A stretch of 64,000 nt of DNA from an uncultured Pelagibacteraceae bacterium. Lineage in GTDB: Bacteria > Pseudomonadota > Alphaproteobacteria > Pelagibacterales > Pelagibacteraceae. The notes under the pieces were generated by a model, which was not told where the DNA came from, ran no database searches, and was given only the letters and a program-made list of their open reading frames with translations. Made by a program: the position numbers and the translations under genes. The stretch is from NCBI GenBank assembly GCA_902567235.1, contig CACFLX010000001.1, positions 1-64,000 on the forward strand, in the 5' to 3' direction. Every line of letters starts with the position of its first letter. Position 1 is the stretch's first letter. Positions 1 through 64,000 of the stretch are shown in pieces.

Positions 1-728
1 AAAAAATTATCAGTAAATTCTGTTTCACCTGTTACATTTTCAGGAGTTAGTTTTATTAAAGATATATCTATTTTATCTACTAAAAATAATTCCTTATTTT
101 CATTAATATGTTTTTCTATATCATTAGCACTAATGTCACTTTTGCTTATGTATATTGAATTTAAATCTATAAAATCAATTTCAAGAATTTTTGATTGTTC
201 TTTATAATTTTTATTAATTAAAAAATAAGGCGATTTAATTCCACCACCAATGTATGTAAATAATTTTTTCTTTAGTTCATTGTCTTTTATGTTTTTTTCA
301 AAGTTTACAGAAGATAAATTATTTTCCAGTAAGAATTTTTCATATTTAGTTCTAGAAAATTTATTATTATCGTCATGAAAAGATTTTTGATTTTTTATTT
401 TTTTAGCTAGTATTTTGTCAGATATATAAATTTTTAATTCATTAATTTCTATATCAACAAGCGATGTTGAAACAAGTTGTGCCAAAAGTTGTTCAAGAAT
501 ATCGTTGTTAATATTCTCTCTTAATACTTCAGTGCTTATTTTTGAATTATTTACAAAATCCGCAAAATCCTTTGTTGATACATTATGATCATTTATTTTA
601 GCAATACTATTCATATTGCCTCCGCTGAAAACACTTCCCATTCCCCAAAAAACAAATGGTATAATTATTATACCAACAAGAACGCCAGCAAGCTTTCCTT
701 TAGAAAAATTTCTTAGTTTATTTAACAT
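1..728 (-). CDS. PpiD/SurA-like periplasmic peptidyl-prolyl isomerase, N-terminal part (runs off the window start)
   Basis: Reverse-strand reading from ATG at 728 gives MLNKLRNFSKGKLAGVLVGIIIIPFVFWGMGSVFSGGN..., an N-terminal TM anchor followed by a SurA_N-like region; open to position 1. Not in the ORF track because it is truncated. Confidence 0.75.
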   Translation of the reverse strand, partial: MLNKLRNFSKGKLAGVLVGIIIIPFVFWGMGSVFSGGNMNSIAKINDHNVSTKDFADFVNNSKISTEVLRENINNDILEQLLAQLVSTSLVDIEINELKIYISDKILAKKIKNQKSFHDDNNKFSRTKYEKFLLENNLSSVNFEKNIKDNELKKKLFTYIGGGIKSPYFLINKNYKEQSKILEIDFIDLNSIYISKSDISANDIEKHINENKELFLVDKIDISLIKLTPENVTGETEFTDNF

Positions 729-784
729 ATAGTTTTAATTTTATTGATCTATAAAAAACAAACCTATAAATTAAATTTAAGTTA

Positions 785-1534
785 ATGACAAATAATATGT
801 TTTTTATTGCAAATTGGAAAATGTTTGGTGATTTTAAGTCAGTAAATTCTGTAAAAAAAGTGATTAAACTTTCTAAGATTAAAAAATATAAAAAAGCGCA
901 AATTATTTATTGTCCACCTTTTACATTAATTGATAGATTTTTAAATTTAGTTAAGAATTCTAAAATCACTGTGGGTGCTCAAAATTGTCATTATTCGGAA
1001 AAACCAGGTCCATTTACAGGATCTATAAATTCTGATTTAATAAAATCTAGTGGAGCAAAATATGTTATCATTGGTCATTCAGAAAATAGAGTTACAGGTG
1101 ATACTAATCAAATTATAAATCTTAAAATAAAGTCTGCACTCAAAAAAAAGTTAAAAGTTATCTATTGCATTGGAGAAACCTTAAATGAAAAAAAAAAAAA
1201 TAAAACAAACTTAATTTTAAGATCTCAAATAATTCATGGTCTTAAAAATATTAAAAAAAATAATAGTATAATTTTTGCATATGAGCCTGTTTGGTCTATA
1301 GGAACTGGCATTATTCCAAAAATTAATAATTTAGAAAAACAAATCTATGATATTAAAAATATGATATTCAAATTTTGGAAATTAAAAAATCCTAAAATAA
1401 TTTATGGTGGTTCCGTTAATTCTAAAAATATAAGTGAATTGAATAAAATCAGCTCAATCAATGGTTTTTTGGTTGGTGGTGCATCTCAAAATTCTAAGAA
1501 TTTTATTGATATCATAAAAAAAACTATTAATTAG
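785..1534 (+). CDS. tpiA: Triosephosphate isomerase
   Basis: FFIANWKMFG, GHSENR, YEPVWSIGTG and GGSVNSKN motifs. Confidence 0.97.
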   Translation: MTNNMFFIANWKMFGDFKSVNSVKKVIKLSKIKKYKKAQIIYCPPFTLIDRFLNLVKNSKITVGAQNCHYSEKPGPFTGSINSDLIKSSGAKYVIIGHSENRVTGDTNQIINLKIKSALKKKLKVIYCIGETLNEKKKNKTNLILRSQIIHGLKNIKKNNSIIFAYEPVWSIGTGIIPKINNLEKQIYDIKNMIFKFWKLKNPKIIYGGSVNSKNISELNKISSINGFLVGGASQNSKNFIDIIKKTIN

Positions 1535-1539
1535 TCATC

Positions 1540-1842
1540 ATGGAAAATATATTATTGGTAATAAATATAATACTTGCAATTTTGCTTGTAGTATTTGTTC
1601 TGCTTCAAAAATCTGAAGGAGGCGCATTAGGAATTGGTGTTTCCCAAGACAATTTTATGTTTTCAAGATCTGCTGGTAATTTTTTAACAAAAGCTACCTC
1701 AATCATTGCAGTATTATTTATAATATGTAGCCTTGGTTTAACAATTATTTCTAGAGGTGAAATTGAGCCGACATCATCTGTATTAGATAAAACTGAAGAA
1801 AATACTGATGAAGCACCAAAAATTCCTGAAAATAATAATTAA
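1540..1842 (+). CDS. secG: Preprotein translocase subunit SecG
   Basis: Two TM segments, LLQKSEGGALG...F.T..T..LA-type SecG signature; follows tpiA. Confidence 0.9.
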   Translation: MENILLVINIILAILLVVFVLLQKSEGGALGIGVSQDNFMFSRSAGNFLTKATSIIAVLFIICSLGLTIISRGEIEPTSSVLDKTEENTDEAPKIPENNN

Positions 1843-1882
1843 TACTTTCATTTTTTATAAACTATGATTATAAAGTAATTCC

Positions 1883-3496
1883 ATGGCGCGATATATATTC
1901 GTTACTGGCGGCGTGGTTTCATCTTTAGGAAAAGGATTATCATCAGCATCATTAGCTTATTTACTAAAATCTCAAGGCTATAAAGTAAGAATAAGGAAAA
2001 TGGATCCATACCTAAATGTTGATCCTGGCACAATGAGCCCATTTCAACATGGGGAAGTTTTTGTTACAGATGATGGAGCTGAAACAGATTTAGACCTCGG
2101 ACACTACGAAAGATTTACTAATATATCAGCAAAAAAATCTGACAATATTACAACTGGAAAAATATACAGCGATATAATTAAAAAAGAACGTAAGGGTAAA
2201 TATTTAGGAAAAACAGTTCAAGTAATACCACATGTTACTGACAGAATAAGAGAATTTATAAAAGGTGACATAACTAATGAAGATTTTGTTATATGTGAAA
2301 TTGGAGGTACAGTAGGTGATATTGAAAGTTTACCTTTTGTTGAAGCTATAAGACAATTTTCAAATTATGTCGGAAGAAGTAAAAGTTTATTTATACATTT
2401 AACGTTTGTACCATTTTTAAAATCATCAGATGAAATTAAAACTAAACCAACACAACATTCTGTAAAAGAATTAAGAAGCCTGGGTATACAACCTGATATT
2501 ATTATTTGTAGATCTCAAAAATCTATTCCATTAGATCAAAGGAAAAAAATATCACTATTTTGCAATGTTTCAATAGATAACGTTATAGAAACGGTTGATG
2601 TAAGAACTATTTATGAAGCCCCAATAAGTTTTTATAATGAAAAATTAGACAAACAGGTATTAAATTATTTTAAATTAAAACCTAGAAAAAAAGTCAACCT
2701 GCTACCTTGGAAAAAAATTACCCAAACTGTTTTAAGTACAAAAAAAATAGTAAATATTGCTATTATAGGTAAATATGTAAATTTAAAAGATGCATATAAA
2801 TCTTTAGATGAAGCACTTATTCATGGTGGAATTAATAATAACGTAAAAGTCAACTTGATTAGAGTTGAATCTGATAAATTAAAACCTAACCAAATTAATA
2901 AAATTTTAAAAAATGTATCTGGTATTTTAATACCTGGTGGTTTTGGAAAAAGAGGCACCGAAGGAAAAATATCAGCTATCAACTATGCTAGAAAAAATAA
3001 AATTCCATTCCTAGGTATATGCTTTGGCATGCAAATGGCTGTTATTGAATTTGCAAGAAACTCTTTAAAAATCAAAAATGCTGGATCCACTGAATTAGAT
3101 AAAAATTGTTACCCAGTGATTGGTTTATTAAATGAGTGGAATAAAAATGGCAAATTAATAAAAGGAACAAATAAAGATTTAGGAGGAACAATGAGATTAG
3201 GTCTTTATGAAGCTAAATTAAGACATAATTCATTGATAGAAAAAATATATAAATCAAAATCTATATTTGAAAGACATAGACATAGGTATGAAGTGAATTT
3301 TAATTTAAAAAATAAATTTGAAAATAAAGGAATGATTTTTTCAGGGATGTCTCCAGATAATAAATTACCTGAGATTATTGAACTTGAGAATCATCCTTGG
3401 TTTATAGGTGTTCAATATCATCCTGAATTTAAATCTAGACCTTTGTCTCCACATCCTTTATTCTCATCATTTATTAAGGCTGCAAAATTCTATTAA
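1883..3496 (+). CDS. pyrG: CTP synthase
   Basis: RYIFVTGGVVSSLGKGL, GICFGMQ glutaminase motif. Confidence 0.98.
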   Translation: MARYIFVTGGVVSSLGKGLSSASLAYLLKSQGYKVRIRKMDPYLNVDPGTMSPFQHGEVFVTDDGAETDLDLGHYERFTNISAKKSDNITTGKIYSDIIKKERKGKYLGKTVQVIPHVTDRIREFIKGDITNEDFVICEIGGTVGDIESLPFVEAIRQFSNYVGRSKSLFIHLTFVPFLKSSDEIKTKPTQHSVKELRSLGIQPDIIICRSQKSIPLDQRKKISLFCNVSIDNVIETVDVRTIYEAPISFYNEKLDKQVLNYFKLKPRKKVNLLPWKKITQTVLSTKKIVNIAIIGKYVNLKDAYKSLDEALIHGGINNNVKVNLIRVESDKLKPNQINKILKNVSGILIPGGFGKRGTEGKISAINYARKNKIPFLGICFGMQMAVIEFARNSLKIKNAGSTELDKNCYPVIGLLNEWNKNGKLIKGTNKDLGGTMRLGLYEAKLRHNSLIEKIYKSKSIFERHRHRYEVNFNLKNKFENKGMIFSGMSPDNKLPEIIELENHPWFIGVQYHPEFKSRPLSPHPLFSSFIKAAKFY

Positions 3497-4320
3497 TGTT
3501 AAATAAAATAGTTAAATGTAATAATTTAGAAATATCTAATAACAAAAAAATAACTCTCATCTCTGGACCTTGTCAACTTGAGTCAGAACAGCACGCTATG
3601 GATATGGCAGGTAAAATTAGAGAAATTGCTTCAAAGTTTCAAATTGGATTTATTTATAAAACTTCATTCGATAAAGCAAACAGAACTAGTCTTAAAGGTC
3701 AAAGAGGAGCTGGACTAGATGCATCATTGCCTGTTTTCGATAAGATTAGAAAAGAATTAAAAATTCCAGTATTAACTGATATCCATAACCCCGAACAATG
3801 CACCATTGTATCTAAACATGTTGACGTATTGCAAATTCCTGCTTTTTTGTGTCGTCAAACTGATTTGTTAATTGCTGCTGCTAAAACTAATAAAATTATT
3901 AATGTTAAAAAAGGTCAATTCTTAGCGCCATGGGACATGGTTAATGTAACAAAAAAAATTTCTGAATCTGGTAATGAAAATATTCTAGTTACTGAAAGAG
4001 GAGCTAGCTTTGGATACAATACGCTAGTCTCTGATATGAGATCGATACCTATAATGGCAAAAAATGGTTATCCAATAGTATTCGATGGAACTCACTCAGT
4101 ACAACAACCTGGAGGACTTGGAGAAAAAAGTGGAGGACAAAGAGAATTTGTAGAATATTTATCAAGAGCCGCAACTGCAGTTGGAATAGCTGCAATTTTT
4201 TTAGAAACACACCAAGATCCAGATAACGCTCCATCTGATGGGCCAAACATGGTCCCATTGAATAAATTAGAAAGTTTAATTTCTCAAATAGTTGAAATTG
4301 ATAATCTCGTTAAAAAATAA
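3496..4320 (+). CDS. kdsA: 3-deoxy-8-phosphooctulonate (KDO-8-P) synthase
   Basis: ISGPCQLES, FKTSFDKANRTS-like motif, FDGTHSVQQPGG. Confidence 0.96.
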   Translation: MLNKIVKCNNLEISNNKKITLISGPCQLESEQHAMDMAGKIREIASKFQIGFIYKTSFDKANRTSLKGQRGAGLDASLPVFDKIRKELKIPVLTDIHNPEQCTIVSKHVDVLQIPAFLCRQTDLLIAAAKTNKIINVKKGQFLAPWDMVNVTKKISESGNENILVTERGASFGYNTLVSDMRSIPIMAKNGYPIVFDGTHSVQQPGGLGEKSGGQREFVEYLSRAATAVGIAAIFLETHQDPDNAPSDGPNMVPLNKLESLISQIVEIDNLVKK

Positions 4321-5579
4321 TGAGCAAAATAACAAAAGTTATAGCTAGACAAGTCTATGATAGTAGGGGGAACCCTACAATTGAAGCAGAAGTTTTTGCA
4401 AATAACATGAAAGCAAGAGCAATTTGCCCATCAGGTGCTTCAACTGGATCTCATGAAGCTTATGAAAAAAGGGATACTTCTAACAAGAAATATTTAGGAA
4501 AAAGCGTTTTAAAACCTGTTTCATTAATTAATAAAATAATTTCAAAAAAATTAAAAAATCAAAATATACATGATCAAGAAAAAATTGATTATCTATTAAT
4601 CAATCTTGATGGAACCAAACAAAAGAAAAAATTTGGGGCAAATGCACTATTAGCAGTTTCAATGGCAGTTAAAAAATTGTCTGCACGAATTAAAAAAACT
4701 CCACTTTATAAAACTTTCTTAATTAAAAATCAGTTCATGTTACCTTACCCTTTAATGAATGTTATTAACGGTGGAGCTCACGCAAACAATGGTCTTAGAA
4801 TTCAAGAATTTATGATCAGACCAGATAAGGCCAATTCAATAAAAGAAGCAATAAGAATGTGTTTTTTGGTAATTAATAATTTAAAAATATTACTAAAACA
4901 AAAAGGAGAGTCCACATCAGTAGGTGACGAAGGTGGTTTTGCCCCAATGATAAATGACAATGAGAAAGCGTTAAAATTAATTGTTAATGCTATACGAAAA
5001 GCAGGGTTTAAAAATGGAAAAGATATATCTATTTGCCTTGATGTTGCAGCGAACGAATTATTTAAAAAAAAAAAATACTCAATTCACTCCAAAAAATTTA
5101 TTAATGTTGATAAAACAATAAATGGATATTTAAAATTAATAAAAAAATATAAAATTAAATCTATCGAAGATCCTTTTTCCGAAGATGATTGGATAGCTTG
5201 GAATAAATTAATGAAAAAAACCAATAAAAATACTCAAATAGTAGGTGATGACCTATATGTAACTAACCTAGAAAGATTAAAAATTGGTTTTTTAAACAAA
5301 TCTTCTAATTCAATACTAATAAAACTTAATCAAATTGGTACTGTAACAGAAACATTGGAAGTAATTAAATTTGCTCAGTTAATTGGATTTAGCACTATTA
5401 TATCTCATAGATCGGGAGAAAGTGAAGATACATTCATTTCTGATTTGGCCGTGGGTACGAATTCTAATCAAATTAAAACTGGGTCATTAGCTCGTTCTGA
5501 AAGAGTGGCTAAATACAATCAACTTATAAGAATAGAAGAGAAACTTGGAAAATCTGCAAAAATGAATAAAATCAATTAA
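4320..5579 (+). CDS. eno: Enolase
   Basis: ARQVYDSRGNPTIE, GDEGGFAP, SHRSGESEDTFI. Confidence 0.97.
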   Translation: MSKITKVIARQVYDSRGNPTIEAEVFANNMKARAICPSGASTGSHEAYEKRDTSNKKYLGKSVLKPVSLINKIISKKLKNQNIHDQEKIDYLLINLDGTKQKKKFGANALLAVSMAVKKLSARIKKTPLYKTFLIKNQFMLPYPLMNVINGGAHANNGLRIQEFMIRPDKANSIKEAIRMCFLVINNLKILLKQKGESTSVGDEGGFAPMINDNEKALKLIVNAIRKAGFKNGKDISICLDVAANELFKKKKYSIHSKKFINVDKTINGYLKLIKKYKIKSIEDPFSEDDWIAWNKLMKKTNKNTQIVGDDLYVTNLERLKIGFLNKSSNSILIKLNQIGTVTETLEVIKFAQLIGFSTIISHRSGESEDTFISDLAVGTNSNQIKTGSLARSERVAKYNQLIRIEEKLGKSAKMNKIN

Positions 5580-5881
5580 TGTTAGCTAAAATAAAAAAAA
5601 ATTATTTTATACTAATATCTACAATATTATTTTTATATTTTTTTTTCAATCTTTTAGATGGTGAAAGAGGCCTAGTTTCTTATTTTGAAAAAAAAGAATT
5701 ACTTAAACAATTAAAAAATGAAAAAATTAATGTGTCAAATAAAATAAATAAATTAGAAATTAAAAACTCACTTTTAACAAATAATTTAGATTTAGATTAT
5801 ATAGAAACTTTAATAAGACAAAAATTTTTATTTGGAAAAGAAAATGAAAAAATTTATATAGTTAAAAGTAATGAAGATTAG
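5579..5881 (+). CDS. Septum formation initiator FtsB/DivIC family
   Basis: Single TM plus coiled coil, 100 aa, immediately after eno as in many proteobacteria. Confidence 0.75.
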
Positions 5882-6809
5882 ACACCCAGAAAAAGTTAAC
5901 AAACCCATCAACCCAATAAAAAAAAAACCATATTGGATAAGATCTAAGCTTCATAACAGTAAAGAATTTTTTTTAACAAAAACAATAGTAAATAAAAACA
6001 ATTTATCCACTGTTTGTCAGGAAGCAAATTGCCCAAATATAACTGAGTGTTGGAGTAAAAGACATGCTACTTTTTTAATTATGGGCAACATATGCACTCG
6101 TGCTTGTGCATTTTGTGATGTGATAACAGGTAAACCTAAGCCTCTTGATCCATTAGAACCTTATAAAATTGCTAATGCAATCAAAAAATTAAATTTAAAG
6201 CATGCTGTAATTACATCTGTTGATAGGGATGATCTTAACGATGGTGGAGCGAAACATTTTTATGAAGTTATCTTGGAAACAAGAAAGCAAAATCCTAAAA
6301 CTACCATAGAAGTTTTAACTCCTGATTTTTTGAGGAAAGGAGATGCTTATAAAAAAGTTATTAATGCTAAGCCTGATGTCTTTAATCATAATATTGAAAC
6401 AGTTCCTGGTCTTTATAGACAAGTTAGACCTGGATCTAGATATTTTGCTTCACTTGAACTTTTAAAAAATGCAAAAATAATTGATAAAAATATTTTTACT
6501 AAATCTGGTTTAATGGTTGGATTGGGAGAAAATAAAGATGAAATTATTCAAGTTATGGATGATTTAAGAACCGCTGATGTTGATTTTTTAACAATAGGTC
6601 AATACTTACAACCTTCCGGTAAACACCATCCACTTGACAGATATTATGCACCTGAGGAATTTGATGAATTAAAAACTATTGCGATATCAAAAGGTTTTTT
6701 ATTAGTATCTTCAACTCCACTTACTAGATCTTCTTACCATGCTGATGAAGATTTTGCCGTACTTAAAGACAATAGAATAAACCATACTAATGCCCAAAGC
6801 ATCAGTTAA
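5871..6809 (+). CDS. lipA: Lipoyl synthase
   Basis: Radical-SAM CTRACAFC motif and [13 protein letters not shown] cluster motif. Confidence 0.97.
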
Positions 6810-7239
6810 AAGATTAATCAAATGTAAAAAAGAACATTTAATTGATCTTGTTCTTGATATAGAAAAATATCCTTTATTTGTTCCATTCTGTTTAGATTCA
6901 AAAGTTTATGAAAGAAATGAGAAGGGCGACCTATTATTTATTATTGCGGATTTAACAATTGGAAAAGGTCCTTTTAAAGATACTTATAAAAGTGATGTAA
7001 AATTTAATAAAAAAGACGATTCTATTTACGTAACTAATCTTGATGGTCCTTTAAAATATTTAGAAAATAAATGGCTTTTTATAGAGAATAAGGACATCAC
7101 CGAAGTTTCTTTCGAAGTTGATTTTGAGCTTAAAAATCATTTCTTAAATATTGTTATGACAAAATCCTTTCAATTTGGTTTAGATAAAATAGCTGATGCC
7201 TTTCAAAAAAGAGCAGAGGAGCTATTTAGCAAAACTTAA
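6790..7239 (+). CDS. RatA/Coq10 START-like protein
   Basis: [15 protein letters not shown] motif typical of the RatA/Coq10 family. Confidence 0.85.
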
Positions 7240-7695
7240 AATTAAATTTAATGCTTTATTAACAGTAGCCTTTTGAATTAAGCTTCTTTTATTGTTTTTA
7301 AAATAGTTTTTTTTAACTAAAACTTTGTTACCTTTTTTAATACCTATATAAACTAGTCCAATAGGTTTTAGCTTAGTGCCACCTTTGGGTCCAGCAACTC
7401 CAGTTATTGAAACAGAAATATTGGTTTTGCTAATTTTGTTTAAATTTTTAACCATATATAAACAAGTTTCATAACTTACAGCACCATGCTTCATTATTAT
7501 TTTTTTAGGAACTTTAAGAATGTTAATTTTGGCTTGATTTGAATAAGTAACCAATCCAATAGTGAAAATTTTAGACGATCCACTAATAGATGTAATAGAA
7601 CTTGAAAGTAAACCACCTGTGCAAGATTCTGCAAAAGATATTTTTAACCTTCTTTTACTTAATAATTTAACGACACTTTGAGCAAGTTTTTTCAT
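7222..7695 (-). CDS. cinA: CinA family (nicotinamide-nucleotide amidohydrolase domain)
   Basis: AESCTGGLLSS and GVAGPKGGT motifs; ATG at 7695 overlaps the pgpA stop, so the ORF-track start (7749) is probably too long. Confidence 0.88.
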   Translation of the reverse strand: MKKLAQSVVKLLSKRRLKISFAESCTGGLLSSSITSISGSSKIFTIGLVTYSNQAKINILKVPKKIIMKHGAVSYETCLYMVKNLNKISKTNISVSITGVAGPKGGTKLKPIGLVYIGIKKGNKVLVKKNYFKNNKRSLIQKATVNKALNLILSFAK

Positions 7696-8183
7696 GTAGT
7701 AATTACCATATATAAAACAAGTATTGCCACAACATATAAGCCAGCACATACATCATCCATAATAACACCAAAACTATTCTTAAATTTTTTATCATAGTAG
7801 CTAACAGGATAGGGTTTTGCGATGTCAAAAATTCTAAATAATATAAACATTATAAAATAAAAAGTTAAAATCTGACTTACATCTTTTGTTCCTTCATGAG
7901 CTATTTCATAAAGACAAATAGGTATTGATTGACCAATAAATTCATCAATTACAATTTCTTTAGGATCTTTATTATCCAGATTTTTTATAAAAATACTTAT
8001 CGCATAAAGAGAAATTAAAAATATTATTATAACTCCAATTAAAACAAGATTGGGGGAAAGGTCAAATATATGAAATAAAAAAAATAGAAATATGGTTGTT
8101 GCTAATGAAGCATAACTTCCAGGTATTCTTTTTAATTTACCAATTCCAAATAATGTAACAAATAAAAAATTTATATTATTCAT
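7692..8183 (-). CDS. pgpA: Phosphatidylglycerophosphatase A
   Basis: GIGKLKRIPGSYASL, DEFIGQ and DDVCAGLY motifs. Confidence 0.9.
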   Translation of the reverse strand: MNNINFLFVTLFGIGKLKRIPGSYASLATTIFLFFLFHIFDLSPNLVLIGVIIIFLISLYAISIFIKNLDNKDPKEIVIDEFIGQSIPICLYEIAHEGTKDVSQILTFYFIMFILFRIFDIAKPYPVSYYDKKFKNSFGVIMDDVCAGLYVVAILVLYMVITT

Positions 8184-9273
8184 ATTTATTAATTGAGACT
8201 ATGGCTTCACAGGCGATAGCATTTTCTTTTCCAATTAAACCTAATTTTTCTACAGTCTTTCCTTTAAGATTTATAATATTTTTATTTATATTCATTAATG
8301 CAGATAAAGAATTTATAATTTTATTTCTATATTTAGAAACTTTTGGTCTTTCACAGATTAAATTAATATCTAAATTGTTTATATAATAATTATTTTTTTC
8401 CAGAAAAAAAATTATAGGTTTTAGCATCTTTGGAGATCTTATGTTTTTAAATTTATTTTTATTACTTGGGTATATAGATCCAATATCTTTTTTTCTAAGT
8501 GCACCTAATAACGCATCAATAATACAATGAAGTATTACATCTCCATCAGAATGACCCTTTAAACCTGAGTGAAAAGGTATTTTTATACCTCCCAAGTAAA
8601 GTTTTTTATTTTTAACTAATCTATGAATATCAAATCCAATTCCATAAAAGTTTTTGATTTTTTTTACATAAAGATCATTTTTTTTTGTTATTTTTGTATT
8701 TGTTTCTTCTCCTTTTATAAATTTTACTTTTTTATTATTAATTATGAATAAAGCAGATTCATCAGTTACAGAACTTTTATTATTTATTGATAATTGATAT
8801 AAAGTTTTATAATCAAAACACTGTGGTGTTTGTGTTAAAAGAACTTTTTGCCTTTTTAAATTAACTACTTTATTCTTATAAGCATATTTAGTGGAATTAT
8901 TAGTATTTGTAAAAGGTACCACAGCTTTATTTTTGCTTATATATTTTTTTAATTTGTTTAGTAAATTTATAGAAAAGTTTGGTCTTGCAGCATCGTGGAT
9001 AAATACATTTTTAATATTTTTATTTTGCAGATATTTTAAAGCATTTATTGATGAATCTGATCTTTCTTTTCCACCCTTGATAACTTGTACATTAGGTATT
9101 TTAATTTGCTTATTTGTAACAAGTACTATTCTTTTAAATAATTTTGATTTTTTTGCTTTTTCAATTGAATGCATAAATAAAGGTTTGTTTTTATAGTTTA
9201 TAAACTGTTTTTTTTCTTTAGAATTAAAACGTTTACCTTTTCCTGCAGCAAGTAGTATAAAACAATTATTCAT
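8176..9273 (-). CDS. ispDF: Bifunctional IspD/IspF (MEP cytidylyltransferase / MEcPP synthase)
   Basis: N-terminal LLAAGKGKRF; C-terminal GIGFDIHRL and HSDGDV. Confidence 0.95.
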   Translation of the reverse strand: MNNCFILLAAGKGKRFNSKEKKQFINYKNKPLFMHSIEKAKKSKLFKRIVLVTNKQIKIPNVQVIKGGKERSDSSINALKYLQNKNIKNVFIHDAARPNFSINLLNKLKKYISKNKAVVPFTNTNNSTKYAYKNKVVNLKRQKVLLTQTPQCFDYKTLYQLSINNKSSVTDESALFIINNKKVKFIKGEETNTKITKKNDLYVKKIKNFYGIGFDIHRLVKNKKLYLGGIKIPFHSGLKGHSDGDVILHCIIDALLGALRKKDIGSIYPSNKNKFKNIRSPKMLKPIIFFLEKNNYYINNLDINLICERPKVSKYRNKIINSLSALMNINKNIINLKGKTVEKLGLIGKENAIACEAIVSINKYE

Positions 9274-9309
9274 GTATTATTTTTTCTAATTTTTATATAT
9301 TTTTAGTTT

Positions 9310-11085
9310 ATGTTAAGTTTAATAAAAAGACACGTATTTATAATTACAGTATTTATTTTTACTTTAATTGTATCATTTATAACTTTTTTAACATTTATTG
9401 GGAAAAATTTTATTTTAGTTGATGATACAAATTTGGATTACTTATTATTTTTAAATATTGCATTATTAGTATTTTTTTTTGTAATAATATTCAGAGAAAT
9501 TTTAAACTCTATTAAAAGCAATATAAATGTAAGAGGTACAGTAGCAAATAGAAAATATATTGTTTTTTTTTCATTATTCACACTTATACCATCATTATTA
9601 ATTTCTATCTTTTCTTTATTTATTTTTTCATTTGCTCTAGAAAAATATTTTGATAGCAAGATTACTTTAGCAGTTAATAATTCTTATGAGCTAGCAAAAA
9701 ATTATATAGACGAAAAAAGAAATAAGGTTGAGTCAGATATTATTTTAGTTTCATATGATTTAAATAAAAATATTAATATTTTTAAAAATAACCTTAATTT
9801 ATTACAAAATTTCTTAAATACCCAAAGGTTGTTAAGAGGTTTAGACCAAATTCATATTATTAACAGTGACAGAAAGGTTTTATTCTCTTCAACAGAAACA
9901 GGATATCTACAAGTCGAGGAGAGGGCCATTAATATGGTTCTAAATGACTACAAACCATTAAAAATAATAAATGCTTATGAAAATAAATCTGCAGCTTTAA
10001 TAAAAATACAATCTATGAATAATGCTTTTTTATATGTGGTTAAATTTCTAGATGAGGATATATCAAATTATTTAAAAGAGTCTGAAGAGGCAATAAACTT
10101 TTATTATACTGTTGAGGACCAAAGAACAGGTATAAAATTTAGTTTTGCTCTAATTTATATTATAATAGTTACACTATTATTATTTTTATCAATAACTATC
10201 GCAATAAGATTTTCTTCACGATTTTTTGTGTCTATTAATAATTTAATTTCTGCATCAAAAGATATTGGTGAAGGTAATTTGAGTACAAAAGTTCCTGAAA
10301 TAGTTGCTGATAAAGAGATAGAACTATTAAATAAAAATTTTAACTCAATGATTGATCGATTAAAATCCCAACAAGAAAAATTACTTATTTCAGAAAGACA
10401 TGAAGCATGGGAACATGTTGCAAGAAAACTAGCTCATGAAATAAAAAATCCTTTAACACCTATTCAGCTAACTATAGATAACTTAAAATCTAAATATGAA
10501 AAATTTATAGATTTATCCGAAAAAGAAAGATATAGAAAAAATTTAACGACTATTTTATCTCAAATTAAGCAAATAGAAAATTTAGTAAATGAATTTTCAG
10601 AATTTGCGAGAATGCCAAAACCATTGTTTAGAGAAAATAATTTAGTAGAACTTATTAATACAAATGTCGATTTATTAAAAAAAACTGATAATGCAATAAA
10701 TATTAATTTAGAATATTCTAAAGACGATAATTTAAATTTAAATTGTGATTATGAACAGATAAGTAGAACCATTTTTAATTTAATTAAAAATTCTATAGAA
10801 AGTATTCAGGAAAAAGCACAAAATATAGGCAATTTTGATAAAAAAATTAATATAGAAATAAAAAGAATTAACCATTATATAGCAATAGATATATTTGATA
10901 ATGGTATTGGATTTACTAACAGTACTAAAAAGGAACTTATAAAACCATATTACACAACTAAAAAAAAAGGATCAGGTTTAGGTTTATCTATAGTAAACAA
11001 AATAATTAATGATCATAATGGTAGCATAGAATTTAATTCAGATTCAAATGGAACTAATATTAAAATAAATTTACCAATAAAATAA
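9310..11085 (+). CDS. ntrY: Sensor histidine kinase NtrY
   Basis: TM segments, HAMP, AHEIKNPLTPIQL, GSGLGLSIV; followed by ntrX. Confidence 0.92.
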   Translation: MLSLIKRHVFIITVFIFTLIVSFITFLTFIGKNFILVDDTNLDYLLFLNIALLVFFFVIIFREILNSIKSNINVRGTVANRKYIVFFSLFTLIPSLLISIFSLFIFSFALEKYFDSKITLAVNNSYELAKNYIDEKRNKVESDIILVSYDLNKNINIFKNNLNLLQNFLNTQRLLRGLDQIHIINSDRKVLFSSTETGYLQVEERAINMVLNDYKPLKIINAYENKSAALIKIQSMNNAFLYVVKFLDEDISNYLKESEEAINFYYTVEDQRTGIKFSFALIYIIIVTLLLFLSITIAIRFSSRFFVSINNLISASKDIGEGNLSTKVPEIVADKEIELLNKNFNSMIDRLKSQQEKLLISERHEAWEHVARKLAHEIKNPLTPIQLTIDNLKSKYEKFIDLSEKERYRKNLTTILSQIKQIENLVNEFSEFARMPKPLFRENNLVELINTNVDLLKKTDNAININLEYSKDDNLNLNCDYEQISRTIFNLIKNSIESIQEKAQNIGNFDKKINIEIKRINHYIAIDIFDNGIGFTNSTKKELIKPYYTTKKKGSGLGLSIVNKIINDHNGSIEFNSDSNGTNIKINLPIK

Positions 11086-11087
11086 TA

Positions 11088-12443
11088 ATGTCTGCAGAAA
11101 TATTAATAATTGATGATAACTCCGATATAAGAGAAATTTTAAATGATCTAATAATTGAAGCTGGATATTCGACAAGACTAGCTGCAAACTACAATCAAGC
11201 ATTAACAGAGATAGACAAAAAACTTCCAGATGTAGCAATAATTGATGTTAAATTAGATAAAGGTGATAATGATGGTATAGAACTTTTGAATCACATTAAA
11301 AATAAAAACAAAAATATTCCTGTAATAATTATTTCTGGTCATGCAAATATAGAGATGGCTGTAAAATCTTTAAAATCTGGAGCTTTTGAATTTATTCAAA
11401 AACCTTTTGATAAAAATAGATTATTAAATTTTATTAAAAGAGCTATTGAAAATTTAAATCTTAAAATAGAAAATGAAATTTTAGAAAACAAAATATTTCA
11501 CACATTTGATCTAATTGGAAAAAGTCATAATATTATTTCTATTAAGGATCAGATTGAAAAAGTTTCAGAGTCGGAAAGTAGAGTATTTATTTCAGGCCCC
11601 ACAGGATCTGGTAAAGAGTTAATTTCAAGAAAAATTTATAAAAAATCAAAAAGAAGAGATAAACCCTTTGTTATATTAAATGGTGCTCTACTAGATTCAG
11701 AAAAATATGAACTTGAATTACTTGGAGAAGAAAGAAAAGACGGTTCAATTTCTTATGGTGCTCTTGAAAAAGCCAGTGAAGGAATTTTATTAATTGACGA
11801 AGTTACCGATATTCCTTTAGATACTCAATCAAAAATTTTAAGAATTTTAATTGATCAAAAATTCAAAAGAATAAATGGATCTCATGATATCAAAGTTGAT
11901 GTAAGAATTTTTTCATCTACTAGCAAGGATATAAAAAAAGAAATTAAAGATGGAAATTTTAGAGAAGATTTGTTTCACAGATTAAATGTATTTAATATAA
12001 ATATAGATCCACTTAGTAAACGTATTGAAGATATTCCACTATTAGTAGAGTATTTTTTAGAAAACATTTGCAATAATTACAATATCAAGCCTTTCAAATT
12101 ACAAGATAACAACTATTTATTAAACTACAGCTGGCCTGGAAATGTTAGGGAATTAAGAAATTTAATTGAGAGAGTTACTATTCTTTCACAAGGTAAAGAC
12201 GATAATAGTGTTCTTAATATAATTAAAGAATCATTATCTCAAAGCGAAAGTGAAAAATTTTCTATTAGTGAAACACTTGATTATCCTTTAAGAGAAGCAA
12301 GAGAAAATTTTGAAAAAGAGTATTTAGTGACACAACTTAAGAAATTTTCAGGTAATATATCAAAAACTGCACGTTTTGTAGGAATGGAGAGATCTGCATT
12401 GCATAGAAAACTGAAGCTTCTGGGAGTTAAAGATTTTAATTAA
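11088..12443 (+). CDS. ntrX: Response regulator NtrX (AAA+ and Fis-type HTH)
   Basis: Receiver domain, Walker A GPTGSGKE, C-terminal GNISKTARFVGMERSALHRKLKLL. Confidence 0.92.
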   Translation: MSAEILIIDDNSDIREILNDLIIEAGYSTRLAANYNQALTEIDKKLPDVAIIDVKLDKGDNDGIELLNHIKNKNKNIPVIIISGHANIEMAVKSLKSGAFEFIQKPFDKNRLLNFIKRAIENLNLKIENEILENKIFHTFDLIGKSHNIISIKDQIEKVSESESRVFISGPTGSGKELISRKIYKKSKRRDKPFVILNGALLDSEKYELELLGEERKDGSISYGALEKASEGILLIDEVTDIPLDTQSKILRILIDQKFKRINGSHDIKVDVRIFSSTSKDIKKEIKDGNFREDLFHRLNVFNINIDPLSKRIEDIPLLVEYFLENICNNYNIKPFKLQDNNYLLNYSWPGNVRELRNLIERVTILSQGKDDNSVLNIIKESLSQSESEKFSISETLDYPLREARENFEKEYLVTQLKKFSGNISKTARFVGMERSALHRKLKLLGVKDFN

Positions 12444-13816
12444 TGAACATAATTATCTGTGGAGCTGGTAGGGTAGGATTTACAATAGCTAAGCTGCTAA
12501 CTGAACAAAATCATTCCGTCACCGTTATTGATCAATCAAGCGAAGACATACAAAAAATTAACGAAACTTTAGATGTAAAAGCAATAGTTGGTAAAGCTAC
12601 TTATCCTTCGATATTGGAAAAAGCAGATGCTTCAGATGCAGATATGATTATAGCGGTAACAAGAAATGATGAAATTAATATGCTCATTTGTCAAATAGCT
12701 TTTACAGCATTCAAAATACCAAAAAAAATTGCTAGAATAAGATCTCAAAATTACTTGGATCCTAAATTTTCTAAGTTATATAATAAAGAAAATTTACCTA
12801 TTGATGTTATAATTTCACCTGAAATAGAAATAGCTAAATCTATACTACGTAAATTAGAATCCCCAGGAGCGTTAGACAATATTCCTTTTGCTGATAATAA
12901 AATTAAACTTTTAGAAATTTTTATTGATGAAACATGTCCAATATCAGAAATTAAACTTAATGAGTTAACAAAAAAATTTCCTAAATTAAACGCAAATATA
13001 CTTGGCGTTATAAGAGATGAAAAATTTATTTTTCTAAAAAAAAATGATGTAATTAAAAAAAATGATAAAGCTTATGTAATAATAAATTCTCTACAAATTA
13101 AAGAAACTTTATCAGCATTTGGACATAATGAAAAAATTTCAAATAAAATATTAATTATTGGTGGTGGAAATATTGGTCTCAACCTTGCAAAAAATATTGA
13201 AAAAAGCTTTGAAGACGCAAGATTAAAAATTATTGAAAAAGATAAAAAAAGAGCTGAATTTATTGCAAATGAACTTAATAATACAATAGTTATCAATGGT
13301 AATGGTTTAGATGAGGATATTTTATCTGAAGTTAATCTTGAGGATGTTGAAACAGTAATAGCTTTAACAAACGATGATGAAGATAATTTAATGTTAAGTG
13401 TCCTCATCGAAAAGTTTTCTAAAAATAAAAAAACAATGGCTTTAATAAATAAACCAAATTATTCTATATTAAAATCTTCGCTTAAAATTGATGATCTAAT
13501 TGATCCTAGAATGACAACTGTTTCAAGTATATTAAAACATGTTCATAAAGGTACAATAGAAACAGCTTACTCAATATTAAACGGTGACTATGAAGTAATT
13601 GAAGCTGACATTATAGAAACATCTGAATTGATTAATAAAGAATTAAAAAATTGTGAATTACCAGATGAAATTAGAATTGGAGCAGTTCTTAGAAAAAATG
13701 AAATTATAATTCCAAGATCAGATTTTATATTTAAAAAAGAAGATACAGTAGTTTTTTTAACTAAGAAAGATCAATTGCCTTTAGTAGAGAGCATGTTTAG
13801 ATTGAGTCCAGTATAA
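12443..13816 (+). CDS. trkA: Trk system K+ uptake protein TrkA
   Basis: Two GxGxxG TrkA_N Rossmann domains (IICGAGRVGF, ILIIGGGNIG). Confidence 0.95.
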   Translation: MNIIICGAGRVGFTIAKLLTEQNHSVTVIDQSSEDIQKINETLDVKAIVGKATYPSILEKADASDADMIIAVTRNDEINMLICQIAFTAFKIPKKIARIRSQNYLDPKFSKLYNKENLPIDVIISPEIEIAKSILRKLESPGALDNIPFADNKIKLLEIFIDETCPISEIKLNELTKKFPKLNANILGVIRDEKFIFLKKNDVIKKNDKAYVIINSLQIKETLSAFGHNEKISNKILIIGGGNIGLNLAKNIEKSFEDARLKIIEKDKKRAEFIANELNNTIVINGNGLDEDILSEVNLEDVETVIALTNDDEDNLMLSVLIEKFSKNKKTMALINKPNYSILKSSLKIDDLIDPRMTTVSSILKHVHKGTIETAYSILNGDYEVIEADIIETSELINKELKNCELPDEIRIGAVLRKNEIIIPRSDFIFKKEDTVVFLTKKDQLPLVESMFRLSPV

Positions 13817-13821
13817 ACATT

Positions 13822-15228
13822 ATGAATAGATTTATCCTAAATTATTTAGGAGTTTTTTTTCTTCTGCTATCCATACTATCGTTCTTCAATATTATTTATT
13901 CTTATTATTTCAATTTATATTTGAATATAGATGCTTATTTTTATACGTTTTTAATTTCATCAATTATTGGAGGCACTTCATTTTTTAAAAAAGAAAATGA
14001 TCTTAGAATTAACATTTATTCAAAGATTTTTGTAGTAATCCTTGGTTATTTTTTAATACCACTAATTATTTCTATTCCATATTATTTAAGTATTTATAAT
14101 TTATCTTTCCTAAATTGCTACTTTGAATCAATTTCTGGATTTACGTCTACTGGCTTTACAGTATTTGAAAACATAAAACATCTTGATGAAAGTTTAATTC
14201 TGTGGCGATCTACTTCTCAATGGATAGGTGGTATTTATTTTTTATTCGCTATTTTACTTTTGATTGATATTTCAGATGATAGTTTAAAAAAATCTTTAAC
14301 TAATTTTATATCTTTCAATTATACTGAAATATTTAAACAATCTTTCAAAATTTTTATATTATATTCTATCCTAACTATTTTTTTATTTGTTTTTTTAAAG
14401 TTGATAAATCTAAGAACATTTGACTCTTTCAATATAGCAATGACTATAATTTCATCAGGTGGTTTTTTACCAGTCAATAATATTGAAAGTATTGTTAACA
14501 CAAATTTAAAAGAGATAGTTTTTTCTATTTTAATGCTTTTTTCATATTTTAGTTTATTTTTGTTTTATAATATTCTTTTTTTAAAAAACAAAAGCCTTAA
14601 TTTTTTTGCTGAAGACATTTATTTGTTTATTTATTTTTTAATTTTGTTAGTTATTTTTTTTGTTTTTTTTAATTCTGATTATAATTTTTCGTCAATACTT
14701 TTTTCCCTAACTAGCAGTATGTCTAATATTGGAATTTCATTTAATAATTCACATTCTAATTTGTGGTTTTTATTTTTAATAATAGTAATTATTGGTGGAT
14801 CATTCTTTTCTACAAGCTCTGGTATAAGGCTTATTAAAATATATTCATTAATTAAATATTCATTAAATGAAATTCTTTCTTATTCAAAACCAAATAATAT
14901 TTTTGCTAATAAATTTCATTTTGTTAATTTAAACATTGAACAAAAAGATATTAATAAATATTTTTTATCAATTTTAATATTTATGATTTCATTGCTTGTA
15001 ATCTCGTCACTTCTTTCAATTTTTGGAACAAGCTTTGAAAATTCTTTTAAACTTGGAATATTAACTCTAATGAATACTGTTAATTCAGCAATGTATGGAC
15101 TTAATAGTTTTGATTTTTCTGAATTAAATTCTTATTCAAAAGTCATTATGATGATATTTATGATTGTAGGAAGAGTTGAATTGTTAACAATATTGATTAT
15201 TGCTAAAAAATTTCTTTTTAAAAATTAA
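13822..15228 (+). CDS. trkH: Trk K+ transporter membrane subunit
   Basis: Polytopic; FESISGFTSTGFT P-loop; adjacent to trkA. Confidence 0.92.
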   Translation: MNRFILNYLGVFFLLLSILSFFNIIYSYYFNLYLNIDAYFYTFLISSIIGGTSFFKKENDLRINIYSKIFVVILGYFLIPLIISIPYYLSIYNLSFLNCYFESISGFTSTGFTVFENIKHLDESLILWRSTSQWIGGIYFLFAILLLIDISDDSLKKSLTNFISFNYTEIFKQSFKIFILYSILTIFLFVFLKLINLRTFDSFNIAMTIISSGGFLPVNNIESIVNTNLKEIVFSILMLFSYFSLFLFYNILFLKNKSLNFFAEDIYLFIYFLILLVIFFVFFNSDYNFSSILFSLTSSMSNIGISFNNSHSNLWFLFLIIVIIGGSFFSTSSGIRLIKIYSLIKYSLNEILSYSKPNNIFANKFHFVNLNIEQKDINKYFLSILIFMISLLVISSLLSIFGTSFENSFKLGILTLMNTVNSAMYGLNSFDFSELNSYSKVIMMIFMIVGRVELLTILIIAKKFLFKN

Positions 15229-15254
15229 ATTTATATTATATAACATCATTCAAT

Positions 15255-15331
15255 GCGCCCTTAGCTCAGCTGGATAGAGCAACGGTTTTCTAAACCGTGG
15301 GTCGGAGGTTCGAATCCTTCAGGGCGCGCCA
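15255..15331 (+). tRNA. tRNA-Arg(TCT)
   Basis: Acceptor GCGCCCT/AGGGCGC, D-arm AGCTCAGCTGGATAGAGC, anticodon loop TTTCTAA, TTCGAAT, encoded CCA. Confidence 0.96.
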
Positions 15332-15371
15332 TTTTTACCTATCTATTAAGCTTTTTTTAATATTGATGATA

Positions 15372-15447
15372 CCTCTTGTTTCTGCTTTACTTATATTAAT
15401 TCAAATTCAATTTTGAATTATTTGTTAACAAATAAATAAACAAGAGG
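15372..15447 (+). promoter_or_regulatory. Structured 5' leader of aapJ (candidate SD-sequestering structure)
   Basis: CCTCTTGTTT (15372-15381) is the exact reverse complement of AAACAAGAGG (15438-15447), which contains the aapJ SD. Inside it: hairpin TAATTCAAA-TTCAAT-TTTGAATTA (15397-15420) and palindrome TTTGTTAACAAA (15421-15432). Confidence 0.55.
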
Positions 15448-15455
15448 AATAAATA

Positions 15456-16496
15456 ATGTTTAAATTAATAAAACAATTGACTTCTTTAGCTGCAGTAGTT
15501 GCTATGTTGTTTGCTTTTACAACAGAATCTATGGCTGCTAAGAAATCAAAAACACTTAAAAACACTCAGAAAAAAGGTTTTGTAAGATGTGGTGTTTCTC
15601 AAGGTCTACCAGGATTTTCTAATGCTGATGCAGCAGGAAATTGGACTGGTGTTGACGTTGATGTATGTAGAGCAGTAGCTGCTGCAGTGCTAGGTGATGC
15701 GAACAAAGTTAAGTTCACTCCACTAAGTGCTAAAGAAAGATTTACAGCTCTAACTTCTGGTGAGATTGATATCTTATCAAGAAACACGACTTGGACACTT
15801 TCTAGAGATGCTGACATTGGTCTTACTTTCGTTGGAGTAAACTTTTACGATGGTCAAGGTTTTATGGTTAGAAAAAACTCAGGATATACATCTGTGAATG
15901 ATTTCAAAGATGGAATTTCTGCATGTACTAACCTAGGAACAACTACTGAGCTTAATATGAGAGACTTCTTTAATTCAAAAGGAATTTCTTATGAGCCAGT
16001 AACTTTCGAAAAAGCTGACGAAGTTGTTGCAGCATATGATGCTGGAAGATGTGATACTTACACAACTGACAAATCTGGATTAGCGGCTCAAAGAATTAAA
16101 TTGAGTGCTCCAGATGATCATATAGTTTTACCTGAAACGATATCAAAAGAACCTTTAGGTCCTGTTGTTCGTCAAGGTGATTCAGTATGGGAAGACATCG
16201 TAAGATGGTCTTTAAACGTTATGATCGAAGCTGAAGAATACGGTGTAACATCAGCAAATGCAGATTCTATGAAAACTTCTGACAATCCAGCTGTTAAGAG
16301 ATTAGTTGGTGCAGAAGGTGAATTAGGTGCAGCATTTGGTCTAGATAATGACTGGAGTTTAAGAATTATTAAACAAGTTGGTAACTATGGTGAAAGTTAT
16401 AAGAGAAATATAGCAGACACTGGTATTTTGCCTGATAGAGGTCCGAACGAATTATGGACAAAAGGCGGAATTCTTTACGTACCACCTGCAAGATAA
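15456..16496 (+). CDS. aapJ: General L-amino acid ABC transporter substrate-binding protein
   Basis: Signal peptide, RCGVSQGLPGFS and GFMVRK motifs; followed by AapQ/M/P-type genes. Confidence 0.92.
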   Translation: MFKLIKQLTSLAAVVAMLFAFTTESMAAKKSKTLKNTQKKGFVRCGVSQGLPGFSNADAAGNWTGVDVDVCRAVAAAVLGDANKVKFTPLSAKERFTALTSGEIDILSRNTTWTLSRDADIGLTFVGVNFYDGQGFMVRKNSGYTSVNDFKDGISACTNLGTTTELNMRDFFNSKGISYEPVTFEKADEVVAAYDAGRCDTYTTDKSGLAAQRIKLSAPDDHIVLPETISKEPLGPVVRQGDSVWEDIVRWSLNVMIEAEEYGVTSANADSMKTSDNPAVKRLVGAEGELGAAFGLDNDWSLRIIKQVGNYGESYKRNIADTGILPDRGPNELWTKGGILYVPPAR

Positions 16497-16515
16497 TTTT
16501 TATCTAATAATCTTT

Positions 16516-16547
16516 AAAAAGGGCTAGATTTTTCTAGCCCTTTTTTT
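16516..16547 (+). terminator. Rho-independent terminator/attenuator between aapJ and aapQ
   Basis: AAAAAGGGCTAGA-TTTT-TCTAGCCCTTTTTTT. Confidence 0.9.
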
Positions 16548-16569
16548 ATAGTATTTCATTTTTTAATTT

Positions 16570-17721
16570 ATGAATTTTAAGCTAAACAAAATAATTCCAC
16601 AATTAGTAACATTATTAGCTGTAATTTTAGTTTTTGGATTTTTAACCTATAACGCCCAAGTTAATATGGATAATAGAGGGATTGAGTTTGGTTTTGGTTT
16701 TTTATCTCAAGAATCTTCTTTTGATGTTCAATTTTCATTAATTGATTATGATGGATCACATTCTTACGCAAGAGCGTATTTAGTTGGATTATTAAATACT
16801 CTTTTAGTTGCTTTTATTGGAATTATATTATCAACAATTCTAGGTATAATAGTTGGAATAGCACGTCTTTCACCAAATTATTTAATTGAAAGAACAGCAG
16901 CATTTTATGTAGAATTTTTTAGAAATGTTCCTTTACTATTGCAGATATTTTTTTGGTACTTTGCAGCACTTAGAGCATTACCTTTACCACAAGATACTGA
17001 ACCAATGTTTGGAGTTTTTTTCTTAACAATTAAAGGTTTATTTGTTCCTAGATTTGTTTGGGAAAATCTAGATATATTTTTTTATTCAATAATTGCTGCA
17101 ATAATTTCTATTATAGTAATTAGAAACTATGCCAGAAAGTTACAAGAAAATGAAGGAAAACAACTACCGGTATTTTCTATTTCAGTAGGCTTATTTATAA
17201 TTTTACCATTATTAACTTTTTTAATTGGTGGAGTTTCGTTAAATTTTTCAGTTCCTGTATTGGAACAAATGTCAAATACATCATTTAAATACAAAGGTGG
17301 CCTTGGAATACCTCCCGAGCTTATTGCCCTGACGCTAGCGTTAGGTCTTTATACTGCAACATTTATCGCAGAATGTGTTAGAGCTGGTATTCAAGGGATT
17401 AGCAAGGGCCAAAAAGAAGCCGCAGCATCTATTGGTTTAACTCCCAGACAAATTTTAAAATTAGTTGTTATGCCTCAAGCACTAAGAATTATAATTCCAC
17501 CTACTACAAACCAATATTTAAATTTAACAAAAAACTCTTCTCTTGCTGCAGCTATAGCTTACCCAGATTTAGTTTTAATTTTTGCAGGTACAGCGTTAAT
17601 GCAAACAGGAAGAGCTATTGAAATAGTTTCTATAACTATGTTCACCTATTTGTCAATAAGTTTATCAATTTCAGTTTTAATGAATTGGTACAATAAAAAA
17701 ATAGCGATTAAAGAAAAATAA
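16570..17721 (+). CDS. aapQ: Amino acid ABC transporter permease AapQ
   Basis: EFFRNVPLLLQIFFWYF and EAAASIGLTPRQ motifs. Confidence 0.93.
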   Translation: MNFKLNKIIPQLVTLLAVILVFGFLTYNAQVNMDNRGIEFGFGFLSQESSFDVQFSLIDYDGSHSYARAYLVGLLNTLLVAFIGIILSTILGIIVGIARLSPNYLIERTAAFYVEFFRNVPLLLQIFFWYFAALRALPLPQDTEPMFGVFFLTIKGLFVPRFVWENLDIFFYSIIAAIISIIVIRNYARKLQENEGKQLPVFSISVGLFIILPLLTFLIGGVSLNFSVPVLEQMSNTSFKYKGGLGIPPELIALTLALGLYTATFIAECVRAGIQGISKGQKEAAASIGLTPRQILKLVVMPQALRIIIPPTTNQYLNLTKNSSLAAAIAYPDLVLIFAGTALMQTGRAIEIVSITMFTYLSISLSISVLMNWYNKKIAIKEK

Positions 17722-18992
17722 TGAATAAATTAAATTTTTTAAGACCTGATATTGAGAATATAAAAACTTATTTATACTTAGGTATTTTTTTAATTTTTAT
17801 TTCTATTTTAGATGTTTCCTTAAACGCTTTTTTTAATACTAATATTACATCATTTTTACCAAATTTTATTAGTTTCTTATTACCTTTAATTTTAGGAACT
17901 GTAGGCTTACATTTTATTAGAATTGAATTTTCGGGTATTAAAAATTTAGATTTATTAAATAAAAATATTAACACTAATGCATTTAATGCAGTTTTAACTC
18001 TACTAATTATTTTTGCGATTATAAAATCACTTCCAGCATTCCTTAGTTGGTTTTTTATTGATGCAACTATATCGGGAGATACAAAAGAAGCTTGTACTGG
18101 AACAGGAGCTTGTTGGACGTATATAAAAATTTGGTTAAATAGATTTATATACGGAATGTATCCAAATGAACTTCAATGGAGAATTAATATATCATTCATT
18201 GCTTTAATAGCTTTAGCTTTTGTTGGTTTACTTCCTTCTGAAAAAATAAAGAAATTTTTAACTTTATATTATGTTGTTATTTATCCAGTTATAGCATTTA
18301 TATTAATTTACTATTTAATTTCAGGAGGTGCGTTTGGTCTTGTGTGGGTTGAAACAGGCGCCTGGGGAGGTTTGTCATTAACATTTATAGTTTCTTTTTT
18401 CTGCTTAATTTTTTGTTTTCCTGTTGGAATGTTTTTAGCTCTTGGAAGAAGATCTGATTTACCAACTGTTAGATATATTTCAGTTGGTTTTATAGAATTT
18501 TGGAGAGGTGTTCCTCTTATAACAGTTCTATTTATGTCATCTGTTATGTTTCCAATGTTTTTACCAGAAGATTTTTTTATGGATAAGCTTGTAAGAGTAA
18601 TTATTGCTATTTCTTTATTTGAAGCAGCATATGTTGCTGAAGTAATAAGAGGAGGATTACAAGCATTACCACGTGGTCAATATGATGCTGCAAAATCATT
18701 AGGTATGGGATATTGGAAAATGCATATTTTCGTAATTTTACCTCAAGCATTAAAATTAGTTATTCCAGGAATTGCTAATACTTTTTTAGCTTTAGTAAAA
18801 GATACACCGCTAATTTTTGTTGTTGGTTTATTAGAAATAGTAGGAATGTTAAATTTAGCAAAAACTAATCCCAAATGGCTAGGTTATGCAATGGAAGGTT
18901 ATGTTTTTGCAGCAATAATTTTCTGGATTATTTGTTATGCAATGAGTAAATATAGCTACAATTTAGAAATAAAATATAAAACTGATAGATAA
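17721..18992 (+). CDS. aapM: Amino acid ABC transporter permease AapM
   Basis: [14 protein letters not shown] and [11 protein letters not shown] motifs; after aapQ. Confidence 0.93.
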
Positions 18993-18994
18993 AA

Positions 18995-19729
18995 ATGTCT
19001 GATCCAATAATTAAAATAGAAGGTATGAATAAATGGTTTGGAGATTTTCAAGTTTTAAAAGATATTGATTTAGAAGTAGAAAAAAATAAAAAAATTGTTG
19101 TTTGTGGACCTTCAGGATCAGGAAAATCAACTCTTATAAGATGCATCAACAGATTAGAAGAGCATCAAAAAGGTACAATTATAGTTGACGGAACTGAACT
19201 GACAGAAAATACAAAAAATATAGAAGCAATTAGAGCAGAAGTTGGAATGGTTTTTCAGCAGTTTAATTTATTTCCACATCTGTCCATACTAGATAACTGC
19301 ACGTTAGCACCTGTTTGGGTTAAAAAAATGCCAAAAAAAGATGCAGAAGAACTTGCAATGAAACAATTAGAGCAAGTTCAAATTGCTGACCAAGCTAAAA
19401 AATTTCCTGGTCAATTATCAGGTGGTCAACAACAGAGATGTGCAATCGCTAGAGCTTTATGCATGGAACCTAAAATTATGTTATTTGACGAACCAACATC
19501 AGCACTTGACCCAGAAATGATTAAAGAAGTGCTTGATGCAATGGTTAATTTAGCTAAGGCAGGTATGACTATGATAGTTGTAACTCATGAAATGGGCTTT
19601 GCAAAAGAAGTAGCAGATGAAGTTATTTTTATGGATGAAGGAATGATAGTTGAAAAAGCAGAAACTAAAGATTTTTTTGCAAACCCAAAAAATGACAGAA
19701 CTAAACTGTTTTTAAGTCAAATACTATAA
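18995..19729 (+). CDS. aapP: Amino acid ABC transporter ATPase AapP
   Basis: [35 protein letters not shown]. Confidence 0.95.
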
Positions 19730-19897
19730 CCTTTCTAAACTACAATAGTCTTATTTTCTTAATAAAATAGCTATTTAAGTTCTTGACATATATTCGGCAT
19801 ATAGCTCATTTTTATAAAAATTAATAAATTTTCTTATTGCAGTACCTTTAAAAAATTAGTTCAATTGTACTTTATAAAATATTTAAGAGGGGTCTTA

Positions 19898-20269
19898 ATG
19901 GAAGATAATTTTAATAAACACTTAGGCAATAAGTTAAAACTAAGAAGATTAGCACTTGGTTTAACTCAAACTAAAGTAGCAAAAGCTATAAACGTAACGT
20001 TTCAACAAATACAAAAGTACGAAAAAGGAACTAATGGAGTAAGTTCGATAAGGCTATTACAACTTTCAAATTATTTAAAAGTTCCAATAAATTACTTTTT
20101 TGAAGATTTTTCAGAGTATTTAATAAATATAGAAAAATCTAAAGAAGGACATATGACGATAAACTATAATTTTTTGTTGAAATTATATAGTGAGTTAACA
20201 GCTGAACAAAAAGTTAAATTTAGTAAATCACTAGAAGGAACAGTAAATAATATTTCAAAGGCAGTTTAA
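19898..20269 (+). CDS. XRE/Cro-type HTH transcriptional regulator
   Basis: KLKLRRLALGLTQTKVAKAINVTFQQIQKYEKGTNGVS; ATG at 19898 has an upstream AGAGG, so a shorter start than the track (19865) is likely. Confidence 0.88.
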   Translation: MEDNFNKHLGNKLKLRRLALGLTQTKVAKAINVTFQQIQKYEKGTNGVSSIRLLQLSNYLKVPINYFFEDFSEYLINIEKSKEGHMTINYNFLLKLYSELTAEQKVKFSKSLEGTVNNISKAV

Positions 20270-20273
20270 TTTT

Positions 20274-20349
20274 TGGCTCCTCGGGCAGGACTCGAACCTG
20301 CGACCAATTGATTAACAGTCAACTGCTCTACCAACTGAGCTACCGAGGA
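20274..20349 (-). tRNA. tRNA-Asn(GTT)
   Basis: Reverse strand TCCTCGGTAGCTCAG...CTGTTAA...GTTCGAGTCCTGCCCGAGGAGCCA. Confidence 0.96.
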
Positions 20350-20399
20350 ATGTAAAAACCTGAACTTACTTTTTTTCAAAATTAAAACAAGATTTATTT

Positions 20400-20473
20400 T
20401 GGAGGCCACGCCCAGAATCGAACTGGGATACAAGGATTTGCAATCCTCTGCGTAACCATTCCGCCACGTGGCC
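20400..20473 (-). tRNA. tRNA-Cys(GCA)
   Basis: Reverse strand GGCCACGTGGCGGAATGGTTACGCAGAGGATTGCAAATCC...CGTGGCCTCCA. Confidence 0.96.
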
Positions 20474-20595
20474 ATTTAATTTCATATTAAATTAACTTGA
20501 ACGTATTTGTATATAAAAAATTTGCAATTAGTCTATTAAATAAACTACTAAAATTATTGTTAATTCATATTATTAAATTATAAACTTAAAATACC

Positions 20596-23223
20596 ATGAG
20601 TTTAGATAAATATATACATTCAGATGTAGAGGATAAAATATACACATATTGGGAGAAGAATAATTTATTTAAACCCAAAAAAAATAAGAAGAAATTCTCA
20701 ATAGTTATTCCACCACCTAATGTTACTGGAAGTTTACATATGGGTCATGCTCTAAATAACTCAATTCAAGATTTACTTACGAGATATTATAGAATGAATA
20801 ATTATGAAACTTTGTGGCAACCAGGAACTGATCATGCCGGAATAGCGACTCAAGCATTAGTAGAGAAAAAGTTAAATTCTGAGAACATTAAAAAAAATGA
20901 TTTAGGAAGAGAGAAATTTATTGAAAAAGTATGGGAATGGAAAAATCAATATGGTGACATAATTATTAATCAGCTTAAAAAATTAGGATGTTCATGTGAT
21001 TGGTCAAGAAATGCTTTTACAATGGATGAAAATCTATCAAAAGCAGTTATCAAAGTTTTTGTTGATCTTCATAAAAAAAAATTAATTTATAAAGCTGAAA
21101 AATTAGTAAATTGGGACACAGTTTTAAAAACCGCAATATCTGATTTAGAAGTTGATCAAAGGGAAGTTAATTCTAAAATTTATTATATTAGATATCCAAT
21201 AGATGGAACAACTGAATATATAACCATAGCAACCACTAGACCTGAAACTATGCTTGGAGATACTGCTGTTGCTGTAAACCCTAAAGACAAGAGATATAAA
21301 AAGTATGTTAATAAAATTGTTACAATTCCAATTGTTGGTAGAAAAGTTAAAATCATCGAAGATGATTATGCAGACCCAGAACAGGGAAGTGGAGCATTGA
21401 AAATTACACCTGCGCATGACTTCAATGATTACGATGTTGGTAAAAGAAACAAATTAGAAATTATTAATATTTTTACAGAAGATGGAAAAATTAATGATAA
21501 TGCAATTTCATCATATGTTGGTTTAGATAGATTTGAGGCTAGAAAAAAAATATTAAATGAACTTAAAGAAAAAGATTATTTTGTTAAGGAAGAAAATATT
21601 AAAAATAAAGTTCCATATGGAGATAGATCAAACTCTATAATTGAACCTTTTTTAACAGAACAATGGTTTGCAGATGCAAAGAAGTTATCAGTTAAAGCAA
21701 AAAAAATAGTTAAAAATAAAAAGACAAACTTTTTTCCTGAGAACTGGTCAAAAACTTATTTTCAATGGATGAACAATATTGAACCATGGTGTATATCTAG
21801 ACAATTATGGTGGGGTCATCAAATACCAGCATGGTATGGACCTGATAATAAAATTTTTGTTGAACTAAATGAAAGTGATGCAAAAAAATCAGCAAAAAAA
21901 TATTACAAAAAAGATGTTAAACTAATAAGAGATAATGATGTACTTGATACATGGTTTTCATCTGGTCTTTGGCCTTTTGCAACACTTGGCTGGCCAAACA
22001 AAAATGAATATTTAAAAAAGTTTTATCCAACAACAGTTCTTGTAACAGGATTTGATATAATTTTCTTTTGGGTAGCTAGAATGATGATGTTTGGTATGGA
22101 ATTTTTAAATAAAGAACCATTCAAAGATATTTATGTTCATGCTTTAGTTCGTGATGAAAAAGGACAGAAGATGTCCAAGTCAAAAGGTAATGTAATAGAT
22201 CCACTTGATTTAATTCAAAAATATAGTGCGGACGCTTTAAGATTTACTTTATTATCCATGGCTTCACCTGGTACTGATGTTAAACTTTCTGAGGATAGGG
22301 TTAAAGGATATAGGAATTTTTTAAACAAACTATGGAATGCTAATAATTTTTTAATACAAAACAAATGTAATTTAAAAAATGCTAAAAAACTTCCAAAATT
22401 AAAAGTTAATATCAATAAATGGATATATTTTGAGCTTTTACAAACATCTAATTTAATAAAGAAAAATATAGAAGATTATAGATTTGATGAAGCAGCTAAG
22501 AACGCCTATCATTTTGCATGGCATAAATATTGTGACTGGTACTTAGAATTATCAAAAACAATTCTTTTTTCAGACAATTTAAAAGCTAAAAATGAAGTTA
22601 AAGAAGTTTCTGCATTTGTATTTAGACAAATACTTATTATGCTACATCCATTTATACCATTTGTTACTGAGAAAATATGGCTAACAAATAAATTTGATAG
22701 CAAAAATAAGAATTTTTTAATGTTATCTAACTGGATCTCAGGTAAATCTAAAAAAGATAGTGATCACAAACAAGTTCAGCAGATAATAGATATTATTTCT
22801 GAGATAAGATCTTTTAAAAATGAGCTTAACGTAAGTCCTGGCTCATTTATTGATATATCTATTAATTCTATCAAAAAAAATAATCAAAATTTCATGATTA
22901 ATAATGAAATTATTATTAAAAAATTAGGTAGAATTAATAATTTCTTTAAAAAGGATCAAAATAAACCTGCTGCGTCCTTAATTATATCTGGAGACCTATT
23001 TAAAATTTATTTTGATGAAAATGTTGATTTAAACGCTATTAAAGAAAACTTATTGAAAAGACAAAATAAATACCAAGAAGAAATGGATAAAATATCACAA
23101 AGATTAAGCAATAAAGGCTTTGTTCAAAGAGCACCAAAAGATATTGTTCAGCAAGAAAAAACTAATTATAGTAATTTAAAGAATGATATTAAAAAAATTT
23201 CTTTAACTATTGAAAGCCTTTAA
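20596..23223 (+). CDS. valS: Valyl-tRNA synthetase
   Basis: [30 protein letters not shown]-terminal coiled coil. Confidence 0.97.
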
Positions 23224-24941
23224 TGAAAAAGTTTAATAAAAAAAAGCTACCTAGTAGACATACTTCTTTAGGACCCGATAAAGCTCCTCAAAGATCATTC
23301 TATTATGCTATGAACTTAACTGAAAAAGATGTTGCAAAACCTTTCGTTGGTGTTGTTTCAACTTGGAATGAGGCAGCTCCTTGTAATATTGCTTTAATGA
23401 GACAAGCTCAGTCAGTTAAAAAGGGCGTACAATCTGCAGGTGGTACTCCAAGAGAATTTTGTACAATTACAGTAACTGATGGTATCGCAATGGGACATGA
23501 AGGAATGAAATCTTCATTAATTTCAAGAGATGTAATTGCAGATTCAACTGAATTAACAGTTAGAGGACATTGTTATGATGCATTAGTTGGTGTTGCTGGT
23601 TGTGATAAATCTTTACCAGGTTTAATGATGGCAATGGTAAGATTAAATGTTCCAAGTGTTTTTATATACGGAGGATCAATTTTACCAGGAAGATTAAATG
23701 GTAAAGATATAACTGTTGTAGATGTTTTTGAAGGAGTTGGAAAGTATTCTTCAGGAAAAATATCAGAACACGCACTAAGAAAAATAGAATTAAAAGCATG
23801 TCCAACTGCTGGTGCTTGTGGTGGTCAGTTTACTGCTAATACAATGGCATGTGTATCAGAAGCAATGGGATTAGCTTTACCTTATTCTGCTGGAACTCCA
23901 GCTCCATTCAATAGAAGAGATAAATATGCTTTAGCTAGTGGAAAAGCTGTAATGAATTTATTAGCAAAAAATATTAGACCAAGAGATATTGTAACAAAAA
24001 AAGCTTTAGAAAATGCTGCAACAATTGTTGCTGCAACAGGTGGATCAACAAATGCCGCATTACACTTACCTGCTATTGCAAATGAAATTGGTATTAAATT
24101 TGATTTAATGGATGTTGCTAAAATATTTAAAAGAACTCCTTATCTTGCAGATTTAAAACCTGGTGGAAAATATGTTGCAAAAGATATGTGGAAAGCAGGT
24201 GGAGTTCCTATGTTGCTTAAAACTTTAATGGATGGTGGATATATACACGGTAATTGCATGACGGTTACAGGCAAAACTATGAAAGAGAATTTAAAAAACG
24301 TTAAGTTTAATTCTAAACAAAAAGTTATGAGAAAATATAATAATCCTTTATCTAAAGATGGAGGCGTTGTTGGAATGAAAGGAAACTTAGCTCCAGAAGG
24401 TGCAATTGTTAAAGTTGCTGGTTTAAAAAGATTGCAATTTACTGGAAGAGCAAGATGTTTTGATACTGAAGAAGCAGCTTACAAAGCTGTTAAAAATAGA
24501 AAATATAAAGACGGTGATATTATAATTATTAGATACGAAGGACCAAAAGGTGGACCTGGTATGAGAGAAATGCTTCAAACAACAGGAGCAATTTACGGTC
24601 AAGGTAAAGGAGAAAAAGTTGCACTTATAACAGATGGAAGATTTTCTGGAGCAACAAGAGGTTTTTGTATTGGACATGTTGGACCAGAAGCATCAGTAGG
24701 TGGACCAATAGCTTTACTTAGAAACGGAGACATAATTGATTTAGATGCGAAGAAGGGGACAATTAATGTTCGTTTAACTAAAAAAGAATTAGCTAAAAGA
24801 AGAAAAAAATGGAAACCAAAGAAAATTAACTTTGGAAATGGAACACTTTGGAAATATGCGCAAACGGTCGGACCAGCTTATTTAGGTGCTCCAACTCATC
24901 CTGGTGGTAAAAACGAAGTAAAAACTTACGCAGATATTTAA
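23223..24941 (+). CDS. ilvD: Dihydroxy-acid dehydratase
   Basis: [36 protein letters not shown]. Confidence 0.97.
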
Positions 24942-26131
24942 TGAAAATAAGACCTGTAATTCTTTGCGGGGGTGCTGGAACAAGACTTTGGCCTAAGCAA
25001 AAAAAACATCAAGCAAAGCAATTTATAAACTTTGGTAACTGGACTTTGTTAGGCAAAACTCTGGAGAGAGTAAAAGCATCTATATTTGATGCTCCAATTA
25101 TAAGCACAAATGCAAAATATTTAAGACAAGTTAAACAACACTTAAAGAAACACAAAATAAGAAAATATAAAATAGTTTTAGAACCAGCAAAAAGAAATAC
25201 AGCTCCTGCTATATTAAGTACTGCATTAATTAAAGATATTCCAAACGAACAACCTTTAATGTTTTTGGCTGCTGATCATTTGATAGAGAAGGTTGGATTA
25301 TTTAATAAAGCTATCAAAAAAAATCAAAAGAAACTCACTCAAAATAATATCTTTATATTTGGGATTAAACCCACAATGCCTTCAAGTGAATTTGGTTATT
25401 TTTTAACAAAAAATACCAAAGTAACTAGATTTATAGAAAAACCAAAAGAGGCTAAAGCTAAACAAATAATAAGTAAAAAGGGTTATTGGAATTCTGGAAT
25501 GTTTTATTTGAGAAAAGACTCAATAATTAATAATTTCAAGAAATACCAACCAAATATTTACCGAAACTGTAATAAAGCTATAACAAAAGCAAAATATAAA
25601 AGTAATGTGTATTATTTAAACAAACAAGCATTTACTAAAGCAACAGCTAAGTCTTTCGACTATGCAATATTAGAAAAAACTAAAGATATAAACGCTATAA
25701 AATTAGATATTCCTTGGTCTGATTTAGGATCTTGGAAAGAAATCTGTAAAATGTATGGAAGAAATAAAAGACAATACTTTAAAAAGAAAAATGTATTCCA
25801 CAGACCTTGGGGTAGTTATGTTAATTTATTTAATGGTAAGGAATTCTTAATTAAAGAATTATACGTAAAACCTAAAGGTATATTAAGTCTTCAGAAACAT
25901 CATCATAGAGCTGAACACTGGGTAGTTACTCATGGTAAACCTAAAATTACTTTAAATAAGAAATATTTTACAATGAAACCTGATGAAACTATCTTTATTC
26001 CATTAGGAGCAATCCATAGAATAGAAAATCCCTACAAAAAACCAGTGAAAATTATTGAAGCACAAGTTGGATCTATACTAAAAGAAACGGATATCGTCAG
26101 ATATCAAGATGTTTATGGAAGAGTAAAATAA
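24941..26131 (+). CDS. manC: Mannose-1-phosphate guanylyltransferase / mannose-6-phosphate isomerase type II
   Basis: LCGGAGTRLWP N-terminus; C-terminal cupin HHHRAEHWVV. Confidence 0.88.
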   Translation: MKIRPVILCGGAGTRLWPKQKKHQAKQFINFGNWTLLGKTLERVKASIFDAPIISTNAKYLRQVKQHLKKHKIRKYKIVLEPAKRNTAPAILSTALIKDIPNEQPLMFLAADHLIEKVGLFNKAIKKNQKKLTQNNIFIFGIKPTMPSSEFGYFLTKNTKVTRFIEKPKEAKAKQIISKKGYWNSGMFYLRKDSIINNFKKYQPNIYRNCNKAITKAKYKSNVYYLNKQAFTKATAKSFDYAILEKTKDINAIKLDIPWSDLGSWKEICKMYGRNKRQYFKKKNVFHRPWGSYVNLFNGKEFLIKELYVKPKGILSLQKHHHRAEHWVVTHGKPKITLNKKYFTMKPDETIFIPLGAIHRIENPYKKPVKIIEAQVGSILKETDIVRYQDVYGRVK

Positions 26132-27016
26132 TTATTTTACAAGAAAATTCACTTTTTTATTTGATAGATTTAAATGAATTTTTTTATATGAACCAAAATT
26201 ATCTCCATCAATTTGAACTGGTATCAAATCATTTCCATCAATAGTAATGTTTTGTGAATAAGTAGTAATAACATTTTTGTTTTTACTTAAATCACCATTA
26301 AGAATTATTAAGAATATAGAATATAATAAACTGATCCTAGTCAAATCCTTAAAAATATAGGTGACTAATTTATCTTCAAAAATATTTGTTTTATTTATTT
26401 TATGATGTCCGGCGTAATATTTGGTATTTGAAGATAATATCCAGTCTGCTTGATAAAATTGCCCATCAAAAGTTACATTTAATTTTTTATTATTCATAAA
26501 TAAGAAATATTGAAAACCTTTGATGCCGAAAATAATTTTACCAAGAATTTTTTTAATTTTTGAATTAATTGAATGAACAATTTTTGCATCCCATCCTATA
26601 CCAGCCATTAAAAAGAAATAATTCTCATTAATTTTTACAAGATTAGAGGATTTATAATTATTAGAAACCAACACATTTACTATATCATCAACTTTTTTAT
26701 TCATTGATAATTCAGCTTGAAGTAGATTTGCAGTGCCAGCAGGAATATAACCTATAGCAAAATCGTCTTTAAAATTAAAATCATTGTTAATTAATTCATT
26801 AATTGCAAAAGAAACTGAACCATCTCCACCAGCTACTATTAGTCGATCATAATTTTTTTTATTAAAATCTTTAAAAATTTTCTTAGCTTGACTTATTGTA
26901 TTGGTCTCAAAGTAGTCTACAGAATTGTTTTTTTTTAATTTAGATAAAACTTTATTTATGAACTTTGATTTTCTTCCAGCAGAAGAGTTCAAATTGTAAA
27001 TTAAACAATACAACAT
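26132..27016 (-). CDS. Diacylglycerol/lipid kinase family protein
   Basis: GGDGSVSFAINEL catalytic motif, IPAGTANLLQ; DAGK_cat-like fold. Confidence 0.85.
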   Translation of the reverse strand: MLYCLIYNLNSSAGRKSKFINKVLSKLKKNNSVDYFETNTISQAKKIFKDFNKKNYDRLIVAGGDGSVSFAINELINNDFNFKDDFAIGYIPAGTANLLQAELSMNKKVDDIVNVLVSNNYKSSNLVKINENYFFLMAGIGWDAKIVHSINSKIKKILGKIIFGIKGFQYFLFMNNKKLNVTFDGQFYQADWILSSNTKYYAGHHKINKTNIFEDKLVTYIFKDLTRISLLYSIFLIILNGDLSKNKNVITTYSQNITIDGNDLIPVQIDGDNFGSYKKIHLNLSNKKVNFLVK

Positions 27017-27035
27017 AATTAATCCTTAAAAAATT

Positions 27036-27053
27036 TTTAACAAATTTGTAACA
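27036..27053 (+). promoter_or_regulatory. Pho-box-like direct repeat upstream of the plcP-like gene
   Basis: TTTAACA-AATT-TGTAACA, 11-nt period, same motif as upstream of pstS. Confidence 0.65.
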
Positions 27054-27082
27054 TTCAAATGAAATAAGAATTACATGATTCG

Positions 27083-27100
27083 TGTTACAGTTGTGTTAAA
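27083..27100 (-). promoter_or_regulatory. Pho-box-like direct repeat upstream of the lipid kinase gene
   Basis: Reverse strand TTTAACA-CAAC-TGTAACA, oriented toward the minus-strand kinase. Confidence 0.62.
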
Positions 27101-27114
27101 AAAAGGTTTTTTAA

Positions 27115-27927
27115 ATGCCTAATATACTTAAATACAAAAGTATATTTATTTCTGACGTGCATTTAGGTACCAAGGGATGTCAGGCAAATAAACTTTTAGA
27201 GTTTTTTAAAAACTCAAGATCTGAAAATCTTTATCTTGTAGGAGATATTATAGATATTTGGGAAATGCAAAAAAAATTCTATTGGCCACAGGAACACAAT
27301 GATGTAATTCAAAAAATTTTAAGAAAAGCAAGACATGGTACTAAAGTCTTTTACATTATGGGTAATCATGACGAAATGTTAAGAAAATTTATTCCAATGC
27401 ATTTTGGTGACATTCATATGGTTAATAGAGTAATTCATGAAACAAATGCTGGAAAAAAATATGTTGTTGTCCATGGTGATGCTTGGGATGGTGTTATGAA
27501 ACATGCTAAATGGTTATCTAAACTTGGATCAATAGCCTATAATTTATTATTAAAATTGAATGTAATAATTAATTTTTTTAGAAGGTTGAGAGGAAAAGAA
27601 TATTGGTCTCTTGCAAAATTTTTAAAGTATAAAGTCAAAAACGCAGTCAAATATATTGGTGAATACGAAAAGACAGTCTCAGATTATGCAAAAAGAAAGA
27701 AATTTGATGGAATTATTTGTGGCCACATCCATCATGCCGAGGATAGAGATTTTAATGGGGTTAATTATTTAAATTGTGGAGACTGGGTTGAATCTTGCAC
27801 TGCATTAGCCGAAAATTATGATGGTAGTTTTGAAATATTATATTGGGACAAAATAAGAGAACAATATTTAGATAATAAAGAAATAATTAAACCAATTAAA
27901 ACCGAAGAATTAAAAAAAGCTTCATAG
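27115..27927 (+). CDS. plcP: Metallophosphoesterase of the LpxH-like/PlcP (phospholipase C) type
   Basis: ISDVHLGT, VGDIIDIWE, MGNHDE, VVHGDAWD, CGHIHHAE; paired with an Agt-like glycosyltransferase and a lipid kinase. Confidence 0.72.
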   Translation: MPNILKYKSIFISDVHLGTKGCQANKLLEFFKNSRSENLYLVGDIIDIWEMQKKFYWPQEHNDVIQKILRKARHGTKVFYIMGNHDEMLRKFIPMHFGDIHMVNRVIHETNAGKKYVVVHGDAWDGVMKHAKWLSKLGSIAYNLLLKLNVIINFFRRLRGKEYWSLAKFLKYKVKNAVKYIGEYEKTVSDYAKRKKFDGIICGHIHHAEDRDFNGVNYLNCGDWVESCTALAENYDGSFEILYWDKIREQYLDNKEIIKPIKTEELKKAS

Positions 27928-27930
27928 TTA

Positions 27931-28938
27931 ATGAAAATTTTAATAGCGACAGATGCATATTTTCCACAAGTAAATGGTGTCGTAAGAACCTTACATGAAA
28001 CAGGCAATGTATTAAAAGAACAAGGTCATATTATAGAATATATTACACCACATTTATTTTTAACTTTTCCGATGCCGAAATATAACGAAATTAGGTTGTC
28101 TATAAATGTATGGCCAAGAGTTGGTAGTTTAATAAAGAAAATAAAACCTGATGCAATACATATTGCTACCGAAGGTCCTATAGGGACGATGGCAAGAAGA
28201 TATTGTTTAAAAAATAATCTAAAGTTTACTACGAGTTTCCATACAAGATTTGATAAATATCTAAAACTTTACTTTCCTATTATACCAGCAAAATGGGCTG
28301 AAAAATTCTTAGCAAACTTTCATAACAAGGCCGAGAGAATTTTAGTAACAACAGAATCCATGAGAAAAGAATTAATCGATATAGGTATAGATAATAATAA
28401 AATGATTACTTGGACCAGAGGGGGAAATCATGGAGCCTTTAAGAAACCTAAAAAAATTGAATTACATCACAAAAGACCAATTTGGATTTATGTTGGAAGA
28501 GTTGCAGTTGAAAAAAACATAAGAGCTTTCTTAGAATGTGATTTAGAAGGTACAAAAATAATAATAGGAAAAGGACCCGATTTAAAAAAATTAAAAGAAG
28601 AATTCCCTAAAGATATTTTTTTAGGAGAAAAAACAAATGGTGCACTTGCATCATATTTTGCATCTTCTGATGTTTTTGTATTCCCTAGTAAAACAGATAC
28701 ATTTGGAATTGTAGTTACTGAGGCTTTAAATTGTGGTACTCCTGTAGCTGCTTATCCTGTTCCAGGTCCTAAAGATATATTTGAAGGATCCAAAATAAAT
28801 TGTTTAGATAATGATCTTAAAGTTTCAGCCCATAAAGCTTTGAAAGTTGATCGAAATGATTGTCTTGAATTTGCAAAAAAATTTACTTGGGAAGAAACAG
28901 CAAAAATATTTTTTAATAATATTTCACCAAATCATTAG
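27931..28938 (+). CDS. GT4-family glycosyltransferase, candidate Agt-type glycolipid synthase
   Basis: PQVNGVVRTL, FHTRFDKY, YVGRVAVEKNI, SKTDTFGIVVTEAL; adjacent to plcP-like gene. Confidence 0.82.
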   Translation: MKILIATDAYFPQVNGVVRTLHETGNVLKEQGHIIEYITPHLFLTFPMPKYNEIRLSINVWPRVGSLIKKIKPDAIHIATEGPIGTMARRYCLKNNLKFTTSFHTRFDKYLKLYFPIIPAKWAEKFLANFHNKAERILVTTESMRKELIDIGIDNNKMITWTRGGNHGAFKKPKKIELHHKRPIWIYVGRVAVEKNIRAFLECDLEGTKIIIGKGPDLKKLKEEFPKDIFLGEKTNGALASYFASSDVFVFPSKTDTFGIVVTEALNCGTPVAAYPVPGPKDIFEGSKINCLDNDLKVSAHKALKVDRNDCLEFAKKFTWEETAKIFFNNISPNH

Positions 28939-29002
28939 TAAACTTTTATTAATTTATTTGCATTAAAAAGAGTAATGATGCAAAATTAACTTATCTAAAT
29001 TT

Positions 29003-30148
29003 ATGGAATATTTCATCATTCTACTTATAGTTGTTATAGTTTATCTCCTATATTTACTTAATCAAAAAAAAAACAAATCAATAAATACCGCTACAATAAT
29101 TAATAAAAGAGAAGAAAAAACTAAAAGAGTAATTATTGATGAACTTGAGGATCAGTTTTTTGCATTAAATAAATTTAACATAATTAAATATGCCAATCCA
29201 AGTGCATTAAAAAGATTTGGAAGTAGTTTAATTGATAAAAACATTTCTTCTGTAATTCGAAAACCAGAATTAATAGAAAATATTGAAAAAGCTATAATTG
29301 AAAATAAAACAAAAAATATTGATGTTGAAATAGACTTGCCATCATATCAATTTTATAAGATTTATATCATCCCTGGCCCAACTCATTTATTTACTGAACC
29401 AGATTCTGTTGTGTTATTTTTTAAAGATTTTACTGAAATTACAAAAGCACAAAAATTTAAAACTGATTTTGTAGCCAATGTAAGCCATGAATTAAGAACA
29501 CCTTTAATGGCAATCAAAGGATCTTTAGAAACTATTGAAGGTCCAGCGTCTGATGATGAAAAGGCTAAAAAAAAATTTATGAAAATAATCATTGATCAAT
29601 CAAATAGAATGGAAAATTTAGTTAATGATCTTTTAATACTCACAAGAATTGAATTAGAAGAACATATAAGGCCAAGCACTTTAGTTGATATAAATGATCT
29701 TTTCAAAACAATCATCAGTAATTTTGAGATTATTTTAAAAAAAAAGAAATTAAACATTAATTTATCTCTCGCAAATCCAACAATTGTTATTGGAGATAAA
29801 AAAAAATTACAAACTGTTTTTTCTAATCTTTTAGATAATGCAATTAAGTATTCAAATGAAAACAAGTCTATTTTTATATCAAGCAATATTAGCGATGGTA
29901 AATTGTTAGAAAAAAATTTTATGATCAGTGTTAAAGACGAAGGTGTTGGCATTCCTCAAAGATTTATTTCTAGAATTACAGAAAGATTTTTTAGAGTAGA
30001 TCTTGAACAAAGTAATAAGGTTGGTGGAACTGGTTTAGGATTAGCTATTGTTAAACATATAGTTACTCAACATCGTGGACACTATGAGATTCTAAGTGAG
30101 GAAAACCAAGGAACTGAAATTCAAATTTATTTGCCAGCGAAAACTTAA
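29003..30148 (+). CDS. phoR: Phosphate regulon sensor histidine kinase PhoR
   Basis: VSHELRTPL, GGTGLGLAIVKHI; upstream of pstSCAB-phoU-phoB. Confidence 0.88.
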   Translation: MEYFIILLIVVIVYLLYLLNQKKNKSINTATIINKREEKTKRVIIDELEDQFFALNKFNIIKYANPSALKRFGSSLIDKNISSVIRKPELIENIEKAIIENKTKNIDVEIDLPSYQFYKIYIIPGPTHLFTEPDSVVLFFKDFTEITKAQKFKTDFVANVSHELRTPLMAIKGSLETIEGPASDDEKAKKKFMKIIIDQSNRMENLVNDLLILTRIELEEHIRPSTLVDINDLFKTIISNFEIILKKKKLNINLSLANPTIVIGDKKKLQTVFSNLLDNAIKYSNENKSIFISSNISDGKLLEKNFMISVKDEGVGIPQRFISRITERFFRVDLEQSNKVGGTGLGLAIVKHIVTQHRGHYEILSEENQGTEIQIYLPAKT

Positions 30149-30238
30149 ATTTAAAAGTATTATATTATAATAGTTTTAGAAGGTTTTTTTTAACAATTCT
30201 TTACTTGATTAATGTTAATATTTTAATTAATTTTTTAT

Positions 30239-30847
30239 ATGGTTAAAATATTCAAAAATATTTTGATTTTTGCTTTTTTGTTAAGCTCTATAACAACAAG
30301 TGTTTTTTCTAAAGATATCACAACATTATTAAGAAATCAGCAACTTACAGTTTTTGATATTGGAATTTTTAGATTAGAAGCAGATTTAAAAACTTCATAT
30401 CCTTCTATAAAAGATCATTTAGAAGTTACTGAAGCTGAATTTTATACAGACGTAGTTACCTCGTATTCTAAAAATTCAATTGATTTAATTGTTTCTGTTC
30501 CTATGAATAAAAATCTCAAGAAGGAAAATTATTTTTCAGATTCTTTTAGATGTAGGAATATTTTTAATTCTGTAAGAGATTTTTTATTGAGGAATGAGAA
30601 TTTGAGTAATTATAGATATACTATGGCTACAAGTTATTTAACCTCTATATTTTCAACCCCAAGCTCATGGCCTAGCTGGAGATATGATGAAGAAATTAGA
30701 GAAGAATTAGTAAACTTAGTAAAACTAGAAATAACTTTACGTCCAAGCAATGAACTCGCTCTTAATGAACAGGTAAACCCTATTTCATGTATTGGTGGCC
30801 TAGAAACTGATATTGATCAGATAATTATATCAAAAAAATACAACTAA
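30239..30847 (+). CDS. Uncharacterised secreted protein between phoR and pstS
   Basis: N-terminal signal-peptide-like MVKIFKNILIFAFLLSSITTSVFS; no family recognised. Confidence 0.7.
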   Translation: MVKIFKNILIFAFLLSSITTSVFSKDITTLLRNQQLTVFDIGIFRLEADLKTSYPSIKDHLEVTEAEFYTDVVTSYSKNSIDLIVSVPMNKNLKKENYFSDSFRCRNIFNSVRDFLLRNENLSNYRYTMATSYLTSIFSTPSSWPSWRYDEEIREELVNLVKLEITLRPSNELALNEQVNPISCIGGLETDIDQIIISKKYN

Positions 30848-30858
30848 AAAGTTACCTT

Positions 30859-30887
30859 TTTAACAAAAGTGTAACAATTCTGTAATA
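30859..30887 (+). promoter_or_regulatory. Pho-box-like triple direct repeat upstream of pstS
   Basis: TTTAACAAAAG-TGTAACAATTC-TGTAATA, three 7-mers at 11-nt period. Confidence 0.72.
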
Positions 30888-30956
30888 TTAAAGATTCAAT
30901 AAATTTATACGAGTCAGTCATCTTTTAATTAATAAATAACGAAAGGATTAAAGATA

Positions 30957-31988
30957 ATGAAAAAACTAACTATAGTAATTGCTTCTTTAGTTGCACTTTC
31001 AATTGCAACTGTTGCTCAAGCAAGAGATCAAATTAAGATAGTTGGTTCTTCTACGGTATTCCCTTATGCAACAGTTGTTGCTGAAAGATTTGGTGGTACA
31101 GGTTTTAAAACTCCTGTAATCGAGTCTACTGGTACTGGTGGTGGAGCTAAACTATTCTGTGCTGGTGTAGGTGAACAACATCCAGATATTACAAACGCAT
31201 CAAGAGCTATGAAAGATAAAGAAAAAGCTCTATGTAAGAAAAATGGTGTAAATGAAATCGTTGAGATCGTAATTGGTAACGATGGTATTACATTAGCTTA
31301 CAGCAAAGATGCAAAACCAGTAAACTTTACTAAAGAACATTTGTATTTAGCACTAGCTGCTCATACAGTTGTTGATGGTAAATTAGTTCCAAATATTTAT
31401 AAAACTTGGGACCAAATTGACTCTAGTTTACCAAAACAAAAAATTTCAGTGATGATCCCACCAGGAACATCAGGAACTAGAGATGCTTGGAATTCTTTAG
31501 TAATGAAAAAAGGTATGACTAAAGAAGCTAAAGCTCTTTATAAAGCTGGTTTTGAAGCTGGAAATAAAAAATACAAAAAACCTCAAAAACTTTACAGAGA
31601 AGATGGTGCTGCTATTGAAGTTGGAGAAAATGATAGTTTAATCATCCAAAAGTTAACTCAAGATAAAGATATGTTTGGTTTCTTTGGTTTCAGTTATTTC
31701 TTAGCTGCAAAAGATAAATTACAAGCAGCAAGTATTGATGGTGGACAACCATCATTGAAGTCTATTCAAGACTACAGTTATGCTGTTGCTAGACCTTTAT
31801 TCTTCTACGTGAAAAAAGCTCACGTTGGAGTAATTCCAGGCTTACATGAGTTTGTGAAAGAATTCACAACAAAGAAAGCTATTGGAAAAGGTGGTTACCT
31901 AGCAGACATTGGTTTAGTGCCATTAGACTCTAAGTTGTATAAAACAACTAGAACTAATGCTACCAAACTAGTTGCTATGGGTAATTAA
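30957..31988 (+). CDS. pstS: Phosphate ABC transporter substrate-binding protein PstS
   Basis: IKIVGSSTVFPYATVVAE, ESTGTGGG, PPGTSGTRDAW. Confidence 0.96.
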   Translation: MKKLTIVIASLVALSIATVAQARDQIKIVGSSTVFPYATVVAERFGGTGFKTPVIESTGTGGGAKLFCAGVGEQHPDITNASRAMKDKEKALCKKNGVNEIVEIVIGNDGITLAYSKDAKPVNFTKEHLYLALAAHTVVDGKLVPNIYKTWDQIDSSLPKQKISVMIPPGTSGTRDAWNSLVMKKGMTKEAKALYKAGFEAGNKKYKKPQKLYREDGAAIEVGENDSLIIQKLTQDKDMFGFFGFSYFLAAKDKLQAASIDGGQPSLKSIQDYSYAVARPLFFYVKKAHVGVIPGLHEFVKEFTTKKAIGKGGYLADIGLVPLDSKLYKTTRTNATKLVAMGN

Positions 31989-32012
31989 TTATTCATCAGT
32001 TAACAAATGATT

Positions 32013-32044
32013 AAAAAGGGGGTCTTTTTAGACCCCTTTTTTTT
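32013..32044 (+). terminator. Rho-independent terminator/attenuator between pstS and pstC
   Basis: AAAAAGGGGGTC-TTTTTA-GACCCCTTTTTTTT. Confidence 0.9.
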
Positions 32045-32079
32045 AAAATAAGAGTAAAGTCCTCAATAAAGGAGATTCT

Positions 32080-33465
32080 TTGAACTTAATATTGTTTACA
32101 TTTATTGTTCTTCTAGGTTTCACAAGTTATTATTTTGGACGTAAAAAAGCATACACAATTCAATCTACCAAAAAAAGATTAACTGCATTACCTCAATTTT
32201 ATGGTTATTATCTTGCGATCTGGTGTGCAATACCAGCCTTTATAATTTTTTCTTTATGGGCAATTTTTGAGCCCACAATTGTAAAACTATTAGTTTTAAG
32301 TGATTATTCAAATCAAGGTTATCTTGATGATGAATTAAATTTAATATACGAAAAAACAAAAGCATTGTCTCGAGGTCAATTCACTGGAGAAATTACACCT
32401 TTTATTGAAGCTTCAGCTGAAAAATATTTAAGTCTTCGATCAATAGCTCAAAGTTCAAAAGTTGTTATAGTATTATCTGCAATTATTGCCTCTGTTGCTT
32501 ATGCGTATAAAAGAATTTCATCTAATTCTAGAACAAGAGAACCAGTTGAAAAATTTTTGAACGCAGTTTTATTTACAGCTTCATTAGCCGCAATATTAAC
32601 TACTGTTGGAATAGTTTTCTCACTTATATTTCAAACTATAGATTTTTTTAAAGTAATTCCATTATTTGATTTTGTCTTTGGAACTCACTGGTATCCAGCA
32701 AAAGCTTTTGTTAGAGATTCTTCTGAGGCTTTAGATCCGTCAATGTATTCTGATACTTTTGGAGCGGTCCCTATTTTTGCAGGCACATTTTTTATTGCAT
32801 TTATTGCTATGTGCGTTGCTATCCCAATTGGATTAATGAGTGGAATTTATTTAGCTGAATATGCATCATATAAAGTTAGACAATACGCAAAACCTTTAAT
32901 TGAAATTTTAGCTGGTATACCAACAGTTGTTTATGGTTTTTTTGCTGCCCTAACTGTTGGCCCATTTTTAAAAGAATTAGGAACCTCTATGGGTCTTGAA
33001 GTTTCAGCTGAAAGTGCTTTAGCAGCAGGAGGGGTAATGGGCATTATGATCATACCATTTATTTCAAGTTTAAGCGACGATGTAATTACAAGTGTACCTC
33101 AAAGTTTAAGAGATGGAAGTTATGCTATGGGAGCAACTAAATCAGAAACAATCAAGAGAGTTATTTTTCCTGCAGCATTGCCGGGGATAGTTGGATCTAT
33201 TTTACTTGGTGTTTCAAGAGCTATTGGAGAAACAATGATAGTTGTTATGGCCTCTGGTTTAGCTGCTAATTTAACTTTAAATCCATTAGAATCTACTTCA
33301 ACAATTACAGCTCAAATTGTAGTTATTCTAATTGGTGACCAAGCTTTTGGTGACCCAAAAACGCAAGCTGCTTTTGCTTTAGGTATGTCATTATTTTTAG
33401 TAACGCTTTGTTTAAATATTGTGGCCTTAAGAGTAGTTAAAAAATATAGAGAGAAATATGAATAA
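32080..33465 (+). CDS. pstC: Phosphate ABC transporter permease PstC
   Basis: SGIYLAEYAS, EILAGIPTVVYGFFA, GVSRAIGETM; TTG start with AAAGGAG SD. Confidence 0.94.
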   Translation: MNLILFTFIVLLGFTSYYFGRKKAYTIQSTKKRLTALPQFYGYYLAIWCAIPAFIIFSLWAIFEPTIVKLLVLSDYSNQGYLDDELNLIYEKTKALSRGQFTGEITPFIEASAEKYLSLRSIAQSSKVVIVLSAIIASVAYAYKRISSNSRTREPVEKFLNAVLFTASLAAILTTVGIVFSLIFQTIDFFKVIPLFDFVFGTHWYPAKAFVRDSSEALDPSMYSDTFGAVPIFAGTFFIAFIAMCVAIPIGLMSGIYLAEYASYKVRQYAKPLIEILAGIPTVVYGFFAALTVGPFLKELGTSMGLEVSAESALAAGGVMGIMIIPFISSLSDDVITSVPQSLRDGSYAMGATKSETIKRVIFPAALPGIVGSILLGVSRAIGETMIVVMASGLAANLTLNPLESTSTITAQIVVILIGDQAFGDPKTQAAFALGMSLFLVTLCLNIVALRVVKKYREKYE

Positions 33466-34726
33466 AAATAAAGAACAATTATTAAATAAAAGATACAAGG
33501 CTGAGCAGAGATTTCGCTTATACGGTCAAAGTGCAATTTTTATGGCACTTTTATTTTTAACAATCTTTATTTTCAAAATTTTTTCAACTGGCTATTCAGC
33601 TTTTCAAAAAACTTGGCTCATTGTTCCAGTAAATTTTGATGCTGAATTAATGATGTTAGATGAAAATCCAACAAAACAAGATATCGAAGATGCGGACTAT
33701 TACGAAATAGCACTTCAATCAATGTGGAATTTAGACCCTAACGCTAATGAGGATCAACAAAATCAATTAAAAAGAATGGTTTCTTATTTCTTTGAAAGAG
33801 AGATAAAACAAGAATTATTAAAAGATCCAAATTTATTAGGAAAAACCAAAGAAGTTTACCTAACTGCATCTGATGACTTAGATCAAGTTTTTAAAGGTAA
33901 TTATCCAAGAGATTTACCTGAAGACCAAAGAAGAGTAAGCGATTATCAACTAAAAATTTTTGATCAACTTGTTGCAAATGGTAATGTTGAAAGTAAATTT
34001 AATATTAGCTTTTTTACAAATGCTGACTCAAGAGAAGCAGAACTAGCTGGAATAGCAAGTTCATTTATGGGCTCAATTTTTTCTATACTTGTTTGTTTAA
34101 TGATAGCTTTTCCTGTAGCGGTTCTAGCAGCAATCTATCTTGAAGAATTTGCCCCTAAAAATAGATTCACTGATTTTATTGAAGTAAATATAAATAACTT
34201 AGCAGCAGTTCCATCTATAGTTTTTGGTCTATTAGGGTTAGGCGTTTTATTAGCTATATTTCAACTACCAAGGTCTACCCCATTGGTTGGAGGTATCACT
34301 TTGTCCTTAATGACTTTACCAACAATAATTATAGCTGCTAGAGCATCTTTAAAAGCGGTTCCACCAAGTATAAGAGAGGCAGCACTTGCTATGGGAGCAA
34401 GTCGAATGCAAACCACAATGCATCATACAGTTCCTCTTTCTATGCCTGGTACGTTATCAGGAACAATAATTGGTTTAGCTCAAGCTTTAGGAGAAACTGC
34501 ACCCCTAATTTTAATTGGAATGGTTGCTTTTGTTAACACGATACCTGGATCACCTATGGATCCTGCTGCAAGTTTACCAGTTCAAATTTATATTTGGGCT
34601 GAAAGTGCTGAAAGGGGATTTGTAGAAAAAGTTTCAGCATGTATAATGGTCTTACTTGGCTTTTTAATAATAATGAATTTATTTGCCCAAATAATAAGAC
34701 ATAAGTTTGAGAAAAAATGGAGTTAA
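33458..34726 (+). CDS. pstA: Phosphate ABC transporter permease PstA
   Basis: [36 protein letters not shown]. Confidence 0.94.
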
Positions 34727-34727
34727 A

Positions 34728-35483
34728 ATGATAAAGATTAAAGCAAAAGATGTTGATGTTTTTTACGGAAAAAAACAAGCACTCTTTAATATAAGTTTAG
34801 ATATTGAGGAAAATCAAGTAACGGCATTAATTGGTCCATCTGGTTGTGGTAAATCAACTTTCCTAAGATGTCTTAATAGAATGAATGATGTAATTGATAT
34901 CTGTAGTGTTAAAGGAGAAATTTTAATTAATGACTTTAATATCAATGATAAAAGCTGTGATGTAGTAAGACTAAGAGAAAAAATTGGTATGGTTTTTCAA
35001 AAACCTAATCCTTTCCCAAAAACTTTATATGAAAATGTATCTTACGGTCCAACAATTCATGGTATAGCTCAATCAAAACAAGAAATGGATGAAATTGTTG
35101 AAACTAGCTTAAAAAAAGCTGCACTATGGGAAGAGGTAAAAGATAGGTTGCATGAACCTGGAACTGGATTATCTGGAGGGCAACAACAAAGACTTTGTAT
35201 TGCTAGAGCAATTTCTGTAAGACCTGAAGTTATATTAATGGATGAGCCTTGTTCAGCATTAGATCCTATAGCAACAGCACAAATTGAAGAATTGATTGAT
35301 GAATTAAAAAAAGAGCACACAATAATAATTGTAACTCATTCTATGGCTCAAGCGGCACGTGTATCTCAAAATACAGGTTTTTTTCATTTAGGACAATTGA
35401 TAGAACATGGATCTACTGATAAAATATTTAAGAATCCTGATAATAAAAAAACCCAGGACTATATAACCGGGAGGTTTGGATAA
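34728..35483 (+). CDS. pstB: Phosphate ABC transporter ATPase PstB
   Basis: [37 protein letters not shown] at 34728 preferred to the track start 34707. Confidence 0.96.
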
Positions 35484-36190
35484 TGTCTGAAGCACCACAT
35501 ACAGTTAAATCTTACGAAGAAGAACTAAAAAATCTCAATGCTAATATCATTAAAATGGGAAGTGCATGTGAGGAAGCTTTGGGTAAAGCAATTCAAGCCA
35601 TTACAACAAGAAATAGCGATATTGCAGAAGCTGTAATTAAAGAAGATGAAAAAATAGATAAATATGAAACTTTGATTGAACAACAAGTTGTAAATTTAAT
35701 TGCTTTGAGACAACCTATGGCAATTGATTTAAGAGAGACAGTAACGGCTTTGAAAATGTCTTCAGATTTAGAAAGAATAGGCGATTTAGCAAAAAATATA
35801 TCCAAGAGAACACTTTTGCTTAATGAAAATCTTCCAAAGAACTTGGTAGATTCATTAAATAGAGTATCTACCAATGTTCAAAAACAATTAAAATCAACAT
35901 TAGACGCTTATCTAGAAAGATCTGCGCCAATGGCAATAAATGTTTGGGAAGGTGATGAGCAAATAGATGATCTAACAAATCTTTGTATGCAAGAAGTTAT
36001 AAAATATCTTAAAGAAAATGAAAAAAATTTAGAGGATGGAACTCACTTGTTGTTTGTGACCAAAAACGTTGAGCGTATTGGTGATCATACTACGAATGTT
36101 GCAGAACAAATTTATTTTTTAGTTAAAGGTGAGTATTTAGAAGGCGACAGACCTAAGGGCACCGAGCCAATTGTAACCGGAGAAAAATGA
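35483..36190 (+). CDS. phoU: Phosphate transport regulator PhoU
   Basis: ALKMSSDLERIGDLAKNI and KNVERIGDHTTNVAE repeats. Confidence 0.95.
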   Translation: MSEAPHTVKSYEEELKNLNANIIKMGSACEEALGKAIQAITTRNSDIAEAVIKEDEKIDKYETLIEQQVVNLIALRQPMAIDLRETVTALKMSSDLERIGDLAKNISKRTLLLNENLPKNLVDSLNRVSTNVQKQLKSTLDAYLERSAPMAINVWEGDEQIDDLTNLCMQEVIKYLKENEKNLEDGTHLLFVTKNVERIGDHTTNVAEQIYFLVKGEYLEGDRPKGTEPIVTGEK

Positions 36191-36193
36191 TCT

Positions 36194-36877
36194 ATGTCAG
36201 CCCATGTTTTCATAGCTGAAGATGAAGCATCAATTGTTGCTTTGTTAAAGTACAATCTTGAAAAAGAAGGTTATAAAGTTAGTCATTCAGAAAATGGAGA
36301 AGATGCTCTTAAACAAATAAAATTAAAACAGCCAGATTTAATATTAATGGATTGGATGTTACCTGAATTATCTGGTGTTGAAATTTGTAAAAATTTAAAA
36401 AAAAATAATAAGTTTAATGATATTCCTGTCATTATGTTAACTGCAAAAGGGGAGGAAGAAGACAAATTAAAAGCATTTGATACTGGTGCAGATGATTATG
36501 TAACTAAACCTTTTAGTCAAAAAGAATTGAATGCTAGAATTAAATCTTTATTGAGAAGATCTAAGCCTCAATCATCATCAGACATTGTAGAATTTACTGA
36601 TTTAAAAATAGATCGGATTACAAAAAGAGTTTATAGAAAAGATAAAGAAATTACTTTAGGTCCAACTGAATTTAAATTATTAGATTTTTTTATCAAAAAT
36701 CCAAAAAGAGTTTATTCAAGAGAACAACTCCTAAATAATGTTTGGGGGGAAGATATATATGTTGAGTCTAGAACAGTAGATGTCCATATAAGAAGATTAA
36801 GACAAGCAATTAACATACAAAATACAAAACCTTTAATTAGAACAGTGAGATCAGCTGGTTATTCTTTAGAATCTTGA
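36194..36877 (+). CDS. phoB: Phosphate regulon response regulator PhoB
   Basis: Receiver plus winged-helix; LLNNVWGEDIYVESRTVDVHIRRLRQ. Confidence 0.93.
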   Translation: MSAHVFIAEDEASIVALLKYNLEKEGYKVSHSENGEDALKQIKLKQPDLILMDWMLPELSGVEICKNLKKNNKFNDIPVIMLTAKGEEEDKLKAFDTGADDYVTKPFSQKELNARIKSLLRRSKPQSSSDIVEFTDLKIDRITKRVYRKDKEITLGPTEFKLLDFFIKNPKRVYSREQLLNNVWGEDIYVESRTVDVHIRRLRQAINIQNTKPLIRTVRSAGYSLES

Positions 36878-37383
36878 AGATCTTTGGGCCTTATAAATTC
36901 TTTTAATACTCCTTTTTTCTCAACTTCATTCCAGGATTTAATATCAAACTCAATTTCTGCAAATGATGCTGTTGGGAATTTATAATTCATTAGTTTAAAA
37001 TTATTCGTATTATGATTTTTTGTAAGATTTCGTACTAAATTTTTTACTGATGGTTCATGGTTTATAACCAAAATTGACTTATATTCACTTGGTATTTCTT
37101 TAATTTTTTTTATAATTATATTCTCATCAACTAAATATAAATCTTTTGAAAAATTAACTTTTTTTGGTTTAGTAATTTTCTTAGATAAAATTTGAAAAGT
37201 TTTTTTTGTTCTTTTTGATGACGAAATTAATGCATAATCAAATTTAAATTTTTTTTTAACAAAAAATTCACAAATCATTTTTGCATTTTTCTTGCCTCTT
37301 TTACTAAGTGGTCTATCAAAATCATTAATACTTGAATCATCCCAACTAGATTTTGCGTGTCTCATGACGTATAATTGATGCAT
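36859..37383 (-). CDS. SixA-type histidine phosphatase
   Basis: MHQLYVMRHAKSSWDD; start at 37383 avoids overlap with divergent ppk. Confidence 0.85.
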   Translation of the reverse strand: MHQLYVMRHAKSSWDDSSINDFDRPLSKRGKKNAKMICEFFVKKKFKFDYALISSSKRTKKTFQILSKKITKPKKVNFSKDLYLVDENIIIKKIKEIPSEYKSILVINHEPSVKNLVRNLTKNHNTNNFKLMNYKFPTASFAEIEFDIKSWNEVEKKGVLKEFIRPKDLQDSKE

Positions 37384-37396
37384 AAAATCTAAATAT

Positions 37397-39553
37397 ATGA
37401 CTGCTTTAAAAAAACAACATAAAGAAGAGCTGAAATCTAAATATCTAAATAGAGAGCTTTCTTGGTTAAAATTCAACGATAGAGTACTTCTAGAAGCGCA
37501 AAATATTGAAAATCCTCTTTATGAAAGAGTAAAGTTTTTATCAATTGCTGGTTCTAATCTAGATGAATTTTTTATGGTCCGAGTTGCTGGATTATATAGT
37601 CAAATAAAACAAGAAGTTGACTCATTAAGTTCTGATGGTTTGACACCTGATGAACAAATGGATGAGGTAGTGCTTGAAACTAAGAATCTATTAAAAAAAC
37701 AGAACAAGATTTTTACTCAACTGATTATGGGATTAAAAAAAAATAATATCAGTGTAGTAAAACCTGTTAATTTAAATACTAAGGATAAAAAAAAACTTCT
37801 AGAAATATTTAAAGAAGAGATTTATCCTTTATTAACACCATCAGCTATTGATCCTGCACACCCATTTCCATTTATAATCAATCAAGGAAGAGCACTTGTA
37901 ATGAAATTAAGAAAAAAAAATAAAAAAAGGATTTTAAACTCGATAATAGTAATACCAAAAGCATTATCTAGATTTATTGAAATAGAGTCTTCAAAAAATC
38001 ATAAGAAATTTGTTATTCTAGATGACATAATAAGTTTTTTTGCTAATGAAATTTTTCCAGATCATGATTTAGAAAAGAAAATGATTTTTAGAGTAATTAG
38101 AGATAGCGACGTAGAGATTCAAGAAGAAGCTGAAGATTTAGTTAGATCTTTTGAATTGGCTTTAAAAAGACGTAGAACAGGTGATATTGTTCGTTTAGAG
38201 ATTCTCGAAAATAGCGATAATGAATTGGTAAAATTTATTACAAATAAATTAGAAATAAATCCTGATTATATTTATGATGTATCTGGCCTTGTTGGAATTC
38301 AAGATATAGATCAAATATGTAAAGTAAAAAATCCAAAATTAAGATTTAAGCATTTTACACCTAGAGAAGTTGAAAGATTAAAAGAATATAATGATAATTT
38401 TTTCGAAACTATCAAAAAGAAAGATTTAGTTGTTCATCATCCTTTTGAAACGTTTGACTCAGTAATTGAATTTTTAAACCAAGCAGCAAATGATAATAAA
38501 GTTATAGCCATAAAACAAACTTTATATAGAACAACTCTAGATTCACCAATAGTTAAAGCCTTAATAACAGCTGCAGAAAATGGAAAAACAGTTACCGCTT
38601 TAATTGAAATTAAAGCTAGATTTGATGAGGAAGCAAATATTCAACTATCAAGAAGTTTAGAAAAAGTAGGTGTCCAAATTGTTTATGGTTTTGCCAAATA
38701 TAAAACTCATGCAAAATCTTCATTAGTTTTAAGAAGAGAACAAGGTAAAATACAAACTTATTTTCATTTAGGAACTGGCAATTATCATCCTGTAAATGCT
38801 AAAATTTATACTGATTTGTCTTTATTCAGTTGTAATAAAAAAATGTCATCAGATGTTGAGAAATTTTTTAATTATGTAACAGGATACGCAAAACCAAAAA
38901 ATTTAAATAAAATTTCTATTTCGCCAGTAAATATGAGGCAAACCTTAAATGAAAATATTGATGCTGAAATTAAAAATTCTAAAAATGGAAAATTTGCAGC
39001 TATTTGGGCAAAAATGAACTCATTAGTAGATCCAGAAATTATCGATAAATTTTATGAGGCTTCGAATGCTGGTGTAAAAATTCATTTATTTGTTAGGGGT
39101 GTTTGTTGTTTAAGACCAGGAGTTAAAGATAGATCAGAAAACATAGTTGTAAAAAGTATCATAGGAAGATTTTTAGAGCATTCTAGAATTTATTGTTTTA
39201 GCAATGGTTCAAAAAAAATGCCTAATAGAAATGCAAAAGTATATATTTCTTCAGCTGATTTAATGCCAAGAAATTTAAATAGAAGAGTAGAACTTCTAGT
39301 GCCAATTGAAAATGAAACTGTTCATGAACAGATTTTAGATCAAATAATGTTAGCAAATTATCTTGATACTAATCAGAGCTGGGAGCTCAATGCTGATGGT
39401 AATTATAAAAAAATTAAATATAGTAAGATCGATTCCTTTTCAGCTCATGAATATTTTATGAATAATCCGAGCTTATCTGGAAGAGGTAAAGCTAAACTAA
39501 AAATGCAGCCTAAACAACTGCACTTAAGATTGATTAACAGTGGAAGTAATTAA
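37397..39553 (+). CDS. ppk: Polyphosphate kinase 1
   Basis: LNRELSWLKFNDRVLLEA, NLDEFFMVRVAGL, IKARFDEEANI, THAKSSLVLRRE. Confidence 0.96.
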   Translation: MTALKKQHKEELKSKYLNRELSWLKFNDRVLLEAQNIENPLYERVKFLSIAGSNLDEFFMVRVAGLYSQIKQEVDSLSSDGLTPDEQMDEVVLETKNLLKKQNKIFTQLIMGLKKNNISVVKPVNLNTKDKKKLLEIFKEEIYPLLTPSAIDPAHPFPFIINQGRALVMKLRKKNKKRILNSIIVIPKALSRFIEIESSKNHKKFVILDDIISFFANEIFPDHDLEKKMIFRVIRDSDVEIQEEAEDLVRSFELALKRRRTGDIVRLEILENSDNELVKFITNKLEINPDYIYDVSGLVGIQDIDQICKVKNPKLRFKHFTPREVERLKEYNDNFFETIKKKDLVVHHPFETFDSVIEFLNQAANDNKVIAIKQTLYRTTLDSPIVKALITAAENGKTVTALIEIKARFDEEANIQLSRSLEKVGVQIVYGFAKYKTHAKSSLVLRREQGKIQTYFHLGTGNYHPVNAKIYTDLSLFSCNKKMSSDVEKFFNYVTGYAKPKNLNKISISPVNMRQTLNENIDAEIKNSKNGKFAAIWAKMNSLVDPEIIDKFYEASNAGVKIHLFVRGVCCLRPGVKDRSENIVVKSIIGRFLEHSRIYCFSNGSKKMPNRNAKVYISSADLMPRNLNRRVELLVPIENETVHEQILDQIMLANYLDTNQSWELNADGNYKKIKYSKIDSFSAHEYFMNNPSLSGRGKAKLKMQPKQLHLRLINSGSN

Positions 39554-41051
39554 AAGTAAAAATAGTTTAAAATTTAAACAGGCAAAATTAGCTATAATAG
39601 ACATTGGATCAAACTCTATAAGAATGCTAATTTATGAAGATTTCAGTTCTTCTCGTGTGCCTTTTTTTAATGAAAAAGCAGTTTGTGAACTTGGAAAAAA
39701 TTTAGATAAATCCAAAAAACTTCACAGAACTGGTACCGAATATGCTTTAAAAGTTTTAAAAAGATTCTCTGAAATTTTAAATGTTTCAAAAATCACAAAT
39801 CTTAAAATCATTGCAACAGCAGTTTTAAGAGAAGCAACTGATACAAAACCATTTATTGATGAAGTTGAAAAACTTTTTAAAACTAAGATTAATATATTGT
39901 CAGGAGATGAAGAAGCTGAATGCTCAGCTGAGGGAGTAAAAATAGGTTTTGAAAATGTTGATGGATTAGTCGCTGATCTTGGAGGTGGTAGTTTGGAATT
40001 AGCCCGAGTTGAAAACAATATAGTAACTAATAAAACCTCATTACCTTTTGGTGTTTTAAGATTATTAAATAATCCTATAGTTAAAAAAAGAAATTTAGCA
40101 AAATATATCAAAAAATTATTGAGAGATGAAAAATGGCTTTCAAAAAAGAAGTTTAATAATTTATATTTAGTTGGGGGTACTTGGCGAGCATTATTTAAAT
40201 TACATCTTTTTCAAAACAATCATCCAGTACATATAATTCATCAATATAGTATTGATAATAATGTTTTATCTAAGTTTGTTGAAAAAATTTCATCTTTTAA
40301 TAAATCTAAACTTAAAACAGTTGAGTATATTTCAAAATCTAGAACACACTATTTACCTTATAGTTGCATTATACTTGATGAAATTATGAGAGTTACAAAT
40401 CCAAAAAATATAATTTGTTCTATAAGTGGTTTGCGTGAAGGTTCTTTATCAATTGACTATTTTAAAGATGTAAAAGACTCAGAAATTTTTCATAAAGCAC
40501 TTGAAAATGTTGCAAAAAAAAGAGGTGATTTAGGATCGAATTATAAAAAATATTATGATTTTATTCAGCCAGTTTTTGAAGGCAATGAGCATTTTAATAA
40601 GAAATTATTATATTTGGCATGTGTATTAAGTCATATGGATTGGGGTTTAGGAGCATTTCAAAAAGCTGAATTAGTATTTCAAGAAACGATAAACACTCCG
40701 TTACTTAGACTGACACATAAAGAAAGAATACAATTAGCTTTGTCATGCTATTGGCGCTACTGCAGTATCAAATATAATCCAAAAATGGAATACCTAACTT
40801 TTTTGAATAATAATGAAATTTTTTCAAGCAAACAAGTGGGAGCAGCATTGAGATTTTCCCAATCATTGACCTCGATATCCACGATATTCCTTGAAGAGTT
40901 TAAATTATATAAAAGAGGTAATGCTTTATTTTTAAAAATTCCATCCCAACATCAAGAAATAATTTCAAAACAGGTTACTAAAAGGTTTAAAGCTCTTGCT
41001 AGAGAATTATTTTTAGAACCAAGAGTAATTTACTCAAATAATTCAAGATAA
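39540..41051 (+). CDS. ppx: Exopolyphosphatase (Ppx/GppA)
   Basis: IIDIGSNSIRMLIYE, VADLGGGSLELA. Confidence 0.93.
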   Translation: MEVIKSKNSLKFKQAKLAIIDIGSNSIRMLIYEDFSSSRVPFFNEKAVCELGKNLDKSKKLHRTGTEYALKVLKRFSEILNVSKITNLKIIATAVLREATDTKPFIDEVEKLFKTKINILSGDEEAECSAEGVKIGFENVDGLVADLGGGSLELARVENNIVTNKTSLPFGVLRLLNNPIVKKRNLAKYIKKLLRDEKWLSKKKFNNLYLVGGTWRALFKLHLFQNNHPVHIIHQYSIDNNVLSKFVEKISSFNKSKLKTVEYISKSRTHYLPYSCIILDEIMRVTNPKNIICSISGLREGSLSIDYFKDVKDSEIFHKALENVAKKRGDLGSNYKKYYDFIQPVFEGNEHFNKKLLYLACVLSHMDWGLGAFQKAELVFQETINTPLLRLTHKERIQLALSCYWRYCSIKYNPKMEYLTFLNNNEIFSSKQVGAALRFSQSLTSISTIFLEEFKLYKRGNALFLKIPSQHQEIISKQVTKRFKALARELFLEPRVIYSNNSR

Positions 41052-41175
41052 ATTAAATTTAATACTACTTTTAATTGAGTGATATTTTTTTTGTAACATT
41101 ATTTTAATTTAAATTAAATAATTAGTTAATTTTTCTGTCATATTTTTCTGATAATTTTCGAATTACGCACCCCTC

Positions 41176-41210
41176 AAAATACGTTCGGTTAAATTTATCG
41201 AACGTATTTT
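41176..41210 (+). terminator. Perfect 12-bp inverted repeat, probable ppx terminator
   Basis: AAAATACGTTCG-GTTAAATTTAT-CGAACGTATTTT followed by ATTT. Confidence 0.6.
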
Positions 41211-41370
41211 ATTTAAATCTAATATATATAAGTCTTAATATATAAATTCATTAAACCTTAACAATTAATAAATAATTTTGTAATTTAAATTATCTATAAA
41301 CGTTTTAATAAAATTTAAAATATTAAGTCTCATTATAATCCCCTAGTAATTAAATTTTGTTAATTAACCA

Positions 41371-41404
41371 CTTACTTCCTTCTCTTTATTGAGAGGGAAG
41401 TAAG
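41371..41404. terminator. 14-bp hairpin (one G-U possible) downstream of the small Lys-rich ORF
   Basis: CTTACTTCCTTCTC-TTTATT-GAGAGGGAAGTAAG; no strong T-tract on either side. Confidence 0.5.
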
Positions 41405-41419
41405 ACGATTTATTTGATA

Positions 41420-41629
41420 TTAATTATCTATAGATGCAGGAGACTGCTCTGCATTTTTCTTAGCAAGTTTTTTTGCTTTATTTTCTGCAACTTTCTTTTC
41501 TAAACTAGCAATTTTAATATTAACTTTTGACAATTTTTTTTCTTTAGCTGTAATTTTATTTTTTAGTTTATCTATTGATTTTAAAATTTTTGTTTTTTTC
41601 TTTTCATTTTTTTTTAATTTTTTTCTCAT
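41420..41629 (-). CDS. Small Lys-rich coiled-coil hypothetical protein
   Basis: ATG at 41629 preceded by GGAGG; MRKKLKKNEKKKTKILKSIDKLKNK...; good SD, no family recognised. Confidence 0.65.
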   Translation of the reverse strand: MRKKLKKNEKKKTKILKSIDKLKNKITAKEKKLSKVNIKIASLEKKVAENKAKKLAKKNAEQSPASIDN

Positions 41630-41708
41630 TTTTGCCTCCAATTTTTTAGATGATTAATTTAATCACATAATTCATAAATCTGAAAGTTAATTTGATACAA
41701 CCTGTAGT

Positions 41709-42200
41709 TTATTGATTTTTAAGATTTGTTATTAGATATAAAAACATTGCTATATGAGAACTATTATTAAATTTTTGTTTTAATATTAATTTATATATAT
41801 CTCTTTGATTAAACAGATGAATTCTAATATCTTTTTCTGGCTTCGAAATTTTAATTAAGTCTTTTGTGTAATAACCAGTAATTTTAGTAGTTAGTCGTCC
41901 AGGCTCAGTATAAAAAGTTGATATTTTACTCAATTTTGATCTTGATCTATATCCTGTTTCTTCTCTTAATTCCTTATATGCTGATTGCAAAGTTGTTTCT
42001 TTTTTTTCTACTATGCCAGAAGGAAACTCATAATTAATTTTATTAATTGGAACTCTTTTTTGAGAAACTACTATATATTTGTCTTTAATCTTAGGTATTA
42101 CTAATGAAAGATTAGAAGTTTTAAGATAATGATAAAACTCTTTTTTCTTAAATTTTTTGTTAATTAAACTTATTCGATTGGTAAGTTTTATATTTTTCAA
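41709..42200 (-). CDS. NUDIX hydrolase
   Basis: FPSGIVEKKETTLQSAYKELREETGY Nudix box. Confidence 0.88.
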   Translation of the reverse strand: MKNIKLTNRISLINKKFKKKEFYHYLKTSNLSLVIPKIKDKYIVVSQKRVPINKINYEFPSGIVEKKETTLQSAYKELREETGYRSRSKLSKISTFYTEPGRLTTKITGYYTKDLIKISKPEKDIRIHLFNQRDIYKLILKQKFNNSSHIAMFLYLITNLKNQ

Positions 42201-42856
42201 TTTTTCTCTAAAAATAACTTTTTAACAATAAATACAGCAATTAACATTCCTACAAGCTCAGCTAAAATATAATAAGGAGTATTTAAATAACTAATACCAG
42301 TAAAAGATTCAGTAAAAGTTCTTGCTAATGCTACAGCTGGATTTGCAAAAGAAGTTGAAGAAGTAAACCAATAACCAGCAGTAATATAAAGACCAACGCT
42401 GGCAGCAACAGCAATTTTTCCTGACTTCATAGAGCCAAAAATTATTATTATAAGCCCCAATGTTGCTATTACCTCAGATGTGAATATGTAAATTCCATCT
42501 CTTGACTTAGTAGATAATTCATAAATTTCATGTTCAAAAAAGAAATTAGCTAAACCAACACCAATCAAGCAACCAACCAATTGAGCAATGATATAGTAGG
42601 GTAATAGTTTCTTCTTTAATTTACCTGTTATTGTCATTGCGATACTTACAAATGGATTAAAGTGAGCTCCTGATACATCAGCAAATACTGTAATAAGCAC
42701 AAATAAACCTGCTCCTGTTGCTATTGTGTTTGCAATTAACATCACAGCAACGTCATTAGTTAAGTTTTCTGCCATTAAACCTGAGCCAACAATAATCATT
42801 ACTAAAAAACAACTGCCTAATAGTTCAGCAAGAAAATAACGACTTTTATTTTTCAT
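42197..42856 (-). CDS. MIP-family aquaporin/aquaglyceroporin (AqpS-like), arsenic-linked
   Basis: AELLGSCFLVMIIVGSG, SGAHFNPFVS and FANPAVALAR; overlaps arsC. Confidence 0.85.
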   Translation of the reverse strand: MKNKSRYFLAELLGSCFLVMIIVGSGLMAENLTNDVAVMLIANTIATGAGLFVLITVFADVSGAHFNPFVSIAMTITGKLKKKLLPYYIIAQLVGCLIGVGLANFFFEHEIYELSTKSRDGIYIFTSEVIATLGLIIIIFGSMKSGKIAVAASVGLYITAGYWFTSSTSFANPAVALARTFTESFTGISYLNTPYYILAELVGMLIAVFIVKKLFLEKN

Positions 42857-43277
42857 TAAGTAGTTCCTTTATTTTTTTATTAATATGATTAAAAACTTTT
42901 TCAATTATTTCATCTTTTTTATTTAAGTCATTTGTTTCATTAAGTAATTTAACAGGATCTTCTATATCCCAATGAATTATCTGATCTTTATTTGGCCAAA
43001 TAGGGCAGACTTCGTTATTGGCATTATTACAAACTGTAATAACATAATCCATTTTAATTTGACTATTAATAAACTCATTAAAATTTTTAGATCTATAATT
43101 TGAAAGATCATAATGTTTTGATAATAAATAATTCTTCACATCCTCATTTATCTTTCCTGTTGGATTACTCCCAGCACTAAAACCTTTATACAAATCGTCA
43201 TACTCATTATTTATTATACTTTCAGCAATAATACTTCTTGCTGAATTACCTGTGCATACGAATAATATATTCTTCAT
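42846..43277 (-). CDS. arsC: Low-molecular-weight-phosphatase-type arsenate reductase
   Basis: ILFVCTGNSARSIIAE P-loop, GSNPTGKIN, HWDIEDP. Confidence 0.9.
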   Translation of the reverse strand: MKNILFVCTGNSARSIIAESIINNEYDDLYKGFSAGSNPTGKINEDVKNYLLSKHYDLSNYRSKNFNEFINSQIKMDYVITVCNNANNEVCPIWPNKDQIIHWDIEDPVKLLNETNDLNKKDEIIEKVFNHINKKIKELLNEK

Positions 43278-43499
43278 TTAAAAAATAACTTTATAAATAC
43301 CAATTACAAACAATGGAATTTGTAATCCAAAGTTAGTTAAGATTGCTTTATCTTTGCTCATAAATCCTGCAATAGTCCATCCAACAACTCCTAATCCATG
43401 AAAATATATATTTAATGGATATATATTTAAATTTGTAAGAAGTATTCCTACTAAAACTAAAAACGTACTGATCCACTTTAGATATTTTTTTATAAACAT
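43278..43499 (-). CDS. Small two-TM membrane protein, first gene of the arsC-aquaporin block
   Basis: 73 aa hydrophobic ORF ending next to arsC; AAAGGAAA SD upstream. Confidence 0.65.
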   Translation of the reverse strand: MFIKKYLKWISTFLVLVGILLTNLNIYPLNIYFHGLGVVGWTIAGFMSKDKAILTNFGLQIPLFVIGIYKVIF

Positions 43500-43557
43500 A
43501 AAATTTCCTTTCGTTATTATTATTTCAGTTATGTTAAGAATTTATTAAAATAAAGGA

Positions 43558-43950
43558 TTATCTACACTTTTTGCATAATCCAAAAAACTCAAGATTGTAT
43601 TTACTATATTTCATACCATCTTTGTCTTTGAAATTAGCTAAGTATTTAGAAAGACCTGCGCTACTTATTTCTGTTACTTTTTCACAGATTTCACAGATTG
43701 AAAATGCAGTAGCTTTTGCTACCTGACAACTTGAATTGTGACACGCAATAAAAGCATTTCTACTCTCAATTTTATGAATTTTTCCTATTTCAACTAGCTT
43801 ATCTAATGCTCGATAAACTTGTAACGGAGCTTTAATACCTTTCTTTTGAACATTAAAAAGGATTGAATAAGCTTTCATTGGTTCAGGAGATTTATCAATT
43901 AAATCAAAAATAATTTGCTGATTTTTTGTTAGTAAAGTTTGTTTTTGCAT
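43558..43950 (-). CDS. zur: Fur-family regulator, probably Zur
   Basis: CHNSSCQ...CEICEKV and CKKC metal-site motifs; downstream of znuCB. Confidence 0.88.
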   Translation of the reverse strand: MQKQTLLTKNQQIIFDLIDKSPEPMKAYSILFNVQKKGIKAPLQVYRALDKLVEIGKIHKIESRNAFIACHNSSCQVAKATAFSICEICEKVTEISSAGLSKYLANFKDKDGMKYSKYNLEFFGLCKKCR

Positions 43951-43974
43951 TTTTTATATTTTACCAGTTGTCCA

Positions 43975-44778
43975 TTAGTTTTTCAATTGAATGGATTGTT
44001 TTATTTTTAATAATGAAAGTATAAATAGAACTAAAGATGCTGTTATTATTGAAGGTCCTGATGCAGTATTAAACTCCAGTGAAGAAAACAGTCCTATTAT
44101 TACAGATAACAAGCCTCCAATTATTGAAAACAGTACCATTTTTTGTGGATTGTCTGAGATGTTTCTAGCCATAGCAGCTGGAATAATTAACATTCCAGTA
44201 ATTAACAACAGTCCAACCATTTTAATTGAAATTGCAATAATTGCAGCCATTAAAATTGTAAATATTGCTTTTGCTCTATCAGGATTTAATCCTTCAGCTT
44301 CTGCTAATTCATAATTTACTGTTGATGCGAATAAAGGTTTCCAAATTAATTTTAATACTAATAAAATTAATGAACCACCAGCCCATATAATAATTAAATC
44401 ATTAACTGTTACGGCTAATATATCTCCAAATAGTAATCCCATAATATCAAATCTAATAAACGTTAAAAATCCAATCACTACTAATCCTACTGCTAAAGAG
44501 GAGTGAGCTAATAGACCGAGTAGAGCATCGCCTGGAAGATTTGTTTTTCTTTGGAGCTGAATTAAAATTAAAGCAATTACAGATGAAATTATAAAAACTG
44601 AAATAGCAATATTAAATTCAAAAGAATATGCCATTGTAACTCCAAGTAATGCTGAATGCGCAAGTGTATCTCCAAAATAAGATAATCTTCTCCAAACAAC
44701 AAAACATCCAAGAGGGCCTGTTACAAAAGCAACACCAATTCCTGCTACTAAAGCTCTTATAAAAAAATCATCAAACAT
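43975..44778 (-). CDS. znuB: Zinc ABC transporter permease ZnuB
   Basis: VVWRRLSYFGDTLAHSALLGV; ABC-3 family. Confidence 0.93.
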   Translation of the reverse strand: MFDDFFIRALVAGIGVAFVTGPLGCFVVWRRLSYFGDTLAHSALLGVTMAYSFEFNIAISVFIISSVIALILIQLQRKTNLPGDALLGLLAHSSLAVGLVVIGFLTFIRFDIMGLLFGDILAVTVNDLIIIWAGGSLILLVLKLIWKPLFASTVNYELAEAEGLNPDRAKAIFTILMAAIIAISIKMVGLLLITGMLIIPAAMARNISDNPQKMVLFSIIGGLLSVIIGLFSSLEFNTASGPSIITASLVLFILSLLKIKQSIQLKN

Positions 44779-45525
44779 TTAATTTTTTTTTATTTCTCCT
44801 TCATTTGAATGAACATGGTCATGATTATGTTCATAAATAGAAAGTGTTTGAGCAGCTTGTTCACCAAACAAAGCTTTATACTCATTATTTTTTGCTACAT
44901 CACTAGGTGAACCAGAGCAACAGACATGACCATTTAAACAAACCACATGGTCGGTAGCACTCATTACAGTATGTAAATCATGAGATATTAATAAAATTCC
45001 ACAATTAAGTTCTTCAGATATTTTTTTTATCAATTCATACAAGGCAATTTCACCAGTGAAATCTACTCCTTGGACAGGTTCATCAAGTACTAATAATTCT
45101 GGTTTTTTTGAAATAGCTCTAGCGAGCAAAACTCTTTGAAATTCACCACCAGATAAATTGCCTAAGTTTTTATGTTTTAAGTGTACTACGCCCGTCAAAG
45201 ATAACGCCTCATCTATAGCTTCTTCTTTAAGACTTTCAGTTAGGACCATAAAATCTCTAACTCTTAATGGTAATGTCCAATCTATAGAAACTTTTTGAGG
45301 AACATAACCAATTTTGTTAGTATATTTTTCAACTTCACCATCAAATTTTTTATAAATACCTAAAGCAATTTTTGCTGTTGTACTTTTTCCAGAACCATTA
45401 GGGCCTATAAGTGTTACAATTTTACCTTTTTCAACCTCTAGTGATACTCCCTTAACAAGCCACTTATCATTTTGCTGATAACCTGCATTTTTTAATTTCA
45501 CTAACGTGTTACTATTTGTTCCCAT
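44779..45525 (-). CDS. znuC: Zinc ABC transporter ATPase ZnuC
   Basis: IGPNGSGKST, LSGGEFQRVLLARA, LVLDEPVQGVD, His-rich C-terminus. Confidence 0.93.
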   Translation of the reverse strand: MGTNSNTLVKLKNAGYQQNDKWLVKGVSLEVEKGKIVTLIGPNGSGKSTTAKIALGIYKKFDGEVEKYTNKIGYVPQKVSIDWTLPLRVRDFMVLTESLKEEAIDEALSLTGVVHLKHKNLGNLSGGEFQRVLLARAISKKPELLVLDEPVQGVDFTGEIALYELIKKISEELNCGILLISHDLHTVMSATDHVVCLNGHVCCSGSPSDVAKNNEYKALFGEQAAQTLSIYEHNHDHVHSNEGEIKKN

Positions 45526-45543
45526 TTTACCGCTTGACTTTCT

Positions 45544-45580
45544 AATGTTATATTATTACATAATGTTATATTATAACAAC
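45544..45580. promoter_or_regulatory. Two tandem Zur-box-like palindromes between znuC and znuA
   Basis: GTTATATTATTAC (45547-45559) and GTTATATTATAAC (45565-45577), each in AATGTTATATTATNACA context. Confidence 0.75.
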
Positions 45581-45597
45581 CAATTAATACTTAACCT

Positions 45598-46710
45598 ATG
45601 AAAAATCTAAAAAAAATACCATTTATCTTATCTATACTATCATTCTTAACTATTTTTACACCGGCAAATGCTGATTTAAAAGTGGTTGCATCTATTAAAC
45701 CAATACATTCGCTAGCTAGCTATCTTATGGATGGCATTGGTAAACCTGATTTGATAGTTGATGGATATTCTTCACCACACGGCTTTGCATTAAAGCCATC
45801 GCATGCAAAAATGTTACAAGAAGCAGATATCATATTTTATGTAGGTGAAGACTTAGAAAATTTTTTAGAAAAACCATTAAAATCAATTGCCAAAAAAGCT
45901 GAAAAAATTGAGCTTATGGAAATAAAAGGGTTAAATAAATTAAAATTTAGAGAAAGAAATATTTTTGATGGTCATGATGATCATGGGCACGATGAAGATG
46001 GTCATAAAGAAGATGATCATGATGATGACCATAAACATGAAGAAGATGGTCATAAAGAAGACGACCATGACGATGATCACAAACATGAAGAAGATGGTCA
46101 CAAAGAAGATGATCACGATGACCATAAACATGAAGAAGATGGCCACAAAGAAGATGATCATGATGATCACGGACATGACGAGGATGGCCATGAAGGTCAC
46201 GCACATGGTGAATACGACCCTCATATTTGGTTAGATCCAGAAAATGCAAAAGTAATATTAAATGAAATGGTTGAGCATTTAATAGAAAATGATGCAAAAA
46301 ATGCATCAACTTATAAAAAGAATTTAAAAAACGCTGAAAAAGATTTAGATAAACTTGTGAAAAAAGTAAAATCTGATCTTAATAAAGATTTTAAATCTAT
46401 CGTTTTTCATGATGCCTATCAATATTTTGAAGAGAGATTTAATGTAAATGTAATGGGTGCATTTACAGTTAATACAGACGTTATGCCTGGTGCAGAACAA
46501 TTAGCAGAAATTAGAGAAATAATTGAGCATGATAAAGTATCTTGTATATTTTCAGAACCTCAATTTAACCCTGATATCATAAATGCAGTTGCAAAAGATA
46601 TGAATATAAAAACTGGCGTTTTAGATCCATTAGGAGCAACTCTAGAACCAGGTAAAGATTTATATTTTGATTTGATCAAGAACATGTCTAAATCTTTTAA
46701 AGGCTGTTAA
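45598..46710 (+). CDS. znuA: Zinc ABC transporter substrate-binding protein ZnuA with long His/Asp-rich loop
   Basis: VASIKPIHSLASYLM, EYDPHIWLDPENAK, FHDAYQYFEERF. Confidence 0.94.
   Translation: MKNLKKIPFILSILSFLTIFTPANADLKVVASIKPIHSLASYLMDGIGKPDLIVDGYSSPHGFALKPSHAKMLQEADIIFYVGEDLENFLEKPLKSIAKKAEKIELMEIKGLNKLKFRERNIFDGHDDHGHDEDGHKEDDHDDDHKHEEDGHKEDDHDDDHKHEEDGHKEDDHDDHKHEEDGHKEDDHDDHGHDEDGHEGHAHGEYDPHIWLDPENAKVILNEMVEHLIENDAKNASTYKKNLKNAEKDLDKLVKKVKSDLNKDFKSIVFHDAYQYFEERFNVNVMGAFTVNTDVMPGAEQLAEIREIIEHDKVSCIFSEPQFNPDIINAVAKDMNIKTGVLDPLGATLEPGKDLYFDLIKNMSKSFKGC
45967..46206 (+). repeat. In-frame tandem repeat encoding GHKEDDHDD(D)HKHEED units in znuA
   Basis: Units at 46000-46047 (48 nt), 46048-46095 (48 nt), 46096-46140 (45 nt), 46141-46185 (45 nt) with flanking partial units. 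Confidence 0.93.
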
Positions 46711-46752
46711 TTTAAAATTGATCTTTTGTTATAAATAATATCTAATAAAGGG

Positions 46753-47751
46753 ATGAGTACAATTTCCCTTAGTTTAGATGAAATATTTGATCTAGCTAAA
46801 AAAACATTATTAGCTAATGGATGTGATGATGAAACAGCATCTATTCTCTCAGATTTAATAATGAAAGCTGAAAGAGATGGCTCATTATCTCATGGTTTAT
46901 TTAGATTGCCTGCTTATGTTACTGGTCTAAAAAGTGGTAAAATAAACGGTAAAGGTAAACCAGAAATCAAAAAAATATCACCTAGTGTAATAAAAGTTTT
47001 AGGCAATAATTGTTTGGCTCCAGTAGTTTTAAGCAAAGGTATTCCAGAATTAGTAAAAGCTGCTAAAGAAAATGGAGTAGCAGTTTTAGCTATTAATAAT
47101 TCGCATCACATGGCTGCTATGTGGCCTGAAACAGAAATGATAGCAGAGCAAGGTTTAGTTGCTTTTGCATGTACATCTTACAAGCCTGCTGTTGCACCAG
47201 CGGGAGCTACAAAGCCATTATTTGGAACTAATCCAATTTCATTTGCATGGCCACGACCGGGAAAAACTCCGGTTGTTTATGATATGGCAACAGCTTCAAT
47301 GGCAATGGGTGAAGTGCAAGTTGCTAAAAGAGAAGGGCATAAAGTTCCATTAGGTACTGGTTTAACTAAAGATGGAAAAGATACTACTGATCCTGGAGAA
47401 ATAGCTGATGGAGGCGTATTACTGCCCTTTGGAGGCTATAAGGGCTCAGGGATAGCTATGATGGTTGAATTATTAGCAGGAGCTCTTGTTGGTGATAATT
47501 TTAGCTATGAGACAGCAGCTAAAGATAATAATGATGGCGGACCTCCAAGTGGTGGAGAATTCATATTAGCAATATCTCCAGACAAGTTATCAGGAAATGA
47601 TTGGGATAAACATTCAAATGAATTTTTTGATAAAATGAAATCAATGGAAGGTGTAAGACTTCCAGGTGAAAGAAGACATAAAAATAGACTTGATAAAGGT
47701 CCAAGAAATATAAACGAAGAACTTGTTAATAAAATTAAATCTTTAAGCTAA
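46753..47751 (+). CDS. Malate/L-lactate dehydrogenase (Ldh2 family) oxidoreductase
   Basis: NNSHHMAAMWPETE, FGTNPISFAWP, LPFGGYKGSGIAMMVE. Confidence 0.9.
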   Translation: MSTISLSLDEIFDLAKKTLLANGCDDETASILSDLIMKAERDGSLSHGLFRLPAYVTGLKSGKINGKGKPEIKKISPSVIKVLGNNCLAPVVLSKGIPELVKAAKENGVAVLAINNSHHMAAMWPETEMIAEQGLVAFACTSYKPAVAPAGATKPLFGTNPISFAWPRPGKTPVVYDMATASMAMGEVQVAKREGHKVPLGTGLTKDGKDTTDPGEIADGGVLLPFGGYKGSGIAMMVELLAGALVGDNFSYETAAKDNNDGGPPSGGEFILAISPDKLSGNDWDKHSNEFFDKMKSMEGVRLPGERRHKNRLDKGPRNINEELVNKIKSLS

Positions 47752-48519
47752 TTCAATTTCAATAGGTGTGTGATCAGATGGTTTTTGTCTTCCACGAGGA
47801 AACTTATTTATTTTAACATCTTTAACAGCATCAATTAAAGAACTTGAAACTAAAAAATGATCTATTCTCATACCATTATTTTTTTGCCAAGCACCACTTG
47901 TGTAATCCCAAAAAGTATAGCCTTCTTTATCAGGATGAATAAACCTGTATGCATCATGAAAACCTAAATTGATTAACTCTCTTAGTTTTTTTCTTATCTC
48001 TAATCTAAACAAAGCATCATTTTCATAACTCTTTGGATTATGTACATCTTCAGCTGATGGAATTATATTAAAATCACCACCAATAATTATATTTTCATTT
48101 TGCTTAGATATTGATTTTAATTTTTTAATTAAACTATCCAACCAGTAAAGTTTATATGTATATTTTTCTGTATCTACAGGATTACCATTTGGAGTATAAA
48201 TATTAATTAATGTTATAGTTTTTTTCTTATGTTTTACTTCAGCAGATATTATTCTTGATTGTTTATTTTTATCTTTAAAAATATCATTTTTAATACTATC
48301 TAATTTTTTTTTAGAAATAATTGCAACACCATTATAGCTTTTTTGTCCAAATACATAATTTTCATACTTAAGATTTTTAATATCATCGTAAGGGTAAGTT
48401 TCATCAGGAGTTTTTATTTCCTGCATCATCAATATATCTGGTGAAAATTTATTTAAATATTCTTTTATATTTTCAATTCGAGCTCTTACTGAATTAACAT
48501 TCCAGGAACTGATGATCAT
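47743..48519 (-). CDS. xth: Exodeoxyribonuclease III
   Basis: MIISSWNVNSVRAR, LMMQEIKTPDE, GGDFNIIPSAEDV, SDHTPIE; ATG at 48519 preferred. Confidence 0.92.
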   Translation of the reverse strand: MIISSWNVNSVRARIENIKEYLNKFSPDILMMQEIKTPDETYPYDDIKNLKYENYVFGQKSYNGVAIISKKKLDSIKNDIFKDKNKQSRIISAEVKHKKKTITLINIYTPNGNPVDTEKYTYKLYWLDSLIKKLKSISKQNENIIIGGDFNIIPSAEDVHNPKSYENDALFRLEIRKKLRELINLGFHDAYRFIHPDKEGYTFWDYTSGAWQKNNGMRIDHFLVSSSLIDAVKDVKINKFPRGRQKPSDHTPIEIELA

Positions 48520-48839
48520 TAAAGTGAGAAAGAAACGCCACAACCACAAGAAGATTTACTTTGTGGATTACTGATTTTGAAATTATCTCCGATTAATTCT
48601 TTAACATAATCAACCTCAGATCCTTTCAGTAGTTCAGCTGATTTTTTGTCGATTAGTATGTTTTCATGTTTAAGATCATCTTCATCTTGTTTATTATCAA
48701 ATGAAAAATCATATTGAAAACCAGAACAACCACCACCTTTAATAGCGATTCTAAAAAAAGATCCTTTATCTTTTTTTGAAAGCATTGCATTAATCTGTTT
48801 TAATGCATTATCGGTAAATTTAATTTCTTTAATCATCAT
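48519..48839 (-). CDS. erpA: A-type iron-sulfur cluster insertion protein (ErpA/IscA)
   Basis: RIAIKGGGCSGFQYDF and C-terminal SSCGCGVSF. Confidence 0.9.
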   Translation of the reverse strand: MMIKEIKFTDNALKQINAMLSKKDKGSFFRIAIKGGGCSGFQYDFSFDNKQDEDDLKHENILIDKKSAELLKGSEVDYVKELIGDNFKISNPQSKSSCGCGVSFSL

Positions 48840-48886
48840 ATAAGACTGATATTACTAATATAATGTTAAATTGTCATTTTTAAAGA

Positions 48887-50005
48887 ATGAAAAACTACAA
48901 AAAAATAGGGATTATTAAAAGTAAAGGTAGACTTATAAATGAGCCTAATTCTCCCTATAGATCCCCATTTCAAAGAGATAGAGATAGAATTATTCATAGT
49001 ACGGCATTTCGAAGGTTAAAACATAAAACACAAGTTTTTGTTAATACAGAAGGGGATCATTATAGAACTAGAATTACCCATTCAATCGAAGTTGCTCAAA
49101 TTGCAAGAACAATATCTCGATATTTAAACTTAAATGATGATTTAACTGAAACTTTAAGCCTTGCTCATGATCTTGGTCACACTCCTTTTGGACATGCTGG
49201 AGAAGAAGCATTAAATGAATGCATGAACGATCATGGTGGATTTGATCATAATCTACAGACATTAAGGATAGTGATGTTTATTGAAAACAAATACGTAAAA
49301 TTTAAAGGCTTGAATTTAACAGTTGAAACATTGGATGGTCTTTTAAAACATAACGGTCCTTATTATGACGATACTGATGTTAAAAATTTGATTGGACTAA
49401 AAAATTTAAAAAATAAAATTGATTTAAACTCTTATCCTTCAATTGAAGCTCAAATTGCATCTATTTCAGACGATATTGCATATAACAATCATGATATTCA
49501 AGATGGGTTTAATGCAAACATTTTTAGAATTAATGAATTAAAAGAAATTAATTTTTTCAATGAAATATTAAAAAGATATTCATCAAAATTTAAAAAAACT
49601 AATAATAGAATTTTAATCTATCAAATGGTTAGAGATTCTATTAATCTTATGGTTAAAGATTTGATAAAAAATTCTTTAATAAACTTTAAACTTAATAAAA
49701 TTAATAAATTAAATGATGTTTATAAGTCAGAGAATAAACTTGTTTGTTTTTCTTCTAATTATGAAAACATAATTAATGAAATAAGAGATTTTTTAAGCTT
49801 TAAAATGTATAAAAATAATAAAGTTTTAAAAAAGAATAATGAGGGTAGAAGAATAATTGAAAAATTGTTTAAAGCAATATCAAGAAATCCTAGAAAATTT
49901 TTGACATTTTCAACAAATAAACATAATAAATATAGATCTATAGCTGACTATATTTCTGGTATGACCGATCGATTTGCAATAAATATTTATAAATCATTAA
50001 AATGA
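48887..50005 (+). CDS. dgt: dGTPase-like HD-domain triphosphohydrolase
   Basis: RTRITHSIEVAQIART, LAHDLGHTPFGHAGE, DDIAYNNHD. Confidence 0.93.
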   Translation: MKNYKKIGIIKSKGRLINEPNSPYRSPFQRDRDRIIHSTAFRRLKHKTQVFVNTEGDHYRTRITHSIEVAQIARTISRYLNLNDDLTETLSLAHDLGHTPFGHAGEEALNECMNDHGGFDHNLQTLRIVMFIENKYVKFKGLNLTVETLDGLLKHNGPYYDDTDVKNLIGLKNLKNKIDLNSYPSIEAQIASISDDIAYNNHDIQDGFNANIFRINELKEINFFNEILKRYSSKFKKTNNRILIYQMVRDSINLMVKDLIKNSLINFKLNKINKLNDVYKSENKLVCFSSNYENIINEIRDFLSFKMYKNNKVLKKNNEGRRIIEKLFKAISRNPRKFLTFSTNKHNKYRSIADYISGMTDRFAINIYKSLK

Positions 50006-51732
50006 ATATATTTGAAGAATATAAAAATAAATTAATAATAATTATCAAAAAAGCCAAGGAAGATAAGTTGCTAATACTTCCAGAGAATTTAGATGCTGTT
50101 AATGTAGATTCAACTCCTCCAAAAATTGACTTTGATATATCAACCAATGTTGCCATGGTTCTTGCAAAACCAAACAATAAGACACCAAATGATTTGGCTC
50201 AAATTTTAATTAAACTTTTAAAAAATGAAGATAAAAGTATTGAAGAAATATCTTTTGCTAAACCTGGGTTTATTAATATTAAATTTAATAAAGATTACTG
50301 GAATAATTTTACTAACAATTTAATTAATTCTCCTTATAGTTATGGCGCATCTAACAAAGAGAATAAAAAATATTTAGTTGAATTTGTTTCGGCTAATCCA
50401 ACCGGTCCTTTACATGTTGGTCACTGCAGAGGTGCTATTTTAGGTGATGTTATTTCAAATATTTTAGAGTTTAATCAAAATACTGTTGAACGTGAATATT
50501 ATGTTAATGACTATGGTAATCAAATATTTCATTTTAATCATTCAGTTTATTTAAGAATTAGAGAAAAATTGTATGATGAGAAATTTCCTTTAGATAATCC
50601 CGACCTTTATCCAGGTGATTATTTAAAAGATATAGCCAATAATATTATAAAGAATAACAAAGATACAAACTTTGAAAACTTTAAAGATATAGAAAATCAT
50701 TTAAAAAAACTCTCAATTAATGAATCGTTAAATTTAATTAAAAAAAACTTAAACGACCTAGGTATCAGGCATGATAATTTTATAAGTGAGACAACTTTGG
50801 TTAATGATAATGAGGTTGAAAAGGTAATTGAAAAACTTAAAAAAACTAAACATATTTATACAGGCAAAATTAAAGCCCCAGAAGGTGAAGATCAAAGCAA
50901 GTGGACTGAAAGAGAACAACTATTATTTAGATCTACTGATTTTGGCGATGATAAAGATAGAGCTTTACAAAAAAGCGATTTATCGTGGACTTATTTTGCA
51001 AGTGATGTTGCTTATCATAATACAAAAGTTAACAGAAACTTTCATAAGTTAATAAATATTTTAGGTGCAGATCACGCAGGATACATAAAAAGAATTACAT
51101 CTGTAGTTGAGGCTATTTCAGGAGAAAAAAATAAATTAACATGCAAAGTAAGTCAGTTAGTAAAATTAATTAAAGATGGCAAACCTTTTAAAATGTCAAA
51201 AAGAAAAGGTGATTACATAACCGTAGAGGATTTGATTGAAGAGGTGGGTAAAGATGCAACTCGTTTTATAATGTTAAGCAGAAGTAATGAGGCTGAGCTT
51301 GATTTTGATTTTTCTAAAGTAAAAGAAAAATCTAAAGATAACCCACTTTATTATGTTCAATATTGCTATGCAAGAATATGTTCTGTATTTAGAAATATTA
51401 ATTTGAATATTAATGATGATTTAAAAATTAAAAACCAAATTTACAATTATACAAATGATGAAATTAAAATTTTAAAAAAAGTTTCTGAATGGCCAAGATG
51501 TTTAGAAACAGCTTCTAATAAATTGGAACCTCATAGAATACCTGTATTTTTATATGAGTTGTCTTCAGAATTTCATTCATATTGGAATAAAGGGAAAGAC
51601 GATGTAAATAAAAGATTTATTAATAAAGATAATAAAATTTCAGATGATAAAATTGCTTTTTTAAAAGCTGTTTCAATAGTTATTAAATTAGGAATGAATA
51701 TATTGGGTGTTAATACTCCAGAAAAAATGTAA
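50002..51732 (+). CDS. argS: Arginyl-tRNA synthetase
   Basis: FVSANPTGPLHVGHCRGA, FKMSKRKGDY. Confidence 0.97.
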   Translation: MNIFEEYKNKLIIIIKKAKEDKLLILPENLDAVNVDSTPPKIDFDISTNVAMVLAKPNNKTPNDLAQILIKLLKNEDKSIEEISFAKPGFINIKFNKDYWNNFTNNLINSPYSYGASNKENKKYLVEFVSANPTGPLHVGHCRGAILGDVISNILEFNQNTVEREYYVNDYGNQIFHFNHSVYLRIREKLYDEKFPLDNPDLYPGDYLKDIANNIIKNNKDTNFENFKDIENHLKKLSINESLNLIKKNLNDLGIRHDNFISETTLVNDNEVEKVIEKLKKTKHIYTGKIKAPEGEDQSKWTEREQLLFRSTDFGDDKDRALQKSDLSWTYFASDVAYHNTKVNRNFHKLINILGADHAGYIKRITSVVEAISGEKNKLTCKVSQLVKLIKDGKPFKMSKRKGDYITVEDLIEEVGKDATRFIMLSRSNEAELDFDFSKVKEKSKDNPLYYVQYCYARICSVFRNINLNINDDLKIKNQIYNYTNDEIKILKKVSEWPRCLETASNKLEPHRIPVFLYELSSEFHSYWNKGKDDVNKRFINKDNKISDDKIAFLKAVSIVIKLGMNILGVNTPEKM

Positions 51733-51995
51733 TGATAAAGGAATTAAAATATGTTTTTTATCTAATTGTATTATTTTTTTTTATTTTTTTTGTATCGAGA
51801 TACTATTTTTCAGATGAATATAAAAAAAAATCTTATAGATCAATAAACTTAATAGAGGAAAAAATTGGTAATTTTTCTGTAAATCTTGTTATTTTAGAGA
51901 GTAATACTGATGATATGATTGAGTACATCGAGTACCAAAAAGATAAGAATAAAAAAAAATATTATTTCTGGGAATTATTGAAAAATAATGAATAA
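51732..51995 (+). CDS. Short single-TM protein at the usual position of a SPOR-domain protein
   Basis: 87 aa, N-terminal TM, overlaps argS stop and nagZ start. Confidence 0.65.
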   Translation: MIKELKYVFYLIVLFFFIFFVSRYYFSDEYKKKSYRSINLIEEKIGNFSVNLVILESNTDDMIEYIEYQKDKNKKKYYFWELLKNNE

Positions 51996-52935
51996 AAGAA
52001 GAAGTTTTATTACTGGTATTAAAGGCACCAAACTTAATCAAAAAGAAATTAATTTTTTAAAAAAATATAAACCTTGGGGTGTTATATTGTTTTCTAGAAA
52101 TATTATTACAATTTCTCAAACTCAGAACCTAATCTTTCATATTAAAAAATTATTCAATGACAACAATTACCCTATTTTAATAGATGAAGAGGGTGGTAGT
52201 GTATCTAGATTGGGTAAATTTATTGATAACTCAATTTTTTCTGCAGAATTTTTTAATAAACTTTACAAAAGTAATAAAAAAAAATTTTATATTTATTATG
52301 AAACTTATATTAATCAAATTTCATATTTATTAAATTTATTAGGCATAAATATAAACACCGTTCCTGTTCTTGATGTAAGAAGAAAAATTACTAATAAAAT
52401 TATTGGAAATAGATCTTTTTCATCTGATCCATTAATAGTATCAAAGCTAGGTAAATTTTGTATTGATAAATTTCACAAAAACCACATAGCTACAGTAATA
52501 AAACATATTCCAGGTCATGGCCTATCAAAAGTTGATAGTCATAAAAAATTACCAATAGTTAGTAAAGATATTAAATACTTAAATAGAGTTGATTTTTATC
52601 CATTTAAAAAACAAAAATCGTTATTAGCTATGACAGCTCATATAATGTTTAGCTCTATTGATAAAAAAAATACTGTTACCCATTCTAAGAAAATTCTTAA
52701 TATAATCAGAAAAAAAATATTGTTTAAAAATTTGATTATGTCGGACGATATATCAATGAAAGCGCTCAAATATTCTGTATCAAAAAATACAACTCAAGCT
52801 TTTAAAGCTGGTTGTGATTTAGTTTTACATTGTAATGGAAAATATAACGAAATGTTAATAGTTGCAAAAAACTCACCAATATTAAGTAACTTTGTTATAA
52901 AAAAAACATCGCAATTATTAAATATAATTAGATAA
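51988..52935 (+). CDS. nagZ: Beta-N-acetylhexosaminidase
   Basis: IDEEGGSVSRL, KHIPGHGLSKVDSHKKLP, MSDDISMKAL. Confidence 0.93.
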   Translation: MNKRRSFITGIKGTKLNQKEINFLKKYKPWGVILFSRNIITISQTQNLIFHIKKLFNDNNYPILIDEEGGSVSRLGKFIDNSIFSAEFFNKLYKSNKKKFYIYYETYINQISYLLNLLGININTVPVLDVRRKITNKIIGNRSFSSDPLIVSKLGKFCIDKFHKNHIATVIKHIPGHGLSKVDSHKKLPIVSKDIKYLNRVDFYPFKKQKSLLAMTAHIMFSSIDKKNTVTHSKKILNIIRKKILFKNLIMSDDISMKALKYSVSKNTTQAFKAGCDLVLHCNGKYNEMLIVAKNSPILSNFVIKKTSQLLNIIR

Positions 52936-53678
52936 TGTATCTTATGAACGATTCTCTTTCATTTAACGTAAATCTTAATAATTTTAATGGACCTTTGGAA
53001 GTTCTGTTAGATTTAGCAAAATCACAAAAAGTTGATCTAGAAAAAATTTCTATTACAACTTTAGTTGATCAATTTCTTGATTTTATTAAATCAAATGAAA
53101 AAATAAACTTAGAATTAGCTTCGGAATATTTGTTAATGGCTACTTGGTTAACTTATTTAAAGTCCAAACTATTACTACCTGAATCTGACGAAGAAGAATT
53201 TAAAGCCTTAGAAGTTGCTGAAAAACTTAAATTACAATTAAAAAAACTTGAGTTGATAAGATTATTATCTGATCAAATGCTAAAGAGAAATAGATTGGGA
53301 AAAGATGTTTTTATGAGAGGAATTAGAGGTAAAATTAAATCTATATATAGTGAAAAATATTCATTAACTGTTTTTGAAATCTTAAAAACTTATTCAGGAG
53401 TAATTATGTCAAGAGAATTTCAAAAAATGAATATTCCAAGACTTCCAGTATTTACAACTGAAGAAGGTATTAAAAGAATTAAAGAATTTTTTGGTAAATT
53501 AAATAATTGGATAAATATTAATGAGTTACTACCTAATAAAACATTAAAATCTGAAAATTTAAAGAGAACTGAGAAAGCAGGAATTTTTACCGCGTCTTTA
53601 GAGCTTGTAAAAGAAGGAAATTTATCAATTAAACAAAAAAATTTATTTGACGATATCTTTGTTAAGGAAAATAAATGA
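52935..53678 (+). CDS. scpA: Segregation and condensation protein A
   Basis: FNGPLEVLLDLAKSQKVDLEKISI. Confidence 0.94.
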   Translation: MYLMNDSLSFNVNLNNFNGPLEVLLDLAKSQKVDLEKISITTLVDQFLDFIKSNEKINLELASEYLLMATWLTYLKSKLLLPESDEEEFKALEVAEKLKLQLKKLELIRLLSDQMLKRNRLGKDVFMRGIRGKIKSIYSEKYSLTVFEILKTYSGVIMSREFQKMNIPRLPVFTTEEGIKRIKEFFGKLNNWININELLPNKTLKSENLKRTEKAGIFTASLELVKEGNLSIKQKNLFDDIFVKENK

Positions 53679-54364
53679 AAAAAATAAAAAAAAATAATAT
53701 TGTTAATTTTCCAACAGGTTTAAGTGAAGGTGAGAAAGAAGTTGAAGCAATTTTATTTGCTGCTGCTGAGCCTTTGGATATTGATACGATTGAATCAAAA
53801 GTCCCAAAAAAAATTAATGTACTTAATATTCTTAATAAGTTACAAAAAATTTATCAAAATAGAGGAATTAATTTAATTTGTATTTCTAATAAATGGTCTT
53901 TTAGAACTTCTCAAAGTTTATCAGGTCTAATGTCTGAGCAAAAAACAGTAGAAAAAAAACTGTCTAAAGCTGCTATAGAAACTTTATCAATCATTGTTTA
54001 CCACCAACCAGTAACTAGAGCAGAAATTGAAGAAATAAGAGGTGTAGCTTTCGGAACTAATACGCTTGAAATATTGATGGAATTGAATTGGGTTAGAACA
54101 CAAGGAAGAAAAGAGGTTCCTGGAAAACCAATTCAGTATGGTACAACCGAAGAATTTTTAAGTCATTTTAATTTACAAAAATTATCAGATCTTCCAACTA
54201 TTGATGAGTTAGGTACAGCTGGTCTTATAGATGCTGCTAATGTAGATTCAACAATATTTGGAACAGGTAAATTTTATAAGGAACAAGAGGAAAAAAAGGA
54301 AAATATATACTCTGATATTGATGAAATGTTAAATAGCACTCTTAAAAATGATGATGATAAATAA
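53675..54364 (+). CDS. scpB: Segregation and condensation protein B
   Basis: ALSIIVYHQPVTRAEIEEIRGV-type motif. Confidence 0.94.
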   Translation: MKKIKKNNIVNFPTGLSEGEKEVEAILFAAAEPLDIDTIESKVPKKINVLNILNKLQKIYQNRGINLICISNKWSFRTSQSLSGLMSEQKTVEKKLSKAAIETLSIIVYHQPVTRAEIEEIRGVAFGTNTLEILMELNWVRTQGRKEVPGKPIQYGTTEEFLSHFNLQKLSDLPTIDELGTAGLIDAANVDSTIFGTGKFYKEQEEKKENIYSDIDEMLNSTLKNDDDK

Positions 54365-54405
54365 AAAAAACTTTAATTATTATATAATATGTTTATAACA
54401 CTTGT

Positions 54406-54621
54406 ATGAGCATAGGTTTTTGGCAAATAGCAATTGTAGTTATACTTGTTGTTCTTCTTTTTGGTAGAGGCAAAATTTCTAGTCTTATGGGAGATGTTGC
54501 AAAAGGAATAAAAAGTTTTAAAAAAGGTATGGCTTCTGATGTTAATGAAGAGGGAACTCAGAAAAATATCTCCGAAAATCAAGACACCTCTGAAAATCAA
54601 GACATAGATAAAAAAGAGTAA
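54406..54621 (+). CDS. tatA: Twin-arginine translocase TatA
   Basis: [39 protein letters not shown]. Confidence 0.94.
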
Positions 54622-54626
54622 TTCAA

Positions 54627-54869
54627 ATGCCAACAATTGGCTGGTTTGAAATTTTAATTATTGTAGCTGTAGCAATTATAGTTGTTGGCCCAAAAGATTT
54701 TCCATTAATGCTAAAAAAAGTTGGATCATGGATTGGAAGTGTTAAAAGATATGTTAGTAACGTTCAAAATGAAGTTAGCTCTATTACGGAAGATACAATT
54801 GATAAAAATTTAAATGAAGATTTTAATGTAAGTAAAGAAAAGGATAAAGATGAGCAAAAATCAGACTGA
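54627..54869 (+). CDS. tatB: Twin-arginine translocase TatB
   Basis: IGWFEILIIVAVAIIVVGPKDFPLMLKKVG. Confidence 0.93.
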   Translation: MPTIGWFEILIIVAVAIIVVGPKDFPLMLKKVGSWIGSVKRYVSNVQNEVSSITEDTIDKNLNEDFNVSKEKDKDEQKSD

Positions 54870-55617
54870 AGGAGGTTTTTTTAGTCATCTTACCGAACTT
54901 AGAAAAAGATTAATTCATTCATTAATTTTTTTATCAATACTTTTTATTATTTGTTATTATTTTTCAGAATATATTTATGGATTTCTTGTAGACCCTTATG
55001 CACAAGCAGTGAAAAATGATGATACTAATAGAAGACTTATTTTTACAGCTTTACAAGAAACTTTTCTTACATATTTAAAAGTTTCTTTTTTTGCAGCATT
55101 TTTTTTTACCAGTCCGATTATTTTAATTCAAATATGGAAATTTATCGCTCCAGGTCTTTATGAGGATGAAAAATCAGCTATAATGCCTTATCTTGTAATT
55201 ACACCAATACTTTTTTTACTAGGCGGTATGCTTGTCTATTATCTAATAATGCCATTAGCTATCAAATTTTTTCTATCTTTTGAAAGCTCAGGTTTAAATA
55301 CAGCTTTACCCATTCAGCTAGAAGCAAAAGTTAATGAATATTTATCATTAGTAATGAAATTGATATTTGCATTTGGACTAAGTTTTCAATTACCTGTAGT
55401 ATTGAGTTTGCTAGCTCGAATTGGAGTTGTTGATTCTCAATTTTTAAAAGAAAGACGAAAATATGTTGTTGTTATTATATTTGCTGCAGCGGCATTATTA
55501 ACACCACCCGATCCTGTTACACAAATAGGTTTAGCAATACCTTTATTATTATTATATGAATTATCTATTATTTCTGTAAAATTTATAGAGAAAAAAAATA
55601 AAGAAAAAAATGCATAA
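54850..55617 (+). CDS. tatC: Twin-arginine translocase TatC
   Basis: FFSHLTELRKRLIHS, FIAPGLYEDEK. Confidence 0.96.
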   Translation: MSKNQTEGGFFSHLTELRKRLIHSLIFLSILFIICYYFSEYIYGFLVDPYAQAVKNDDTNRRLIFTALQETFLTYLKVSFFAAFFFTSPIILIQIWKFIAPGLYEDEKSAIMPYLVITPILFLLGGMLVYYLIMPLAIKFFLSFESSGLNTALPIQLEAKVNEYLSLVMKLIFAFGLSFQLPVVLSLLARIGVVDSQFLKERRKYVVVIIFAAAALLTPPDPVTQIGLAIPLLLLYELSIISVKFIEKKNKEKNA

Positions 55618-56869
55618 CATTAAAGATATAAGAAATGATTTTGATAATTTTAAAAATATTATTAAATTGAGAAATATTTCTATCGATCTAGATGAAATAT
55701 TGGTCTTAGATAAAAAAAATAGATCACTTATTCAGCAAAAAGAAGCTTTTGAACAAGAAAAAAAAAGTATTTCAAAAAGTCAAGATAAATCGTTGTTTGC
55801 TAAATCCAAAGAAATTTCTGAGAAGATTTTATCTATCAACAAAGAACAATCTTTGATAAAAAATAAACTTGAAGATATATTGTCTTCAATTCCAAATTTA
55901 CCACTTAAAGATGTTCCAGTTGGTCTAGATGAAAATGCTAATAAAGAAATTTTAAAATCAGGTACAATAAAAGAATTTAATTTTAAGCCAAAATCCCATT
56001 ATGAATTAGGAGAAAATTTAAAAATGTTAGACTTTGATTTAGCTACAAAAACTACAGGTGCTAGATTCGTTTTTGTTAACGATAAACTTGCATTGTTAGA
56101 AAGGGCTATAGCTAATTTTATGTTAGATACACATACTCAGATAAATAATTATAAAGAAATTTCTCCTCCTTTAATGGCCAATGATTCAACAATGTTTGGA
56201 ACAGGACAACTGCCTAAATTTGAAGATGATCAATTCGAAATTAAAGTCGATGAAAAAAGTGGTAGAAAATTTTTGATCCCAACAGCTGAAGTTATATTAA
56301 CCAATATTGTTAGAGATAAAATTGTAGATATAAAAGATTTTCCCATGCGTTTCGTTGCGTTAACGCCATGTTTTAGAAAAGAGGCAGGCAGTTATGGAAA
56401 GGACACAAAAGGCATGATTAGGCAACATCAATTTTATAAAGTTGAACTAGTAAGCATCGTTGAAAATAGCAAATGTATAGAAGAACTTGAAAGAATGACA
56501 AATTGTGCAACAATGATTTTAGACAAATTAAAATTACCTTATAGAAAAATAGTTCTTTCAACAGGTGATATGGGTTTCAGTGCTGAAAAAACTTACGATA
56601 TTGAAGTTTGGTTGCCCTCAGAAAATAGATACAGAGAAATTTCAAGTTGTTCCTCATGTGGAACTTTTCAAGCTAGAAGAATGATGTCTAGATATAAAAA
56701 TAAAAATAATGAAACTGAATTTGTTGGGACACTCAATGGAAGTGGTTTGGCTGTTGGCAGAACTCTGATTGCTATATTAGAAAACTATCAAAATACTGAT
56801 GGGTCAATAACAATTCCAGATGTTTTAAAACCCTACATGAATAATCTAGAAAAAATTTCAAATAATTAG
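55610..56869 (+). CDS. serS: Seryl-tRNA synthetase
   Basis: FRKEAGSYGKDTKGMIRQHQF, EISSCSSCGTFQARR. Confidence 0.97.
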   Translation: MHNIKDIRNDFDNFKNIIKLRNISIDLDEILVLDKKNRSLIQQKEAFEQEKKSISKSQDKSLFAKSKEISEKILSINKEQSLIKNKLEDILSSIPNLPLKDVPVGLDENANKEILKSGTIKEFNFKPKSHYELGENLKMLDFDLATKTTGARFVFVNDKLALLERAIANFMLDTHTQINNYKEISPPLMANDSTMFGTGQLPKFEDDQFEIKVDEKSGRKFLIPTAEVILTNIVRDKIVDIKDFPMRFVALTPCFRKEAGSYGKDTKGMIRQHQFYKVELVSIVENSKCIEELERMTNCATMILDKLKLPYRKIVLSTGDMGFSAEKTYDIEVWLPSENRYREISSCSSCGTFQARRMMSRYKNKNNETEFVGTLNGSGLAVGRTLIAILENYQNTDGSITIPDVLKPYMNNLEKISNN

Positions 56870-56923
56870 AGTTGTTTTCATAACTTAGATAGTATAAAAA
56901 ACTTTTAATTTACAAAGGATTTT

Positions 56924-57211
56924 ATGTCAGGATCAGGAATAGGGCAGTTTATACCTCTAATTTTAATTTTTGTTATATTTTATTTTTTTTTAATTCGTCC
57001 ACAGCAAAAAAAAGTTAAAGAACATAAGCTAATGGTAGAAAACTTAAAAAGAGGTGATAAAGTTATTACATCTGGTGGTATTGTTGGAACTATTGAGAGA
57101 GTTGTAGATAACGACAAAGTTGAAGTTGTAATATCAGACAATGTAAAAGTAGAAATTATTAAATCTACAGGAATACAGGCTTTAGTTAGCAATACTGAAC
57201 CAAAAAAATAA
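56924..57211 (+). CDS. yajC: Preprotein translocase subunit YajC
   Basis: FYFFLIRPQQKKVKEHKLMVENLKRGDKVITSGGIVG. Confidence 0.95.
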   Translation: MSGSGIGQFIPLILIFVIFYFFLIRPQQKKVKEHKLMVENLKRGDKVITSGGIVGTIERVVDNDKVEVVISDNVKVEIIKSTGIQALVSNTEPKK

Positions 57212-57223
57212 CATTAAAATAAA

Positions 57224-58789
57224 GTGTTATACTTTTCAAAATTAAAAATCATTTCAGTTTTAATTTTTTCATTATTAGTATCTTTTTTTGCAATATCTAA
57301 TTTTATTAAAATTGAAAATAATATTTTTAATAGAAATATAAATTTAGGATTAGATCTTCAAGGTGGATCATATTTGCTTTTGGAAATCGATAATACACCT
57401 GTAATAATCCAAAAATTACAAAATAAGCTTTCATCTTTAAAAAAATTTCTTAAGGAAAACGATATACGATCAACTAATTTTAAAATAATAAATGATAATA
57501 AAATTTCTTTTGTAATTGATGAAAATTCTTTAGATAAAGTTCTATCTTTGCTACAAGATAAAGATAGTGAAATTAATCCTTATTTTCAAAGGTTTAAAAC
57601 TCATGAGTTTGATATAGAAGAAAAAAAAGTTTTATCATCTAGTAATATAATTTTGCAATTTTCAGAGTATGGTCTCGTTCAATTAAAATCATCATCACAA
57701 AATCAGGCAATTGAAATAGTTAGACGTAGAGTAGATGAGATAGGAACAAATGAACCAAATATCCTAAAGAGAGGAAACGATAGAATACTTGTTGAACTCC
57801 CAGGTTTAGAAAACCCAGATAGAATTAAAAGTTTATTAGGAAAAACTGCTAACCTTACATTTAGATTTGTTACTTTAAATGAAGAAGAAAGTTTTGGAAC
57901 AGAAAAACTTTTATTTGAAGATGGTACTGAAGCAATAATTAGTAAAAGAATAATCCTGAGCGGTGATAATTTGGTTGATGCACAACCACGTATGGATAGT
58001 CAATCAAACCAAACTGTTGTTACATTTAATCTTGATAGAGTAGGTGCTAAAAAGTTTGCTAGAGCTACTTCTTCAGGTGTAGGAAAAAGACTAGCTATAA
58101 TATTAGATGGAAAAATTATTAGCGCGCCTAATATAAGTGAACCAATTGTAGGTGGTTCTGGACAGATAACTGGTGATTTTACTTTTCAAACAGCAACTGA
58201 TTTAGCCTTACTCTTAAGATCTGGTGCTTTACCAGCCCCAATGAATATTATTGAAGAAAGAACAGTAGGACCAGGTTTAGGACAAGACTCAATAAATGCC
58301 GGTATATTATCCTTAATCATTGGTTTTATTTTAGTAGTGATTTTTATGATAGTTAAATATAAAATTTTTGGATTAATTGCTAATATAACATTAATTACTA
58401 ATTTATTATTATTAATAGGTATTCTGTCCTTATTTGAAGCTACCCTAACTCTTCCTGGTATAGCAGGAATAATCTTAACTGTCGGTATGGCTGTAGATGC
58501 AAATGTATTAATTTATGAAAGAATTAAAGAAGAAATTAAAAGTGAAAATAATAAAATTTTAGCATTTGATAGTGGATATGTAAAATCAAGAACAACAATA
58601 TTAGATGCAAATATAACAACTTTAATTGCAGCAATAATTTTGTTTATTTTAGGATCTGGTCCAGTAAAAGGTTTTGCACTAACATTGGGTGTTGGAATTT
58701 TAACAACTTTATTTTCAGTTTATTTTATTGCTAGGTTATTTACCGCATTATATGTGATTAAGAATAAAGACAAGGAGAAATTGATTTAA
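57224..58789 (+). CDS. secD: Protein translocase subunit SecD
   Basis: NLGLDLQGGSYLLLE, TVGPGLGQDSI, GMAVDANVLIYERIKEE. Confidence 0.96.
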   Translation: MLYFSKLKIISVLIFSLLVSFFAISNFIKIENNIFNRNINLGLDLQGGSYLLLEIDNTPVIIQKLQNKLSSLKKFLKENDIRSTNFKIINDNKISFVIDENSLDKVLSLLQDKDSEINPYFQRFKTHEFDIEEKKVLSSSNIILQFSEYGLVQLKSSSQNQAIEIVRRRVDEIGTNEPNILKRGNDRILVELPGLENPDRIKSLLGKTANLTFRFVTLNEEESFGTEKLLFEDGTEAIISKRIILSGDNLVDAQPRMDSQSNQTVVTFNLDRVGAKKFARATSSGVGKRLAIILDGKIISAPNISEPIVGGSGQITGDFTFQTATDLALLLRSGALPAPMNIIEERTVGPGLGQDSINAGILSLIIGFILVVIFMIVKYKIFGLIANITLITNLLLLIGILSLFEATLTLPGIAGIILTVGMAVDANVLIYERIKEEIKSENNKILAFDSGYVKSRTTILDANITTLIAAIILFILGSGPVKGFALTLGVGILTTLFSVYFIARLFTALYVIKNKDKEKLI

Positions 58790-59691
58790 TGGAAAAAACT
58801 AATATTCCTTTCAATAAATTTTATAAAAAATTTAATATTTTATCATTATTTTTAATATTAATTTCTTTAATATTACTAACCTTTAAAGGTTTAAATTACG
58901 GTGTAGATTTTAAGGGTGGTACTTTAATTGAGTTAAGAACCTTAGATCAAACTTTAACTATTGGTGATTTAAGAAAATCATTTAGCAATTTAAATCTTGG
59001 AGATTTAACAGTTAAAAAATTTGGTAAAGAAAATGATTATGTTATTAAATTTGAAAAGAAGCAATCTATTGAAGAAAATTTCATTGAAAACATCAAAAAG
59101 GATCTAACCAATGAAATTGGAAATGTTTTTGAATTTAGACGAGTTGAAAGTGTAGGTCCTAAAGTTAGTGATGAATTATTAAAATCGGGTGTAATTGCAA
59201 TTGCTTTATCTTTAGGTGCAATGCTTATATACATATGGATAAGATTTGAGTGGCAATTTAGTCTTGGAGCTATTAGTGCAGTTTTTCATGACGTTGTTAT
59301 AACACTCGGTTTTTTTTCCTTATTAGGTTTTGAAATTAATCTATCTATTGTAGCAGCTGTTCTTACAATAGTAGGTTATTCAATGAATGATACAGTAGTA
59401 ATTTTTGATAGGGTAAGAGAAAATTTAAAAAAATATTCAGATATTAAAATCTTTGAAATTACGAATATTTCAATTAATGAAACTTTATCAAGAACAATAA
59501 TTACATCAGTAACAACATTGCTAGCTCTTCTATCTATATTTATATTTGGTGGAGCAATACTTAAGGGCTTTTCGTTCGCAATGATATTGGGTGTTTTAAT
59601 TGGTACTTATTCTTCAATATATATAGCCAATCCTATTTTAGTAAGGTTGAACGTTTCTCAAAAAACTATTTTAAAAGAAGAAAAAGAATAA
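58789..59691 (+). CDS. secF: Protein translocase subunit SecF
   Basis: GVDFKGGTLIELR, GYSMNDTVVIFDRVREN. Confidence 0.96.
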   Translation: MEKTNIPFNKFYKKFNILSLFLILISLILLTFKGLNYGVDFKGGTLIELRTLDQTLTIGDLRKSFSNLNLGDLTVKKFGKENDYVIKFEKKQSIEENFIENIKKDLTNEIGNVFEFRRVESVGPKVSDELLKSGVIAIALSLGAMLIYIWIRFEWQFSLGAISAVFHDVVITLGFFSLLGFEINLSIVAAVLTIVGYSMNDTVVIFDRVRENLKKYSDIKIFEITNISINETLSRTIITSVTTLLALLSIFIFGGAILKGFSFAMILGVLIGTYSSIYIANPILVRLNVSQKTILKEEKE

Positions 59692-59693
59692 AT

Positions 59694-60299
59694 TTAATAT
59701 AAATTTTGCGCTGCTACCATTGATAATAACATTGGCAGCGAAAGAAGAACGTTAGTTCTTGAAGCAATTAATGCTTTTTTAGCAGCTGCTGGTTTTTCTT
59801 CAGCGCTTGCATCAACAATTCCCAGAACTTTTTTTTGATTTGGCCAAATAATAAACCAAACATTGAAAGCCATAATTAAACCAAGCCACATACCTATGCC
59901 TATAGCTGTATATTTGCCACCACCACTTCCTATGCCTAGTGTCATCGCTTCATGAGCATATCCATTAAGGTAAGCAACTATTAAACCAGTAACCACTGTT
60001 ACTAATGCTGCCCATCTAAACCAAAATAACGCAGAAGGGGCTATAACTTTTGTAATAGCAGGTTTTTGTTCATCAGTTATTTTGGACATGTTTGGTACTT
60101 GTACAAAGTTAAAATAATACAATAAACCAATCCACATTACACCAGCTACAACATGAAAATATCTAAATAACCAACTCCAAAAAAGTTGATCAAAGGCAAA
60201 TCCGCCGCTTCCTATAGATAGAAACAAAAATAAAAGTACCGCTAATATTATAGAGGTATGTATAACCTTCGACAATGATCCAAAAAAATCCGCCATCAA
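59694..60299 (-). CDS. PuuD/Urate_ox_N-like multi-TM membrane protein without C-terminal cytochrome c domain
   Basis: FRYFHVVAGVMWIGLLYYFNFVQVP, GIGMWLGLIMAFNVWFIIWPNQKKVLG. Confidence 0.75.
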   Translation of the reverse strand: MMADFFGSLSKVIHTSIILAVLLFLFLSIGSGGFAFDQLFWSWLFRYFHVVAGVMWIGLLYYFNFVQVPNMSKITDEQKPAITKVIAPSALFWFRWAALVTVVTGLIVAYLNGYAHEAMTLGIGSGGGKYTAIGIGMWLGLIMAFNVWFIIWPNQKKVLGIVDASAEEKPAAAKKALIASRTNVLLSLPMLLSMVAAQNLY

Positions 60300-60329
60300 G
60301 TAAATGTATACACTATTAAAAAAGTTTTA

Positions 60330-63206
60330 TTAAGCTGTTTTTTTAAATTTACCGTTCAAAATATGTTTAAGAAATTGACCTGTATAACTTTCTTTTATAC
60401 TGCAAATTTCTTCTGGTTTTCCTTCTGCGATTATTTGTCCACCTTTAACACCACCTTCAGGTCCCATATCAACGATATAATCGGCTGTTTTTATAACATC
60501 TAAATTATGTTCAATTACCACAACTGTATTTCCAGTCGCAACAAATGCTTGTAAAATTTCTAATAGTTTTTTTATATCATGTTGATGTAATCCAGTTGTA
60601 GGTTCATCTAATATGTACATTGTTCTACCAGTGGATCTTTTTGATAATTCTTTTGCAAGTTTGATTCTTTGTGCTTCACCACCGGACAATGTTGTTGCTT
60701 GTTGACCAATTTTTATATACCCGAGTCCTACTTTTTTTAGTGTTAATAATTTTGATCTTATGTTTGAAATATTTTCAAAATATTCACATCCTTCATCTAC
60801 AGTCATATTTAATACGTCTGCAATACTTTTGTCTTTAAATTTTACTTCTAAGGTTTCTCTATTATACCTGGTACCTTTACATTCATCACACTGAATATAA
60901 ACATCGGGTAAGAAATGCATTTCATACGTAATTACACCATCTCCTTCACATGCCTCGCATCTTCCACCTTTAACGTTAAACGAAAATCTACCAGGCTTGT
61001 AACCACGACTTTTTGACTCTGGTAACGCTGTAAACCAGTCTCTTATAGGCCCGAATGCACCTGTATATGTTGCGGGATTTGATCTAGGTGTTCTCCCTAT
61101 CGGAGATTGATCTATATCTATAACTTTATCTATTAACTCAATACCTTTAAATCCTTTAAAAGGTTTTGGTATTTTTCTAGATTTATTGTTATTTAAGGTT
61201 AAGTTTAATGCATTATATAGAGTTTGTAATATCATTGTTGACTTTCCACTTCCAGACACACCAGTAACACAAGTAAGACTTCCTAAAGGAACTTTCAAAT
61301 TAACATTTTTTAAATTATTACCAGTTGCACCACTAATTTCTAAAAACCTACCATTTTTAGCAAGCCTTCTATTTTTTGGAATTGGTATGAAATATTTATT
61401 AGATAAATATTTACCAGTGATACTTTTTTCATTTTTTTTAATATCTTCACATGTTCCCTCAACAACAACTTTTCCTCCATTATTACCTGCTTCGGGTCCC
61501 AAATCAATTATGTGGTCCGCACTTTCCATCGTTTCTGTATCGTGCTCAACAACTATGACGGTGTTTCCTAAATCTCTTAATCTTTTTAACGCATTGATTA
61601 ATTTAATATTATCTTTTTGATGAAGTCCAATAGATGGTTCGTCCAATACATATAAAACTCCAGTTAAGCCAGAACCGATTTGTGATGCCAATCTTATTCT
61701 TTGAGATTCTCCACCTGACAATGTCCCCGACTCCCGTGATAGAGTTAAATAATCTAGCCCAACATTTAATAAAAAATCTAGTCTTTCATTTATTTCTTTT
61801 AGAATATGTTCAGCAATTTTTAGCTGTTTATTATCTAGTTTTTTTTCTAATGATTTGAACCAATAAATAGCATCTAATATTGATTTTTCAGTTATTTCAC
61901 TAATATTAAAGTTATCAATTTTAACACATAAGGCCTCTTCTTTTAACCTATATCCATTACACCTTTCACATTTTGTATCCGATTGATATTGAGAAATTTC
62001 TTCTCTCTTCCAATCGCTATCAGTTTCTAAATATCTTCTTTCCAAATTATTGATTACACCTTCGAAAGTCTTTTTATGAGAATATTTTTCATATCCATCA
62101 TCATAAGTAAATTTAATTTCCTCATCATCGGAACCATAAAGAATTATATCTTGAATCTTTTTTGAAAGTTTTTCCCATTTTTGATCTAATGAAAAATTAT
62201 AATGTTTTGATAGTGAGGACAGAGTTTGTGCATAATATAAAGTTGTTGTTTTAGCCCATGGCACTATTGCACCATCGGCAATAGTTTTTTTTTCATTGGG
62301 AATAACTAAATTGGGATCTACATTTAGCTTTACCCCAATTCCATCGCATTCTTCACAAGCACCGTATGGACTGTTAAAAGAAAACAATCTTGGTTCTATT
62401 TCTTCAATAGTAAATCCGCTTTCTGGACACGCAAATTTTGTAGAAAATATAATTTTTTCTATTTTTCTATATTTTTTTGGTAAAGTTTCGTTTTCATATT
62501 CAACAAATAATAATCCATTAGCTAAATTTACAGCTGTCTCAACGCTTTCAGCCAGTCTATTACCAAGTGATGAATTAATAACTATACGATCTACTAATAC
62601 TGATAGATAATGTTTTATTTTTTTGTTCAAATCAGGAACATCATCAATTTCATATAATTTGTTATCTACTTTAATTTTTCTAAAACCTCTTTTTTTGTAA
62701 GATAAAATATCTTTTCTATATTCACCTTTTCGACCACGCACTACAGGTGCGTATAAATAAATTGTTGATTTTTTTGGTAATGTTTTAATTCTATCAACTA
62801 TCTGACTTATTGTCTGTGAACTTATAGGCTTTCCTGTGAATGGTGAATAAGGAATACCAGCTCTTGCATATAATACTCTCATATAATCATAAATTTCAGT
62901 TACTGTAGCAACTGTTGATCTTGGATTTTTAGATGTATTTTTTTGTTCAATGGATATTGCCGGACTTAGACCTTCTATTAAGTCAACTTTTGGCTTTTTC
63001 ATTTTATCTAAAAATTGTCTAGCGTATGCAGATAAGCTTTCCACATATCGTCTTTGCCCTTCGGCATAAATTGTATCAAATGCTAGAGATGATTTTCCAG
63101 ATCCAGAAAGACCTGTTATAACGATAAATTTATCCTTTGGAATTTCAAGAGATATATTCTTTAAATTATGTTCTTTTGCACCTTTAATAACTATCTTTTT
63201 GATCAT
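60330..63206 (-). CDS. uvrA: Excinuclease ABC subunit A
   Basis: [35 protein letters not shown], two ABC modules, zinc-finger CxxC pairs. Confidence 0.98.
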
Positions 63207-63297
63207 ATTTTTTGTTGCATTATTTTATTTAAATTAATATTCAAGTAAAATTGTGATATATATATATAAAAATCAAATCAAAAAAATTTAAAAATTT

Positions 63298-63747
63298 ATG
63301 GCTGGAAGCTTAAATAAAGTATTATTGATAGGACGTTTGGGCGCAGATCCTGAAATCAAACAAATGGTTAATGGTAAAAGTGTTGCAAGATTGAGTTTGG
63401 CTACAAGCCAATCGTGGAAAGATAAAAGTACAGGTGAAAAGAAAGAAAAAACCGAATGGCATAGAGTGGTTGTTTTCAATGAGGGGTTGGTTAACGTTGT
63501 TCAACAATATCTTAAAAAAGGTGCCCAGGTTTACATTGAAGGACAATTAAGTACAAGAAAATGGAAAGACGAAAAAACGGGTCAAGATAAATATTCAACA
63601 GAAATTTTAATTCAAGGTTTTAATTCTTCATTAACTATGCTTGGTGGCGGAAATCAAAATTCTTTAGCATCTCAAGATAATAAACAAAGTTTTGATCAAG
63701 ATGCTCAGTCATCACAAAACGAATTGGATGATGATATTCCATTTTAG
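63298..63747 (+). CDS. ssb: Single-stranded DNA-binding protein
   Basis: [27 protein letters not shown], acidic C-terminal tail DDDIPF. Confidence 0.97.
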
Positions 63748-63752
63748 TTTTT

Positions 63753-64000
63753 ATGCAAAAAGACGAAATTACTAATAACAAAAATATAAAATCTATTTCT
63801 CTGTATGATGAAATGAGCTCATCATACTTGTCTTATGCGATGAGCGTAATCATTAGTAGGGCGCTCCCAGATATAAGAGATGGATTAAAGCCAGTTCATA
63901 GAAGAATAATTTTTGCGATGCACAAGGGTGGTTTTGACTGGTCAAAACAATTTAGAAAATCTGCAAGAATAGTCGGAGATGTTATTGGTAAGTATCATCC
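63753..64000 (+). CDS. gyrA: DNA gyrase subunit A, 5' part (runs off the window end)
   Basis: MQKDEITNN...[61 protein letters not shown]. Confidence 0.96.

Follow-up and report, generated by a model that had tools for sequence, protein, structure and literature searches.

Two face-to-face predicted Pho boxes pair a divergent diacylglycerol kinase gene with plcP-agt in SAR11

Introduction

Why should a short intergenic region between two divergently transcribed lipid genes carry two copies of one direct repeat, each pointing toward a different gene? The question is raised by a locus in the genome of an uncultured Pelagibacteraceae bacterium, within a stretch of 64,000 nucleotides analysed here as a whole and referred to as the window (positions 1 to 64,000 of contig CACFLX010000001.1). 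A sequence-only reading of the window had proposed that the two repeats are Pho boxes through which PhoB co-regulates a kinase gene and plcP-agt, and that their sequence might define a lineage-specific Pho box. We considered whether the repeats could be chance matches in AT-rich DNA, which protein might bind them, which genes they might serve, and how far they depart from the canonical Pho box.

Results

The intergenic region lies in a phosphate island. On its left, dagK (26132–27016, minus strand) encodes a predicted soluble lipid (diacylglycerol) kinase of the YegS/DgkB type, scoring 78.1 bits against PF00781 (cut-off 23.6) and 104 bits against TIGR00147, under the cut-off of 118.65. The translation has the DAGK_cat domain and the GGDG motif, as GGDGS, and diacylglycerol is its presumptive substrate, assigned by family alone. 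On the right, plcP (27115–27927, plus strand) encodes a predicted metallophosphoesterase-type phospholipase C of lipid remodelling (PF00149) with up to 100 percent match to Pelagibacteraceae single-cell genomes. It is followed after 3 nt by agt (27931–28938, plus strand), for a GT4-type glycolipid glycosyltransferase (PF13439 and PF00534); the two form a plcP-agt lipid-renovation operon in the gene order of HTCC7211 (PMC4796936). Further along the plus strand are the sensor kinase gene phoR (29003–30148; TIGR02966, 278.7 bits, under the cut-off of 334.2), a gene for a 202-aa protein, pstSCAB, phoU and phoB. By gene order, pstS (30957–31988; PF12849) leads a pstSCAB-phoU-phoB operon, and phoB (36194–36877; TIGR02154, 329.6 bits, cut-off 296.2) encodes the presumed box binder. 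The 202-aa protein between phoR and pstS (30239–30847) has no Pfam or NCBIfam match.

The 98 bp between dagK and plcP carry both repeats, at the positions and on the strands previously reported. The plus-strand copy, TTTAACA-AATT-TGTAACA (27036–27053), ends 61 nt before the plcP ATG at 27115, and the minus-strand copy, TTTAACA-CAAC-TGTAACA (27083–27100), ends 66 nt before the dagK ATG at 27016. Each consists of two 7-nt direct repeats with a 4-nt gap, an 11-bp period, and each reads toward its own gene. Their likeness to the repeat upstream of pstS holds as well: an exact copy stands at 30859–30876 on the plus strand, and with a third unit, TGTAATA, at 30881–30887 it makes up a predicted three-unit Pho box, TTTAACA-N4-TGTAACA-N4-TGTAATA (30859–30887), with counterparts before most pstS genes across the order.

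In AT-rich intergenic DNA, such repeats could be coincidental. The worry is fair only for loose matching, because with three mismatches allowed the window holds 33 matches while 32 are expected from shuffles, which is no excess. The exact pattern TTTAACA-N4-TGTAACA, in contrast, occurs three times in the 1,126,983-base assembly, only at the pstS, plcP and dagK promoters, against an expectation of 0.05 per genome under a second-order Markov model, or about 4e-6 to 7e-6 per 98-bp region. Relaxing the pattern within this genome yielded no further regulon members. Among one-mismatch matches, three lie inside non-phosphate coding sequences and a fourth (L005) is intergenic with no phosphate link; TKTAAYA pairs beyond the known sites numbered five, compared with four for the control, and were mostly in coding sequence, with one before aroQ.

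The genome-wide scan proposed in the sequence-only reading ties the motif to phosphate genes both in this genome and across the order, with a background level where pstS is absent. We counted relaxed matches in 148 Pelagibacterales genomes: the mean per genome is 2.87 with pstS and 0.54 without it (Mann-Whitney p = 1.8e-15, a generous value for related genomes, although the contrast still holds within the genus, at 3.02 versus 0.83, p = 4e-8), whereas the reversed-pattern control gives 0.73 and 0.66. Of the exact sites read in 101 congeners, almost all precede pstS, plcP, dagK, a phoR-type kinase gene or pstC; the exceptions are a site within an unrelated coding sequence (L008), one before a phoR remnant (L010) and one before a membrane protein. 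With this link to pstS and the cross-species conservation described below, the chance explanation is refuted, its probability being practically nil. These sites are very probably Pho boxes.

The same data bear on the identity of the binder. OmpR-family regulators have binding to 10–11-bp direct repeats in common, so another OmpR/PhoB-family regulator, or possibly a nucleoid protein, might occupy the sites in place of PhoB. The abundance of the motif, however, tracks the presence of pstS over the 148 genomes, and the element is shared with the pstS and phoR upstream regions, which makes a binder other than PhoB very improbable. PhoB itself is encoded in this genome, and its recognition helix, YVESRTVDVHIRRLRQAI, is near-identical to YVEDRTVDVHIRRLRKAL in E. 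coli PhoB (structure 1gxp).

As a separate observation, an exact Pho box at L288:1019–1036 on the minus strand (G057:C25:2718–2735) stands 36 nt before the gene of a 321-aa membrane protein beginning MEQTFSLWMVLGFLFAAYSVVANDSVQTLGTW. A look-alike of this protein (L010:1663–2628) has no Pfam or NCBIfam match; the protein could possibly be a phosphate permease of an undescribed family.

Both boxes are conserved. The complete upstream stretch is available from 78 relatives. In relaxed form, the plcP-facing box occurs in all 78 of them (69 exact) and the dagK-facing box in 77 (31 exact); the first unit of the latter is TTTAATA, a weaker match, in most relatives. Over 51 distinct intergenic sequences, 24 of the 28 motif columns are invariant, compared with 37 of the 70 elsewhere in the region (p = 0.003). 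Where motif columns do vary, the sixth position alternates between C and T, the second changes from G to T, and the first position differs once, in the dagK box; the C/T and G-to-T changes recur as degeneracy between the units of pstS boxes.

The 29-bp spacer between the facing boxes (27054–27082), free of indels in the same 51 sequences, probably houses the core promoter elements for both directions. Within it, TG at 27060–27061 and ATAA at 27064–27067 never vary, which fits a candidate extended -10 element of plcP, TGA-AATAAG (27060–27068, plus strand), 9 nt past the second repeat. The distance from the second repeat to the -10 element is likewise 9 nt at E. coli phoA. A Pho box is expected to stand in for the -35 element, about 10 bp ahead of a -10; a conserved TGnRATAA is found at plcP and at phoR of relatives lacking plcP (TGA-GATAAT, at the same spacing from the box), whereas in the dagK direction the 51 sequences show no -10 that is as clearly conserved at such a distance. 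A further invariant block, ATGATTCG (27075–27082), adjoins the dagK box. It opens a 15-codon upstream frame that extends across the start codon of plcP (27075–27122), and the tail codons of this frame vary non-synonymously between relatives; it is probably not coding.

The plcP box might also serve phoR. The 64-nt gap between agt and phoR contains no Pho box, and in relatives without plcP at this locus (L016, L021) the same promoter is found immediately ahead of phoR, so that phoR is probably read from the plcP promoter here. Around the boxes but outside the 7-mers, the plcP and phoR promoters agree at 75–80 percent of positions, compared with 15–50 percent between the plcP promoter and those of dagK or pstS. 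An insertion of the plcP cassette at the phoR promoter may have brought phoR under the plcP box. Two loci appear to be scars left when the phosphate island was gained or lost. In both, a Pho box and phoR-type promoter lead into a truncated phoR start, of 25 codons at L033:1500–1620 (G029), where it adjoins the cassette, and of 5 codons at L010:1500–1555 (G019). Beside the latter, where phoR persists only as this remnant, L010:1146–1478 encodes a membrane diacylglycerol kinase of the DgkA type (PF01219), a different kinase type from that in the window.

The suggestion of a lineage-specific Pho box stands only in part. Across the order the AT-rich form TGTAA(C/T)A does dominate, with a gradation into canonical TGTCA(T/C) among its members, and TGTAAC units are found in other alphaproteobacterial families. 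Nearly all of the 39 pstS upstream stretches reaching the promoter, from two families of the order, have 11-bp-spaced T(G/T)T(A/C)A(C/T) repeats, and some genomes have canonical-looking TGTCATA or TGTCACA units there. Compared with CTGTCAT, the core retains TGT-A and has A instead of C at position 4. Because of the intermediates within the order, the TGTAAC-type units in other families and the near-identical PhoB helix, the box is, on sequence grounds, best described as an AT-shifted TGT(C to A)A(T/C) form of the usual Pho box with the 11-bp period kept. In the other family of the order, the pst contig carries repeated pairs of TGTAACATTAGTGTAATA and TGTAATATTATTGTAATA, some 5 kb from each other (G102:C2:191809–196902, G110:C4:105617–110711 and similar); they are likely further Pho-regulon promoters.

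The divergent arrangement extends well beyond SAR11. An even sample of Alphaproteobacteria contains 96 plcP-bearing genomes; in at least 45 of these, from 31 families, the gene next upstream of plcP encodes a divergently oriented PF00781 kinase, 45 being a lower bound. We scored these 45 regions for TGT(C/A)A(C/T) pairs, requiring 10 or more matches in 12 positions. At the 11-bp offset, 27 regions have repeats toward plcP and 26 toward dagK, compared with 5–11 and 3–12, respectively, at eleven other offsets, so that only the 11-bp spacing is enriched; dinucleotide shuffles at the same threshold give 3.2 and 4.9 per direction. Thirteen genomes (12 of the 31 families) have a box toward each gene, versus 0–3 at other spacings, in a count that was strand-resolved and limited to non-overlapping boxes, since near-palindromic units score on both strands. 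In 8 of the 45 regions no box scored 10 or more in either direction. In most of these regions, each box lies on the side of the gene that it faces, whereas in SAR11 and a few others the boxes are crossed, probably as a result of compression to 98 bp. Because the divergent kinase gene recurs and the repeats are enriched toward both genes, the SAR11 pair is, as far as these comparisons indicate, a 98-bp compressed copy of a class-wide, predicted PhoB-controlled dagK-plcP(-agt) module.

One could still argue that only the plcP-facing and pstS boxes activate, dagK not being a Pho gene, and that PhoB on the minus-strand site in the plcP 5' leader acts as a roadblock that damps plcP at high PhoB~P. 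The minus-strand box does lie downstream of the predicted plcP start, only about 15 nt before the plcP ATG, and the missing clear -10 element of dagK would suit this idea. However, the repeat has a direction, and it reads toward dagK. In the class as a whole, boxes toward dagK are as frequent as those toward plcP, and where the intergenic region is wide they often sit at its dagK end, out of reach of the plcP leader. In Pseudomonas putida BIRD-1, moreover, both PlcP and DagK increase at phosphate depletion and are termed PHO-dependent (PMC5082522). We consider such damping improbable. The proposed co-regulation of the kinase gene and plcP-agt, with PhoB binding as a prediction, gains from the conservation of both boxes and from the class-wide signal in homologous divergent regions, and control of both genes by PhoB is highly likely.

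Discussion

The sites, their conservation, their association with Pho genes and the class-wide divergent pair with 11-bp repeats on both strands allow a model to be proposed. Very probably, both repeats are operators of phosphorylated PhoB, one for plcP-agt (and probably phoR), the other for dagK, with the three enzymes setting the diacylglycerol (DAG) pool. We infer PhoB binding, induction by starvation and a role of DagK as a DAG valve. Upon phosphate starvation, PhoR would phosphorylate PhoB, and PhoB~P would bind head-to-tail on the 11-bp repeats, substituting for a -35 element and drawing RNA polymerase to the nearby -10. From the plus-strand box, plcP-agt and probably phoR downstream would be transcribed, and from the minus-strand box, dagK. 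PlcP would remove phospholipid head groups and release DAG, Agt would turn DAG into sugar lipids, and DagK would phosphorylate surplus DAG to phosphatidic acid.

The two boxes might even constitute a single bidirectional promoter fired by PhoB. Since they face each other over 29 bp of fixed length, the core promoters could overlap and the polymerase might start only one way at a time, such that competition would set the ratio of plcP-agt transcription (DAG-making and DAG-using) to dagK transcription (DAG-recycling). We regard this elaboration as rather unlikely, and yet the compact face-to-face promoter is a candidate for promoter competition.

A sequence-defined, testable Pho box could be valuable for a very abundant marine group that is hard to manipulate, because Pho regulons might then be read by pattern from SAR11 single-cell genomes. 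Across Alphaproteobacteria, DAG kinase likely belongs to PlcP lipid renovation as its standard third member, which predicts active DAG recycling while membranes remodel in phosphate-poor oceans. In the searchable main texts on the PlcP pathway its role is barely mentioned, and none of those on plcP contexts describes a divergently oriented kinase served by a separate Pho box. DAG kinase looks like a regular, overlooked partner in the membrane-saving swap of phospholipids for sugar lipids.

How does this locus compare with known systems? Sebastian et al. 2016 (PMC4796936) predicted Pho boxes before plcP clusters, including that of SAR11 strain HTCC7211, which has the plcP-agt operon and the proposed regulator as found here; the main text gives no SAR11 box sequence and mentions no diacylglycerol kinase. 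The box is thus a variant of a known element, and its plcP half was predicted earlier. What appears to be new is the divergent kinase as a conserved, predicted PhoB-controlled partner, together with the compact face-to-face promoter. In the phosphate islands of HIMB59, which include DGK, LpxH-like and RfaG-like genes, a DAG kinase likewise shares the island with other lipid genes and pst/phoBR; there, DGK was classed as having no direct phosphate function, and the word promoter is absent from the main text (PMC10734472).

A Pho box is defined as two 7-nt direct repeats with a 4-nt gap, with a consensus that varies among species (PMC4415409). The SAR11 box resembles the E. coli type (CTGTCAT-N4-CTGTCAT) in its two 7-nt direct repeats, the 11-bp period, its place before Pho genes and the head-to-tail arrangement expected for PhoB, but differs in its AT-rich TGTAA(C/T)A core, T for G in the first unit and the three units at pstS. 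The PhoP box of Bacillus subtilis is TT(A/T/C)ACA at an 11-bp period. The TTAACA/GTAACA core of SAR11 comes near it in sequence and period, yet the PhoP box belongs to Firmicutes, and the resemblance is probably due to AT-rich genomes rather than membership in that family of sites.
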